Assembly: GCA_039961735.1 (NCBI GenBank)
Contig: JABRVX010000018.1
Location: 1 to 61,698, forward strand
Length of the DNA: 61,698 nt
Direction of reading: 5' to 3'
From: Fimbriimonadia bacterium
GTDB lineage: Bacteria > Armatimonadota > Fimbriimonadia > Fimbriimonadales > JABRVX01
Within the stretch, counting starts at the first letter, position 1. Every line of letters begins with the position of its first letter. The notes under the pieces are model-generated. The model was not told where the DNA came from and did not search any database. It saw nothing but the letters and a program-made list of their open reading frames with translations. The translations under genes and the position numbers were made by a program. Below, piece by piece: positions 1 to 61,698 of this stretch.

Positions 1-1
1 G

Positions 2-1147
2 TTCATCCACTGGGGGCCTAGCAGCCTGTCGGGACAGGAAATCGGCTGGTCGCGCGGGGCAGGTGTACCCATCGAGGACTATGACCGCTTATACGAGCGT
101 TTCAACCCTGTGGCATTCGATGCCGATTCTTGGATGCGACTCGCGAAGGAGGCAGGGTGTCGCTACGTGGTGCCGGTCTCGAAGCATCACGACGGGTTCT
201 GCATGTGGCCGAGCGACACCACCGAATACGACATCGCTTCGACCCCGTTTCGACGAGACGTCATCGGCGAGCTAGCAGCTGCTTGTCGAAAGCACGGCCT
301 GCACTTCAGCGCCTACTACTCTATACTGGATTGGTGGCATCCGAACTGGCCGACGGACAGTCCCGGCGGGTCCAAACCGAAAGCCGGGGCCGACATCGAG
401 CACTACGTGCCGTACATGAAGAAGCACCTCGACGAACTGATGACACGCTATCCCATTGAGCTGCTATGGTTCGATGGGCAGTGGGAAGCGCCTTGGACCC
501 CCGATCGCGCCGCAGATCTGCTGGCGTACTGCATGGCGAAGAACCCGAAACTAGTGATCAACAACCGGGTCGGCCCGGCCCAACCGGGCACCGAGCCTGG
601 GTATCTCGGTGACTACCTGACTCCCGAGCAGCATATCGGATCCTACGATACGGTCCGCCCCTGGGAAACGTGCATGACGCTCGGCGAGCAGTGGAGCTAC
701 CGGTCGGGTGACAAGTACAAGTCAGAGGACCGGCTCATCGAAATACTGTCACAGGTAGTATGCGGTGACGGCAACTTCCTAATCAACGTTGGGCCAACAC
801 CCGATGGCACGATTCCCGAAGAGCAGCAACGACTGCTGCGAGCGATGGGAGCGTGGCTAAAGGTGTACGGCGAGGCAGTGTATGGAACACGAGGAGGCCC
901 AGTGCCGCCTGGTGACTTCGGCGGTACCACACACACCAACGACGCCATCTACGTGCACGTTCGGCGAGCAGGGCGTACCGTCTTGAACCTACCCATTGCA
1001 GCGCCCGGGCCAGGTGCGGTATGGCTGCACTCTGGAGAAAGGGCGTACTGGGTAGAGCGCGAGGGTGGCATCCGCCTCTCCATCCCCGACCTTCGTGACG
1101 GCCCTGCAGTGTGTATAGCGAAGTTGCCTCTGCCGGCTGCTAAGTAA
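2..1147 (+). CDS. alpha-L-fucosidase (GH29), 5' end outside window
   Basis: The reading frame is open from base 2 and starts at an FIHWG motif, typical of the start of the GH29 catalytic barrel, so the N-terminus and any signal peptide lie before the window. Other family signatures are the KHHDGF motif around base 180, which contributes to the fucose pocket, and LLWFDGQWE around base 463, whose Asp is the expected catalytic nucleophile. The enzyme would release alpha-linked L-fucose from glycans by a retaining mechanism. The C-terminus ends shortly after a small beta-sandwich-like segment with no obvious carbohydrate-binding module. It ends at TAA 1145-1147. The neighbouring prepilin gene is on the other strand. 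Family assignment is firm; the natural substrate is unknown. Confidence 0.9.
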   Translation, partial: FIHWGPSSLSGQEIGWSRGAGVPIEDYDRLYERFNPVAFDADSWMRLAKEAGCRYVVPVSKHHDGFCMWPSDTTEYDIASTPFRRDVIGELAAACRKHGLHFSAYYSILDWWHPNWPTDSPGGSKPKAGADIEHYVPYMKKHLDELMTRYPIELLWFDGQWEAPWTPDRAADLLAYCMAKNPKLVINNRVGPAQPGTEPGYLGDYLTPEQHIGSYDTVRPWETCMTLGEQWSYRSGDKYKSEDRLIEILSQVVCGDGNFLINVGPTPDGTIPEEQQRLLRAMGAWLKVYGEAVYGTRGGPVPPGDFGGTTHTNDAIYVHVRRAGRTVLNLPIAAPGPGAVWLHSGERAYWVEREGGIRLSIPDLRDGPAVCIAKLPLPAAK

Positions 1148-1455
1148 TGTGAGTGGTTTGCCCACGTCCGGCGCCACCGGCACGCATTATGGGGGTCATG
1201 CCCCGGCGCGGGTTTTGGGCTCACAGTTTGTATTCCGGGAACTGTTGTAGCGGGGCCAGCGAGGTGTTTGGACGATGGCCAGAGGTCGCAAACCGTTGTT
1301 CGTGGGCCGCCGGCCCGGATTGTCATGTAAAGTTAGCAAAAGGCTCGCCACGCTCTTAGCTTTCGGCCAAAGGTGTTCTCGCTGCATCCGAACACCGGTT
1401 ACCTAACGTCCTCGGACCAAACACGCTCCGAGCAGGGGGATTCACTCACCCTAGG
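1148..1455. other. intergenic region, no gene seen
   Basis: This roughly 300-base gap lies between two convergent genes (the fucosidase and the prepilin). Short open frames occur on both strands but show no family features and no good ribosome site. No clear terminator with a T tract was found. Confidence 0.5.
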
Positions 1456-2160
1456 CTACTGCCGCACGTTGCGGCGTTGCCAAGCGGCGTGCAGGTCCAG
1501 ATGCAATTGGTTCCGCCCGCCGTAGTGTGCGGCCCAGCCCCCGACCGGCGGCACGCTCTCGCCGGAGCTCCACTCGTCTCGCGGAAAGCTGTCCTCGTAA
1601 AAGGCGTCCAAGATGAACTCCTCTTTGGACACGCTGGTGCCGAGCCGGTGTGCCACCTGTTCGGGCCGACGGGCACGGGCGTATCGGGCGCGCTCCGGGT
1701 TCTTCTCCGCCAGCTTGTCCGAGATGTAGTTCGCCCATCCTTTGTCGGGGCGTTCCACTCCCCGCTCCAACCAGGGCGCGCTGAACCACACCCTCCAATC
1801 GCCCGGCTCCTTCACGACGGGCACAGCGGGGCATGCGTAGATATGGTTGCTCTTCGCATAGGGATGCAGCAGCCACATTGCCCATCCGAGGCGGCAGTAT
1901 GCCTTATCCGGTAGGCTAGTAGTGGGCGTGGGTGGTGTGAGCTGCAGCCACTCGTCCGGCACCCACACCAGCTTGCCGTCATAGCTGTCGGCATACAGGA
2001 TCAGCGCTTTGCCCATCTGCATCAGGTTGTTGAGGCACGCGGACCGATGCGCCTGTGACCGAGCGCGCGAGAACACCGGGAACAGGATGGAGGCGAGAAG
2101 CGCGATGATGGCGATGACGACGAGAAGCTCGATGAGAGTGAACCCGTGGGGCCGCCGCAT
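1456..2160 (-). CDS. prepilin-type N-terminal methylation domain protein (DUF1559-like)
   Basis: The 234-residue protein starts with a short basic leader followed by [25 protein letters not shown], broken here as [10 protein letters not shown] / [15 protein letters not shown]. This is a type IV pilin/pseudopilin signal cut after the Gly and methylated on Phe. The rest is a globular domain with [18 protein letters not shown] directly after the helix and a C-terminal H..GRNQLHLD segment like the HxxGxN..F.DGH end of DUF1559 proteins. Such proteins are multiplied in Armatimonadota and Planctomycetota; their individual functions are unknown. No pilus genes adjoin it. The start ATG has no clear Shine-Dalgarno but a TAACCT box lies 7 nt upstream. 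Confidence 0.85.
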
Positions 2161-2167
2161 GACGGCT

Positions 2168-2173
2168 AGGTTA
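2168..2173 (-). promoter_or_regulatory. possible -10 box of a leaderless transcript
   Basis: On the minus strand TAACCT sits 7 nt before the ATG of the prepilin gene, fitting TANNNT. There is no ribosome site between it and the start. The same spacing recurs at five other genes in the window. Confidence 0.3.
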
Positions 2174-2428
2174 CCCCGAGATCAGTTCATGGCAGAGGCG
2201 CAGCGTAATCCGGTTTGATGTAAGTTGCGGCGCCCCGTCCGTGAACGGGAATGTCCCAGCCGGCGTAAGATTCCGCGGGTAGTGTGAACGGTCCCCTTGA
2301 AAGAGGGTCGAAAGTCTGATAGAATGGTGCTTACGGGATAAGGGAACAATCCTTAGTCCGTTTACATGTCCGTGCTCGAGCGCGGGCAAGCCGCCTGCGG
2401 AGCGGGCACGCATCAGGAAGGAAACGGA

Positions 2429-4709
2429 ATGGAGAAGGCCGTCGGCCTAGACGTCACACGTTTGGGCGTCACCCTCGCCCCGCTGTGCGGGGGGGGGTAG
2501 CGACTGCCCAGACCGAACTCATCAAGGACTCGCCCTGGAACATGGCGGGCTATAACTACGAGCGCACGGCCTGCCGAGACTACGCGACCGTTTTACCCCC
2601 ACCCCCACCCGGTCAGCCGCCGCCGATGATCTTGCCGGGGAGCCCCGTGTGGACCTACACGACTCCCTCGGCTCAGCCCATCAACACCGGCGTGGTGTTC
2701 GGACCCGTCGAGAACCCCGGCCCAGGCGGGTCCCCGGTGAACCGGGTGTACTTCGGCTGTGACGACGGGTACGTTTACGCCCTGAACATCGACCGGGACA
2801 ACCCGGACCCTGGCCAGCGCGCCACCCTAGCATGGCGGTACTGGGTCGGATACCCTGTTCGGTCCACACCCTGCCTGGTTCAGTTCGAGACGGGCGGGTA
2901 CGGCCTAGCATTCGGAGCCGACAACGGTACCGTGTACTGCCTGCGGAGCAACGGGACGCTGAAGTGGAGCGTCAACATTGGCGCCGTCGTTCGAGGCAGC
3001 CCCTTCTACCGTCCGGGCCTTAGCATTGCAGAACCCGGGCCTGGCTCGGAGATCGTGCCCGCTGCGGTGATCGTGGGCAGTGTCACGTCGCAGGGACAGG
3101 GCAGGTTGGTCGCACTGAAAGTCAACGCGCCCGGGCCCACAGGGATCATCATGTATGAGAGGACCGACCTACCGGGCCTGGTCGGCTCTCCCTCCTACTA
3201 CCCCATCTGGGAGCAGGTCGGCGAAACCCAGGTCATCGTCGGCGGCTACGTGTTCGTGACCGACCTGGCAGGCAACCTCCGTCGGTTCTACGAGGATCGG
3301 TTCAGTTCGACCAGTTGCTTGAGCGCACCTTCACATGGCCCGATAGCCCACGGCCGCCCTGCATGGGCTGGCCCACGCTTGCCCCGGGCGAGACCATTGC
3401 CGATACCGTTGCGTACTTCGCCAGCGGGCCCAATCAGCAAGGCGGCGGGTACATCTACGCGGTGAAGCACACCGACGAGGGCCAACTGGTCTCGAAGTGG
3501 ACGCAGTTTGGCCAGCCCTATCGCATCGAGGATGCTTGGTGGACCCCCATGGACCCCAACGAGCCCACCCGCAGTGTCCGCATTGGCCACGTTTTCGCCG
3601 ATCCCTGCAAAGACATCGGCGGCCAGCTATACTTCGGCACGTGGATTGCTGGCACTCAGGATGGCTGGGGCATGTTCCTTAAGGTCAACGACCTCGGTTC
3701 GTTCGGGACGGCGACGGTGCTGCACGACTTCTGGGAGCAGCCCCGCGAGGTACGAGCTACCCCATGTGTCGGTGTAAACGGCGTCAACATGTGGATCGCC
3801 TTCGCGGACTCGGCGGGCTACCTGCATGTTCGCGGCCCTGCCGGTCCAGCGGTTCCACCGTTCCCTGTGAACATCGGCGCGGCAGCCGAGCAGTGGCTGC
3901 ACGAGAAGCTGCGCGAGGGGCTCAGCGGGGACTGCTACGGCTCGTACCATGACACGAACCGGAGCGGAGACGTAGTGTGGAGCCTGAACGGCGACGTGAC
4001 AGGCTGGTAGCGCCAGCTCTTTCTGAACGAGCGCAACATCTGGGTACCAGTAGTAGGGGGCGGTAGCAGGCCTGTTCGCATACGTGAACGGCTGGGGCGA
4101 CGTGCTGTGGAGTGCGGAGCGCTGGGACGCAAAGGCCGGGCTTGATCAACCACCTGTACGCGAACGACAGGAATGTCAGTTGGGAGGTGTACGGCGACGC
4201 GGCGTGGACGCACGCAGGGCCTCCTGCCATCAACAACAAGGTGGACGTTGCTTGGGGGGCGAGAGACGTGCGAGTCGCCCCCGACTATAGGCGCCAGGAC
4301 GTGTTCCTGACAACGGAGAACATCTCCTATCCGATACTGGGCGGTACGTACCACGAGGCGGGCCGATCGCACTGAACGAGCGTGGGGACTTGTTGTGGGG
4401 AGCGGGGGACAAGCTGTTTCTGAACACCACCGAGGTGACCTCCGTTCCAGGGCGCAGGGGTCTCCTAGGGGACTACGCCGGGATTGACGAGCACGGCCGA
4501 GTGCTGTGGGGAGACGGTGGCGGCTGGGAGCTGGAGCGCGTGTGGGTAGATGACATCTGCCTCACGATAGACGTATATGGCGACGATTGGCCGAAGTATG
4601 GGGCCACGGGCATCCAAATCGGCCCGAGCCGATTCCGGAACCGAGTTGCATGGCAGCCATGTGTGTGGGGCTTGTGGCGTTTTCGCTGCGATGGCGGTTC
4701 CGACGGTAG
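2429..4709 (+). pseudogene. broken secreted PQQ-type beta-propeller protein with PEP-CTERM tail
   Basis: Homologous-looking sequence continues across all three frames. ATG 2429 opens a leader that runs into a nine-G tract, then VATAQTELI continues in another frame. Residues from about 2700 to 3290 carry PQQ/propeller repeats (VYFGCDDGYVYAL, FGADNGTVYCL...LKW). The frame jumps near 3300, a TAG interrupts at 4008-4010, and further jumps fall near 4011-4065, 4135, 4350 and 4610. The second half repeats a module of the form NxxGDVLW...LFLN (examples near 3960, 4090, 4375 and 4490). The end, 4632-4709, reads IPEPS, a hydrophobic stretch, then RWRFRR and TAG: a PEP-CTERM sorting signal recognised by exosortase. 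About six lesions make this a decayed gene or an assembly with indel errors. Confidence 0.75.
2489..2497 (+). repeat. nine-G homopolymer within the signal-peptide region
   Basis: A run of nine G lies about 20 codons after the ATG at 2429 and places a TAG directly after it. Seven or ten G would restore the frame to the propeller domain. It could be a slippage site (phase variation) or a sequencing error. Confidence 0.6.
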
Positions 4710-4760
4710 GGAAGCCCTTGTCGCGACAGAATGGAGCGACTTCTCGGAGGGCGAAGCGGC

Positions 4761-5732
4761 TTATCCCAGGCCTGCCCTGACAAGATCCTTCAACATTAGC
4801 ATTCCCAACGGGCGGCCCGTCTCGTCTAATACTGGCATCTCGCCAATCTTCACGGGCAGCGTGCGGAAGATCTCGAACGCCTCGGATGCTAACGGGTCGC
4901 CGACGATGTGCTTCGGGTTGCGCGTCATTACGTCTTTCACCAGTGTGGACTTCGGTTCGAGACCTCTCTCCAGACTTCGTCGGATGTCGCCGTCCGCAAT
5001 CAGTCCTACCATCACACCGTCATCGTCCAGCACGCACGCCGCGCCTGCGCCTGCACGGGTGATCGCGGTGATCGCTTCGATAAGGGTGGCACCTTGTCGT
5101 ACCGTCGCAAGCTCGGAGCCCGTACGCATGACATCGCTAACACGCAGCAGCAACCGTCGGCCCAGCGTGCCAGCCGGATGGAAGCGTGCGAAGTCGTCGT
5201 GCTTGAAGTCCCGCGCCCGCATTACCGTGATGGCGAGAGCGTCTCCTAAGGCAAGCATGGCAGTGGTGCTAGCGGTAGGAGCCAGATTGTAAGGGCAGGC
5301 CTCTCGCTCCACTACGACGGGCACCACTATCTCACAACTCTTCGCCAGCGCCGACTCGGGCCTACCGGTCACCGCCACCGTGCGACAGCCGATGGCGCGC
5401 AGCACGGGCAGCAGCGCGCGGATCTCGTCGGTCTCGCCGGAGTTGGAGAACACGATGACCAACTCGTCTCGTGACACTACCCCTACGTCGCCGTGCAGCG
5501 CGTCTGTCGGGTGCAGGAACTGGCTGGGGGTGCCGGTGCTGGTCAGGGTCCAGGCAACCTTCGCCGCCACGTGGCCCGCCTTGCCGATGCCGGTGGTAAC
5601 CACGCGACCCTTGCAGCCGAGCACCGCGGTCACCGCGCGGTCGAAGCTGTCGTCGAGGGAGTCGGCGAGGGCAGCCACAGCGGTCGCTTCTAGTCGAAGC
5701 ACTTCGCGCCCATGATCACGCACCTCGGACAT
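4761..5732 (-). CDS. kdsD: D-arabinose 5-phosphate isomerase (KpsF/GutQ/KdsD family)
   Basis: The 323-residue protein has an N-terminal SIS domain (about residues 30-170, with GIGKAGHVA, LHGDVG and FSNSGETDEI) followed by two CBS domains (about 200-323). That is the complete architecture and length of KdsD-type enzymes, which convert D-ribulose 5-phosphate to D-arabinose 5-phosphate, the first step of Kdo synthesis for LPS. The conserved His in the HPTDALHGD segment and the FHPAGTLGRRL motif before the CBS pair are present. Its ATG overlaps the metG stop as TGATG, so the two are probably translationally coupled. A Kdo-transferase-like gene at 22552-23934 supports a Kdo-containing outer membrane. 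Confidence 0.93.
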   Translation of the reverse strand: MSEVRDHGREVLRLEATAVAALADSLDDSFDRAVTAVLGCKGRVVTTGIGKAGHVAAKVAWTLTSTGTPSQFLHPTDALHGDVGVVSRDELVIVFSNSGETDEIRALLPVLRAIGCRTVAVTGRPESALAKSCEIVVPVVVEREACPYNLAPTASTTAMLALGDALAITVMRARDFKHDDFARFHPAGTLGRRLLLRVSDVMRTGSELATVRQGATLIEAITAITRAGAGAACVLDDDGVMVGLIADGDIRRSLERGLEPKSTLVKDVMTRNPKHIVGDPLASEAFEIFRTLPVKIGEMPVLDETGRPLGMLMLKDLVRAGLG

Positions 5733-7654
5733 CAGTGCACCCTTGCGCCAGAGGGAGTGGGGGCGGATGGCGCCAACAACACCGGCCCTTTCTCCCCGTC
5801 TGCTGCGAGAAGCATCCCCTGAGAAAGTACCCCCCGCACCTTGGCGGGCTTCAGGTTTGCGACGATCACGATCTGCTTTCCGACGAGGTCGGTTGGATCG
5901 TAGGCTTCGGCGATCCCTGCTACGAGGCTTCTCTCCTCGTCACCCACTCTCACGGTCATCTTCAGCAGTTTGTCGGAGCCTTCGACTTTCTCGCACGTAA
6001 CGATGTCTGCCACCCGAAGCTCGACCTTGGCGAAGTCGTCAATGCTGATCTCCGGGATGGCGGGCTTCGGCGGGGCCTCGGGAGACGGAGCAGGCTCCTT
6101 AGTCTGAAGGCGTGGGAAAGCGGGTCGCGGCTCCGGGAGCTTCGTGCCTGGCTTAAGAAGGTCGAAGCGCTGTGTCTCCTCCCACCCAGCAGGGTTGGAA
6201 TGGCCGATTTGCGAACGGATGTGTGCGGCGGCGCTGGGCATCACCGGCTCGCATAGCGCGGCGATCACTCGGCACGATTCCAGCATGGTGCGCATCACCG
6301 CACGGAGTGCCACGATATCCCCGTTCTTGGCGAGGGACCATGGCGCCATCTCGTCTATGTAGCGATTTAGTTGTGAGACGAGCCCGAACGCGGCTTCGAC
6401 GCCTTTGTCCAACAGGAAGGCATCCATCGCCTGCTCGTACTCCCTAACTCGCTCCATGGCCGCTTCCACGAAGGTGGGGTCGGTCTCCGCATCCGGCACC
6501 TGACCATCCAGATAGCGGTGGGTCATGCTGACCGAGCGATGCACGGCGTTTCCGAGGTCATTCGCCAGCTCGGTGTTGTAGCGAGTGTCGAAGGACTCCA
6601 TGGTGAAGAGGGCGTCTGCAGCGAAAGGCATCTCGCGGGCCATGTAGTGACGAACCGCGTCCACCGCAAGCTCCTGCGAACAGCCCGCCCTATCGGCCAG
6701 CTCTCGCGCAAGCTGCACCGGCTCCACGGTGTTGCCTTTGGACTTAGATATTTTCTCGCCGCCGATCATCATCCATCCGTGGCCGACGAGAACTTGGGGA
6801 AGCGGCAGCCCGAGGCCCATCAGCATGGCAGGCCAAAGAGTGGCGTGGAAGCGTACCAGAATGTCCTTGCCCATCCACTGGACGTCGGGCGGCCACAGGT
6901 CGGATGGATTGCTCTCGTTCCAGGCGTCCGGCCATCCGGTGGCCGACAGGTAGTTGATGAGTGCGTCGAACCATACGTACACCACCTTCGACTCGTCTCC
7001 GGGGACCGGCACGCCCCAGCCGGAGTTGGCGCGGGTAATACAGGCGTCGCGCAGCCCCGATTCGATGAAGCGGAGCACTTCGTTGCGCCGGGACTCGGGG
7101 CGGATAAAGTTCGGGTTGGCCAGGATGTAGTCTTTGATGCGGTCCGCGTAGGCCGACAGGCGGAAGAAGTGGTTGGTCTCGGTCACCCATGAGACCGCCC
7201 GACGGCATTCGGGGTTCGGGCAGAGACCTTCTTCCACCTCGCTGGCCCGCCAAAAGGTCTCGCACGACACGCAGTACCAACCCTCGTAGTCGTCGGTGTA
7301 TATGTCGCCCTTCGCTTGGAGGCGACGGAACACCTCTGCGACCACTCGCTTGTGCCGCTCCTCGGTGGTGCGGATGAAGTCGTCGTACCGGATGCCCAGC
7401 CCCTGCCAGATGGTCTGGAACTCCTGGGCCACTTCGTCAACGAACTGCTGCGGTGCTTGGCCCGCCTTCTCGGCGGCCTCGGCCACCTTCGGCGCGTTTT
7501 CATCGGTGCCGGTAAGGAACGTCACGTCCAACCCGCGCATCTTCTTGTACCTAGCCGTCACATCTGCGGCCAGGGTGGTTAGCGCCGTCCCTATGTGCGG
7601 ACGAGCGTTGACGTAGTAGATGGGCGTGGTGATGTAATATCGCTTACCAGACAT
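5732..7654 (-). CDS. metG: methionine-tRNA ligase with C-terminal tRNA-binding domain
   Basis: The 640-residue cytoplasmic enzyme charges tRNA-Met. The class I HIGH motif is HIGT near residue 21. A zinc knuckle (CVSC...CPNPEC) lies near 127-148, the KMSKS loop is KISKSKG near 302, and WFDALINYL marks the catalytic core. An anticodon-binding helical region follows, then a Pro/Ala-rich linker (about 515-540) and a C-terminal EMAP/Trbp111-like OB fold (VELRVADIV, VAGIAEAY, KPAKVRGVLSQGM). The length fits the long, dimeric MetG form. It is followed immediately by kdsD on the same strand. The start ATG begins MSGKRYYITTPIYYVN, exactly the family N-terminus. Confidence 0.97.
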   Translation of the reverse strand: MSGKRYYITTPIYYVNARPHIGTALTTLAADVTARYKKMRGLDVTFLTGTDENAPKVAEAAEKAGQAPQQFVDEVAQEFQTIWQGLGIRYDDFIRTTEERHKRVVAEVFRRLQAKGDIYTDDYEGWYCVSCETFWRASEVEEGLCPNPECRRAVSWVTETNHFFRLSAYADRIKDYILANPNFIRPESRRNEVLRFIESGLRDACITRANSGWGVPVPGDESKVVYVWFDALINYLSATGWPDAWNESNPSDLWPPDVQWMGKDILVRFHATLWPAMLMGLGLPLPQVLVGHGWMMIGGEKISKSKGNTVEPVQLARELADRAGCSQELAVDAVRHYMAREMPFAADALFTMESFDTRYNTELANDLGNAVHRSVSMTHRYLDGQVPDAETDPTFVEAAMERVREYEQAMDAFLLDKGVEAAFGLVSQLNRYIDEMAPWSLAKNGDIVALRAVMRTMLESCRVIAALCEPVMPSAAAHIRSQIGHSNPAGWEETQRFDLLKPGTKLPEPRPAFPRLQTKEPAPSPEAPPKPAIPEISIDDFAKVELRVADIVTCEKVEGSDKLLKMTVRVGDEERSLVAGIAEAYDPTDLVGKQIVIVANLKPAKVRGVLSQGMLLAADGEKGPVLLAPSAPTPSGARVH

Positions 7655-7737
7655 CCGTGCGAGGACCTCCCGGGCGGCTTTGCCGTCGGGGCGGATTCTA
7701 CCTTGCGACCTCGGGGGCGCGAGGCGCCGGTAACCGA

Positions 7738-7777
7738 GCCGCCCTGGCCCGCTGCGTCGGCAGCGGGCCAGGGCGGC
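7738..7777 (-). terminator. perfect 18-bp inverted repeat, probable terminator hairpin
   Basis: Arms 7738-7755 and 7760-7777 are exact reverse complements with a 4-nt loop, all GC-rich. It lies just 3' of the coiled-coil gene and 5' of metG, both on the minus strand. No T tract follows on that strand, so it may be an atypical terminator or an mRNA-stabilising or attenuating hairpin ahead of metG. Confidence 0.6.
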
Positions 7778-7786
7778 AACGAGGCT

Positions 7787-9415
7787 CTAACCGTCTCGTC
7801 GGTTGGCAACGAGCTGCTCGTGGAGGTCCTGCACCACGCGATGGATACCCACGCCAGCGGGCAGACGAACCACCTTGCCGCCTTTCTCCTTGCACACTCT
7901 GGCCACTTCCTTCACGTTCTTTCTGCTCCAACGAATCAGATAGCACAGGATGTCTGCCTTGAGCGCCTCGTCCATGAACTCCGCTGGTTTGGAGTCGTGC
8001 TCGAAGTCGGGCCACATGAGTTCCTTCAGTTCGAGTAGCGTCTCGAGTTGGCGCCTGCGTTCCTCTTGCCTCTTGCCGCCCATGAAGAGCATGACCTTGC
8101 CACGTGTGTGCTCGACGACTTCGGCCAATCTGGCATCGTGCTCGGCATCCGGTTGCTCCGGCTCCGGGGGCTCGGGGATGCGCTTGCGTTCGAGCCGACT
8201 CAGCTCCTTGGCGACTTCCGCCGCTACTCGCCGCACTCCCTCGTCCTCCGCCTCCTCGAGGATGGCACAGTACGGAAGCAGGTGGGTGCGCATCTCCTTA
8301 TCGGACACCTTGACCCCCGCCTTCAGGCACTCGGCCACCACCTGACACAACCGCTCTTCGAAGTCCTCGGGCACCGGAGTCTCGGTAATCAGATCGGTCA
8401 GCGCCTTGAGTGCAGGGGCACGGAGTCTGCGAGCCTGCAGCAGCTTTGCACGGCTCTGCAGGTGCTCGGGGAGTGCCGCAGCGAGCCGCGCAACCTCGGA
8501 GTTGGACATGTTCTGGTTCCACACGGGGACGAACCACTGCCGCTCCTCGGTGATAGGCTCGAGCATCTGGTGGAAGTCGTGCTGCTGCTGGTCGGCGGCT
8601 CCGTCGAACTCGTCCCTTAGCACGCGATACACATGCGCCTCCGTCGCGGCGATCGCGGTGAGCGTATCGTTCCGCTCCTGCTCCGTGAGGTCTTGCTGGT
8701 CATAGAGCGCAAGCCAGTAGGCTTGTTCGGCTTTCGCAAGCAGCGAATAGGCGTTGGCCAGCATCTCCCATCGGCCGCGAGTGGCCGTGCGCGTCTCGTG
8801 CATGGGAAAGCCGTGGGTGTGGTACTTGCCGCGATAGTGGCGATTGAACAGGTCGCGCACCCGTTTGACGGCTTTACCGACCTCGAGACCGTTCTGACCG
8901 AGCTCGCGACCCCAAGCTTCCACGGCTCGAAGTCTTGCGGCAACCGCCTTGAGGGCAGCCATTGCACGCCCGTCCCACTCCGTCGGCTTGGCGACAACCT
9001 CGATCTCGGCGATGGTGGCATCGAGCGCCTGCCGATAGGCCGCGACCTCTTCTACATCGGGAGCCACTTCCGTGACGGGCGGCACCGCGACCGCCTCCTT
9101 GACGGCGGCTTCGGCTTCGGGCTCCATCTCGACGAGGGCAACGCCAGGCGCGGCAGGTTCGGCCGGCGGCGGTGCCTCGGCTACCGGCGCGGGTGCGGTG
9201 GTCCCTGCAAGAAAGGCCTCCACCGCCCTGCACCGCTCGTCAATCTCTGCGATGATGTCGTCGAGGCCGAGAGCCTCTGCGCGCTCGCGTCGGGCGAGCA
9301 ACCCATCGAGAAAGGCTTTGGCCTTGCGTTCTTCTTCGGCTCTAGCGATCCGTTCGTCGAGGTCGCGCAAGACCTCTTCGGCGCTCGAGAGCAGGTCTAC
9401 GGGGTTGATGGTCAT
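7787..9415 (-). CDS. coiled-coil protein with C-terminal DUF2325-like domain
   Basis: I chose the ATG at 9415 (MTINPVDLL) because AAAGGAG lies about 10 nt upstream; an in-frame ATG further out lacks this. The 542-residue protein is soluble. It has an N-terminal charged helical stretch (about 1-75), an Ala/Pro/Glu-rich linker (about 76-125), a long helical middle, and a C-terminal domain from about 440. That domain begins KVMLFMGGKRQEERRRQLE and continues with KADILCYLIRWSRKNVKEV and a final KVVRLPAGVGIHRVV. This pattern resembles DUF2325, a small Rossmann-like domain of unknown role that often has an xxxVGG start. The middle part contains repeated Trp/His-rich segments of no recognised family. 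No function is assigned. Confidence 0.75.
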   Translation of the reverse strand: MTINPVDLLSSAEEVLRDLDERIARAEEERKAKAFLDGLLARRERAEALGLDDIIAEIDERCRAVEAFLAGTTAPAPVAEAPPPAEPAAPGVALVEMEPEAEAAVKEAVAVPPVTEVAPDVEEVAAYRQALDATIAEIEVVAKPTEWDGRAMAALKAVAARLRAVEAWGRELGQNGLEVGKAVKRVRDLFNRHYRGKYHTHGFPMHETRTATRGRWEMLANAYSLLAKAEQAYWLALYDQQDLTEQERNDTLTAIAATEAHVYRVLRDEFDGAADQQQHDFHQMLEPITEERQWFVPVWNQNMSNSEVARLAAALPEHLQSRAKLLQARRLRAPALKALTDLITETPVPEDFEERLCQVVAECLKAGVKVSDKEMRTHLLPYCAILEEAEDEGVRRVAAEVAKELSRLERKRIPEPPEPEQPDAEHDARLAEVVEHTRGKVMLFMGGKRQEERRRQLETLLELKELMWPDFEHDSKPAEFMDEALKADILCYLIRWSRKNVKEVARVCKEKGGKVVRLPAGVGIHRVVQDLHEQLVANRRDG

Positions 9416-9483
9416 GGTGGGATACTCCTTTCCGGACATGCGGGCATGCCCCATTGAATAGGAGTACTAGGGGGGCGAAAACG

Positions 9484-10104
9484 TTACATCGTCCCGTACA
9501 ATCTGTCGCCGAAATCTCCGAGACCGGGGACGATGTACTTGCGCTCGTCCAGCCCTTCGTCCAGCGCGGCGGTGAAGATTTCGACCTGCGGCCATTCGTT
9601 CAGCAGCTTCTCGACGCCCTGCGGGGCCGCAACCACGCATAGCATTCGCACCGAGGCCGCGCCTGCGTCTTGAAGTAGCCGAACCGCCTGGCACGCGCTG
9701 CCGCCGGTTGCCAGCATCGGGTCGCACAGCAGAACGGCCTTCCCCTCGAGCTTAGGCAACTTGCAGTAGTAGTGATTGGCCACCGCGGTCCGCTCGTCGC
9801 GCTCGAGGCCGATGTACCCGACCGACACTTCGGGGAACAGGTTGGCAATCGCTTCTAGCATCCCGAGACCAGCCCGAAGGATGGGTACGACAGCGATCGG
9901 CCTACGCAGGACCTCGCCTGATGTCTCGCACAACGGTGTCTCGACCCGCACCTCGCACGTCTCCAACGTGCGCGTGGCCTCGAAGGCGAGCAGCGTGGTG
10001 AGGCGCACCGAGTACTGCCGAAAGGCGTCCGGCTGCGTTCGGCGGTCACGAAGGAGCACCAGCAGATGGCGAGCGAGCGGGTGCTCGACGACATGGATGG
10101 GCAT
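9484..10104 (-). CDS. upp: uracil phosphoribosyltransferase
   Basis: The protein converts uracil and PRPP to UMP in pyrimidine salvage. The N-terminus MPIHVVEHPLARHLLVLLRD matches Upp proteins, so I place the start at 10104. An upstream in-frame ATG at 10161 would add 19 residues and overlap the divergent phosphatase start; it has a weak AAGG 9 nt before it. Family landmarks are LRAGLGM, GYIGLERDE, the PRPP loop DPMLATGGSA, and the uracil-binding end YIVPGLGDFGDRLYGT. Length (206 residues) is normal. It stands alone, divergent from the next gene. Confidence 0.95.
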   Translation of the reverse strand: MPIHVVEHPLARHLLVLLRDRRTQPDAFRQYSVRLTTLLAFEATRTLETCEVRVETPLCETSGEVLRRPIAVVPILRAGLGMLEAIANLFPEVSVGYIGLERDERTAVANHYYCKLPKLEGKAVLLCDPMLATGGSACQAVRLLQDAGAASVRMLCVVAAPQGVEKLLNEWPQVEIFTAALDEGLDERKYIVPGLGDFGDRLYGTM

Positions 10105-10148
10105 GGGCCCACGGTTCGACACCGGATTGTGTGGTCCTTCGGCTGCGG

Positions 10149-10154
10149 TACGCT
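10149..10154 (+). promoter_or_regulatory. possible -10 box of a leaderless transcript
   Basis: TACGCT ends 5 nt before ATG 10160, with no ribosome site between. It fits the TANNNT pattern seen at other starts in the window. Confidence 0.3.
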
Positions 10155-10159
10155 TGGGC

Positions 10160-10942
10160 ATGTCCGTGAACCTTGTTGAGCTTCGCGAGGTTGCCGCTGA
10201 CTTGGCTTATCGAGCCGGGCGGCTCACTTTGGGCTACTTCGGAAACGTTTCTGTGGAGACTAAGGACGACAGCACACCGGTGACCGAAGCGGATCGAGCG
10301 GCAGAGAAGCTGATTCGGCACGGCATCCAGCGTCTCTACCCGGACCATGGCATCTGCGGCGAGGAGTTCGGCGAGGTTCGAGAGGGTGCACCGGTACGGT
10401 GGGTCGTGGACCCGATAGACGGCACGAAGGCTTTCATGCGCGGCATACCCACCTATGCGGTGCTGGTGGCGTGTGAGGTGGAAGGACTGCCCCGTGTCGG
10501 TGCGGCCTACTTCCCAGCTCTGGATGAGATGGTTTCGGCCGCCGAGGGCCGAGGAGCGACGCTGAACGGCAGGCCGATTCGGGTGTCCGAATGTGCCGAC
10601 CTCGGGCGCGCCCTACTGCTCACCGGCGACCACAAGCTGGTGTACGCATGTGGCAAAGGACCACGCTACGACGCTTTGCGGGATGCCTGCTACGAGAGCC
10701 GCTCGCTTCCGGACGCGTACGGACACGTGTTGGTCGCGAGCGGACGGGCAGAGATCATGGCGGACCCAGTGGTTACGCGCTGGGACATCGCGGCCATCGT
10801 GCCGATCGTGCGCGAGGCTGGCGGGACCATTACCGATTGGCAGGGATCGGATGCCTATTTCCGGCCAGAAGCCCTTAGCACCAACGGAAAACTACTGGCT
10901 TCGGTGCTCCGCACCCTGGCCGTTGCACCAGATCGGCTGTAA
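10160..10942 (+). CDS. inositol-monophosphatase-family phosphatase, histidinol-phosphatase-like
   Basis: The 260-residue metal-dependent phosphatase carries the family motifs in order: DDSTPVTEADRAAE (about 37), GEEFGE (about 70), the metal site DPIDGTKAF (about 90), and WDIAAIVPIVREAGG (about 210). The DPIDGTKAFMRG form and overall length resemble HisN-type histidinol phosphatases more than SuhB. The start at ATG 10160 follows a TACGCT box by only 5 nt. The long upstream extension in the same frame overlaps upp and is not used. The substrate is not certain: inositol phosphate, histidinol phosphate or PAP are possible. Confidence 0.88.
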   Translation: MSVNLVELREVAADLAYRAGRLTLGYFGNVSVETKDDSTPVTEADRAAEKLIRHGIQRLYPDHGICGEEFGEVREGAPVRWVVDPIDGTKAFMRGIPTYAVLVACEVEGLPRVGAAYFPALDEMVSAAEGRGATLNGRPIRVSECADLGRALLLTGDHKLVYACGKGPRYDALRDACYESRSLPDAYGHVLVASGRAEIMADPVVTRWDIAAIVPIVREAGGTITDWQGSDAYFRPEALSTNGKLLASVLRTLAVAPDRL

Positions 10943-10996
10943 CATGTAGCTGGGGGGATCGCGCTGCAAGTGCAGGGCGGCGCGAGCCGGTGAAGC

Positions 10997-12343
10997 ATGA
11001 GACGACGGCTGTCGAGATGTTTGGTGGTCATGATTGCTGCCTTGACCGCCATGGGCGCACAGGCTCAGAGGACGGTCGTTGCCTCGTCAGGGGCGCCGGC
11101 AATGGTCCTGGACGCCCGCTCGGGCCCACCGGATAGGACTGATCCCATCGTAACGAAGGTGGGCATGGATTCGGGGAAGGTGCCGGGCTTCGACGAGCGG
11201 TGGACGGCGTTCCAGTTCGTGCTGTCGGCAGCCGACCACTTCGACGCGATCGAAGTCTTCTTTTTCGAGCGCGAGGGGCAGATTCCGACAGGGTACGGAT
11301 GGAAGGTGTACGCCGATGATAGCGGACGACCGGGAGCCGTGCTTGCGCAAGGAGGGGGAAGCTACGCCTCGCTACTCGCGCAGTCTTCTCCCCGCACCTT
11401 CGCCAACACCTTCGAGGCTGCACGTGCCGGCATGATCGTCTTCGACTCCGAGCTCGAACTGCCCGCGGGACGCTATTGGGCCACGGTGTACGGGACCGAC
11501 GGCAACATTCCGCAGTACGTGGGCTCGCCAGGTGGCTCGAAGCAGAACTTCGCGTGGCGGAAGACGACCGCCGGGTCGGCCTACTCGCAGTTCGAAACGA
11601 AGATGTTCTGCATGCCGTCCTTCGGAGTCGACATCACGGCGGGCTATAACAAACTGGGTTCCTCGGCGCCCTATGACTATTCGGGCTGGACCGCGAACGA
11701 GCAGCAAGGCCGCGACCTCTACCACATTTGCTTCGCCTTGGTGGACACCTCGGGCTTCGACGGTACGGTCGTGACCGGCCGGATCCAGGTTCCTTTCTGG
11801 CCCGAGCCTCCCGTGTATACGCTGCCGGGTTCGACCGCGAACCCCCAGGCGTTCGATATCGTCTTCGTGGACCCGGCTGGAGGCGAGGCTCAGATCGTCG
11901 AAACAGTCGGTCTGTCTGCGAGCGGTCGTTTCACTACCTCGAAGGTGCGCAACGGAACTTACGAGATTCGGGTGTATCCGCGTCACTGGGTCATCGGGCG
12001 TTTCTCGTGCAGCGACGGCCAGAACACGTATGAGCAACCGTACGTGGCGGGCATGGCTCATCCGTTCGTTCCGGCCAGCTTGGGCGTAGTGACGCTGACC
12101 GGTGGGACGCGGGACCTCGGGGATATCGTGCTGCGCAACGGCGATACCGATCTAGACTGCACAATCGGGATATCCGATCTCAATACTGCGGTTATCCATT
12201 GGGGGCAAGCCATTTTCGGCGACTGCCCGCCGCTGTGGGACAACTATGTGCTGGTTCGCGACTGCAATGGGGACGGAATGCTGGGAACGCAGGACCTCAG
12301 CGCGACTCTGGTCAACTTCGCGCTGACGGGCCCCAGCCGCTAG
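10997..12343 (+). CDS. secreted protein with C-terminal dockerin-like repeats
   Basis: The 448-residue protein has a Sec signal peptide (RRRLSRCLVVMIAALTAMGAQA, cut after AQA). A beta-rich region of about 200 residues follows (WTAFQFVLS...FDAIEVFFFEREG...WKVYADDSG), then a Cna-B/carboxypeptidase-regulatory-like segment. It ends with two EF-hand-like dockerin repeats (GDTDLDCTIGISDLNTAV and RDCNGDGMLGTQDLSATLV). It is followed 45 bases later by a paralogue. The first domain resembles uncharacterised N-terminal regions of Armatimonadota secreted proteins; no catalytic motif was seen. It is probably extracellular or on the cell surface. Confidence 0.8.
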   Translation: MRRRLSRCLVVMIAALTAMGAQAQRTVVASSGAPAMVLDARSGPPDRTDPIVTKVGMDSGKVPGFDERWTAFQFVLSAADHFDAIEVFFFEREGQIPTGYGWKVYADDSGRPGAVLAQGGGSYASLLAQSSPRTFANTFEAARAGMIVFDSELELPAGRYWATVYGTDGNIPQYVGSPGGSKQNFAWRKTTAGSAYSQFETKMFCMPSFGVDITAGYNKLGSSAPYDYSGWTANEQQGRDLYHICFALVDTSGFDGTVVTGRIQVPFWPEPPVYTLPGSTANPQAFDIVFVDPAGGEAQIVETVGLSASGRFTTSKVRNGTYEIRVYPRHWVIGRFSCSDGQNTYEQPYVAGMAHPFVPASLGVVTLTGGTRDLGDIVLRNGDTDLDCTIGISDLNTAVIHWGQAIFGDCPPLWDNYVLVRDCNGDGMLGTQDLSATLVNFALTGPSR

Positions 12344-12388
12344 GCTACCGCTCTCGCGAGCGAACCGTACGTTTGGAGGCTGATTGTG

Positions 12389-13678
12389 ATGAGATTGCTT
12401 GCCGTTGCGATCATCGTGTACTCGGCTGTCTCTGCCTTGGCACAAGATCGGATCGTGTACTCGACCGGGGCGCCGACACCGGCTCTGGACGCCACTACCG
12501 TCAACCCGACCAACCCGACGCTGCTGCGCTTCGGTTTCATCTCGGGCAAACAGACTCAGGGGGGCAACTACCCCGAACGATGGACCGCGGGTGCCTTCCA
12601 CCTCGCGAAGGCCGATACGGTCAATGCCTTCGAGGTGGCGTACTATGCAGGCACCCCGACCCCGACGGACTATCGCTGGCGCATCTACCGCGCCGATGGG
12701 CCTGGCGGTGCGCCTGGCACGGAAGTGGCGAGTGGAAGCGGCACACTCAGCAGCCTCTATCCGCGTAGGCAGATCTTTGCCAATGGCTTCGTTGCCGACA
12801 GCTATGTTCGCGTCCCGATAACCGCCGTTAACTTGTCGGCGGGCGACTACTGGTTCACCTTCTACTCACTCGTAGGCGAGATCGTGTGGTACGCGGGCGC
12901 ACCAGGCGGGCCGAAGCTGCCCTACAACTACCGGCGCACGACCAGCGGCTCGGCGTGGACCGCAGAGACCATCTCGCCCGACGACACCCGAATGCCCAAC
13001 TTCGGGCCGGGCGGACTGTATTCGACCGTCTATCCGGCCGCGGGGCCGCACCCTAACGACCTGTATCAGCCGTACTTCACGCTGCTGAACGTAGGTGGTG
13101 GAGGCACCACACTCACCGGCACGATTGCCCTCAGCGGCTGGTCGCTCGGCGCATCCAAGGCGTTGTCAGACGGCAAGCCGCAGGTGTACGAGCTGCGCCT
13201 GCTGGACAAGGAAAACGGCAAGATCTGCAACGTTTTCACCTTCCCGGTGAACGCGAACGGCGGGTTCTCGGTTGGTCCGGTTCAGGCCGGGAATTACGAC
13301 ATGGTGTTGAAGCCCGTCAGCTACATCGTCGGACGGTTCGGCATCTATGGCACCGCCGACAGCGTGATTTCGGAGCAGTCGCAGGCACACGGTTTCGGTG
13401 TGCCATTCCTGGGCGTCCGGATGGACGGCGTCAGCGTGGGAGGTGCTTCGCAGGCGCTCGGCACATTCGTACTGATCGCCGGCGACAGCAACCTGAGCGG
13501 CTCGGTGGACATCTCGGACCTGAACCGGGCCCTGGTGACTTTCGGGTTGAGCGCGACGAGCGCCCCGGTATCCGAGGAGCTACGCTACTTCGACGACTTC
13601 GACGCCACGCGTACAACCGACCTGTACGACCTGAACACGGTGCTGACCGACTTCGGAGCCTCGGGACCGGGATCTTAG
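12389..13678 (+). CDS. secreted protein with C-terminal dockerin-like repeats, paralogue of upstream gene
   Basis: The protein has a short signal peptide (RLLAVAIIVYSAVSALA). Its body aligns with the preceding gene: YSTGAPTPALDAT matches ASSGAPAMVLDAR, and YPERWTAGAFHLAKAD matches FDERWTAFQFVLSAAD. The tail again has two EF-like repeats (GDSNLSGSVDISDLNRALV and FDATRTTDLYDLNTVLTDFG). GGAGG lies at 12373-12377; both GTG 12386 and ATG 12389 are possible starts. The pair looks like a tandem duplication that has diverged considerably. Function is unknown; they are probably co-transcribed. Confidence 0.8.
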   Translation: MRLLAVAIIVYSAVSALAQDRIVYSTGAPTPALDATTVNPTNPTLLRFGFISGKQTQGGNYPERWTAGAFHLAKADTVNAFEVAYYAGTPTPTDYRWRIYRADGPGGAPGTEVASGSGTLSSLYPRRQIFANGFVADSYVRVPITAVNLSAGDYWFTFYSLVGEIVWYAGAPGGPKLPYNYRRTTSGSAWTAETISPDDTRMPNFGPGGLYSTVYPAAGPHPNDLYQPYFTLLNVGGGGTTLTGTIALSGWSLGASKALSDGKPQVYELRLLDKENGKICNVFTFPVNANGGFSVGPVQAGNYDMVLKPVSYIVGRFGIYGTADSVISEQSQAHGFGVPFLGVRMDGVSVGGASQALGTFVLIAGDSNLSGSVDISDLNRALVTFGLSATSAPVSEELRYFDDFDATRTTDLYDLNTVLTDFGASGPGS

Positions 13679-13700
13679 TCGTCGCACTCGGCACCTGGCA

Positions 13701-14132
13701 TTACGTAGCACCAGGGGCTCGGCCAGTCATGGCCGTGCGCCGAGCCTTGCGGCTCGCGACGTAGGATGCCAACCCGAACACGATGACACCGGCGGCACTG
13801 CTCCAGCCCACGATGCTGCCCAAGAACTGAACAGTCTTCAACTGCAGAGGATACGTGCCGGTGCGCTCTAAGTAAGCCTCGTCGACCAAGCGAACGCCGT
13901 TCTCACCCCTTACTGGCAGGTACGCCTTCTCGTCCGTGAGGACTAGCATCTGGGGAGAGCCGACCGGGGTCGGCTCATCCCCGAAGATGGTGGCGATCTC
14001 TCCGCTCGGAACACGCACTCGCTGCGCGAGGACTGCTCGCGAGCTCATCTGGGGCAGCACGATGAGGACGAGCGCCAATACTACGGCGCACAAGATCGCA
14101 AGGGTCGCGGTGAGCCGGGACAGAAACCTCAA
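13701..14132 (-). CDS. small membrane protein, two transmembrane helices
   Basis: The 143-residue protein has an N-terminal helix (TATLAILCAVVLALVLIVLP) and a second near residue 105 (FLGSIVGWSSAAGVIVFGLA), followed by a basic end (ASRKARR). Between them lies a short extracytoplasmic domain. The start is TTG, only 6 bases after the stop of the YceI gene, so the two probably share a transcript. No family was recognised. Confidence 0.6.
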   Translation of the reverse strand: MRFLSRLTATLAILCAVVLALVLIVLPQMSSRAVLAQRVRVPSGEIATIFGDEPTPVGSPQMLVLTDEKAYLPVRGENGVRLVDEAYLERTGTYPLQLKTVQFLGSIVGWSSAAGVIVFGLASYVASRKARRTAMTGRAPGAT

Positions 14133-14138
14133 AGCCCG

Positions 14139-14747
14139 CTAGCCCGTGTATCCGTAGATGTCGAAGCTCAGCTTGACCGTCTCGGCCACTTTGCCTCGCG
14201 TTCGCTCCGGGATCTTCACCCCATAGTCTGCAAGCTTCAGGTCGAATGCTCCGCGTAACCTGACCACGTCCCCTCGGAAACCGGCCTTGCGGGTCTGCTC
14301 GCTCGCCTCGACATATTGGCCGGTCACTTCAGTGGTCATCGCCCTGGTCACACCGTGAAATGTGAGCTTTCCGGTCACCGTGTAGACGTCGCCTCTCTTG
14401 TGCTTGACGCTGGTTGCCTCGAAAACGGCCTGTGGATACTTAGCTGTGTCCAGCCACATCTCGCTGCGCATGTGCTCGTTCCGCAATGCGATTCCCGTGT
14501 CTATGCTGGCGAGGTCAATAACTACTTTGCCGCTGCCCGTCTTCTTGGCCGGATCGATCTTCAGAGTTCCCGTTACCTTGCTGGTCTTGCCCGTGAAGTT
14601 CTCGAACTGAGCGACGCTTTCTACGACAACGGACTGAGTCACCTTGCCACCGCCATCCCCGACGGTAAACGTCCGGGTTTGTGCAAAGGCCTGGGAACCG
14701 GCGATGGCCACCCCGGAAGCGAGGATGAGGGAGAGGTATTTCGTCAT
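14139..14747 (-). CDS. YceI family periplasmic lipid-binding protein
   Basis: The 202-residue protein has a Sec signal peptide ending AQAFAQ-like (GSQAFA) and the YceI lipocalin-like fold: SVAQFENFTGKTSKVTGTL, IDLASIDTGIALRNEHMRS, YPQAVFEATSV, and VTGKLTFHGVTRAM. These proteins bind isoprenoid-like lipids in the periplasm. TAGGAGG lies just before the ATG, giving a clear start. Downstream is a small membrane protein. Length is normal. Confidence 0.93.
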   Translation of the reverse strand: MTKYLSLILASGVAIAGSQAFAQTRTFTVGDGGGKVTQSVVVESVAQFENFTGKTSKVTGTLKIDPAKKTGSGKVVIDLASIDTGIALRNEHMRSEMWLDTAKYPQAVFEATSVKHKRGDVYTVTGKLTFHGVTRAMTTEVTGQYVEASEQTRKAGFRGDVVRLRGAFDLKLADYGVKIPERTRGKVAETVKLSFDIYGYTG

Positions 14748-14876
14748 GGAGTGCCTCCTAGAACTAGTGTTTGGCTATACCGATGTAAACGAGCCGGACT
14801 GTCAAGACTTCGTCATGGGGTCGTAGCACCAACTTCGGAGTGGAGGAGGTTCTGAGCGATTGTCAAAGAGGGAAGC

Positions 14877-15320
14877 ATGATGAAGACACTCACCCCTTTT
14901 ATCCTGGGCATGCTCGCGTGTGCTGCGATCACGCTGGCAATCGTGGTAGGGGCAACGGCCCAGGGCGCAGGATCCGGGAAGGGACGGCTTTTCATAACCG
15001 TCACGACCGACGACCCATGGGCGAACGAAATGGCCATCAGCTACGCCGAGACCACCAAGAGCCGAGGCTACGACGTCACCCTCTTCTACCAGGTACGCGG
15101 AGTGCGTACTGCCGCCAAGAAGGTGCCGAGCGGGCTCGCCGAGGCGCAACAGCGGCTCCGCAAGGCGATGAGCCGCGGGATCGAGGTGTACGTGTGCGGC
15201 ATGTGCAGCACGCGCGCAGGGATCACGCCGATGAGCGGCTGGATCGAGGGCACTAAGCCGGGCGATCCCGGAATGGTAGATAAGATGATGGACCTGGGGA
15301 CCAAGGTGATGAGCTACTAG
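14877..15320 (+). CDS. exported or membrane-anchored DsrE/DsrF-like protein
   Basis: After an N-terminal hydrophobic segment (FILGMLACAAITLAIVVGATAQG) the protein has a DsrE-like fold: FITVTTDDPWANEMAISYAE, a small alpha/beta unit, then VYVCGMCSTRAGI. The CxxC-like pair in that last segment could be a sulfur-carrier or redox site, as in DsrE proteins, but here it would face the periplasm. AGGGA precedes the tandem ATG codons. It is divergent from yceI, 130 bases away. Confidence 0.72.
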   Translation: MMKTLTPFILGMLACAAITLAIVVGATAQGAGSGKGRLFITVTTDDPWANEMAISYAETTKSRGYDVTLFYQVRGVRTAAKKVPSGLAEAQQRLRKAMSRGIEVYVCGMCSTRAGITPMSGWIEGTKPGDPGMVDKMMDLGTKVMSY

Positions 15321-15453
15321 ACCGGCGGCCATGCCTGGGCGCAAGTCGAGTACAATACACGTGGCCTGTACCCGGTGATGGAGCTCGCCGAGCCGTGTGC
15401 TGAACCGCGATCCTGCTGATAGCTCCTGCAGAAGGCAAGATGCGGGGTCGATA

Positions 15454-15897
15454 ATGAGCGAGAGCATCTCCGAGCCTTGGGCCCTGCACGTTCTCAGCAC
15501 GTGCAGGTACCTGCAGAGCCGACTCGAGCAGACGGAACTGATGGCTACGCTCGGGTATGGCCTGAATGGGAGCCGCACCCTCACTCCCCTGAGCGATCCG
15601 CGTGCGTGCGTCGAGATGCTCGAAGAGCTCTCTGGCGAACTCACTCGGCTTGTTCGCGCCCTCTTCGGCAACCAAGGCAGTGCAGCGCCGCCCGAAGAAG
15701 TCACCCGCGCAAGGCTTCGAGTCTTGATACAGGGTTTGCGTGATGAGGCTGATGCCGAGCTGCTTCCCCAACATGTTGCGAAGCATTACGGGTCCCCACC
15801 CCCACAGGCCTGCGAGCGGCTGCAGCGGGCGGTGGACAGCTTCGGGGCGGCTGCGACCAGGCTGGCCTCCCTGCTGGCTGACCGGGGGAATGAATGA
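15454..15897 (+). CDS. hypothetical protein, translationally coupled to a Cys-rich protein
   Basis: I prefer ATG 15454 (MSESISEPWALHVL), which has GGGGTCG upstream; an earlier in-frame start would add about 19 residues of low-quality sequence. The 147-residue product appears all-helical and soluble, with two amphipathic helical hairpins (SDPRACVEMLEELSGELTRLV, ACERLQRAVDSFGAAATRL). Its stop overlaps the next ATG as ATGA, so the two are one unit. No family was recognised. Confidence 0.6.
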   Translation: MSESISEPWALHVLSTCRYLQSRLEQTELMATLGYGLNGSRTLTPLSDPRACVEMLEELSGELTRLVRALFGNQGSAAPPEEVTRARLRVLIQGLRDEADAELLPQHVAKHYGSPPPQACERLQRAVDSFGAAATRLASLLADRGNE

Positions 15898-16535
15898 CGG
15901 ACTCCGCCCCCCTGCGCGACGATCTGCTGCAGGCGATGGCGGACGAGGGGTGCCCGGTCTGTACGGTGATACGCGCTGCTGCCCACCGGCGCATCGAATC
16001 GCAGTTTCACGAACTGGTGAATGACGGCGATTTTCGAGCGCGTTTGCGGCGCTCGGGCGGTCTGTGCCCGGAACACTGTGAGGATTACATCAGGCTAGGC
16101 GACCCGCTCGGCCTTTCCATCATCGCCAAGGACTTGCTCGAGAGCGAGGCGCGCCAGTTGGGCCGAGGGCAGCGAAAACCCAGGAGATGCCCCGCATGTG
16201 CCGACATGGAGGACCACGCCAAGCGCACCTGCGCCGACATGGCCCGACTGCTCGCACGGCCGGATTGGCAGGAACGCTATAGCGCCTCTTCAGGGCTCTG
16301 TATGCTCCATGTTGCAGGTCTGCTGAGGTTCTGTGATGCGCCAACCGCAGTGTGGGTGTGTAGCATCGAGATCTCCAAGATGGATGCGTTGGCCGAGGCT
16401 CTCGATCTAGTGATCCGACACCATGATTACCGTTTCCAGAGTGAGCCTTGGGGAGATGAGGTGGGAAGCTGGAAGCAGGCGCTCAGGAAGCTCTGTGGAC
16501 AGCCCAGAACCATCGCGGACGAGGAACGGAGGTGA
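15894..16535 (+). CDS. Cys/His-rich protein, DUF6062-like
   Basis: The 213-residue protein shows two paired metal-site-like modules: DEGCPVC (near 18) with GGLCPEHC (near 55), and RRCPACADMEDH (near 98) with SGLCMLHVAGLL (near 133). This CPxC...GlCxxH arrangement, with VND after the first module, matches DUF6062, an uncharacterised family in Chloroflexota, Firmicutes and related groups. The residues could bind zinc or an iron-sulfur cluster. It overlaps its upstream partner by 4 bases. Confidence 0.7.
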   Translation: MTDSAPLRDDLLQAMADEGCPVCTVIRAAAHRRIESQFHELVNDGDFRARLRRSGGLCPEHCEDYIRLGDPLGLSIIAKDLLESEARQLGRGQRKPRRCPACADMEDHAKRTCADMARLLARPDWQERYSASSGLCMLHVAGLLRFCDAPTAVWVCSIEISKMDALAEALDLVIRHHDYRFQSEPWGDEVGSWKQALRKLCGQPRTIADEERR

Positions 16536-16543
16536 TGAATCGC

Positions 16544-16921
16544 TCACTCCCCTTCGAGCAGTGCCTGCACCACTCTACGAACCAGGGCCGAAGGGTGATC
16601 GAGGGCGCTGCGAAGCAGTGCGCTGGCTTCGTCTCCCCCGATCCTATGGGCCGCAGTCAGGATGGCTCGAAGCTCGTAGTAATCGCTCGTCTCGACGAAG
16701 CGCTCCGCCAGAGCAGGGACGGCATCCTTCGCTCCGAGCTCTCCCAACAGGCGAATGACGGTCATCCTCGTTTGCGGCAGCGGGTGCTCGAGAGCCAGTA
16801 CGAGCTTCTGCTGGTACGGAAGGTCGAGATGCGTGCGAAGATTGGCGCTGCAGTGCGGGCACACTGCGTCGCCCTCGGACACCTCGTGCCAGCAGTAGGG
16901 GCAGAACCATGTCAGAGGCAC
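16544..16921 (-). CDS. zinc-ribbon and HEAT-repeat protein
   Basis: The protein has an N-terminal zinc ribbon (WFCPYCWHEV...AVCPHCSANLR) and about three HEAT-like helical repeats (PLPQTRMTVIRLLGELGAKDAVPALAERF, split here at the repeat boundary, then YYELRAILTAAHRIGGDEASALL). I place the start at the GTG at 16921 (VPLTWFCPYC) because the longer frame to 17029 overlaps the divergent gene and adds nothing recognisable. It is probably a small scaffold; function is unknown. It is convergent with the Cys-rich gene, 8 bases apart. Confidence 0.6.
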   Translation of the reverse strand: MPLTWFCPYCWHEVSEGDAVCPHCSANLRTHLDLPYQQKLVLALEHPLPQTRMTVIRLLGELGAKDAVPALAERFVETSDYYELRAILTAAHRIGGDEASALLRSALDHPSALVRRVVQALLEGE

Positions 16922-16987
16922 AGTACGTGATACCACGCTCACGGAGACGGATGCCGCCACCCAGGCCACCGAATCTCGGGGGATCTC

Positions 16988-17599
16988 TTGGCGGCAAGCG
17001 ATAGCTGGCTCGTGTGCCCCGAGTGCCATGCCGAGATGGCAGCGGAGGTAGTGCCGAGGGAGTTGACCTATTACCGGTGCGGAAAGTGCGATGCTGTGTT
17101 TCCTACCTACGCAGGCACCGTGGCCATGGCGTGGAAGCGGCGAGCGGGAGACAAGTCAACGCACGCCGTGCTTCTTAGCGGCTCGCGCTTGGGAAGGGTC
17201 TTTTTGTTCAGAGACGATGCAGGGAGCGAGATCGAACTGGGTCGAGGCGACTTGGTACTGCTCGCCTTTCGCAACGACAGAGTCGTGGTGGTCGAGAACC
17301 TGACGTCGGGTGCATACTGGATTCTTCGGACCTCGGGCATGCGGGGGTGCATCGTGCCGGTGCTGCTGGGCACTCTGTTCGCACTCGTGTGCGTTGGTGG
17401 GCAGTCCGTCTGGTGCTCTCGCAGTGGGCCTCGGAGCTTTCTTTCGCCTTGCCCGGCTCGGAGCTTAGGTTGGTGCGTGGCTCCCCATGGGTCGAGGCTG
17501 ATGAGGGGAGCCGACAGGGCGTACAATGAAGGTAGAGGCAATGGAGGACTGCCTTCCCATTCCGTGGGGAGAACCGCCCCCGAGGCTGATGGCTCCTAG
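16988..17599 (+). CDS. zinc-ribbon membrane protein, C-terminus possibly frameshifted
   Basis: A TTG start at 16988, preceded by GGGGGAT, opens a zinc ribbon (WLVCPECHAEM...YYRCGKCDAVFPT), a small beta domain (HAVLLSGSRLGRVFLFRD), and a hydrophobic segment (GCIVPVLLGTLFALVCV). After that the composition becomes unlike protein (SVWCSRSGPRSFLSPCPAR). In another frame from about 17397 the DNA reads VGSPSGALAVGLGAFFRLA and stops at 17467, a plausible second helix. I suspect a frameshift near 17393 and a true end about 17468. Function is unknown. Confidence 0.5.
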   Translation: MAASDSWLVCPECHAEMAAEVVPRELTYYRCGKCDAVFPTYAGTVAMAWKRRAGDKSTHAVLLSGSRLGRVFLFRDDAGSEIELGRGDLVLLAFRNDRVVVVENLTSGAYWILRTSGMRGCIVPVLLGTLFALVCVGGQSVWCSRSGPRSFLSPCPARSLGWCVAPHGSRLMRGADRAYNEGRGNGGLPSHSVGRTAPEADGS

Positions 17600-17707
17600 G
17601 TGTCTGTCTACGAGTACGATTGCATAGGAGCGGTAGCTAATGTTAGCGTACATCTCGATGGCTTCGGGTCGGCACCTGGCCTTCGCCGAACGAGGCGGTC
17701 CGCCATA

Positions 17708-19474
17708 ATGGGGGCTCACGCAGCCGCAGCGGGAGAGCTTCGGGAAGTACTCGACCAGCTCGCATGCCTGGCAGATCGGCACACCGAGCACCATGTAGCG
17801 GAGGTCCTTCGCGGAACGAGTGCTCGGCTCGCCGAACACCGTTTCAACTTGGTGGTCTTCGGTGAGTTCAAGCGTGGCAAGAGCACTTTGGTCAACGCCC
17901 TCATCGGTCACGAAGTGCTGCCAACAGCCTTGACCCCCCTGACATCCGCGATCACCGTCGTGCGCTACGGGAGGGAGCCGTCGGCTCGCATAGTGAAACT
18001 GGACCGGACCGTCACGGAGATTGCAGTCGAGGATTTGCCGCACTACATCACGGAGCTGGGCAATCCAGGCAACGAGAAGGGGGTAGACCACGCCGTCGTC
18101 TCGGTGCCGGCCCCCATTCTGGCGGACGGCCTGCAACTTATCGACACGCCGGGCACCGGTTCCATCTTTCTTCACAACACCGCGACAGCGCGCGGGTTTT
18201 TGTCGAGTGCCGACGCTGCTCTCTTCGTGCTATCGTCGGATCCCCCCATGAGCGAGGCCGAAGCAACGTTCCTGCAGACAGTGTGTGAACAGGTGCCGCG
18301 TGTGTTCGTGGTAGTGAACAAGTCTGACAGGTTGACGCCGACTGAGCTGGAGCAGGCCCTGAACTTCACCCGTGAGACGATCCGTGGGCGCCTCGACCTA
18401 ACGCTGCCCATAATGGCAGTTTCCTCGAAGCGTGCCCTCGAGGCCTCTGCTAAGAACAACGGTGATCTGGTCGAAGCGAGTGGCTTTGGCAAGCTGGTCG
18501 CTGTGGTAACAGATTTCCTGCAGACGGATCGCACTGCCGTCGCCTTGCAGTCTGCGCGGCGGACGGTTACTGCAGCAGAGGAAGTGCTGAGTACCAGGCT
18601 GTCACTCGAGCAGACTGTGCTGACCACGCCCTTCGAAGAGATTCAGAGCCGTCTCAGCACTTTCACAACGCGCCTCGAGAAGCTCCGTGCCGAGCGCGAG
18701 CGCAACCTATTCCTGCTGCGCGAGAAGAGCCGTCAGGACCTGATTGCTTCCGTGGAGCAAGACTTGGAGGCACTGAAGCGGGCGGAGTTCCCCAGTGCCT
18801 TGGTGAGTCTCAAGGCCTTTCTCGACAACGTGGGGCCGAGGGTTACGGCGGCTGAAGCGTTCGAGCAGGCAAGCAGAAGCATTGCCGACACCATAGACAA
18901 CATCCTTGGCGTCTGGCGGCAGGAGGAAGAGGTTAGGATCAACGCCCGTCTCGAAGGCGTTCTGGAGGAGTTCTCGCAACAGATGGCCTCATCGCTCCAG
19001 GGGATTCACGAAGCAGCGTCCGACGCCTTCGGCGTGGAGTTAAAGTCCTTCGCCATCCGAGAAGGCCTGACAGACAGAAGTCGCTTCTCGCTTGCCCGCT
19101 GGCAGGCCGAAGTTCATCTCAGCCCAGAGGCCTGGATCCTTGCGCGCTTCTTGCCGGCCCGGTTCGTACGCAGGTGGATCGAACGCACGGTGACGGCGAA
19201 GCTCTGGGAGATGTTCGAGATGAGTTGTGGCCAGATCCGCTACGACTTCGTGCGACGCATAGAACCCACGGTGAAGAAGTGCGCACAGGAGCTCGCCGAG
19301 CGGGCAGACGAGACTGCACAGGCGATCACCGAGGCAGTGGAGCAACTTGCTCGCCAGAGGCAGGCCAGGTCCTCCGCTCTGGAGGCGGAGCTTGCCGCGC
19401 TCGAACGCGAACGGGTGCTCCTCCATCAGCTTGCAGAGCGCGCGAGCAGGGCGGTTGCTGTCGGAATAGCTTGA
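17708..19474 (+). CDS. dynamin-family GTPase
   Basis: ATG 17708 is preferred; a GTG at 17600 in the same frame would add 36 unconvincing residues. The 588-residue protein has a G domain with G1 GEFKRGKST, a G2 Thr in TALTPLTSAIT, G3 DTPGTGS and G4 NKSD. Long helical segments follow (neck and trunk, with coiled-coil stretches about 300-400 and at the C-terminus) and a hydrophobic patch (WILARFLPARFVRRW) that could touch membrane. This fits bacterial dynamin-like proteins that remodel or repair membranes. A stem-loop follows the gene. Single copy here, not the paired two-gene form. Confidence 0.85.
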   Translation: MGAHAAAAGELREVLDQLACLADRHTEHHVAEVLRGTSARLAEHRFNLVVFGEFKRGKSTLVNALIGHEVLPTALTPLTSAITVVRYGREPSARIVKLDRTVTEIAVEDLPHYITELGNPGNEKGVDHAVVSVPAPILADGLQLIDTPGTGSIFLHNTATARGFLSSADAALFVLSSDPPMSEAEATFLQTVCEQVPRVFVVVNKSDRLTPTELEQALNFTRETIRGRLDLTLPIMAVSSKRALEASAKNNGDLVEASGFGKLVAVVTDFLQTDRTAVALQSARRTVTAAEEVLSTRLSLEQTVLTTPFEEIQSRLSTFTTRLEKLRAERERNLFLLREKSRQDLIASVEQDLEALKRAEFPSALVSLKAFLDNVGPRVTAAEAFEQASRSIADTIDNILGVWRQEEEVRINARLEGVLEEFSQQMASSLQGIHEAASDAFGVELKSFAIREGLTDRSRFSLARWQAEVHLSPEAWILARFLPARFVRRWIERTVTAKLWEMFEMSCGQIRYDFVRRIEPTVKKCAQELAERADETAQAITEAVEQLARQRQARSSALEAELAALERERVLLHQLAERASRAVAVGIA

Positions 19475-19485
19475 TTTCGTCGTTC

Positions 19486-19525
19486 GCCGACCTCGAGATA
19501 ACCAGACGCCTGGTGCCAGGTCGGC
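19486..19525 (+). terminator. inverted repeat after the dynamin-like gene
   Basis: Arms GCCGACCT (19486-19493) and AGGTCGGC (19518-19525) pair, and the loop holds a smaller CCTGG/CCAGG hairpin. No T tract follows, so termination activity is uncertain. Confidence 0.4.
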
Positions 19526-19547
19526 GCAGTAGCGAAATCCAGTCTGC

Positions 19548-19553
19548 TATGCT
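19548..19553 (+). promoter_or_regulatory. possible -10 box of a leaderless transcript
   Basis: TATGCT ends 6 nt before ATG 19560. The AGGA in between is too close to the start to serve as a normal ribosome site. Confidence 0.35.
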
Positions 19554-19559
19554 GCAGGA

Positions 19560-20012
19560 ATGGACCGTGCGCTCTTAGTGATGCAGTTCGACCAGATTCT
19601 GGAAGGCTGGGACATCCCGACCCCGGCAGGCGTGTTGCGAGTGCGTGAGGATAGTCGGGCGGCGGTACCGGCGGGAGCAGCCTACTCGATTCTGACGAAC
19701 CTCGCGCACACCGTTCTGTGGCAGGACTTCTGGCTGCAGAAGCTCGCAGGCGGACGACGGAAGGCGGGCCCGCCGGAATGGAACAACGACTTTCGTGTGC
19801 CGGACCCGAGCGAGTGGCACGCGCTGAAGAAACGATTGCTCGATGGGCTGCAGGAGGCTCGGCGTATCGCTGCCAGTGAACCCTTCGACCACAAGCTGGT
19901 TTCGGATCAGGAAGCCGTCGAAACGCTGATCCGCATCCTTATCCACGTCTCGTACCACCTCGGCCAGATGAACCTGCTGAGACGAATGGCTTCATCGGCC
20001 AAGCGTGCCTGA
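19560..20012 (+). CDS. DinB-fold protein
   Basis: The 150-residue four-helix protein has the DinB/YfiT metal-site pattern: a His in the second helix region (LTNLAHTVLWQDFW) and the C-terminal HVSYHLGQMNLLRRM. The family includes metal-dependent thiol transferases and many stress-related proteins of unknown substrate. Length is normal. Confidence 0.85.
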   Translation: MDRALLVMQFDQILEGWDIPTPAGVLRVREDSRAAVPAGAAYSILTNLAHTVLWQDFWLQKLAGGRRKAGPPEWNNDFRVPDPSEWHALKKRLLDGLQEARRIAASEPFDHKLVSDQEAVETLIRILIHVSYHLGQMNLLRRMASSAKRA

Positions 20013-20125
20013 AGAGCCCCGACACGATCGGCAGCTATTTCGTCCAGGAAATCCGATGCGCCGGCGAGAAGCCTTGAGGGGCGTTCGATTCGACGCAGAC
20101 AGGACGCCCTGGAGGATCGCTGCGG

Positions 20126-22567
20126 GTGGGCCGAGTTGGAGTGCTGTTAATCGTTTTTTGGGTGATGCAGATCGTGGCGCAGGTGCTGTTCAAGTGGGGC
20201 AGCCTTTCGGACTCTCGTTGGGTGTGGGGGTTCTGGGGCGGGAACGCCCTCGGCCTGTCCAGCATATGGCTGTTGATGCTGGTGTACCGCGTGATCAACC
20301 CCAACGTCGCGCTAGGCGTCGCTGCGGGTGGTGCGTTCCTGCTTAGTCGGATTGCCATCGCCGTGGCGTTTCGTTCCAAGGTGGCTCCCGTGCAGTGGCT
20401 GGGAATCGCGACGATGGTGGCGGGCATGCTGCTGCTCGCGACGGGAGGAATGGCTCAACGCGGCGAACCCGATATGGCCGGCAAACCCGAGGCTGCAACC
20501 TCCCAACGACTGGACCGACAACCCGATGAATGCGAGCCCTCGGTTGCCGGACACGGACAGCACGAGGCGAGCACGATGAAGCCTGCATCTATACCCCCGA
20601 TACCGACCTCTGAAGACATGGCCGAGAGCCGTGCCCTGTACGAGCAGTTTTTCACCGACCCCTCGAAGCTCCCTATCACCTATCTGTTCGACGGAAAGCA
20701 GCAGAGGGGCATCCCGAGGGACTGGCAGCCAGTGACCCAGACTCGACTGCTGGACGCGAACATGGTAGAGCTGGTGTGGACGGGCCGTGCCCCACAGACT
20801 GGACTGGAAATCCGGATCGAGTGCCTGGTCTACAGGGATTATCCCGTGCTGGAATGGGTCGCCTGGTTCGCCAACCGTGGCACCACACCCACCCCGCTTC
20901 TAAGTGACATCGAAGCGCTCGATGCGACTCTGGTAGGTTCGGCACCAGTCCTACACCACTACAGAGGCGACTTCTGGGACGAGCATGGCTATGAGCCTCA
21001 AGAGGCGGTCTTGGCTCCGGGAACGAAGGTTCATCTCGCTCCCAACGGCGGACGCCCTTGCGATGGGTGGTTCCCCTACTTCCGCATTCTCTTCGAAGGT
21101 CGCGGCCTAACCTGGGCGCTCGGATGGCCTGGGCAGTGGTCGCTGACGGTCGAGGGCGCGAGCGATGGAGTGCACGTGAAGGCCGGGCAGGAGAAGACAC
21201 ACCTCCGACTCGACCCCGGCGAGAGCATCCGGACGCCACGCATGACGGTGTTGGCATGGAAGGGTGACGAAACGCGTGCGATCAACCTGTGGCGGCGGTG
21301 GTACCTCGCGCACCTACTGCCGCGACCGAACGGACGGCCCCTGCAGCCGCTCATTGCTCTGGCAGCCACGGATGAGGGCGAGGAGTTCACAGCCGCGACG
21401 GAAGAGAACCAACTGCGCTACATGGCCAAGTTCCAGGAACATGGGATCCCTTTCGATGTGTGGTGGATTGATGCGGGGTGGTATCCCTGCTCGGACAACG
21501 AGGAACGGCGGCGGTGGCCGATCACGGGGAACTGGTACCCAGATCCCGAGCGGTTTCCCAACGGGATGAAAGCTATCTCCGAGGCGGCAGAGAGTGCCGG
21601 TGCGAAGCTGTTGGTGTGGTTCGAGCCGGAACGCGTGCGGGCCGGCACGATGTTCGAGCGCGATCATCCCGACTGGCTGCTGCGAGCCAAGGAGAGCGAC
21701 AATGCGCTGTTCAATCTCGGCAACCCCGACTGCAGGCAGTGGCTGACCGACCACGTGTGTAAGCTCATCCGTGACAACGGCATACGCATCTATCGGCAGG
21801 ACCACAACTTCTCGCCTTTGCAGCACTGGCGAGAAAACGAGACAGAAGGTCGGCAGGGGATGAACGAGAACCTGTACGTGCAGGGGTACCTGCGCTATTG
21901 GGACGACCTGATCGAGCACAATCCGGGGCTGTGGATCGACTCCTGTGCGAGTGGTGGGAGGCGCAACGACCTCGAGACTATGCGGCGCTCTGTTCCGCTG
22001 CACTACAGCGACTATGGATATGGCGACCACCCCGTCAAGCTGGCATTCCAGCGGACGCTGTACGAGTGGATTCCGTACTTCAAGGAGTTCACACTGTCAT
22101 GGGACCTGACGGGTGGCTCGCGCTTCGATGCCTCGGTGGATCCGTTCGCCTACTATACTGCAATGGCACCCATGCTGTTCGTGACACTGGACATCCGACG
22201 GGACGACTACGACTTCGAGCTATCTCGCAAACTGATCGCGATCTGGCGCAACGCGTCACAGTTGTTACTGTTTGGCGACTACTATCCGCTCACGCCCTAT
22301 CATCGTGATGCCACGCAATGGGTGGTGCGCCAGTTCGACGAGCCGACAACCGGACGAGGGGTGATCCAGGCGGTACGTTTGCCAAAGAACTCGGAGGAGA
22401 CCTTCGTGGCTAGGCCGAAAGGGGTAGCGCCCGAGGCTCGATACATCTTCGAGAGCAGTGACAATGGTGAGACCGTAGAGGTTACCGGGGAGAAGCTGCA
22501 GTCGGAGGGTTTCCCTATCAAGCTCCCACAGCGCGGCGCGGTTCTGTGGTTCTACCGCAAACTGTGA
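20126..22567 (+). CDS. SMR-like membrane segment fused in frame to GH36 alpha-galactosidase
   Basis: GTG 20126 has GGAGG 10 nt upstream. Residues 1-112 form four transmembrane helices like a small multidrug/DMT transporter (VMQIVAQVLFKWG, SSIWLLMLVYRVI, GGAFLLSRIAIAVAF, LGIATMVAGMLLLATGG). A 40-residue hydrophilic linker follows. From about residue 151 (ATG 20576, in frame) the rest is a complete GH36-type alpha-galactosidase: DVWWIDAGWYP, an IYRQDHN segment whose Asp is the expected nucleophile, and CASGGRRNDLETMRR with the acid/base Asp. The enzyme would cleave alpha-galactosides. A fused chain would put the hydrolase in the cytoplasm if the four helices behave as in SMR proteins. Alternatively two genes have lost the stop between them. 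Confidence 0.8.
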   Translation: MGRVGVLLIVFWVMQIVAQVLFKWGSLSDSRWVWGFWGGNALGLSSIWLLMLVYRVINPNVALGVAAGGAFLLSRIAIAVAFRSKVAPVQWLGIATMVAGMLLLATGGMAQRGEPDMAGKPEAATSQRLDRQPDECEPSVAGHGQHEASTMKPASIPPIPTSEDMAESRALYEQFFTDPSKLPITYLFDGKQQRGIPRDWQPVTQTRLLDANMVELVWTGRAPQTGLEIRIECLVYRDYPVLEWVAWFANRGTTPTPLLSDIEALDATLVGSAPVLHHYRGDFWDEHGYEPQEAVLAPGTKVHLAPNGGRPCDGWFPYFRILFEGRGLTWALGWPGQWSLTVEGASDGVHVKAGQEKTHLRLDPGESIRTPRMTVLAWKGDETRAINLWRRWYLAHLLPRPNGRPLQPLIALAATDEGEEFTAATEENQLRYMAKFQEHGIPFDVWWIDAGWYPCSDNEERRRWPITGNWYPDPERFPNGMKAISEAAESAGAKLLVWFEPERVRAGTMFERDHPDWLLRAKESDNALFNLGNPDCRQWLTDHVCKLIRDNGIRIYRQDHNFSPLQHWRENETEGRQGMNENLYVQGYLRYWDDLIEHNPGLWIDSCASGGRRNDLETMRRSVPLHYSDYGYGDHPVKLAFQRTLYEWIPYFKEFTLSWDLTGGSRFDASVDPFAYYTAMAPMLFVTLDIRRDDYDFELSRKLIAIWRNASQLLLFGDYYPLTPYHRDATQWVVRQFDEPTTGRGVIQAVRLPKNSEETFVARPKGVAPEARYIFESSDNGETVEVTGEKLQSEGFPIKLPQRGAVLWFYRKL

Positions 22568-23934
22568 CGCGATGAACTCGAAGTCGCGTATCCTGTCATC
22601 GTCGTCCCAGACGAGCCGGCAGTGATCGCTCCCACTTGCTGCCACACTGCTGCCAGTGCGTCGGCTTCAGGCGAACGGAGCCGGGCGTAAGATTGCCTTA
22701 CCCGCTCTCGAATATTCCGACCCGGTAGCAGGTTTTCCCAAGCCTGGGACAGCTCGTGTTCGTTGCAGGCGACTCGTGCAATGCCATCGGCGAGCAGCGG
22801 TTCGATAGTGGCTCGCTGCTGCTCGAAGTGCGTCCCGACCGTGATGGGCACACCCCAAGCGAGTGCCTCCGCGGGTGTGTGTCCCCCTTGTGCAGCGCTG
22901 AACGTCCCACCCACGTGCGCCACGTCGGCGATCGCATACAGGTGCTCGAGCTCGCCGTACGTGTCCAGAATGATAACCCTACCCGGGGGTAGCGGAGCGT
23001 CCTCGTCGGAGCGTAACTTGTAGGAGATACTCCTTTTCGCTAGCTGTTGAAGCAGCGCCGAGATGCGGTCCAGTCTGCGCGGGGCCAGCACTAACACCCC
23101 ATCGGGCACGGACCTGCGGAGTAGCCCGAACGCAGGAAGGACCACGTCGTCGTCCTCGGAATGGATGCTACCTGCGAGGATAATCGGCCCATCGGTGGGC
23201 GACAAGCCGAGTCGGCTCATCCAAGCCTTGCGCATGCTGTCATCAGCCACCTTCGGCTCCGGCCACGAACCTAACGGCCCTGCTACGAGCACGCGCCGTG
23301 ATGGCACGCCTAGCTGCGCCAGCCTGGCAGCAATCTGATGCGTCGGAGCGACGTAGAGCACCGGCACCTGCCATCTCCATCGCCGCATTCCACTACGCGC
23401 AATTCCGACGGCTTGCGACTGTGTCAGCGCCGTGTTGAGGATTACTATCGGGATTCCCCAAAGCGCACATAGCGCTGTCATATGCGGCATGTCGCACGAT
23501 CCGATGGCTACCAACACCCGCGGGCGCCAGCGCAGGAGAAAGAGTAGGCAAGAGATCGGGTTGTTAAAGGGGGCGGCACCGGATATGCCGGTCCCGCGCA
23601 CGGCCTCGACCGCGCTGTCTACCGTCGCCAGCACGGCAGCATGCGGTTCACCCATCTCAGCTACCGATTGCGCGAGCCTCGACGCCACCTTCGCCTCGCC
23701 GATGTGGGGTGCCAAGAAGACGGTCCACGGGCCCGAGTGCGGCGGTCGCGCCCCGCCCGTGAGACGCAGCCACCATGATCGCGCATAGTCGCGTCGCCTC
23801 GCCCGCAAGGCGGACCGAAGGGCGAGCACCGGCGAGAGGACGATGTGAAGCATACAGTAGAGGAGATAAAGCCATAGCCACGCGAAACTCGGCGCGACCC
23901 GCTGCGGGACATATGGCTCCGCGGCTAAGTTCAC
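22552..23934 (-). CDS. waaA: Kdo transferase-like glycosyltransferase (GT30)
   Basis: The 460-residue protein begins with a membrane anchor (LWLYLLYCMLHIVLSPVLAL), then an N-terminal Rossmann domain with PHIGEAKVASRL in place of the usual GE-A-xG loop. The C-terminal donor domain contains AGSIHSEDDDVVLPAF, LAPRRLDRI, DTYGELEHLYAIADVAHVGGTFSAAQGGH and NPxEAL-like TPAEALAWG. These are the conserved features of WaaA, which transfers Kdo to lipid A. Its 3' end overlaps the GH36 gene by 16 bases, convergent. The GTG start lies 6 nt after a TACAAT box. Confidence 0.85.
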   Translation of the reverse strand: MNLAAEPYVPQRVAPSFAWLWLYLLYCMLHIVLSPVLALRSALRARRRDYARSWWLRLTGGARPPHSGPWTVFLAPHIGEAKVASRLAQSVAEMGEPHAAVLATVDSAVEAVRGTGISGAAPFNNPISCLLFLLRWRPRVLVAIGSCDMPHMTALCALWGIPIVILNTALTQSQAVGIARSGMRRWRWQVPVLYVAPTHQIAARLAQLGVPSRRVLVAGPLGSWPEPKVADDSMRKAWMSRLGLSPTDGPIILAGSIHSEDDDVVLPAFGLLRRSVPDGVLVLAPRRLDRISALLQQLAKRSISYKLRSDEDAPLPPGRVIILDTYGELEHLYAIADVAHVGGTFSAAQGGHTPAEALAWGVPITVGTHFEQQRATIEPLLADGIARVACNEHELSQAWENLLPGRNIRERVRQSYARLRSPEADALAAVWQQVGAITAGSSGTTMTGYATSSSSRHSLR

Positions 23935-23940
23935 AGGCGT

Positions 23941-23946
23941 ATTGTA
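23941..23946 (-). promoter_or_regulatory. possible -10 box of a leaderless transcript
   Basis: Minus-strand TACAAT ends 6 nt before the GTG start of the Kdo transferase. No ribosome site is present. Confidence 0.4.
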
Positions 23947-24011
23947 GCCGAACTCCAGATGTGTGGTGCCGGTAGAATCGCCTTCATCGTACGAAACCGG
24001 GGGGGTGAGCC

Positions 24012-24919
24012 ATGTCCATACGACCGGTCAAGAGGTTCGGCAGAGCCAAGCCGACACTCGAGGGTGCGGGAGTGCACCTGCACCGTGCATTCGGATTCGG
24101 TGGTACATCCGATTTCGATCCGTTTCTGCTGCTCGACGACTTCCGCAGCGACGACCCGGAGCAGTACTTACCAGGGTTTCCGTGGCACCCACACCGGGGC
24201 ATCGAGACCATCACTTATGTGCTTGCAGGAACCGTAGAGCACGGCGACAGCATGGGGCACAGCGGTACAGTCGCGGCCGGAGACGTACAGTGGATGACGG
24301 CGGGCCGCGGAATCCTGCATCAGGAAATGCCTAAGGGCGACGCTTCTGGCCGTATGCACGGGTTCCAACTCTGGGCCAACCTGCCGGCGGCGCTGAAAAT
24401 GACTGCACCGCGATACCAGGAGGTGAAGGCCGACGAGATCCCGGAAGAGACCGACGACGACGGCACGCGTGCGCGCATCGTGTGCGGTTCCTTCTGGGGC
24501 AAGCAGGGGCCGGTCGAGGGGATCGCGGCAGACCCCGTGTATGTGGACATTTCAGTGCCGCCCGGATTGGAGAAAACGATTCGCGTCGAGATGGGACGTA
24601 ACGCATTCGCCTACGTCTTCGAAGGGTCCGGGAAGTTCTGCAACGCGTCGAACCGCTTTCTGTGCCCACTGAGTCGGTCGGATGGGCTGACACTTCGCCA
24701 CCGACCGAAGCAGACAATCGGTCACTCGTCTTGTTCGATAGCGGGGACGAGGTACGGGTTCGGGCCGGCGAAGAGGGGATTCGGTTCCTGCTAGTGAGTG
24801 GTGAGCCGCTGAAGGAGCCGGTAGCGTGGTACGGCCCTATCGTTATGAACACTCAGGAACAACTGCGCCAAGCGTACCGCGAGCTTCAGGACGGTACGTT
24901 CTTGGAACCCAGTACGTAG
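24012..24919 (+). pseudogene. pirin family protein, interrupted by a frameshift
   Basis: The first frame codes a clear pirin cupin: FDPFLLLDDF, WHPHRGIETITYVLAG, EHGDSMGH, and VQWMTAGRGILHQEMP, including the metal-binding His pair and Glu. From about 24655 this frame loses similarity. The frame starting near 24662 continues with NRSLVLFDSGDEVRV and FLLVSGEPLKEPVAWYGPIVMN, the expected C-terminal pirin end. One indel near 24655-24665 therefore splits the gene. GGGGGG precedes the ATG. Pirins act as quercetinase-like oxidases or regulatory partners. Confidence 0.82.
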
Positions 24920-24950
24920 GTGGGTGGCGGCATAGACCACTGCCACGTGC

Positions 24951-24996
24951 GACGGGCTCAGCATGACGGGTGCTTCGACAGGCTCAGCATGACGGG
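24951..24996 (+). repeat. two tandem copies of a dispersed intergenic repeat
   Basis: Two copies of a unit close to CTTCGACAGGCTCAGCATGA stand head to tail between the pirin and tyrosine phenol-lyase genes. Related copies occur at 45640-45664 and 45692-45714. Similar sequences are widespread as short dispersed repeats in environmental bacterial genomes. Confidence 0.7.
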
Positions 24997-25025
24997 GTGG
25001 GCGAGCCTTGGACCGCGTGCGTTGC

Positions 25026-26423
<1,398 letters not shown>

Positions 26424-26593
26424 TCAGCCCCCGAGCACCCGCCCGCCGGAGTTGCACCGCAGCACTGCGTCCGTGCGCGCTCGCACCCGTCGAGGGCTCT
26501 CCGAAAGATACCCCAAGCCATAGGGTGCCCGCGGTTCAGCGCCGTGCCGGGTATAACGCGATCCCATCCGCACGCATTCTTGGGGGACGAACA

Positions 26594-27013
26594 GTGATCG
26601 ACGCAATCGAAGGGGAGAACCACGACATTCACTTCCACGCGTCGAGCCCGATACTACGGGTCGAAAGCCTGGAGCGCAGCTTGGATTACTACACGCGCGT
26701 TCTCGGGTTCTCGGTTGACTGGAACTATGAAGGGCGCATCGCATCAGTCTCGCGCAAGCACGCCAATCTAATGCTGTGCGAGGGCGCCCAGGGGTGTAGC
26801 GGCACCTGGGTGTGGATCGGCGTCGGCGATGCCGCCGCACTGCATCAGGAGTACATGGCGAAGGGCGCTCGTATTCCACTACCGCCTACGAACTATCCTT
26901 GGGCTTACGAAATGCACGTGCAGGACCCGGACGGCCATGTCATACGATTGGGCTCCGAGCCGCGGAGTGACATCCCCTTTTCGGACTGGGTGGCCTGGTA
27001 TCAGGATGCGTAG
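26594..27013 (+). CDS. VOC/glyoxalase superfamily protein
   Basis: The 139-residue single-domain protein starts at GTG 26594, with GGGGGACG upstream. It has the paired beta-alpha-beta-beta-beta units of the VOC fold: SSPILRVESLERSLDYYTRVLGF, split as PILRVESLERSLDYY / TRVLGFSVDWN, and YEMHVQDPDGHVIRLGSEP near the end. The pattern is that of bleomycin-resistance and dioxygenase-like members; the metal ligands are only partly kept. Substrate unknown. Confidence 0.82.
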   Translation: MIDAIEGENHDIHFHASSPILRVESLERSLDYYTRVLGFSVDWNYEGRIASVSRKHANLMLCEGAQGCSGTWVWIGVGDAAALHQEYMAKGARIPLPPTNYPWAYEMHVQDPDGHVIRLGSEPRSDIPFSDWVAWYQDA

Positions 27014-27112
27014 TGGCAGCAGCGAGACCCAAGGAGTCTGATAATCTGGGTGCGAGACGATGATGCAAGAGCGACCCATCTCGGGCCTCGAAGAAACGGG
27101 ATCAGCCAAGAG

Positions 27113-27118
27113 TAGGAT
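27113..27118 (+). promoter_or_regulatory. possible -10 box of a leaderless transcript
   Basis: TAGGAT ends 6 nt before GTG 27125 with no ribosome site between. Confidence 0.35.
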
Positions 27119-27124
27119 TCGGAC

Positions 27125-29349
27125 GTGATACTCATGGCTCTCCTACCCTTCTGGCTGATGTCTGCGTGCGCGTCGTCCGAAGCTCAGGTGCCTATCCTAG
27201 ACCAAGTGCTAGAAGCTCGTACCGACCTATGGGGCGAGGCCGCAATCCGACAGCCGGACGGTCCATCGTATCGCTTCTTTGCCGATCTCCTCCCCCCGCT
27301 CCGCTACGTGGATGCGGAGTTCGGTCGCTATCCGATCGTCGTAGGCTCTCTTCACGGGCAACAGAAGCAGCGTTTGGCGAGTGATGGCTCAGGGGTCAAT
27401 CTATGGGCCAACCGCCCTAACTGGCACGACGCAAACCTTCACCCCATGGAAGTCTGGGTCGGCGATCCGCCCGAGCGATTCGGCGCCGACCTGGACCGGT
27501 GGGTTGGACCGCATCTAGCGGACGGCTGGATGCCGATCTATCGCTGGCAGTATCGCGTGGGTGCAAGTAAGTACCACCTCGAAGCATTTGCGGCTCCCAG
27601 ACCGGTCGGAGGGGCCGAAGCTGCTTGTGTCCAAATACGTCTCGTCTCTGGGAGTTCGGGCAGGGCTACTCTCAACTTTCCCAGTCTGTCGCTGGCGGCG
27701 GCGAGCCAACAGCTGGCAGAGCCTTCGGGGGGCGTGCGAGTCGTACACGACGGGTCCTGGAAGTGGAACACCGCAGCCGCGCAGTTAACTGCGCAGCTGA
27801 ACAAGGGTGCGGCGGCCCGTTGTCTCTTCTTCGGAGCCGGAGAATCTCCTCATCTTGGCCCAGAAAGGAGCCCCGACTATCACCGTGATCTAGCAGACGC
27901 GCAGCGCTTCTGGGAGGCACAATTGAAGCGTTGTGTGCAGATAGAGACGCCGGACGCCGTGGTGAATCGTGCGTGGCGGACGTCTCTAGTCACACTACTA
28001 ACACTACTGCACGGCGATACGATGATGTACAGTGCACTAAACCAATATGCCTGTACGTTCGAGGCAGAATGTGGAGACGCAGTTTTTGCTCTGGGGTTGT
28101 ATGGAGTTCCTTCGGCAACGCGGTATGCCATTCCCATGCTGGAACGACCTTTGCAGCATGGTGTGGAAGACCACGACCGTGCCTACAAGATCCGTCTCAT
28201 GCACGGCCTCTACCGGCTAACGCGCGACGACGGATTTCTGCGAGAAACTCGTCAACACTGGCAGAGGTCTGCCGACGAGTTAGTCGCTCGAGTAGAGCCG
28301 GAGACGGGGCTGCTACCGAAGTCCGGATATTGTGGCGATATCGTGACTCCCGTTAACAGCCTCAACTCCAACTGCGCTGCGTGGAGGGCGCTGAGAGATC
28401 TGGGTGCTTGCCTGCAAGGCGGAGTAGACCAGCCCTTGGCCGAGAAGTATGCGACGGCAGCCGACAAGCTGAGGAGCGCGATTCTAGATGCCGTAGATAG
28501 AAGCGCGGACCGAACCAGTGATCCGCCGTTCATCCCGATGGCGCTGTTCGGATTCGAGAAACGCGCTGTTCCCATCACATCTACGGGTCTGAGTGCCTAT
28601 TGGAACCTCATCGCCCCTATACGCTCGAGTCTGGCGCTCTGCTGTCACGACCGGAGTATAACGAGTGGATCATCCGCCATGTGCGGGAACAAGGCGGCCT
28701 GTGTATGGGCCGGCTGCGATTCGATGCCAACGTCGCGTGGTTCGCGAATACGGATGCCCTCAACGATCTTTATGGCTTGCGGTACGTGCTGGAAGTTCTG
28801 CGTCGGGACGAGCCAAACCTCGCGGCGGTCTCCCTCTACGGAAAGCTCGCTCAAACGCTGACACGTGACACGTTCTACGGCGCCGAGGGCACGGGCTTGC
28901 GACCGCTCGATAACCACGGCCGACCGACGTACTTGCCGCCGAACTCCTCCTCCACTGGCTACTTCCTCACCATGCTGCGGTATATGTTGATACAGGATTG
29001 GGACTTGAACGACGACGGGGTACCTGAGACCCTCCGTCTGGGATTCGCGGTGCCGCGGCACTGGATGCGTGACGGGCAGGTGGTAAGTGTAAAGAATGCA
29101 CCCACGGCCTTCGGGCTTGTGTCGTATCGCATCGAGTCGCAGATATCTCAGGGCAAGCTCATAGCCGACATCTCCCCCGCACCCAGAAGGCCATATAGGC
29201 TGCTCTTGCGGTTTCGTCTCCCCGATGGGTATCGGGCGGTCCGTGCCACAGCGATCGGTCAGACGCTGGCGATCGACGACACGGGTGCAGTGGACTTAAC
29301 GGGGCTCCGAGCACCGCTCCGGGTCGTCTGCGAGGTTGCCGGCCACTAA
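27125..29349 (+). pseudogene. secreted (alpha/alpha)6 glycosidase-like protein, split by a frameshift
   Basis: The first frame (GTG 27125) has a signal-like N-terminus (ALLPFWLMSACASSEAQ) with a possible lipobox. An N-terminal beta-sandwich follows and then a six-hairpin-like region (WRTSLVTLLTLLHGDTMMY, FEAECGDAVFALGLYG, HDRAYKIRLMHGLYRLT). Near 28605-28625 similarity moves to another frame: ..AYWNLI in the first, PYTLESGALLSRPEYNEW in the second, which continues to a stop at 29347-29349 with WFANTDALNDLYGLRY and GYFLTMLRYML. The whole of about 740 residues looks like one glycoside-hydrolase-like protein broken by a single indel. The exact family is not recognised. Confidence 0.7.
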
Positions 29350-29354
29350 CCCTG

Positions 29355-29657
29355 TCAGCTGTACTGGAGCGCCGACCTGCCGACCTCCCTAGTACGAAAG
29401 GCGGGCTGACAGGTGTGCTCCAAGAGGTTCGTGACGCCGTAGATGTCGTATGCACCCGCAAAGGCTCCGCCGAGGATCTCGGCGTCGTCCAGGTCAGTTC
29501 CGACCACTTCGCCTTCACGCTCAGCGAACACCTTTGCCATGGGTGGGTCGGGAATGCACATCAACGTGCGCACCCGGAAACCGTCGGACGGGTCCTCCAA
29601 AGTGGCGCGGCACATTCCGCCACCCTGCGCCCCCGTCGCGCCAACCACTGCGACCAA
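29355..29657 (-). pseudogene. NmrA/HSCARG-like NAD(P)-binding protein, C-terminally truncated remnant
   Basis: About 100 residues remain from a protein that is normally near 300. The start carries the dinucleotide loop VAVVGATGAQGGG, then RATLEDPSDGFRVRTL and GTDLDDAEILGGAFAGAYDIYGVTN, a typical NmrA N-terminal half. After VTNLLEH the sequence runs to a stop with no further family features. The start would be TTG. It is most likely a deletion remnant between two unrelated genes. Confidence 0.65.
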
Positions 29658-29764
29658 TCTGTTGGCTGCTACTCGTTTCCCCCCTTCTGCCCGGCCAGGG
29701 GGTTAGCCTCTAGGGCAGCTCTGATGACTTCTACGGCACAACGACAGGGCGCTGGGTTAAGTCC

Positions 29765-31345
29765 TCAGCGGCGAACGGGTATCCCTGTAACAGGCGGGCC
29801 GTCTAGCTGACGCTCGAACGCACCCATGTCTGGCAAGGGAGATGAGCCACGACCGGTGTCGGGTGCCCAGACGATGTCTACGAAGCGCGGGCTGCCCAGG
29901 ATATCCCAGAACTGCCCGGCGAAGTGAGCGGTCCTGTCCGCCGCGTCGAGGCAGGGCGAGTTGGGGCCTAGCCGTAGGTCGGTCGGAAACGCGACGAACT
30001 GCGGGTCTAGATCGAAGCAGTGTGGGAACTTGGCCGGATCGATGGGGTCCTCGCCGGGTCGTGGGACCCAGAGGTTCTGGATGCAGCAGTAACTCGCTTT
30101 CTTTACCTGAGCTTGACAATGTACGCCGTCCTGGTCACGGTTCCCCCACAAAATACAGCCCGAGACGAGTGCGGACACCGTCCCGTAGCCGTTGAACCAG
30201 ATGCCGCCAGTCTCGTGAGCCTCGTTGTTGACGAGAGTGCAGCCCACGACCATAAGTGTGTAATTCTGAGACGAATAGGTGGCGATTGCGCCGCCAAAGC
30301 CCCCGATTGACTGGCCCTGGCTCGTTGGAAGTGCATAGGTTTGGTTGCCCGAGAACACGCAATTGTTTACCGTGAGGTCCTTCCAACTATAGATTGCGCC
30401 TCCCTGCATCGAAATGTTGTTCGTGAACCAGCATCTGGCGACGCTCAGAGGAGCCCCGAAGTTGTGGATGGCACCCCCATAGGTGCCGGAACCCTGTGCG
30501 TACTGCCCACCGAACGGAAATGCTTTGCAGCGGTCGAAGCTGCACTGAACCACGGTAGCCGGAAGGACGGTCCAGAACTCGATGGCCCCGCCATTTCCAC
30601 TCGATGCATCACCATCCGCTTCCAAGTCGTAGAACGCGCAGCCCGCTACTGTGACCTCGCTTGCGCCGTAAGCCCCAATTCCAACGCCACTAGAGAGCCG
30701 CCCATAACTCTCCTCGAACCTACAGCCCTCGAACTGCACTTGGCTGTCGAGGATGTAAGCACAGGTCCCACGCCCTTGGTACGAGGCATTGCGCCGAAAA
30801 ACACAGTTCCGGATGTGAAGGTCGCTACGCTCGGCATAAATCCCTGCACCGCTGGACTGAATGGCATACCCTTGGGAGACGACGAGCCCATCCAGGGTTG
30901 CTCCACTGACGTCGGTTGCCGAGACGACATGCTGGCTGTTAGGGCTATTGACCGCCCAACCAGTGCGCCACCAGCCAGAACCGAACACATCGTCATAGCC
31001 AATATCACCGCACAGAATAGTAGGATTCGCCCTAGGGTCGCGAATATTGGTTGCCATGTCACCCCCGACGTAACCGCCCAGAAGCGTAACACCATCCCTC
31101 AGTTGGAAACTAGCTGTGGTGTCGCCGGGAGGTCCTGGACAATAGGTGCCTCTGGCAATTCGTATCTCATCACCCGGTTGCGCCACTAGGAGCGCGTCCT
31201 GGAGGCTCACGTATGCATCCTTCCAAGACACGCCGGTATTGGCGCCATGCGCTGCCCGATCGACGTGAATTACCTTGGCATCGCACACGGAACCGAGAAA
31301 AAGGCTGAACGAGAGAATTGCTAGCTTCGATAGTGCGGCAGGCAT
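29765..31345 (-). CDS. secreted right-handed beta-helix protein
   Basis: The 526-residue protein has a signal peptide (LSKLAILSFSLFLGSVCDA) and a body with many short beta-helix turns: GVTLLGGY, SGAGIYAERSDLHIRNCVF, GGAIEFWTVLPATVVQCSF, GGAIHNFGAPLSVARCWF, and GGAIYSWKDLTVNNCVFSGN. Such parallel beta-helices occur in polysaccharide lyases and in polymorphic-outer-membrane-like surface proteins. The early SWKDAYVSLQDALLVAQPGDEIRIA motif is typical of the latter kind. The tail (PDMGAFER) is also typical of these proteins. No catalytic triad was identified; a surface role is likely. Confidence 0.83.
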   Translation of the reverse strand: MPAALSKLAILSFSLFLGSVCDAKVIHVDRAAHGANTGVSWKDAYVSLQDALLVAQPGDEIRIARGTYCPGPPGDTTASFQLRDGVTLLGGYVGGDMATNIRDPRANPTILCGDIGYDDVFGSGWWRTGWAVNSPNSQHVVSATDVSGATLDGLVVSQGYAIQSSGAGIYAERSDLHIRNCVFRRNASYQGRGTCAYILDSQVQFEGCRFEESYGRLSSGVGIGAYGASEVTVAGCAFYDLEADGDASSGNGGAIEFWTVLPATVVQCSFDRCKAFPFGGQYAQGSGTYGGAIHNFGAPLSVARCWFTNNISMQGGAIYSWKDLTVNNCVFSGNQTYALPTSQGQSIGGFGGAIATYSSQNYTLMVVGCTLVNNEAHETGGIWFNGYGTVSALVSGCILWGNRDQDGVHCQAQVKKASYCCIQNLWVPRPGEDPIDPAKFPHCFDLDPQFVAFPTDLRLGPNSPCLDAADRTAHFAGQFWDILGSPRFVDIVWAPDTGRGSSPLPDMGAFERQLDGPPVTGIPVRR

Positions 31346-31766
31346 TTTGGAAGTTCAGTTCCCCAGGGGATAGGATATGATTAGCTATTATACACTAAGT
31401 AAAGCCTTCCGCATTCCGACGGAGTGGCAAGCCAATACCGGTGTGCGCTCACTCCCACCTCTCCAGAGCCTGGCCCTCCGTGGCTGCCGACTTCAATTGG
31501 TCCACGCGCTGAAAACAGCCACCCCCATCTCTTAGGCTTGCGCCGTACAGGGTAAGCCCACGGTCTTAGCGAGGTCTAGGTTGGCTGACAGGCTGAGTGC
31601 AAGACGATCGCGGAGCCGCCACGGGTAAGCATCCATGCCGAAGAGCTCCGGCTGCAAATTACTAGCGCGACTGCCGGTCCTCGCGGCCCCGAGCGTGGAG
31701 GTCACTGGAGACACCCCCGTGCTCTGTAGGGCTCGACGGGCATATCCTCCCGAGCCAATTCTGGAG
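31346..31766. other. intergenic region, AT-richer, no gene seen
   Basis: The first part (about 31375-31410) is locally AT-rich (ATTAGCTATTATACACTAAG) and may hold the promoter of the beta-helix gene. The remainder up to the tRNA contains only short frames without family features. Confidence 0.4.
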
Positions 31767-31842
31767 TGGTGGAGATGAGGAGATTCGAACTCCCGACCTC
31801 TGCAGTGCGATTGCAGCGCTCTCCCAGCTGAGCTACATCCCC
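31767..31842 (-). tRNA. tRNA-Ala (anticodon CGC)
   Basis: A 76-nt cloverleaf on the minus strand: acceptor GGGGATG pairs with CATCTCC with one G-U, the D arm is GCTCAGCTGGGAGAGC, and the anticodon stem CTGCA/TGCAG encloses loop ATCGCAC (CGC at 34-36). The T arm is GGGAG-TTCGAAT-CTCCT. CCA is encoded. It reads GCG codons. Confidence 0.93.
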
Positions 31843-32080
31843 ACGGAAGTCCAGTCCGAAGGGCTCTCCCCGAGCGCAAAGGCCTATTGGCGTGCGTCGG
31901 TGTCGGTCCCCCGGGACTGGCAGGCAGTATACCAGACGGGCCTTGCCGGCATCGCGTTTCGGCTCAGGGGTCGCATGGAATGCGGCGACGACGCACGATC
32001 CGTGGCTGCCGATGACATATGGCAACTCGGCGAAGGGAGCCTCGCGCTGGGAGCCTTCTCATAACAAGGGAGACGCGCAC

Positions 32081-32476
32081 ATGCCTGAGCGATCAATCGA
32101 GGTGCCGGGCGTGCCCAGGCTCCCAGTTACCGAGGATCTCTTCAGAGAGCAACCCGAATTGCTCCATGGCACACCGCCTCGAGAGCAGCACCCCGGTCCG
32201 GCGGAGCAAGAGGTCCGAGAGCAGCCGGAGTCCGTGGTCCTCATCGGGGTTCTCGTATTTGGCCCGGGCGGTCGCTTCGACATCGGCGATTTCTACCGGT
32301 GCCGCGACGATTTGCCACGCGACCGGTGGCAGGTAGCCGACGACGAGCGCTACCTAACACTGGATGGATCGGCTCTTGCGGTTCCGCACTATGATGAGCC
32401 CTCAGGTCCTGGCGACCGCAAGATCGCGTTCCACCTGTACTACTGGGACCCTACCAAGCCGCTGCAGTCGAGCTAG
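32081..32476 (+). CDS. hypothetical soluble protein
   Basis: ATG 32081 has AAGGGAG about 9 nt upstream. The 131-residue product has a Pro/Glu-rich N-terminal half (REQPELLHGTPPREQHPGP) and a C-terminal half with possible beta structure (VVLIGVLVFGPGGRFDIGDFYR and KIAFHLYYWDP). No signal peptide or membrane segment is seen and no family was recognised. Confidence 0.6.
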   Translation: MPERSIEVPGVPRLPVTEDLFREQPELLHGTPPREQHPGPAEQEVREQPESVVLIGVLVFGPGGRFDIGDFYRCRDDLPRDRWQVADDERYLTLDGSALAVPHYDEPSGPGDRKIAFHLYYWDPTKPLQSS

Positions 32477-32821
32477 GGCGAGCTTACCTGTCCTGAGCCG
32501 CAGCCCATGCCGGGGCACCTCGACGAGATGGTTCCGTACGTGCCGGTTGACTAGCATCCAACGGTGGGTCCTGCGACGCCGTGGGCAGCACTAGCGCGGT
32601 CAAGGAGCCAGGAGTGATCTGCGGCCCGTACCTCGGGCCGAGGCGACTTAGGCGGAGGGTCAGGCACGGTCTTGCTGAGGCATGAACCGTACCGCGTTCG
32701 CCATGCCCCGCTCCGTCATCGCCGAGCACAACCAGAACGGACTTCCTGGAGTGTGACCAACTCTCCACAAAAGCACTGACCACGCGGTATCAATAAGAGA
32801 CCCTATTGTGCACTCATGATA
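32477..32821. other. intergenic region, no gene seen
   Basis: This is about 345 bases between a plus gene and the YCII gene. A minus-strand frame of about 100 codons (32484-32783) has no ribosome site and no protein-like pattern. No structured RNA was recognised. Confidence 0.4.
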
Positions 32822-33118
32822 CTATTCGCGCCCGGCGAACAGGGCAACCCGGAACGGATAGCAATCGGCTGTAAAGACGCCTTGGTACACGGCGGGGTCC
32901 GCGTGGACGGTTTGGTCGGCGTGCTCGGCGTCCTCAGCCACGAATACGACGATACCGAACTCCCCGCCCTCGGTCCGTCCGGCTAGCAGCAGCCGGCCCT
33001 CCGCCCTTAGCTCCTGCAGGTAGGCGAAGTGCGAGGCGACTGCATTGGTTTCTTCCTGCGTCGCGTCCGCCACGAACGTCGGCCTGGGCGGTCGAACCAC
33101 GTAGATGAACTCGGCCAC
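32822..33118 (-). CDS. YCII-related domain protein
   Basis: The start is GTG 33118 with GGGGGA upstream; earlier in-frame starts add unsupported sequence. The 98-residue protein has the YCII ferredoxin-like fold: FIYVVRPPRPTF, HFAYLQELRAEGRLLLAGRT, FGIVVFVAEDAEHADQ, and DPAVYQGVFTADCYPFRVAL. The conserved His in the HFAYLQ helix and the Asp in the DP motif before the last strand are the usual active-site pair of YciI-like proteins, whose reaction is mostly unknown. Confidence 0.82.
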   Translation of the reverse strand: MAEFIYVVRPPRPTFVADATQEETNAVASHFAYLQELRAEGRLLLAGRTEGGEFGIVVFVAEDAEHADQTVHADPAVYQGVFTADCYPFRVALFAGRE

Positions 33119-33191
33119 TCTGCGTTCCCCCTTCGGGGCTCGCGCTGGAGGCAGAACCCCTCGGCCCAGCCTTCGCCACGCGCCTTCTTGA

Positions 33192-37103
<3,912 letters not shown>

Positions 37104-37108
37104 GCATC

Positions 37109-37185
37109 TGGTAGCGAAGGTCGGACTCGAACCGACGACCTACCGGGTATGAACCGGTTGCTCTAACCAACTGAGCTACTTCGCC
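37109..37185 (-). tRNA. tRNA with CAT anticodon, probably elongator tRNA-Met
   Basis: A 77-nt cloverleaf: acceptor GGCGAAG pairs with CTTCGCT (G1 opposite U72), the D arm is GCTCAGTTGGTTAGAGC, anticodon stem ACCGG/CCGGT encloses loop TTCATAC, the T arm is GTCGG-TTCGAGT-CCGAC, and CCA is encoded. The paired 1-72 position argues against initiator tRNA; tRNA-Ile(CAT, lysidine type) cannot be excluded. Confidence 0.92.
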
Positions 37186-37330
37186 ACCGCATATGATTCT
37201 GGCTCGGAATGCTTCGGATGTCAACATCGGGCCTGCTAAAGGGCGGGGCTACGGCCGGGTTTGTGGCTGGTACCGCGCTTCTGCAGTGGAGGTGGAGTTG
37301 GCGCGCGTACTTGCGTCGCCAAAAGAACAA

Positions 37331-37356
37331 CGGCCCCGGCGCTACCGCCGGGGCCG
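37331..37356 (-). terminator. rho-independent terminator for the dockerin-protein gene
   Basis: Perfect 11-bp GC arms (37331-37341 and 37346-37356) with a 4-nt loop are followed on the minus strand by TTGTTCTTTT. It lies 28 bases after the stop of the gene at 37385-39094. Confidence 0.85.
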
Positions 37357-37384
37357 CTTTAGGAGCATCTATCAGCGCGAAGGC

Positions 37385-39094
37385 CTACAGGTCGCCCACC
37401 TTGCCGAAGTTGATCAGGACGACGTTCAGATCGCCGATGGCGACCGTGCCGTCTCCGTCGAGGTCCACCTGAGGATCCGCTCCGCCAAAGCTGACCAGCA
37501 CGGCGTTCAAGTCCAACAGTCCAACCTCGTTGTCGGGGAAGGCGTCACCATTAGTGACCGTGAAGTCCTGGTAGTTCGCGCCCGAAGCCAGCACTACGTT
37601 GGTCGCCACCGACCGTAGGAAGTGCGGGAACTTCAGCGCTATGTCGAAGGTGCCCGTCGCGACACTCGGGATGGAGTACCCGCTGAAACCGGACAGAGTG
37701 ATTGGGTAGCTGTAAAGGACCGTCTGCGTCCCCGGCGAGCGAAGCTCCAGGTTTGCAGACTGCGTGGCAGGATCGCCCACGAACAGGTCCAGGAACACGG
37801 TTCCCTCCAGCGTCGCGGGTGGCGGCGCATCCAGCTTCACGCCCGTGATATGGCTGATCGTCGTCTTCGTCGCGGTCGGATCGCTCGACGAACCCCAGTG
37901 CTGTACGTAGCCACCGATTTTCGTCCCATCCAACAATCCCTGCTCGACGTTGTCAGGAACTTTCACCACGACCTGGTCACCCGCGTAGTACTCGAGCTTC
38001 CGCTTGCCATCGCTCGGATCGAAGAAGTAGCGCATGCCAATGGTGATGGTGTCTCCGGCGGTGTAGATGTTACCGAATGTGTGGAAAGGCAACATGTAAC
38101 CGAAGACTGCCACCTCACCGTCCGATGCCACCATGAACTGGCCGTCCCAACCGAAGTAGTTGAAGTACATGCCGGCTTCCTGACGATACACCGAGCCCTG
38201 CAAGCGTTCGATAGTGACGTCCATCGCGATGTTCCAGTACTCGTTGTTATCGAATGCCGAATCGGTGCCACCGGCGTCCGGCGAGAAGTACCACAGATGG
38301 CGGTTGATCCACACGTTCAAATCAGATTCCAGGAACTCGAGGTAGCTCGGATATTCATTGGTAATGCTCAGGATCGAGAGCGGGTTATCGTTGAAAACCC
38401 TCGGGATGATCCGAACCGAAGAGAAGTCGGTGTCGTCCATGCCAGCCACGATGTGGCTAAAGGTCGTGGTGACGTCTCGAGGATCGCCGAGCGAACCCTG
38501 ATGCTGGACGTATGCACCGAGCTTGGTGCCGTCGATGATTCCCTGCTCGAGGTTGTCCGGCGTGAGAATCACACGGTTGTTGCCCGCGTAGTACTCGAAC
38601 TTGTTCTTGCCTTCAACCGGATCATAGAAGTAGCGGATGCCGATGCGAATCGTCGTCCCAGCGGTGTAAGCCCCTGGTACCGACCAGAACGGTAGGATGT
38701 ATCCGAAGCAGGCGACCTCGCCATCCGAAGCCACCATCATCACGCCGTCCCACCCTGAGTAGTTGAAATAGATGCCGGCTTCCTGTCGTGGCGTGTTGGC
38801 AGGCGTCGGCTCGAGCTTCACGTCCATGGCTATGTGCCAGTAGTCGTTGTTGTTGAACGTCGACTCGGTTGCCCCACCATCTCCGGAGAAGTAGAAAATA
38901 TGGCGGTTGGCAAACTTGTCGAGCCCGGTCTCCGCGAACTGAACGCTGACCGGGTAATTGTTCGTGACCGTCAGCCCCGAACCGGGATTGTCGTTCCAAA
39001 CCCTTTCGATAATCTTGATTGACGAGAATTGGGCGTTGGCTAAGGTGGCGCTCAGTGCGGCGAGGGCCAAAGCGCCCAGAATGCGTGACTTCAT
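37385..39094 (-). CDS. secreted protein with two duplicated domains and dockerin-like tail
   Basis: The 569-residue protein has a Sec signal (ILGALALAALSATLANA). Two tandem copies of a domain of about 200 residues follow: copy 1 opens FSSIKIIERVWNDNPGSGL, copy 2 opens FSSVRIIPRVFNDNPLSIL. Both contain YWxIAMDV, RQEAGxYFNYxGWDG, MVASDGEVAxFGY and LEYYAG-like motifs. A carboxypeptidase-regulatory-like beta domain follows, then two EF-like dockerin repeats (GDAFPDNEVGLLDLNAVLV and DLDGDGTVAIGDLNVVLINFG). GAGAGGA precedes the ATG. It has its own promoter, operator-like element and terminator, so it is regulated separately from the operon upstream. No enzyme motif is seen; glycan binding is a guess. 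Confidence 0.85.
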   Translation of the reverse strand: MKSRILGALALAALSATLANAQFSSIKIIERVWNDNPGSGLTVTNNYPVSVQFAETGLDKFANRHIFYFSGDGGATESTFNNNDYWHIAMDVKLEPTPANTPRQEAGIYFNYSGWDGVMMVASDGEVACFGYILPFWSVPGAYTAGTTIRIGIRYFYDPVEGKNKFEYYAGNNRVILTPDNLEQGIIDGTKLGAYVQHQGSLGDPRDVTTTFSHIVAGMDDTDFSSVRIIPRVFNDNPLSILSITNEYPSYLEFLESDLNVWINRHLWYFSPDAGGTDSAFDNNEYWNIAMDVTIERLQGSVYRQEAGMYFNYFGWDGQFMVASDGEVAVFGYMLPFHTFGNIYTAGDTITIGMRYFFDPSDGKRKLEYYAGDQVVVKVPDNVEQGLLDGTKIGGYVQHWGSSSDPTATKTTISHITGVKLDAPPPATLEGTVFLDLFVGDPATQSANLELRSPGTQTVLYSYPITLSGFSGYSIPSVATGTFDIALKFPHFLRSVATNVVLASGANYQDFTVTNGDAFPDNEVGLLDLNAVLVSFGGADPQVDLDGDGTVAIGDLNVVLINFGKVGDL

Positions 39095-39120
39095 CGTCCT
39101 CTCGCTCCACGTCTAGATTG

Positions 39121-39141
39121 GGTTGCTGAATGCTTTCAGCA
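39121..39141 (-). promoter_or_regulatory. operator-like palindrome in the dockerin-protein promoter
   Basis: Arms TGCTGAA and TTCAGCA flank a 4-nt centre. It lies just downstream of a -10 box, where a repressor would block transcription. On the minus strand it matches 16 of 21 positions of the element next to lacI (48962-48982) and 16 of 21 at the GH94 start (51747-51767). Confidence 0.55.
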
Positions 39142-39151
39142 GCACTCTCTT

Positions 39152-39180
39152 ATGATAACACAGGTTCCGCTCTACGGCAA
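39152..39180 (-). promoter_or_regulatory. sigma-70-type promoter of the dockerin-protein gene
   Basis: The -35 is TTGCCG (39175-39180), the spacer is 17 nt, and the -10 is TATCAT (39152-39157), on the minus strand. The ATG is at 39094 with a good ribosome site. Confidence 0.65.
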
Positions 39181-39223
39181 GTGCCTGTTGGCAATATCGG
39201 CAAAGAATCCGCGCGAAAAGGGA

Positions 39224-42200
39224 TCAGCGGCGCCAGAAACGCACTTCCGCTGAGCCGCTTATCGTCACGCCGTTGTCACGCAGTTTTGCCGGAAGCCCAT
39301 TCACCACGGCCCGGGCCGTTTGCTCGAACGGGCTCACGACGACAATGCCGCCAGGTGTGGCGGGAGCCTCGCTCACGGTGAAAACGATGGCGTCACCATC
39401 GCAGGTCACCCTGTAGGCGACTTTGCCGAAGTGCGTCGGCAACCCTCTCACCTCCAGTCGCTGACCATTCTCGAACCACGTAGCCAAGATCCCAGCCCCG
39501 AGAACTAATCCGTCTCGTTCGTAGTCTTCGTACACCAGCAAGTTTCGCACAAACTTCACGAACTCCGAGCCGACCCAAGTATGTGGCATGTCGCCGATGA
39601 AGCCCGGCTGCCGAGGATCGCGACGCACGACCTCGGCCCAGTGGAGCCACGCCGGGGGTCGGACGTGCCGGCAGAAGAAGTCCAGTATCTCGTGCGCCTC
39701 GTCCCGTCGCCCCATCAAGAGGAGGGCGCTCGCAATCCGGATCTCGTAAGGGGTGTAGATTTCCCACTGCTTTCTGCCCGCTGCCCTGTCACGGTGGAAC
39801 TCCATGTACCTATCGAAGGTACGCGCCAGTGGCTCTGCGGGAACCACGTCTGAGACGGCACACGGAAAGACCCCTATCGCGGTGGACGTCGGGTCGAAGT
39901 CGCCTAGTTCCACACAACCGGGGACGTAATCGATCCCGTGCCTCTGGATCGTCAGCTCCAACGAAGCACGGAGTGTCTGGCCAAAGTCGGTTGCGAGTTG
40001 CGCCCATCTCTCCACATCGTCGCGCTTTCCTAATGCTCGAGCGATCTCCACGGCGTCTCGCAGTCCCCTCGCGATGAAGAAACAATCCCAATAGGAGTGC
40101 ATCGGTTTGGCCGAGTAGCCCTCGTGACTGATCGACTCTGGTACCAGTCCATAGTAGGCACGTCTCTCTTCTGTGAGGAACTCGGGAGTCATACGCTGCG
40201 CGCGCAGCGATACAATATGCTCGACGACTCGTCGCACCGTGGGGTACATGCGGGTTAGAAACTCCTGGTCCTTGGTGAAGCGGTAGTATTCCGCTACGAT
40301 GTAGAGAAACTGACCATGGCTGTCGTGCTCTGGCACTGGGTCCGCGCCACGGCGGTCCACCACGCATGGCACCGCGCCGCTCGGCGGGATGTGCGACGCG
40401 AACCACTCGATGAACTGCCGGACCTCCTCGGTGCAGCCCCAGCGCAACAGCGCGGCCGATGTTAGCGCGCCGTCGCGCATCCAAGAACGCTCGTAAGAGC
40501 GCGAGCCGGGTTGTACGCCCGGACCATCTCGGTTCACTTGGATGTAAGCCAGATTGGCCTTTAGCAGCCGCTCGTAATGGCGAACGGCATCAGGCAGCCA
40601 CACCGCTACGGTCTTCTCTTTCGCACGCCAGGCGGCGCGGGCCCGCATGCGTTGGAGGTCTATGTCTCTCTGAGTGTGAAGCGCCGTCGGCTTGTCGGAA
40701 CCAGGCGACACGAGAGTAATGGTTCGGTGCTCCCACGGTCCCAGATCGAGGTCGTAGGCGAAAGCTGCAGAGGCGAATCCGAAGCTATCGGCCGCTTCCA
40801 TGCTCTCGGGCAGTGCGTTACTAACGAGGTACTTTGTGATGTCGCCTGCATGGAACGGGGTGGTGCCGATGCGTGTGGCCGAGGGAATCGAGACCAAACC
40901 GACCGAGTCGTTGACCAGCCCGCGATCGGGGGAGAGCGACAACTCGCGGATCGGTGTGGCACCACCTATCACGTTCAGCGTCTGGTATGGCGGGTTGACC
41001 TGGAAAGGTCGTATTGTGACGTAAAGAGTGCACTTACGAGATTTTGGGCTTCGGTTCGCGATCTCATAGCTAACACACAGTGTTTCGCTGCCGTCCTCGG
41101 TCATGAATGGTGCGATTCGCAGCTCGAGCGATCCGTGGTGCCTCGTTACTAAGGGCAGAGGCAGTGTGTCGCCGTCCAGACCCTGGGTGACCTGTGCATC
41201 CGCCCAGGTCCAGAGTTTGCCGTCTGCGAACAGCATGGGCTCCAGCGAGAAGCTGTGCTTGTCCAGCTCGACTGCACCATCCTCGCTGATGAGTGCCTCG
41301 CGGTGGCCGCCCACGGCGCCGACCACCGTCCAGTATCCTGCCTCGCCACGTATCGTTCGCGGGAAGCGACCTAGTGGCTGATCCTTTGCCATTGCTCCGA
41401 AGAAGGCATTGTGCCCGTCACCGAAGAGCAGATCCCTCACTTCCAGCGCATTCAGGTGGTAGCAATCACCGGGACCTTCAAGCATCGCTATGCGTAGGTG
41501 TCGTGCCTCCGAGTCGGGCAGATAGTGGTAGGTCGTTCCGCCTGTCGCCTGTGCTACCTCCTCCAGCATGCTCCAAGCCCTTCCGTCGTCAGAGACCTCG
41601 ATTCGGAATCGAGTGGGATATCTCTGTTCATCCCATCGCAGCACTAGGCCACCGAACTCGCGGGGCTCTCCGAAATCGAACGCGACCCACTGCTCGCCTG
41701 CTTTGGTGGAGCGCCAGCCCCGACCAGCCCCCGCCATGCTGCGTGCCTGGAAGCCTCGCACCTCGCTCGATGCGGAAACCACGGGCATACCGGCGTAGGG
41801 CCTTACAGGTGGGAGTTCGCGGAACTGCAAGTCATCGAACAGCACCTCGCCCTTGCCGCCTGTGTAAGCTGCAACCACGAACTGCAGGGTGGCAGCGGTC
41901 TTCAGGTCGCCCCCGCCTCGCGGCCCCCAGGCAAAGCGGATGTGTCGCTTTCTCAGGCGCACCTGCTTCCACTCGGTGGGAAACTCGTAGCCGATTTGGT
42001 TGTTCCACCACACATTCGCGCCGCTCTCGTCGCCGAGTTTGAACTCGAGGTTGTTGGCAGGCGACACTCCACGTATCCAGAAGCTGAACTCGTAGTTCTC
42101 CGGAAGAGGCAGCGAGACTCGCTTCTCGGCAATCACGAATCCGCCGCGACCCTGAAAGTCGTACTCCATGCGCAGGGCATTCCCTGTCCGCCCTTCAGCA

Positions 42201-42328
42201 TGAGAGATGCGAAGTGAGACTCCCTCGGAAGTGATGGATTTCCACGGCGACAAGTCCTCGAAGTCATCGAGCAGGAGAGTGCTTTGTGCGACTACACTGG
42301 CTGAGAAGGCGAGGAGGAAGGCGAGCAT
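39224..42328 (-). CDS. exported glycoside hydrolase-like protein with CBM-like, discoidin and (alpha/alpha)6 domains
   Basis: The 1034-residue protein has a short signal (LAFLLAFSASVVAQ). A carbohydrate-binding-like jelly roll (about 18-170, LLLDDFEDLSPW to EVLFDDLQFREL) and an F5/8 type C domain (about 175-300, WVAFDFGEPREFGGLVLRW) come first. A beta-sandwich linker and a six-hairpin catalytic-type domain follow (about 590-940, SYERSWMRDGALTSAALLRWG, HDSHGQFLYIVAEYYRFTK, PYEIRIASALLLMGR, MPHTWVGSEFV). The Glu/Asp-rich motifs fit an inverting glycosidase, but the family is not recognised. Its start is 8 bases after the permease stop, at the end of the lacI-to-transporter run. Confidence 0.8.
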   Translation of the reverse strand: MLAFLLAFSASVVAQSTLLLDDFEDLSPWKSITSEGVSLRISHAEGRTGNALRMEYDFQGRGGFVIAEKRVSLPLPENYEFSFWIRGVSPANNLEFKLGDESGANVWWNNQIGYEFPTEWKQVRLRKRHIRFAWGPRGGGDLKTAATLQFVVAAYTGGKGEVLFDDLQFRELPPVRPYAGMPVVSASSEVRGFQARSMAGAGRGWRSTKAGEQWVAFDFGEPREFGGLVLRWDEQRYPTRFRIEVSDDGRAWSMLEEVAQATGGTTYHYLPDSEARHLRIAMLEGPGDCYHLNALEVRDLLFGDGHNAFFGAMAKDQPLGRFPRTIRGEAGYWTVVGAVGGHREALISEDGAVELDKHSFSLEPMLFADGKLWTWADAQVTQGLDGDTLPLPLVTRHHGSLELRIAPFMTEDGSETLCVSYEIANRSPKSRKCTLYVTIRPFQVNPPYQTLNVIGGATPIRELSLSPDRGLVNDSVGLVSIPSATRIGTTPFHAGDITKYLVSNALPESMEAADSFGFASAAFAYDLDLGPWEHRTITLVSPGSDKPTALHTQRDIDLQRMRARAAWRAKEKTVAVWLPDAVRHYERLLKANLAYIQVNRDGPGVQPGSRSYERSWMRDGALTSAALLRWGCTEEVRQFIEWFASHIPPSGAVPCVVDRRGADPVPEHDSHGQFLYIVAEYYRFTKDQEFLTRMYPTVRRVVEHIVSLRAQRMTPEFLTEERRAYYGLVPESISHEGYSAKPMHSYWDCFFIARGLRDAVEIARALGKRDDVERWAQLATDFGQTLRASLELTIQRHGIDYVPGCVELGDFDPTSTAIGVFPCAVSDVVPAEPLARTFDRYMEFHRDRAAGRKQWEIYTPYEIRIASALLLMGRRDEAHEILDFFCRHVRPPAWLHWAEVVRRDPRQPGFIGDMPHTWVGSEFVKFVRNLLVYEDYERDGLVLGAGILATWFENGQRLEVRGLPTHFGKVAYRVTCDGDAIVFTVSEAPATPGGIVVVSPFEQTARAVVNGLPAKLRDNGVTISGSAEVRFWRR

Positions 42329-42336
42329 GACAACAC

Positions 42337-43197
42337 CTATTTCATGCCGCTCATCACGATCCCCTTGACGAAGTAACGTTGGCCAATCAGGAAGATGATG
42401 ATAAGCGGGATCGTTACGAGCACGCTACCGGCCATCAGCAGGTGCCACTGCTCCGCACGCAGCGACGCGTAGGTGCTGAGACCGAGCTCCAGCGTCTGTT
42501 TGTTCACATCGTTTAGATAGATGAGAGGTCCCATGAAGTCCCGCCAGCTGCCGATAAAGGTGAACACACCCACCGTGGCCAGTGCCGGTCCGGACAGCGG
42601 CATGATCACGCGAGTCAATATCGTCCAGTGAGATGCGCCGTCCAGCTTGGCCGCTTCATCCAACTCGACCGGCACGCTGAGGAAGAACTGACGCAGCAGG
42701 AACACATTGAATGCGCCTCCACCCAGGAACGCGGGTACCGTGAGTGGGTAGAAAGTGTTCACCCAGTGCAGATACTTATATAGCACGTAGGTAGGAATCA
42801 TCGTGACGATGCCCGGCAGCATCATCGTGCTGAGCAAGAGGATGAACAGCCTGTCGCGCCCTCGGAACTGTACCCGCGCGAACGCGTAGGCCACCATGCT
42901 GGAGCTGAGTACCACTCCCAGTGTGGAGAACCCCGCGATCACTACGGTGTTTTGGAGGAAAAGCAGGAAGCTGACGTTCGGGTTGGCCAGCACCTCCCGA
43001 TAGTTCTCCAGTGTCACGGACTTCGGCCACGACCACACCGATGTCTGGGCCAGCTCGGCCGCGGACTTGAGTGACATGGCCACCGAGATGTAGAACGGCG
43101 TGAGAAACACTAACGACCCCGCGACGAGCAACGCGAGCACCAGCAGCCTGCTTACGTGCGACATCAGTAGCAGTGGCTTGTCGCGTCGCCGGCTCAT
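42337..43197 (-). CDS. carbohydrate ABC transporter permease (MalG/UgpE type)
   Basis: I place the start at 43197 (MSRRRDKPLLL), whose ATG overlaps the upstream stop as ATGA; the frame continues further upstream without support. The 286-residue inner-membrane protein has six transmembrane helices and the EAA loop ELDEAAKLDGASHWTILTRVIMP, shown here as DEAAKLDGASHWTIL, which docks on the ABC ATPase. The final GQRYFVKGIVMSGMK is characteristic of the MalG-like CUT1 family. Its partner permease is in the fused gene just upstream. No ATPase gene is present in the window, so a shared MsmX-like ATPase is expected. Confidence 0.93.
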   Translation of the reverse strand: MSRRRDKPLLLMSHVSRLLVLALLVAGSLVFLTPFYISVAMSLKSAAELAQTSVWSWPKSVTLENYREVLANPNVSFLLFLQNTVVIAGFSTLGVVLSSSMVAYAFARVQFRGRDRLFILLLSTMMLPGIVTMIPTYVLYKYLHWVNTFYPLTVPAFLGGGAFNVFLLRQFFLSVPVELDEAAKLDGASHWTILTRVIMPLSGPALATVGVFTFIGSWRDFMGPLIYLNDVNKQTLELGLSTYASLRAEQWHLLMAGSVLVTIPLIIIFLIGQRYFVKGIVMSGMK

Positions 43198-45659
43198 CGT
43201 CCACCCGCCTCGTAGTAAACGATTCGATTGAGCTGGAACTGCAGTAGGGTGAAGCCCAGGATCACTACGAACAACACCCACGCGAGAGCAGAGGCGTATC
43301 CCATGCGTAGTGAGCCGAATGCCTGCTCGTAAAGGTGTAGCATGTAGAAACGTGTAGCGTCGTTCGGCCCCCCGCCGGTCATGACGAAGGCTTGGGTGAA
43401 CACTTGGAAACTACCAATCACCCCTGTCACGAGCGTGAAGAACAGGGAAGGGCTCAAGAGCGGTAGGGTGATTGCGCGGAACCGTGCCCACCAGCCGGCT
43501 CCATCTAAGGTCGCTGCCTCATAGTAGAACTCCGGAATGCCCTGCAAACCCGCTAGGAGGATAACCATTCCACCACCTACACCCCACAGCGACATGATGA
43601 TGAGCGCAGGGAGCGCTAGGTGCTCGTTCCCCAGCCAGTTTACTGGCTGACCGTCGGATGAAAACGGCGACAGCAGTGTGGCCAGTCCGAGAAAGTTGCC
43701 CTTGCCGTCTGCACCGTAGATGAGTAGATTGAGCAATCCACCCTCGGGCTGGAAGATGCGTCTCCAAATGAGGGCCGATGCTACCGTGCTGGCAAGCGCA
43801 GGGAGGTAGAAGCAGGTGCGGTAGAGCGGCATGCCGCGCACCTTCGTGTTCAGCAGCAGCGCGAGCATCAGTGACCCTATGATGCCGAGGGGAACCGAGA
43901 CCAGGGTGTACACTGCGGAGACTCGCAGCGTGATCCAGAAGCGAGGATCTGCTCCGAAAGCTTCGGTGTAGTTCTGTAGGCCACGCCACTTCGCAGGCTG
44001 GATGATGTCCCAGTCCGACAGACTCATCAGCAGGGAGAGCACCATCGGCCCTGCGGTGAACACTACCATGCCGATGATCCAAGGGCTGATCAGCAGGTAG
44101 CCGGCGCGGTTGTCGGCTTTCTCCCTACGTGTCAGCCGATGTCCCCGCTCCGGCCAGTACACCCAGCCGATGGCGACACCCAGCAGCCCGACGCACAAAG
44201 CCCCTCCCCACCACCAGTCGAGTTTGGGTAGACGCTCCTCTCTTAGCAGTGCATCCAGTCGCGCCTGCGCCCGTGCGGTACCACGGCGCAGCGCCTCTTC
44301 TGCGGTAGATGTCCCATTGAAGATGCGCTCGATCTCGCTCGCGACGTAGCTGCTCACCTCCGGCCACTTGTCCGAGGTGGGTGGAAACACGACGTAGGGT
44401 ACTGCCTTGTCGGTGGCAATGCGGTTAGCGGGGTATCGTTGTTCGAGAGGTGTATTAGGTCCTGGTATCCATGGCTCGCGAATGGCCAACCTACGAATGG
44501 CAGGTTGAGCAAGACCGGCACGCGCCATCGCTACCATGCCAGGCTCTCCGGCCATCCACTTCACAAGCAACCAAGCCTCTCTCGGGTGCCTCGTGGATGA
44601 CATGATCGAATATCCGGATCCGCCGGTAGGCGCCGCGCGCGTTCCGTCCTTGAAGGCTGGTGCGAGGGTGATGTCCCACTCGAAGAAGCCCTCCTCCCCT
44701 GGTCGTAGCACCTCGCGAAAACGCGGCACCTCCCAGATGCCGGATTGGAACATCGCGACCTTGCCACTCAGGAAGAGCTGAGAGGCATTGGACTGCATCA
44801 CCGATGTGATCTCGGTGGGTGTCGGCATCCAGTGGTACTTCAGTGCGCAATCGGCAACAAACTGGTAAGCACGTATAACCTTCGGATCGTCGTAGAGCAC
44901 TCGACGGGCCGATTCGTTGTCATCGGCATATCGCCCGCCGGTCGAGAAGGTGCACAGGTCGGCGAACGCCGTCATCCATCCGGGCGTGAAGCCCCAATGC
45001 ACGATGCGCCCACGTGCGTCTCGCTTGGTCAGGTGCTGCATCGTCCAGGTGAAGCACTTCTCCCGAAGTTGCGGACGGGGCTCGAAGTCCCAAGTCCAGC
45101 TCCCGTCCGGGTAGGGGAGGCCGGCCTCGTCGAACATCTTCTTGTTGTAGTAGATCAGGCCGATGGGTGCGATGTCGCGTGGCAACACGTATAGCTGCCC
45201 CCGCAACGAGTGTGCTTCCACGATAGGTCGGTAGTACTCATGGATGTCGAACCCCGGCGTCTGATCGAAGAACGGATTGAGGGGAAGGATGGCTTTGCGT
45301 CGTGCCAGCTTTTGGAAGTTGACGAAGTCCATCATCGCTACGTCGGGGGCGACGTTGGCAGCGTACTGCGCTAGCAGCTTCTGGAAATACGAACCGTAGG
45401 GGACGTTTTCCAGGCTGACACTGATCCCGGGATGAGCCCTCTCGAACTCGCGGACCACCTCGCGCAACACACGCAGGCCCTGGTCGCCATCGTACACGAC
45501 GAGTCGAAGGTGCACCACCTCCGCGGCGACTGCGCAGGCGAGTAGCAACATGACGACGAGTGCGAGGAGCCTGAGAACCAAGCACGTGGAAGGGTGGGCA
45601 CTCTGCCGTGTGCTCTGAGCCTTCGGCCCCGGGATACCATGCTTCGACGGGCTCGGCAT
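43194..45659 (-). CDS. fused sugar solute-binding protein and ABC permease
   Basis: One open frame holds a CUT1 solute-binding protein and a MalF-type permease. After a hydrophobic leader (LALVVMLLLACAVAA, with a possible LLAC lipobox) comes the binding domain (about 430 residues: VREFERAHPGISV, APDVAMMDF, SGKVAMFQSGIWEVP, TRHPREAWLLVKWMAG). A single helix (WWGGALCVGLLGVAIGWVYW) crosses to the cytoplasm and six permease helices follow, with FYYEAATLDGAGWWARFRAITLP as the EAA loop, abbreviated here as EAATLDGAGWW. The topology places the binding domain outside. The start is uncertain: ATG 45659 lies inside a dispersed repeat, and a TTG at 45581 is the alternative. Confidence 0.85.
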   Translation of the reverse strand: MPSPSKHGIPGPKAQSTRQSAHPSTCLVLRLLALVVMLLLACAVAAEVVHLRLVVYDGDQGLRVLREVVREFERAHPGISVSLENVPYGSYFQKLLAQYAANVAPDVAMMDFVNFQKLARRKAILPLNPFFDQTPGFDIHEYYRPIVEAHSLRGQLYVLPRDIAPIGLIYYNKKMFDEAGLPYPDGSWTWDFEPRPQLREKCFTWTMQHLTKRDARGRIVHWGFTPGWMTAFADLCTFSTGGRYADDNESARRVLYDDPKVIRAYQFVADCALKYHWMPTPTEITSVMQSNASQLFLSGKVAMFQSGIWEVPRFREVLRPGEEGFFEWDITLAPAFKDGTRAAPTGGSGYSIMSSTRHPREAWLLVKWMAGEPGMVAMARAGLAQPAIRRLAIREPWIPGPNTPLEQRYPANRIATDKAVPYVVFPPTSDKWPEVSSYVASEIERIFNGTSTAEEALRRGTARAQARLDALLREERLPKLDWWWGGALCVGLLGVAIGWVYWPERGHRLTRREKADNRAGYLLISPWIIGMVVFTAGPMVLSLLMSLSDWDIIQPAKWRGLQNYTEAFGADPRFWITLRVSAVYTLVSVPLGIIGSLMLALLLNTKVRGMPLYRTCFYLPALASTVASALIWRRIFQPEGGLLNLLIYGADGKGNFLGLATLLSPFSSDGQPVNWLGNEHLALPALIIMSLWGVGGGMVILLAGLQGIPEFYYEAATLDGAGWWARFRAITLPLLSPSLFFTLVTGVIGSFQVFTQAFVMTGGGPNDATRFYMLHLYEQAFGSLRMGYASALAWVLFVVILGFTLLQFQLNRIVYYEAGGR

Positions 45660-45664
45660 GACGG
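45640..45664. repeat. dispersed intergenic repeat copy
   Basis: GCTTCGACGGGCTCGGCATG matches the tandem units at 24951-24996 with two or three changes. It underlies the first codons of the longest start of the SBP-permease frame. Confidence 0.6.
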
Positions 45665-45691
45665 AATCGGGCCGAACCGGGTGGTCAGCCA

Positions 45692-45714
45692 TTCTAGACA
45701 GACTTAGCATGGTG
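45692..45714. repeat. degenerate dispersed repeat copy
   Basis: TTCTAGACAGACTTAGCATG is a decayed version of the same unit, 27 bases after the previous copy. Confidence 0.4.
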
Positions 45715-45789
45715 GTGTCGGAATCGTAGCGAGCCTGATAGTAGCATCCCTGTCGAGTGCACGAGGGAGCCGACACGCCGGTGCCCACC

Positions 45790-47142
45790 TTACCAACCAC
45801 CGAAGGTCGCCCGAGGTCGGAGGCGGTGCAGGGCTGGTGATTTCCTCCCGGCAGGCGCCGAGGGCGCAACTCGCAAGGCACGAAGTGCTGCCGGACCTTC
45901 CGCAGTCACCATCAGCCCAGCTCGCTCGATGCCCAACCGTGCGACCGGATGGCTCATGAACAGGCGCTGCGGAAGACCGGTGCGGTAGCACTCTACTCCC
46001 AAAAGCATCATGCCGAGGTCGATTCCTATCACGTCGGGCGACACCCACCGGCGGGTCGGGTTGAATGCGATAGTGAACCCATACCTGCCGATAGTCGAAG
46101 GATACCGTTCGGCAATCGCGCGTGCCGCCGCCATGCTCTCTTCTGGGCACAGGAATACCGATGCGACTGCGCTGCTGGGTGCTATGGTTCCGTTGTCGTC
46201 GCCCCAGGGTGGAAGGCCGTGCGATGTGTATCCGTCGGGGTGGTCACTCGCGGATAGGCCCCACACATCTTTATCGTAGCCGACGAAGCCCTTCGGATTG
46301 GTGGCGCAGTAGGCTCGATTGGCCAACGTAGCGTTCCGACTTGACACCCAATAGTCGTACCCAAGTCGGTCGCGGCGGTTTCGAAAGTCCGAGAACACGT
46401 GTGAGAGTTGATGCATAAACAGAGGCCCACCAGCCAGCATGTCGTACCCTTCAACGGACACCACGGGGCGCGTCCACGCCTCCCAGACGCCGGTCGGCAC
46501 CCTGTCATCGAAGCCGAGGCCTAGAATATAAAGAATCATGTGCTCGCAGTACGAGCCCCACTGAACCGGCAAGAACCCCTTCTCCGGAGTCCATCCGTGA
46601 CTGAAGGTTAGGGACTGCGGTCTCTCGCCGCCGTCCGTAAGCATCCACATCCAGTCCACATCACCCAGGATGACTTCTACCAGTCTCGTGACAGCCTCAT
46701 CCGCGAAGTACCGCTCCGCGGCTAGCATGCCGGCAAACAGAATGGCACTGTCAATGCTGGAAACCTCGCACTGCCAGATGCGCTCACCCGTCTCCCAATG
46801 GAACCAGTGGTAGAACCAGCCCCTTTCCTTGGGCGCTACATCTCGCAGCGCCCTGAGCGTAAGCAGCGTGCGCGCAAGAGCTGCCTCACGACTCACCCAC
46901 GTGCGCTCTACGCCGATAGGATACGCAGCAAGCGCAAAGCCGGTGGCAGCCACGCTGGCGATATCGTACGGGTCTCCTGCAGCCGAGTTGCGTGCTCGAT
47001 CCTTAGTGAAGCCGGTGGCCGGATTGGACTGCTCCCAGAAGTATCGGAAGGCCGAGTGCGAGAGTGAATCGAGAAGGGCAAGGTCGCCGCGAGCACCGGC
47101 GACGCTTGCCCACAAGATTGCTCCTAACGCGACTGAGAACAC
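45790..47142 (-). CDS. GH144-family enzyme (PF10091 glycoamylase-like), exported
   Basis: The 450-residue protein has a signal peptide (SVALGAILWASVAGARG) and a full PF10091 domain: AFRYFWEQSNPATGFTKDR, ASVAATGFALAAYPIGVER, GWFYHWFHWETGERIW, EVSSIDSAILFAGML, and PPWGDDNGTIAPSSAVASV. Characterised GH144 members are endo-beta-1,2-glucanases. A second copy at 51875-53131 is close in sequence. The C-terminal tail after ERAGL (about 45 residues) is Arg/Pro-rich and not shared. It starts at GTG 47142, 25 bases after the prepilin stop, in the lacI run. Confidence 0.85.
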   Translation of the reverse strand: MFSVALGAILWASVAGARGDLALLDSLSHSAFRYFWEQSNPATGFTKDRARNSAAGDPYDIASVAATGFALAAYPIGVERTWVSREAALARTLLTLRALRDVAPKERGWFYHWFHWETGERIWQCEVSSIDSAILFAGMLAAERYFADEAVTRLVEVILGDVDWMWMLTDGGERPQSLTFSHGWTPEKGFLPVQWGSYCEHMILYILGLGFDDRVPTGVWEAWTRPVVSVEGYDMLAGGPLFMHQLSHVFSDFRNRRDRLGYDYWVSSRNATLANRAYCATNPKGFVGYDKDVWGLSASDHPDGYTSHGLPPWGDDNGTIAPSSAVASVFLCPEESMAAARAIAERYPSTIGRYGFTIAFNPTRRWVSPDVIGIDLGMMLLGVECYRTGLPQRLFMSHPVARLGIERAGLMVTAEGPAALRALRVAPSAPAGRKSPALHRLRPRATFGGW

Positions 47143-47166
47143 GTCCGATGTGTCCTGCCGAACCGG

Positions 47167-47913
47167 CTAAAAAGGTAGGGTCGAGCAAAACGTGTCGAGC
47201 CACGGCATGTTCGTGTCGTTTCCGTCGATCGGATAGACATACTTGCCACGAGTGTACTGCCACATGTTCTCGCCGTCGTCCGGAAGGCATGTCTCCCGAA
47301 GGCCCGTGATCTTCGCATGGGTGTCCATGAAGATCACGACCATCTTCTTGTCCTCCAGCTTGAAGCCTCCCCAGTTAGGAATCTTCCATCCGTTCTGACC
47401 GTTGTACAGGTATTGCATCCACGGACCGTAGTCCGGATACACGTCCTTGTTCTCGGCAATCAGCAGCGCTCTCGCCGGCTCGTGAACCGAGCGCATGGTG
47501 TAGTTGGCGATGTCCTGCCAGTTACCGGTCTTGAAGAATGGGCGATAGTAGAAGTATCCCCTCACGAACGTAGGCTTGACAGGGTTGGTCTGTGCAGCCT
47601 GCTCGTCCGGCAACTTGGCCGCAGGATTGATGGGGTCTCGGAATACGTCGGCGCTTTTGAGATACGGCTGAATGGCGTGCTTCCAGCTCTTGCGGCCATT
47701 CTCGTGTCGGATCTTGAAGAGCACACCGTCGTGATTCTCGGTGTAGAGGTGTACGCCGATCCCAATCTGCTTCATGTTGGAGAGGGCCGTGGTGATCTGT
47801 GCCGACGTGCGCGCACGCGCGAAAACCGGGAACAGGATTCCCGCCAGAATGGCAATGATTGCGATGACTACAAGTAGCTCGATCAACGTGAACGCAAGAC
47901 TCGTTTGCTTCAT
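47167..47913 (-). CDS. prepilin-type N-terminal methylation domain protein
   Basis: ATG 47913 (MKQTSLAFTLIELL) has GGAGG upstream; the few residues before it are not needed. After the short leader comes a pilin-like helix ([19 protein letters not shown]), then ARTSAQITTALSNMKQIG and a globular domain with YTENHDG and VVIFMDTHAKI, the usual DUF1559-like ending. It sits between lacI and the GH144 gene, 19 bases from lacI. This placement suggests co-expression with sugar uptake. It may serve as a surface or secretion component. Confidence 0.85.
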   Translation of the reverse strand: MKQTSLAFTLIELLVVIAIIAILAGILFPVFARARTSAQITTALSNMKQIGIGVHLYTENHDGVLFKIRHENGRKSWKHAIQPYLKSADVFRDPINPAAKLPDEQAAQTNPVKPTFVRGYFYYRPFFKTGNWQDIANYTMRSVHEPARALLIAENKDVYPDYGPWMQYLYNGQNGWKIPNWGGFKLEDKKMVVIFMDTHAKITGLRETCLPDDGENMWQYTRGKYVYPIDGNDTNMPWLDTFCSTLPF

Positions 47914-47932
47914 ATGTAACCTCCGCACTGAG

Positions 47933-48961
47933 CTACCGCGTCTTCGGTGGCGCGGTGGATTGCCGTACGTCTAATGACGGCGGGTAGATGATCTGGGTCC
48001 GCGGAACGGACTCCTGGCGAATGAGAGACACTAATAGCAGCGTGGCCTCGCGTGCCATCTCGACAATGGGTTGCCGCACACTCGTCAACGCCGGCGACAC
48101 GCGCTCGCAGGCTTCGGTGCTGTCGAAGCCGACGATGGACACATCGCCCGGGACTGATAGTCCTAGCTCCGATAGCCGCCGCAGCAACGCGAACGCGACG
48201 TCGTCCGACCACACGAACAGGGCAGTGGGTCGCTCGTCGCTCAGCATTAGGTCCATGAATGCAGTCGGGTCGGCGCTGGGCGTTTCGAGTGTGAGGACAA
48301 GGGCAGGGTCTACCTCAATCTTCTTCATCTCGAGCGCGTCGCGATACCCATTGAACCGGTCATTCGAGCTGATGGAACTCGCGGATCCTCGAATCATCCC
48401 GATCCGCCGGTGGCCTAACTTCAGCAGGTGCTGCGTTGCCATACGCCCGCCTGCGTAGTTGTCAGCGTCCACGAACGGAACTTCGGCGTCGGTGGACCGC
48501 GTGAAGAACAGCACGCAAGGGAACTTGCGCCGAATCAACTCGAGAAGGGTCGGGTCGTCCGCATCACGCAGGATGAGGGCACCGTCCACCCGGCCGTCCG
48601 ACAGGGTATCGGCGTCGGCACTGCTACCTTCGGTTCCCCTCGTATGCAGCATCAGGTCCATACCGGTCTGCACGCATGCGTCGCACACGCCACGCATCAC
48701 TTCCGACGTAAAGCTGGACCAGGCCGAAAAGAAGGTCGCGTACTGAAACGCCACGGCCAGCGAGTCGGTTCTCTGCCGCAGCAACATCTTGGCGAGGGCA
48801 TTCGGGCGATATCCGAGGTCCCGTGCCGCGGCTAACACCCGGACTTCCGTATCGTCGCTGATCCTAGCCTGTGCCGCTCGACCGTTTAGCACATAGCTTA
48901 CGGTCACCTTGCTCACCCCGGCCAGGCGTGCCACATCTTCGATGGTCTTGCGTTTCGACAC
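47933..48961 (-). CDS. LacI-family transcriptional regulator
   Basis: The 342-residue protein has an N-terminal helix-turn-helix (TIEDVARLAGVSKVTVSYVLNG), hinge (RPNALAKMLLRQRTDSLAVAF), and a periplasmic-binding-protein-like effector domain (VDGALILRDADD, HLLKLGHRRIGMIRG, ALFVWSDDVAFALLRRL, VSIVGFDSTEACERVSPALTSVRQP). It probably represses the downstream operon in the absence of a sugar ligand. Start GTG 48961. The leader contains a TGAAA/TTTCA palindrome directly before the start codon, which implies autoregulation. Confidence 0.93.
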   Translation of the reverse strand: MSKRKTIEDVARLAGVSKVTVSYVLNGRAAQARISDDTEVRVLAAARDLGYRPNALAKMLLRQRTDSLAVAFQYATFFSAWSSFTSEVMRGVCDACVQTGMDLMLHTRGTEGSSADADTLSDGRVDGALILRDADDPTLLELIRRKFPCVLFFTRSTDAEVPFVDADNYAGGRMATQHLLKLGHRRIGMIRGSASSISSNDRFNGYRDALEMKKIEVDPALVLTLETPSADPTAFMDLMLSDERPTALFVWSDDVAFALLRRLSELGLSVPGDVSIVGFDSTEACERVSPALTSVRQPIVEMAREATLLLVSLIRQESVPRTQIIYPPSLDVRQSTAPPKTR

Positions 48962-48982
48962 CGTTGCTGAAACCTTTCACCT
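48962..48982 (-). promoter_or_regulatory. operator-like element in the lacI leader
   Basis: TGAAA and TTTCA arms with a 2-nt centre (48968-48979) lie between a -10-like box (TACACT, 48986-48991) and the start codon. The 21-nt segment shares 16 positions with 39121-39141. Confidence 0.5.
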
Positions 48983-49151
48983 AGTAGTGTAACACACTGT
49001 GTCTCGATTGGCACGCCGAGCTGCCATCCGATGCATAATCAGGCGTTTTTACTGGGTATAAAAAGTGACCTAGATTGCTTTACGCGACAGGAAGGCCCCG
49101 GCGCCCCCGCGAACCTGCTGCATAACCGTTTCAGCAAGGCGGTGAGAGAGG

Positions 49152-49346
49152 ATGAGCATGCAAGTCTCAGGACGCACGGCCGGCGTCGTTATCGCCATCG
49201 TGTTGGCTATCCTGGCGGTAATCGCTTGGGCCCTTTTCTTCCGAGACGGCGGCAGCACGCCCGAACAACTAGGCATCGGCGAGCCCGCGATTCCGGGCGG
49301 CGGAACCGCGCCCCAAGGCCCGTCGCCATCCGGCCAGGGCAACTGA
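49152..49346 (+). CDS. small single-helix membrane protein
   Basis: The 64-residue protein has a short N-terminal tail, one transmembrane helix (GVVIAIVLAILAVIAWALFF), and a Gly/Pro-rich tail (GIGEPAIPGGGTAPQGPSPSG). AGAGAGGA precedes the ATG. It is divergent from lacI and convergent with the GH94 gene. No family was recognised. Confidence 0.55.
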   Translation: MSMQVSGRTAGVVIAIVLAILAVIAWALFFRDGGSTPEQLGIGEPAIPGGGTAPQGPSPSGQGN

Positions 49347-49365
49347 GAGGGGACACGCAGGGCGC

Positions 49366-51756
49366 TTAGGGGAGGCCGACATGCTGCGTCTTGCCGCTTC
49401 CGCTCGAGTACAGCAGGACATCGGCAATCGGACCATCTGCCGGCCCCCCATACCCCTTCGGCTTGCGCACTTCGATCTCGAACACATCGCCGCGGAACGG
49501 GCGTCGGATCCGAAACCTATCCCATCCGGACGGCAGGATTGGGCGCACCCGTAGTCCCTCGGGCTCTGCTCGGACCCCACATAGCCAGTCGAAGGCCACA
49601 CGCTTCATCCAAGCCGCCGAGCCCGTGTACCAAGTCCATCCGGCGCGGCCTTCGTGTGGCGAGTCGGGTCCATCCACGTTGCCGGGCATCACGTACGGCT
49701 CGGCGGCATACCGATCTGGGTTTTCACTCGACCGTAGCGGCGGACACAGCGAACGGAACACAGCTAGTGCCGTGTCCGCATCTCCCATCATTGAGAAGGC
49801 TTGCACTGCCCACATGGCCGCATGGCAGTACACTCCACCGTTTTCCCGCAAACCGGGTGCATAACGCGTGATGTATCCGATGTAAGGGTCGAGTGCTGTG
49901 TAGGCGGGGCGCAGCAAGAGTGCTCCATAAGGTTTGAGCAGCTGCTCACGGGCTGTTCGCATCGCGCGCTGTGCCCGTTCCGGAGGTGCAATGCCGCTGA
50001 TTACCGCCCACGTCTGTGGGTTCAGATACAGACTTCCTTCTGTGCACTCTCGCGCGCCAAAAGGCTTGCCGTCATCGCGATAGCCTGCAACGTAGCGGTC
50101 CTCGTCCCATCCCCATTCATTGACCGCGCGCCGCAGAGACTCGGCGCAGCCGGCGTAGCGCTCAGCCGCCTGGCTGCGGCCCAGCTGCTTCAGATAGCCG
50201 TTCCAGCGTTCGAGGATCGTGTAGAGGAACATCCCGAGCCAAACGGACTCACCGCGTCCCTCGATTCCGGCGTGGCTAAGGCCGTCGTTCCAATCGCCCG
50301 CCTCGATAAGCGGGAGTCCTCGCGGCGACAGCCGGTCGAGGGACCGGTCCAGTGCTCGCGTGGAGTGCTCGAGGAGCGACCCCGAGCAACCGTACGAATT
50401 TCTGGACAGAAATCCGAGATCTTCGTCTAGTGCCTCGGCGTCTCCAGTCTCGTCCAGATACGCGAGAACGGCAAACGGAAGCCACAGCGCTGTGTCGCTG
50501 TGCCGGCTCTCGGTGTAGATGTCGGTCCCCGGATGCCACCAGTGTCTAACTCCCCCGTCCTCGTACATCGCCTCCGCATGGAGCCGGATCTGCTCGAAAC
50601 AGCGCGACGGCTGGCTGAGCAGGTGGATAAGGCTGTCTTGCAGCTGATCTCGATAACCGTACGCCCCGCTCTGCTGGTAATAGCCGCACCGCGCCAGCAT
50701 TCGGCCCGCGACGGCCTGATAGGGAAGCCATGCGTTGCACAGCACGTCGAGCGCGGGCTCGGGGCTCTGCACCGAGACATCACTGCACAGCGAGCGCCAG
50801 TGCGCCTTCACTTCGGCGAGCGCGTCTTCGGCGGCATCTGCGTCGAAGCGCTGTGCCATCGCCAGGTTCGACTCATCCGAGCTGCCGGCTCCGAGTATCA
50901 CTACCACGCGCTTGCTCTCACCTGGCGACAACTCGAACAGAACGCTCCCACAGCCTACGGGGTCATCCCAGCGGCCCGTGCATCCGTCTCCCCGCCCTTG
51001 CGGACCGGGATGAAGCGATGGGCCACATAGCGCCTCGGGTCGGGCCATGTCGCCCCGCCTGCCCAAGAACGTGCGCTTGTCGGTCAGCCATTCCACATCG
51101 CCCACACCGGTAATGGCCGACACCGCGCCGACCGACCCGTCCACCACGTTGCGCGAGTGGGGGTGCAAACCAGGGTGTCTGCGTGCGATGAGGGCATTCC
51201 CGCGCACGCGCGTCTCGATGAAAAGCCGATGGAACTCGCGGTGCCAGTCGCCAACCCCGCCCAGGTGCCATTCCACGTAGGTTGTTAGCCGCACGCGGCG
51301 CGGACTGGCTCCACGGTTCTGCACCTCGATCAGCCAAACCTCGCAGGCGGAGTCTAGAGGCACGAACACCGTCTGCGAGGTTGCCAGCCCGACGAATTCG
51401 CGCTCGTACACGGTGTAGCCCAGTCCGTGTCTCACCCTGTCTCCCGGCAGCGACAGCTTCGTAGGTTGCCACGTCGTGGAGAAGATCGCTTTCGGCTTGT
51501 CTGCATCCTGAACGTACACGAAGCGACCCATCGCGTCAGTCGAGAGGTCCTGGTCCCAGCGCGACAGCCGAAATAACTGGCAGTTCCCGAACCAAGAGAA
51601 GCCGCCTCCGACCTGGCTCACCACCGCGCCGTACTGCTCGTTGGCAAGCACGTTGACCCATGGGCGCGGCGTCAGCACGTCCGCGATGACGAACTCCGAA
51701 GTGTCGGGGTCGAAATGGCCGTAGTGGTTTGGGAGCAATCGGACGGGGTTGCTCAA
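49366..51756 (-). CDS. GH94 glycoside phosphorylase
   Basis: The 796-residue cytoplasmic protein has the GH94 plan. An N-terminal beta-sandwich opens with YGHFDPDTSEFVIADVLTPRP, shown here as YGHFDPDTSEFVI, then NVLANEQYGAVVSQVGGGFSW split as NEQYGAVVSQVGGGFSW. A linker and an (alpha/alpha)6 barrel follow, with SGAYGYRDQLQD, RHWWHPGTD, EAGDWNDGL (whose Asp is the expected acid) and GRAGWTWYTGSAAWM, the phosphate-binding loop. It would phosphorolyse a beta-linked glucosyl disaccharide or oligosaccharide. Length suits cellobiose or chitobiose phosphorylase; most known 1,2-beta-oligoglucan phosphorylases are longer. The predicted start is TTG without a ribosome site, so it may be slightly wrong. 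Confidence 0.9.
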   Translation of the reverse strand: MSNPVRLLPNHYGHFDPDTSEFVIADVLTPRPWVNVLANEQYGAVVSQVGGGFSWFGNCQLFRLSRWDQDLSTDAMGRFVYVQDADKPKAIFSTTWQPTKLSLPGDRVRHGLGYTVYEREFVGLATSQTVFVPLDSACEVWLIEVQNRGASPRRVRLTTYVEWHLGGVGDWHREFHRLFIETRVRGNALIARRHPGLHPHSRNVVDGSVGAVSAITGVGDVEWLTDKRTFLGRRGDMARPEALCGPSLHPGPQGRGDGCTGRWDDPVGCGSVLFELSPGESKRVVVILGAGSSDESNLAMAQRFDADAAEDALAEVKAHWRSLCSDVSVQSPEPALDVLCNAWLPYQAVAGRMLARCGYYQQSGAYGYRDQLQDSLIHLLSQPSRCFEQIRLHAEAMYEDGGVRHWWHPGTDIYTESRHSDTALWLPFAVLAYLDETGDAEALDEDLGFLSRNSYGCSGSLLEHSTRALDRSLDRLSPRGLPLIEAGDWNDGLSHAGIEGRGESVWLGMFLYTILERWNGYLKQLGRSQAAERYAGCAESLRRAVNEWGWDEDRYVAGYRDDGKPFGARECTEGSLYLNPQTWAVISGIAPPERAQRAMRTAREQLLKPYGALLLRPAYTALDPYIGYITRYAPGLRENGGVYCHAAMWAVQAFSMMGDADTALAVFRSLCPPLRSSENPDRYAAEPYVMPGNVDGPDSPHEGRAGWTWYTGSAAWMKRVAFDWLCGVRAEPEGLRVRPILPSGWDRFRIRRPFRGDVFEIEVRKPKGYGGPADGPIADVLLYSSGSGKTQHVGLP

Positions 51757-51767
51757 TACTTTTATCC
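51747..51767 (-). promoter_or_regulatory. operator-like element at the GH94 start
   Basis: On the minus strand this 21-nt segment shares 16 positions with 39121-39141, including AAAG, ATT and AGCAACC. It overlaps the predicted TTG start codon. It is less palindromic than the other two. Confidence 0.35.
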
Positions 51768-51874
51768 GGGGGGCACGCGAGAGTGGTCAGGAATCACGTC
51801 CGCCAGTTTACTCGCTGAATGGACTTTGCACCAATCCAGTAGCCCGAAAGGCGGTCTTGTAGCCCACGCCGGCC

Positions 51875-53131
51875 TCAATCTAGCACCTGACTCCGTGGCC
51901 AGAAACCCGCCCGCTTGAACCCGCGCTCCACCACGGGGTGCGAGTGGAAGAGGCGATGAGGAAGCCCGCTGCGGTAATTCTCGAGCGCCAGCAACATCAT
52001 GCCGAGGTCAATGCCGATCACGTCCGGGCCGACCCACGACCGCGACGGATTGATGCCGTTACTGAAACCGTAGCGCCCGTATGCGTTGGCGTAGTTGTTG
52101 CGGAAGTGCTCCGCGGCCGCCATGCTCTCGGTCGGCGTGTAGATCATGCTGGCAATGGCCGAAGTCGGGATGACCGTACCGTTGTCATCGCCCCATCCCG
52201 GCGCGCCGAGCGCCTTGTAGCCGTCCGGGGTGTCGCCCGCAGAGAGCCCCCAGAAATTGGGTCCATAGCCTGCGTATCCCTTCGGATTGTTGATGCAGTA
52301 CAGCCGGTTCGCCAGCGTGTGGTTTCTCCCGCTGGTCCAGTAGTCGAGCCCCAGAACGTCCCGCGTGCGGGAGAAGTCGAGGAAGCTTTGCGACATCTGG
52401 TGTAGAAAAAGCGGCCCACCCCCGAACAGCTTGTAACCGAAGTAGTTCACCACAGGCCGCGAGAAAGCCGTCCACGAAGCCGTGGGCATCGCCTCCCATG
52501 CGCCCAGCGCAAGGATGTAGAGCACCATGTGCTCGGCGTAGCTGTCCCAACGGTATGGCAGGAAGCCGGCCTCCGGGGTCCACCCGTGGCAAAACGAGAG
52601 GGAGCCGGGCTTCGTCCCGCCATCTGTCAGCATCCACTGCCAGTTCACCGCGTCCAGCATCGCGTTGAACTCGTTCGTTACCGTGGCGTCCCTAAAGTAG
52701 CGCTCGGCGATTACCGCGCCGGACAGCAGGATAGCGGTGTCTATGGAGGAGACTTCGCTGCTCCACATGCGAGCGCCCGTCTGCCAGTGGATGAAATGGT
52801 AGAACCAGCCATTGACACGCGGTGCGACGGTGTTGAGGTTCTGCAACGTGATGCGCGTCCTCACCAGCCCCTGATTCCGCGTGATCCAGCCGCGCTCCAC
52901 ACCGATCGCGTTCGCTGCGAGCGCGAAGCCTGTCGAGGCGACGCTAGATACGGTGTAAGGGTCCGATCCGACCAAATTGGCCGCCCGGTCCTTCGTGAAC
53001 CCCGTGGTGGGATTGGACTGCTCCCAGAAGAAACGGAAGGCTTTGTAGGACAGCTCGTCGAGAAGCGCCTGGTCTTGCGCGCTGACTTGAGCGCAGACAC
53101 CGAGGAAGACAAGAAGCGTAGCAAGGGTCAT
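51875..53131 (-). CDS. GH144-family enzyme (PF10091), second copy, exported
   Basis: I start at ATG 53131 (MTLATLLVFLGVCAQVSAQ, a signal peptide); the longer frame is not needed. The 418-residue protein aligns along its length with the gene at 45790: FRFFWEQSNPTTGFTKDRA, VASTGFALAANAIGVERGW, GWFYHFIHWQTGARMW, SSIDTAILLSGAV, GWGDDNGTVIPTSAIASM, and DVIGIDLGMMLLALENYRSG. It lacks the Arg/Pro tail of the other copy. An endo-beta-1,2-glucanase role is likely by family. It lies 120 bases upstream of the GH94 gene on the same strand and is preceded by a TACAAT box. Confidence 0.87.
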   Translation of the reverse strand: MTLATLLVFLGVCAQVSAQDQALLDELSYKAFRFFWEQSNPTTGFTKDRAANLVGSDPYTVSSVASTGFALAANAIGVERGWITRNQGLVRTRITLQNLNTVAPRVNGWFYHFIHWQTGARMWSSEVSSIDTAILLSGAVIAERYFRDATVTNEFNAMLDAVNWQWMLTDGGTKPGSLSFCHGWTPEAGFLPYRWDSYAEHMVLYILALGAWEAMPTASWTAFSRPVVNYFGYKLFGGGPLFLHQMSQSFLDFSRTRDVLGLDYWTSGRNHTLANRLYCINNPKGYAGYGPNFWGLSAGDTPDGYKALGAPGWGDDNGTVIPTSAIASMIYTPTESMAAAEHFRNNYANAYGRYGFSNGINPSRSWVGPDVIGIDLGMMLLALENYRSGLPHRLFHSHPVVERGFKRAGFWPRSQVLD

Positions 53132-53138
53132 ACTGTCT

Positions 53139-53144
53139 ATTGTA
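53139..53144 (-). promoter_or_regulatory. possible -10 box of a leaderless transcript
   Basis: Minus-strand TACAAT ends 7 nt before ATG 53131 of the second GH144 gene. No ribosome site is seen. Confidence 0.4.
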
Positions 53145-53303
53145 CGGCAAGTTCTGCGCATTAGCACCGCTGCGGAGGGGCAAGCCCGGGCCGGGACATC
53201 GCGAACGGGCATTCGGAGGTATCGCGAACACGTTGTACCTGGATTGCGTTGCGACGTCCCTCGATAACCTCTCCGTTCTCCGGATGAGGCCCAGCCTGCG
53301 TTT

Positions 53304-55013
53304 TTACGCTGCCAGTTCCTCGGTCTCGGTTTCCTCCGTGTGCGCCAGGAGGAAGCGGCCGGCTTCGGCGGGAGATGTTTCGCCCGCCATCAGCTTGCGG
53401 CGGATATCTTCTTGCATGGTCACCATCCCGGAGCGCACGGCAGCGAGGCGTATGTCCGCGCCCGAGGCGCGTCGCAGCGTTAGCGCTCGGATGTCGTCGT
53501 TCATCGTGAGCACCTCGTGCACGCCGACGCGCCCCCGATAGCCCGAGTTCATGCAGGTACTGCAACCCTTAGCGTCCCAGATCGTTGCACCGGAGGGCAG
53601 ACCGAGCTCGGCGGCCTCTTCCGGAGATACGGCTCGCTCCACCCGGCACTCCTTGCACAGGCGGCGGAGCAGGCGCTGGGCAGTTGCGGCGATGAGCGCG
53701 GAGTTGATAAGGTAAGGTGGTACCTCCATGTCAATCAGACGAGGGATGGCACTCGGTGCATCATTGGTGTGCAGAGTCGAGAGCACGAGGTGCCCCGTCA
53801 TGGCGGCTCGGGCAGCGACCTCTGCTGTTTCGAGGTCTCGAATTTCTCCGACCAGAACCACGTCGGGGTCCTGGCGCAACGCCGCACGAAGTTGGGCCGA
53901 GAAGGTCAGGCCCACCTTCTCGTTGACCTGAGATTGCCCAATGCCTTCCAGCTCGTACTCGATCGGGTCTTCGCACGTGAGGATGTTGATGCTCTCGTCG
54001 TTCAACTCGCGCAGAGCGGAGTAGAGCGTGGTCGTCTTGCCGCTTCCGGTGGGACCAGTCACCAGAATCAGCCCGTGCGGATGAGCAAGCGCGGCGCGGA
54101 ATGCTTGCTCGATTTCCGGCGTCATACCTAACTCGGAGAGTGGACGCGGGCCGGCCTCCTGGTCGAGCAGTCGAAGCACCGTTCTCTCGCCCCACCGGGT
54201 CGGCAGAGTATTCACGCGGATGTCTACTCGATGCTGGCTCAAACGAATGGAGATGCGGCCGTCCTGCGCCTTCCTGCGTTCTGTAATGTCTATGTCCGCC
54301 ATCAACTTCAAACGCGATATGATGGCGGGTCGAAGCGCCTTGGGGAGCTGGCGCATGCGCCGCATCACGCCGTCCACCCTCATGCGAACCTCCAATCCGG
54401 TGCGACGAGGCTCGAAGTGGATGTCGCTGGCTCCCGCTTGCACGCACTCCGCGAGGATGTCGTTCACTAGCCGAATGACCGGCGCTTCTTGCCCGGCCTT
54501 GCGCATGCTCTCGACCGAGAACCCGTCGGAATCTTCCTCGACAGGCGCCGCGTCTGCCTCGGCCGCCTCCGGGCACCCACCGCCGACGCCATAATAGTAG
54601 GAGATCGCTCGCTCGATGCGTTCAGGCAGAGCGTAACGAACATCCAGAGGCTTGCCGGTTCGTGCTTGGAGCCAGTCCTGAGCCTCCAAGTCGTCCGGGT
54701 TGCACATGGCAACTACAAACGCATGCTCATCGAGCTTGAGGGGGAAGAGATGGAAACCGGAGGCGGTGTTCGCCGGGACCATCTCCAGGGCTTCTGGAGT
54801 GGGCGTGGTATCGCACATCGGTTCGTAAGGAACCTCGAACTGCTCGGCTATGGCGCGCCCAAGATCGTCGAAGCCGATCAGCCGAGATGCAACGAGCACC
54901 TCGCCCAGGCGTCGGCCGGAGTTGCGCGACTCCTCGAGCGCAGCCTCGAGTTGCGATTCGGTGATACGGCCCGCCGCGACCAGTATTTCGCCCAGGCGCC
55001 GTCGTGCAATCAT
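53304..55013 (-). CDS. type II secretion / type IV pilus assembly ATPase (GspE/PilB)
   Basis: The 569-residue cytoplasmic ATPase has an N-terminal MshEN-like domain (RRRLGEILVAAGRITESQLE, about 1-150) and the core: GASDIHFEP, DGRISIRL, Walker A GPTGSGKTTTLY, Asp box, Walker B VLVGEIRDLETA, and HTNDAPSAIPRL. A four-cysteine zinc site (CKEC...CSTC) follows. It would power assembly of the pilin-like proteins encoded at 1456 and 47167. GAGGAG lies 13 nt before the ATG. It is followed upstream by an ANTAR regulator on the same strand. Confidence 0.93.
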   Translation of the reverse strand: MIARRRLGEILVAAGRITESQLEAALEESRNSGRRLGEVLVASRLIGFDDLGRAIAEQFEVPYEPMCDTTPTPEALEMVPANTASGFHLFPLKLDEHAFVVAMCNPDDLEAQDWLQARTGKPLDVRYALPERIERAISYYYGVGGGCPEAAEADAAPVEEDSDGFSVESMRKAGQEAPVIRLVNDILAECVQAGASDIHFEPRRTGLEVRMRVDGVMRRMRQLPKALRPAIISRLKLMADIDITERRKAQDGRISIRLSQHRVDIRVNTLPTRWGERTVLRLLDQEAGPRPLSELGMTPEIEQAFRAALAHPHGLILVTGPTGSGKTTTLYSALRELNDESINILTCEDPIEYELEGIGQSQVNEKVGLTFSAQLRAALRQDPDVVLVGEIRDLETAEVAARAAMTGHLVLSTLHTNDAPSAIPRLIDMEVPPYLINSALIAATAQRLLRRLCKECRVERAVSPEEAAELGLPSGATIWDAKGCSTCMNSGYRGRVGVHEVLTMNDDIRALTLRRASGADIRLAAVRSGMVTMQEDIRRKLMAGETSPAEAGRFLLAHTEETETEELAA

Positions 55014-55070
55014 TAAACTGCCTTACTCCTCGGAGGGATTATCGGTCAGTTTAGGGAGGTTGTGCCGAAA

Positions 55071-55652
55071 CTAGATCGGAATTCCGGCCTGCTGGAGCAC
55101 TTCTACCGCGACTTCCCTCATCGTACGGCTCGAATTGCGCGCCCCGAAGTGAATCGTCTTGAACGCTTGCTCTTCGGTCATCCCCTTCGAGTTCATGAGG
55201 TACGCCTTTGCCCGGTCCACCAGCTTCCGTGCCTCCAGTGCCTCGCGAAGGTGCTCGGCTTCCTTCTCGGTCGCCACGCGCTCGCGGAAGCGCTTGACGG
55301 CGATTTCGATGGCAGGGCGGATCTCCTCACCCCGAATGGGCTTTACCAGGTAACCGCCGGCCCCGACTTCTCCCGCCTGCTGAATCAGTTCATCCTCGAC
55401 ATAGCCAGTAAGGAACAGCACGGCGCAAGGGCTCACGAGCTGAGCTCTCTTGGCCGCTTCGATGCCGTCCATCTCGGGCATGCGAATGTCTAAGATCATG
55501 AGGTCGGGTGACACTTGTGCGGCCTGGTCCACTACCTCCAGACCGTTCAGACACTCGGCAACGACGTGGTGGCCGAGGCTCTCCAAATGTTCCCTCAGTA
55601 CCTGACGAACGGCTTCGTCATCGTCCGCTATCAGAATTCTCCAATTGGCCAT
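55071..55652 (-). CDS. response regulator with ANTAR RNA-binding domain
   Basis: The 193-residue protein has a receiver domain (ILIADDDEAV, phospho-Asp in MILDIRMPEMDG near residue 55, conserved Lys in YLVKPIRG) and a C-terminal ANTAR domain (LVDRAKAYLMNSKGMTEEQAFKTI, split as RAKAYLMNSKGMTEEQAF). ANTAR proteins bind paired hairpins in leader RNAs and prevent termination. No cognate histidine kinase is nearby. Only 57 bases separate it from the PilB-type ATPase downstream, so the two may be co-transcribed. Confidence 0.92.
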   Translation of the reverse strand: MANWRILIADDDEAVRQVLREHLESLGHHVVAECLNGLEVVDQAAQVSPDLMILDIRMPEMDGIEAAKRAQLVSPCAVLFLTGYVEDELIQQAGEVGAGGYLVKPIRGEEIRPAIEIAVKRFRERVATEKEAEHLREALEARKLVDRAKAYLMNSKGMTEEQAFKTIHFGARNSSRTMREVAVEVLQQAGIPI

Positions 55653-55911
55653 TCTTTATAAACACACTCTCAGTGGTACCCCGAGGCTCACCATGACGTG
55701 CCCTGGGGGGATTCGGACCCAAGATTCCGGAGGCTCATCACCCTCCGAGGTAACCTGCCTTCATTCGCCCGTTCCGACGAGCGTGGAGGTGCCCGCGGAT
55801 CATGACGAATCGCATCATGAGGCTCCGCTGGCAAAGTGTGGCACAGCCGGGCGTCAAAGTCAACTTGGCTAGCCTCCCATCGAGCTACGACCCTATGGCC
55901 TTGGAACTACT

Positions 55912-57876
55912 ATGGTAGGCACAGTATTCTACATTCCAAGTGAAGAGGTCTCGCAAAGCCGTCTCGGCTTCCTCTACGGAACCGCGGCGGGCGGGACTCT
56001 CGGTGCACAGCGAGCCGGAGGCGGCGACTACCTTCCTGTCAGGGGCTTCAACCCCATTCCGCCGACGATGAGGCCGCTGCCTGCTCTCGATCTGCAACTC
56101 ACATGGCTGTCGCTTCTTGCCGACCACGGCAGGCCGAACTCGCCGCATCCCTTCTGCACTCGTTATCGCGACACTGTGAATACGAGGGCATCAGCCGCGG
56201 TGTTTGCACACCGGAACCTCGAAATGGGACTCACGGCCCCAGCGAGTGGGTCGGTGGGTAATGCTCTGGCTGAAGGTTTCGGTGCTGCTGCCTCGGGTGC
56301 GATGTTCGGTTGCTTCTGCCCTGGCGACCCGGCCGAGGCCGCCCGGCTTGCAGGACTCGCAGCAACGGTAGACCACGCGCGCGAGGGGGTGCTCTGCGCG
56401 ATGTTCGTGGCGGCAACCTGCTCTGCGCTGTTCGCCACCAAACGGTTGTCGGAAGCGGTGGGGGTTGCGCTCAAAATGGTGCCGGCCGAGTCCAATACCG
56501 CGGCCTGCGTGCGGGCCGGGATCAACGCGGCTCTCGAGGTGCCCGCGGCTCCGGCTGAGGCTCGCAAGCGCATCCAAGCGGCAGCCAAAGAACCCCATCA
56601 CGCATTCGGCCCGCTGAACGCTGGGTTTTTCGTCTACTCACTACTGGCAGGAGGAGGCTCCTTTGGCGAGAGCGTGTGCCTTGCAGCCTCGCTCGGCGGA
56701 GACTCGGCTTCGCTCGGTGTGGCGGTGGGCGGCGCGATGGGTGTCCTCGTGGGCGTAGACGGCATCTCGGACGATTGGAAACGCCCACTCGGCAACCGCC
56801 TGCTGAGCACTTCCGACATGCAGCGACCCGAAGATGCAATCACCTTCGAGGCCTTTGCTCATCGGATGGACGAGGTTGCCCAGAGATTCGTTCGCGAGGG
56901 AGCGCCGGCTATCGTGGGAGAGGCCCCCGCTGAGGAGTCTGTGCCCGCCACCACAGACGAGGCGACCGGTGACAGGGCCGTTCCACATGCGGAGCGACCC
57001 GATCCGCTGGCCCTCATGAAGGATAGCGCGCTGTGCCGACCCGTATGGTCGTTGAACCAGAATTCACAGATCGTCGAGTGCTGTGGGTTGCGAGTCGTCT
57101 TCGACTTCCAGGAGCCTCCCATCGTGTACCCTGGTAGATCCAACAAGGCGAGGATAACGGTGGAGAACCTGGGCGACCAGGACGTCAGCGCCGAGCCCAA
57201 CGTCACGGCACCGGATAATTGGACATTGGCCTGCCGGCCACAGCCCGCATTGCTGCGGCCCGGGTCTGCCTACGAGTTCTGCGTCGTGGCGCAATCGCCT
57301 TCGGGTCACACGCCGCAGCCGGGAAGGCTTGCGATGCGAATTGGGGACTGCTCGTTCGAGGCAACACTCCTGCGTCCGAACGGGTGGATGGTTGTCGGAC
57401 CGTTTCCGAACCCCGAAGGCACGGCCTTCGACAAGCACTATCGCGCCGAGGACGTGTACGGTCGGGACGAGGTGTTCATGCTTCGCTCGAACCTGCCCGG
57501 CAAATGGCAGCCGCGCTGGGTGGAAGGGCCTTGGATACCGCTGGCCGAGGACTTCGGCGATAGCCCCGGAGTCGTGTACCTCCGGACCATCGTGGTTAGC
57601 GGAGAAGCGAGACCGGTGCGCATCGTCGCCGCCACAGACGATGGCCTGGTGTTATGGGTCAACCGCGAGAAGAAGCTGTGGTACCACGACCATCACCAAG
57701 CAGTGCCTCTGCCAAAACCACCCTACATCGCTAGCGCCAAGCTGCGACGGGGAGAAAACGAACTGATGGTGAAGGTGCTCCGCTGTTTGCACCCGTGCCG
57801 CGGCGTATGGGTGTACCTCCTAGACGACGATGGCAGGGTGCCTGCGGACCTCGTGTTCGACGAGACCCGCGCTTAG
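55912..57876 (+). CDS. ADP-ribosylglycohydrolase-like protein with C-terminal beta-sandwich domains
   Basis: The 654-residue protein begins with an ADP-ribosylglycohydrolase (DraG/ARH) fold: GFLYGTAAGGTLGAQ, ALDLQLTWLSLL, LNAGFFVYSLLAGGGSF and AASLGGDSASLGVAVGGAMG. The metal-site motifs are weakened: GD-LG is GTLG, TDDTQ is ALDLQ, and GGDTDT is GGDSAS. From about 400 comes an immunoglobulin-like domain (VYPGRSNKARITVENLG), then a jelly roll of the GPFPN...ATDDGLVLWVN type (about 495-640). The start ATG 55912 has no good ribosome site and may be wrong. A non-catalytic or altered-substrate role is possible. Confidence 0.75.
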   Translation: MVGTVFYIPSEEVSQSRLGFLYGTAAGGTLGAQRAGGGDYLPVRGFNPIPPTMRPLPALDLQLTWLSLLADHGRPNSPHPFCTRYRDTVNTRASAAVFAHRNLEMGLTAPASGSVGNALAEGFGAAASGAMFGCFCPGDPAEAARLAGLAATVDHAREGVLCAMFVAATCSALFATKRLSEAVGVALKMVPAESNTAACVRAGINAALEVPAAPAEARKRIQAAAKEPHHAFGPLNAGFFVYSLLAGGGSFGESVCLAASLGGDSASLGVAVGGAMGVLVGVDGISDDWKRPLGNRLLSTSDMQRPEDAITFEAFAHRMDEVAQRFVREGAPAIVGEAPAEESVPATTDEATGDRAVPHAERPDPLALMKDSALCRPVWSLNQNSQIVECCGLRVVFDFQEPPIVYPGRSNKARITVENLGDQDVSAEPNVTAPDNWTLACRPQPALLRPGSAYEFCVVAQSPSGHTPQPGRLAMRIGDCSFEATLLRPNGWMVVGPFPNPEGTAFDKHYRAEDVYGRDEVFMLRSNLPGKWQPRWVEGPWIPLAEDFGDSPGVVYLRTIVVSGEARPVRIVAATDDGLVLWVNREKKLWYHDHHQAVPLPKPPYIASAKLRRGENELMVKVLRCLHPCRGVWVYLLDDDGRVPADLVFDETRA

Positions 57877-57883
57877 GCCGCCG

Positions 57884-58690
57884 ATGAAGTTTCACCGCGT
57901 GTCCTCCGTGCAGAACCGATTCCTGCTCGTGGACTTACGAGAGACCGTTGAGCACGACTGGTCGGCGCTGGCTCTCGACGTTTGCTGGGGCGAAGACCGC
58001 ACTCGGGCCGAGTGTGACGGGCTGTTGGTGTTCGAGCCGGGTGAGCCACTGCGTTTGCGGATGTTCAACCCGGACGGCACAGAGGACTTTTGTGGCAACG
58101 GATTGATCTGCGCCGGGGCATACGCATGGCTCACGGGTGCCGTCCATCGGCAGGAGTTTGCGATTCGTCACGGGGAGTCGGACGTTCCGATCGCGCTGAA
58201 AGTGGACGCCGGCGAGCCACTTGCGGTGACGATCAGTCTGCCTGAACCGTCCCGCCTCGCGAGTTCCATCCCGATCTCGCTGCCCGATCCGTTGCCCGCC
58301 GAAGTCCTACTGCCCGACTTTCCACATCCCATCCGTCCGGTGTCCACGGGCACCGCGCACTCGGTGATCATCATAGACTCGCTGCCCGAGAATACTGAAT
58401 TCGAGATGCTCAGCCGCCAACTGGAGAACCACCCTGTCTTCCCGGAGCGCACCTCGGTGGAGTGGGTGCAGGTCCTGGCTCCAGGCAGCGTGCGAGTGCG
58501 GATTTGGGAGCGTGGGGTAGGCGAAACACTCGGATGTGGGACCGGCTCGGCCGCAGTAGCCGCGGTCACCTATGGGCTGTTGCATCAGGGCGATCTGTGC
58601 GTGGTCTCGAAGGGCGGAATGCTTGCGGTGCGCTGGCTCGGAAGCGGCCCCGTTTTCGTCACCGGCCAGCCGCAAATCGAAGCGATGTAG
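57884..58690 (+). CDS. dapF: diaminopimelate epimerase
   Basis: The 268-residue enzyme interconverts LL- and meso-diaminopimelate for lysine and peptidoglycan synthesis. I start at ATG 57884 (MKFHRVSSVQNRFLLVD), 7 bases after the preceding stop. The two catalytic cysteines lie in DFCGNGLICAGAY (near residue 70) and LGCGTGSAAVAAV (near 220). NPDGT and the PxVxxGxxH-like PVSTGTAHSVI are present. The N-terminus shows FxRVSSVQNRFLLVD in place of the more usual KxxGxGNDFxxxD, so it is a diverged member. Confidence 0.87.
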   Translation: MKFHRVSSVQNRFLLVDLRETVEHDWSALALDVCWGEDRTRAECDGLLVFEPGEPLRLRMFNPDGTEDFCGNGLICAGAYAWLTGAVHRQEFAIRHGESDVPIALKVDAGEPLAVTISLPEPSRLASSIPISLPDPLPAEVLLPDFPHPIRPVSTGTAHSVIIIDSLPENTEFEMLSRQLENHPVFPERTSVEWVQVLAPGSVRVRIWERGVGETLGCGTGSAAVAAVTYGLLHQGDLCVVSKGGMLAVRWLGSGPVFVTGQPQIEAM

Positions 58691-58725
58691 GAGGCCGCCC
58701 ACATTCCGGCGAAGCGCTTCGATGT

Positions 58726-59583
58726 ATGTCGACTGAGATTGTGGAGCTATTCGAACCCGACGGCACCAGCCGAGGACTCTACGACTCGCGCAACCGACTG
58801 AATGATCTTACGGGACGCGAGTGGGTGTTCTCGACGCGCTCGGTGATCCCCAAGGCATATCCGCCATCGTTTCAGTTCGAACTCCGCAGTCGGCACGGTG
58901 GCCAGAAGCCGCCAGAGCTGTGCGCGGAGTTGATCCGGACCTTCACCAAACGTGGGGGGAGCGTTCTGGACCCGTTCATGGGGGTCGGCGGGACCCTGCT
59001 CGGGGCCTCGGTCATGGGACGGCGTGCCGTCGGGATCGAGATCGAGCGGCGGTGGGTAGACATCTACCAGGAGGTCTGCCGACGCGAGGGCTTGGCGCCA
59101 CAGGAGACACATGTCGGCGACTGCCTCCAGGTGCTGCCGTCGCTCCGAGGACCGTTCGACTTCGTGCTAACGGACGTCCCTTTCTGGAACATGGATACGG
59201 CCAAACGCTCCAACGGAAAGTGGAAGAGGTTCGGGCAAGAGGCCGAGGAGAGGCGCCTGCGCAAGAAGCTGAGTCGCTTCAACGAGAGGGAAATTCGGGG
59301 CAAGAGGGAGTGGCTGGAGGAGATGACCACTGCATTCTCACACTGCCTCGAACTGCTGCGACCGAAGGGATACTGCGCCATTATGGTAGGCGACATGTAC
59401 CAAGGAGGACGTTATCACCTTCTATCGGCTGACCTTGCCAACTCGTTGGAAGGTGTAGGCTGGGTGCTGAAGGCCGACATCGTCTGGTACGATGTGAGTA
59501 AGCAACTCCACCTGTACGGCTATCGATACGCATTTATCCCGAGCATCGTCCACCAGCACATTTTGGTATTGAGGAAGGAATGA
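58726..59583 (+). CDS. DNA methyltransferase, N6-adenine/N4-cytosine type, atypical motif IV
   Basis: The 285-residue protein has a SAM-binding motif in HGGQKPPELCAEL...VLDPFMGVGGTLLGA (about 60-95) and a later catalytic-type motif TDVPFWNM (about 140), where DNA methyltransferases normally have D/N-PP-Y/W. The order (SAM motif first) differs from the usual beta-class. A C-terminal GYCAIMVGDMYQ segment follows. No restriction enzyme or specificity gene is adjacent, so it may be an orphan or a methyltransferase acting on another substrate. Its stop overlaps the next ATG as ATGA. The start ATG 58726 follows dapF by 36 bases. Confidence 0.8.
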   Translation: MSTEIVELFEPDGTSRGLYDSRNRLNDLTGREWVFSTRSVIPKAYPPSFQFELRSRHGGQKPPELCAELIRTFTKRGGSVLDPFMGVGGTLLGASVMGRRAVGIEIERRWVDIYQEVCRREGLAPQETHVGDCLQVLPSLRGPFDFVLTDVPFWNMDTAKRSNGKWKRFGQEAEERRLRKKLSRFNEREIRGKREWLEEMTTAFSHCLELLRPKGYCAIMVGDMYQGGRYHLLSADLANSLEGVGWVLKADIVWYDVSKQLHLYGYRYAFIPSIVHQHILVLRKE

Positions 59584-60689
59584 GCGACCGCCCCCTACGG
59601 GTGCTGCAGATCGTCTCGAGCACGAAGAACTCCGGCGGGGAGCGACACGTCCAGTTGCTCGCGCGGATGTTGCATGAGGCTGGACATCGGGTGACTGTAG
59701 CGTGCCCATCTACGGGATGGTTGGAACGGGACGGCTTTACTGTTCTGCCGCTGAAGATGCGGGGCATGGGGTTTGTGGCGGGGCTGCGGACACTTCTCAG
59801 AGACTCGGCGCGCGACCGATACGACGTAGTTCACACTCACCTCACTCGCGCCACCTACCTCGGATGGTTGTTTTCAGCTCTTTCCGGTGTGCCCCAGGTA
59901 GCGACGGCACATGTGTTCACCCGCGACCCGGTGTACCGGCTCGTGGCTCGGCGTGGCTCCCGCATCATCGCCGTGTCGGCGGCCGTGCGGGACAGTCTCA
60001 TCACCACCGGCGTCCGAGCGGATGCCATTGACCTCGTCCACAACGGTACCGAGTTCTTGGCCGACAGCGAAACGACCGGAGACGTGCGGTCAGAGTTCGG
60101 GATCCCACCGGATGCACGGATCATAGGGCTGGTGGGCAGGATTGCGCGCGAAAAAGGCCACCTGGTCGCTCTCGATGCCGCTAGGAAAGTGATACAGTCC
60201 GAAGGCAGGGCACGTTTCCTATTCGTTGGGCGCATCGAGCCGAACTTCCGTGAGGAGTTCGAGACATCCGTCGCTCGCCACGGACTTGGTGGCCATGTGG
60301 TGGTAACGGGCGACCGCAACGACGTCGCACGACTGATGGACGCCATGGAGATCGTGTTGCTTCCTTCGGAGAAGGAGACCTTTGGAATGGTCGCCATAGA
60401 GGCTATGGCGAGGGGCCGGCCGGTCATAGCGACGCGAACCGGCGGCCTCGAGGAAGTGGTAGTAGACAAGGAGACTGGCTTGCTCATCGAGCAGGACAGC
60501 GAGAGGCTGGCCGATGCTATCCGCCTGTTGCTTTCGGACGACGCGCAACGCATCCGAATGGGTGATCGTGGCAGGCAACGAGTGCGCGAGAACTTTACGC
60601 ATACGCGAATGGTAGAGAGAATAGAGGCGGTCTACGCCCGTGCAATCGGACGTTCGAGTGCAGGCGGCAAGCCGAACGGCTCGGGCTAG
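59580..60689 (+). CDS. glycosyltransferase family 4 (GT-B)
   Basis: The 369-residue enzyme has the N-terminal acceptor domain (LQIVSSTKNSGGERHVQLLARMLHEAGH, shown here as SSTKNSGGERHVQL; YDVVHTHLTRATYLG) and the donor domain (IGLVGRIAREKGHLVALDA and EKETFGMVAIEAMARGRPVIAT, whose Glu pair is the EX7E motif). It would transfer a sugar from a nucleotide donor to a cell-envelope acceptor. The start overlaps the methyltransferase stop. Specific acceptor unknown. Confidence 0.9.
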   Translation: MSDRPLRVLQIVSSTKNSGGERHVQLLARMLHEAGHRVTVACPSTGWLERDGFTVLPLKMRGMGFVAGLRTLLRDSARDRYDVVHTHLTRATYLGWLFSALSGVPQVATAHVFTRDPVYRLVARRGSRIIAVSAAVRDSLITTGVRADAIDLVHNGTEFLADSETTGDVRSEFGIPPDARIIGLVGRIAREKGHLVALDAARKVIQSEGRARFLFVGRIEPNFREEFETSVARHGLGGHVVVTGDRNDVARLMDAMEIVLLPSEKETFGMVAIEAMARGRPVIATRTGGLEEVVVDKETGLLIEQDSERLADAIRLLLSDDAQRIRMGDRGRQRVRENFTHTRMVERIEAVYARAIGRSSAGGKPNGSG

Positions 60690-60762
60690 CCGAAGGAATC
60701 CTGCTTCGCAACGCTAGGGATACACTCTCGGACGCTGCGCACGAGACTCGGAGGGAGGAAGA

Positions 60763-61206
60763 ATGAGCAACGGATCGCAGAAGAGAGGTTTGGAGGCGCT
60801 TCGCGAGTTCGGGGCGCTGGTTCTGCGGCTGGCACTGGCCGCGATCTTCATCTACGCCGGCGGTTACAAGGTGGGTCTCTTCGGGGGCCAGCCAATCGCT
60901 CAGACGATTGAATACTTCGGCTCGATGGGCATTCCGCCGGTGCTCGGCTACCTGGCCATTCTGGCAGAGCTCGGCGGAGGAATCGGTCTAGTGCTGGGGT
61001 TCTTGATGCGGCTCTGTGGCCTCGGCATCGTCGTGGTAATGATTGTTGCGATCGCGATGGTGCACTGGCAGCACGGCTTCTCCCTGAAAGACAACGGGTT
61101 CGAGTACAACCTCGCGCTCGCGGCCATGGGCCTCTACTTCGTGTGCGCCGGTGGGGGTCCGGTCTCGCTGGACAATGCCATCTGGGGCAAGCGAAAGAAA
61201 GGCTGA
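60763..61206 (+). CDS. DoxX family membrane protein
   Basis: The 147-residue protein has four transmembrane helices: LVLRLALAAIFIYAGGYKVG, GYLAILAELGGGIGLVLGFL, LCGLGIVVVMIVAIAMVHW and the last near GFEYNLALAAMGLYFV. These and the conserved RLxLAxIFIYAGxxK start are typical of DoxX. GGAGGGAGGAAG precedes the ATG. Family roles include thiosulfate or redox functions; none can be assigned here. Confidence 0.9.
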   Translation: MSNGSQKRGLEALREFGALVLRLALAAIFIYAGGYKVGLFGGQPIAQTIEYFGSMGIPPVLGYLAILAELGGGIGLVLGFLMRLCGLGIVVVMIVAIAMVHWQHGFSLKDNGFEYNLALAAMGLYFVCAGGGPVSLDNAIWGKRKKG

Positions 61207-61275
61207 CGCGGAGCCGCCTTCGCGCGTCTGACTCCTTGGAGCAGCAGATCGCTCCAAGGTTGGGAGGCGAGAGAA

Positions 61276-61698
61276 ATGAAGTGCAGACAGATTGCCCCGG
61301 TCCTTCGCAAGGCGATGTGGATCGGTGGGGGCCTTCTGCTCGTGACGGTTATGGGCCTCGTTCCTGGGGCTCCTGCGCAAGTAGGTGCGGCGCTCGCCGT
61401 TTTCGTGCAGAGTGACTCGAAGGCGCCGGCCGAGAAGGGCGCGGAGACCAAGAGCCCGCCACCGGCGAGATTCAGTTCCTCTGGCTCGACCTCTGTGCGG
61501 CCCGGCGGCTCGCAGGTGAGACCGCCTCGGAGCGGTGGTCAATCCGGCGGCTCTGTGGTGACGCCTCCTCGGAGCGGTGGTCAATCCGGCGGCTCTGTGG
61601 TGACGCCTCCTCGGAGTGGGGGTCAGTCTGGCGGCTCTGTGGTGGCTCCGCCTCGGAGTGGTGGTCAATCCGGCGGCTCTGTGGTGACACCTCCTCGG
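61276..61698 (+). CDS. exported Gly/Ser/Pro-rich repeat protein, 3' end outside window
   Basis: ATG 61276 has GGAGGCGAG upstream. The frame is open to the window end. Residues 1-35 hold a signal peptide (MWIGGGLLLVTVMGLVPGAPAQ). After a short spacer rich in Lys/Glu/Pro, 14-residue repeats PPRSGGQSGGSVVT begin. The product is an extracytoplasmic low-complexity protein, perhaps a surface stalk. It is truncated by the window edge, so domains after the repeats cannot be seen. Confidence 0.75.
   Translation, partial: MKCRQIAPVLRKAMWIGGGLLLVTVMGLVPGAPAQVGAALAVFVQSDSKAPAEKGAETKSPPPARFSSSGSTSVRPGGSQVRPPRSGGQSGGSVVTPPRSGGQSGGSVVTPPRSGGQSGGSVVAPPRSGGQSGGSVVTPPR
61522..61698 (+). repeat. 42-bp tandem repeats, at least four full copies
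   Basis: Full units at 61522-61563, 61564-61605, 61606-61647 and 61648-61689, and a partial at 61690-61698, all in frame. Unit differences are few (AGC/AGT, ACG/GCT, CAA/CAG), indicating recent expansion. Confidence 0.93.

Follow-up and report, generated by a model that had tools for sequence, protein, structure and literature searches.

An SMR-like membrane protein and a GH36-type glycosidase joined in one open reading frame of a Fimbriimonadia bacterium, probably a run-on of two neighbouring genes

The open reading frame and its two halves

In this study, we analysed a stretch of 61,698 nucleotides from a Fimbriimonadia bacterium (contig JABRVX010000018.1; hereafter the window), in which an SMR/EmrE-like membrane segment and a GH36-type enzyme lie in a single frame on the forward strand (20126-22567). 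The frame runs for 813 codons without a stop from a GTG start, the nearest upstream in-frame stop being at 20075-20077, so that the four-helix segment described in frame with GH36 by an earlier sequence-only reading was borne out. The ribosome-binding site which that reading had assigned to the four-helix segment was found as GGAGG (20111-20115, forward strand), 10 nt 5' of GTG 20126. Moreover, the ATG at 20576, proposed there as a possible start of the GH36 enzyme itself, has a GAGG ribosome-binding site 8 nt upstream (20564-20567, forward strand), and the starts of relatives align with it. The upstream neighbour on the same strand (19560-20012) encodes a weak DinB/mycothiol-transferase-like protein (PF12867, 4.9e-5, just under the cut-off).

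The membrane half is an SMR/EmrE-like four-helix protein with its core in residues 1-111 (20126-20458, forward strand), as indicated by stand-alone relatives, AlphaFold and Foldseek. AlphaFold predicted a confident four-helix bundle followed by a low-confidence tail, with helices at residues 2-26, 32-56, 59-81 and 88-111 and block pLDDT values of 89-96 up to residue 100. The top Foldseek matches were EmrE and Gdx-Clo (probability 1.00, E-values 0.006 and up), with a target-normalised TM-score to EmrE of 0.81 and no match passing an E-value of 0.001. Profile searches gave little: the segment of the window protein itself has no Pfam match, the best PF00893 match among the members of its family is below the cut-off (E 0.0025), and the NCBIfam MdtJ model reached only E 0.016 against the segment; when searched across the order, the MdtJ model found other SMR-like proteins. 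Among 291 genomes of the phylum the family occurs in 18, source genome included. The 17 other genomes contain 18 relatives, a single one in each apart from a genome with a tandem pair, most of them about 40-55% identical to the window segment. All 18 are separate genes, and in 15 of the 16 that were aligned the protein is 108-114 residues long with a stop shortly past the fourth helix, the remaining one carrying an extra tail of about 40 residues.

The second half (residues 151-813; 20576-22567, forward strand) is a GH36-type glycosidase of 663 amino acids, as judged from PF02065, PDB alignments and the starts of its relatives. The coding part (20576-22564) matched the Melibiase family PF02065 at 1.7e-21 (77.1 bits, against a cut-off of 27) and solved GH36 alpha-galactosidases at 5e-20, the best PDB match scoring 74 bits. 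In GH36 enzymes one aspartate serves as the nucleophile and another as the acid/base. Alignment to the GH36 chains 8k1a and 3mi6 places the nucleophile in YRQDHN and the acid/base in HYSDYG of the window enzyme; these correspond to IKWDMN and WTSDDT, respectively, in the GH36 structures (AgaA/AgaB, Lactobacillus GH36), with which the window enzyme shares the catalytic TIM barrel. It is, however, remote from all PDB GH36 enzymes and has a shorter N-terminal part. The NCBIfam beta-L-arabinopyranosidase model was matched only far below its cut-off. The alpha-galactosidase specificity named in the sequence-only reading is thus putative, although the family match is well above the cut-off and alpha-galactosidases are the closest solved relatives. 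No signal peptide was seen in the 663-residue protein, and the enzyme is thus probably cytoplasmic.

Relatives of the GH36 enzyme and the gene neighbourhood

The nearest GH36 relatives (49-62% identity) come from Latescibacterota, Chloroflexi, Planctomycetota and other phyla, with two Armatimonadetes records, and their starts fall on or close to residue 1 of the 663-residue protein. At nine GH36 loci an ATG or GTG aligns exactly to ATG 20576, with a match from residue 1, and the stop that precedes it in the same frame lies 1-41 codons away. Across 105 GH36 loci for which an upstream stop was defined, at least two of which are one gene counted twice, there was no case of two or more hydrophobic windows or helices in the in-frame upstream extension. 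Where one upstream hydrophobic window was present, it was mostly a signal-peptide-like segment, often ahead of an NPCBM-like domain (a label given by reading the sequence and not by profile search). The upstream in-frame extensions of other GH36 genes, which reach 375 codons, were considered as multi-helix proteins and rejected, since they resemble open frames that arose by chance, signal peptides or NPCBM-like domains. In a Phycisphaerae GH36 relative (L049:2683-3001) the frame stays open for 106 codons upstream and includes one hydrophobic stretch, another possible run-on or anchor.

Genes for the two halves are also neighbours elsewhere. Two genera of the phylum, represented by genomes G222 and G225 (loci L173 and L172, respectively), have directly adjacent transporter and GH36 genes, the transporter gene lying between two GH36 genes and all of them on the same strand. 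In G225 the transporter gene's TGA and the GTG of the GH36 gene that follows share bases (GTGA), the two genes being in different frames; in G222 the genes are likewise separate and in different frames. The adjacent GH36 genes of these two genomes encode proteins only about 40% identical to the window enzyme with signal-peptide-like N-termini, so that they are not, on this comparison, strict orthologues of the window gene. In a third genome (G086) about 2.3 kb separates a GH36 gene from a pair of transporter genes on the same strand, and on a Lentisphaerae contig (L062) a transporter gene pair, both members ending in a stop of their own, stands directly 5' of an NPCBM-like-GH36 gene. In most of the remaining genomes of the 17, other neighbours stand beside the transporter. 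Since transporter and GH36 genes are neighbours in other lineages, the gene pair is, as gene order indicates, older than the fusion, and its linkage is loose.

The linker and the origin of the shared frame

Between the two halves lies a hydrophilic linker of 39 codons without a stop (20459-20575, forward strand), a probable former intergenic stretch or 3' tail in view of its codon score, its pLDDT and its absence from relatives. Its codon score is 0.07 bits per codon, compared with 0.25 +/- 0.13 in the genes of the window, about 0.32 in the helices and 0.29 in GH36, which ranks it at the 8th percentile among stretches of 39 codons taken from window genes. AlphaFold predicted it to be disordered (pLDDT 54-60), and the sequence is absent from the relatives of the membrane segment. 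The linker thus behaves like former intergenic DNA. In sequence of the same composition, the chance that a 39-codon stretch stays open is 0.34, falling to about 0.11 when it must also keep the right frame. An open linker is therefore unremarkable, and a run-on, once the stop had been lost, would need no special cause.

As to where the stop may have been, the conserved Gly-Met corresponds to residues 100-101 of the window protein, and the relatives stop 6 to 12 residues later, with one exception. Their commonest stop position aligns with window codon 111, a CAA that is one transition from TAA. This is a hint, not proof, that codon 111 was the site of the lost stop, because codons 107, 108 and 114 are likewise one step from a stop. 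The sequence-only reading had pointed to residues 112 to 151 as the interval in which orthologues might show a stop; the relatives are all separate genes, 15 of the 16 aligned being of 108-114 residues.

It seems very probable that two neighbouring genes, one for an SMR/DMT-type transporter and one for GH36, have come to lie in one frame through the absence of the first gene's stop. The relatives of both halves are separate and the coding signal of the linker is weak, two observations that also support the earlier suggestion of a stop codon lost between two genes; the explanation further draws on the shared neighbourhood in a few other lineages and on the separate ribosome sites. The genomes compared belong to the same order and wider groups, none to the source's own family, so that close relatives with two separate genes, which together with raw reads showing a missing base had been named as the observation that would speak against a fused protein, have a counterpart only in other families of the phylum. 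Under this explanation the transporter and GH36 genes would be neighbours that are probably co-transcribed, in the ancestral order transporter gene, stop, GH36, and the stop would have been lost recently in the source lineage. GH36 would still be made mainly as a soluble cytoplasmic enzyme of 663 amino acids from ATG 20576. Provided that the assembly is correct, some of the 813-residue fused product must also be made by ribosomes starting at 20126; its membrane half would be expected to fold, with GH36 trailing from it on a disordered linker. The case resembles stop-loss gene fusions in that adjacent genes on the same strand and in frame form one open frame, and it is known from one assembled genome; in the literature on such fusions we found nothing bearing directly on it. 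As a fusion it matters little, and an annotation pipeline would mistake it for a membrane-bound GH36.

Within the run-on explanation, we give about two thirds to a real loss of the stop and one third to a base error in the assembly. The latter, a special case of the run-on in which the stop exists in the organism and is hidden because a base near 20450-20575 was substituted, dropped or added, is on the whole rather unlikely, but it has several points in its favour. Three other apparent frameshifts occur in the window, near 3270, 24620 and 28600, each fitting a missing base, and such broken frames nearby, whether they belong to the assembly or to the genome, make a base error in the linker a fair rival. 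The one near 24620 is firm: the pirin gene (24012-24916) has an apparent frameshift at that point, with the Pirin domain in one frame and Pirin_C in the next (Pfam 8.8e-21). Moreover, read in the +1 frame, the linker closes with a TGA overlapping ATG 20576 (ATGA), like the GTGA of G225, and when codon scores were used as a frameshift test the +1 frame scored as well as the frame in use (0.05 and 0.07 bits per codon, respectively). However, the other frameshifts of the window could be real pseudogenes, a frame error would lengthen the tail of the transporter beyond that of every aligned relative except one, and, with both halves intact in one shared frame, an error need not be invoked.

A real, selected fusion, that is, a membrane-tethered GH36 enzyme by which a sugar or glycoside is perhaps transported and hydrolysed in a coupled way, appears improbable to us. 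The frame is open, the conserved positions are intact in both halves, and a functional link is plausible since the genes are neighbours in other lineages. However, the fusion occurs in one genome only (0/105 GH36 loci, with the double counting mentioned above, and 0/18 transporter relatives are fused), the linker is not gene-like, and GH36 keeps an independent start and ribosome site. The charge bias of the membrane domain, furthermore, is near balanced, with no clear bias that would hold the C-terminus, and with it the enzyme, to one side. The membrane-tethered alpha-galactosidase put forward in the sequence-only reading is thus not supported, given that none of the relatives is fused, that the charge bias is not clear, and that GH36 keeps its start with its ribosome site. 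A search of the literature on SMR-glycosidase fusions and membrane-anchored GH36 enzymes returned nothing relevant. We would give slightly less credence still to a real fusion confined to a single lineage, in which a transporter of SMR fold, from a subfamily with Gln at the position of the proton-coupling Glu, tethered to GH36, would move and cut a sugar or glycoside within one polypeptide, and in which the transporter family may serve glycoside transport beside GH36 genes in several phyla. The idea that the membrane segment is no gene but a spurious upstream extension, for which one might cite its GTG start codon and its want of a Pfam match of its own, can be set aside with near certainty, as it is ruled out by a conserved family with relatives of about 40-55% identity and invariant positions in 17 other genomes and by the SMR-like fold predicted for the segment.

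The SMR-fold family and the SMR transporters

The family of the membrane half resembles SMR proteins (EmrE/Gdx-Clo, DMT superfamily) in its length of about 108 residues, within the 105-115 taken as the criterion, and in its four predicted helices. It is like dual-topology SMR proteins in its near-balanced loop charges, and like SMR in occasional tandem gene pairs, which were seen in L062 and L212. The Pfam matches of the family, on the other hand, are weak or absent, with the PF00893 cut-off not reached. A passage of a report on EmrE (PMC11133458) describes its membrane-embedded Glu14 as coupling proton and substrate and as needed for proton coupling. The family differs from EmrE at this very position, where an invariant Gln (Gln15) stands in all 17 aligned members. 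The best PDB chain for the family profile is 8uoz_B, of the WT/E14Q EmrE heterodimer, which has Q at the Glu14 position. Judged by its alignment and predicted fold, the family is of the SMR plan, yet no canonical SMR antiporter. A by-product of this analysis is therefore an SMR-fold family with Gln at the EmrE Glu14 position that stands beside GH36 genes in two phyla, a possible sugar-linked transporter and as such a candidate lead.

Elsewhere in the window, two further genes (2485-4010 and 27125-29349) show an apparent one-step change of coding frame, near 3270 and 28600 respectively, whose direction matches that of the pirin gene; these would be assembly errors or pseudogenes.
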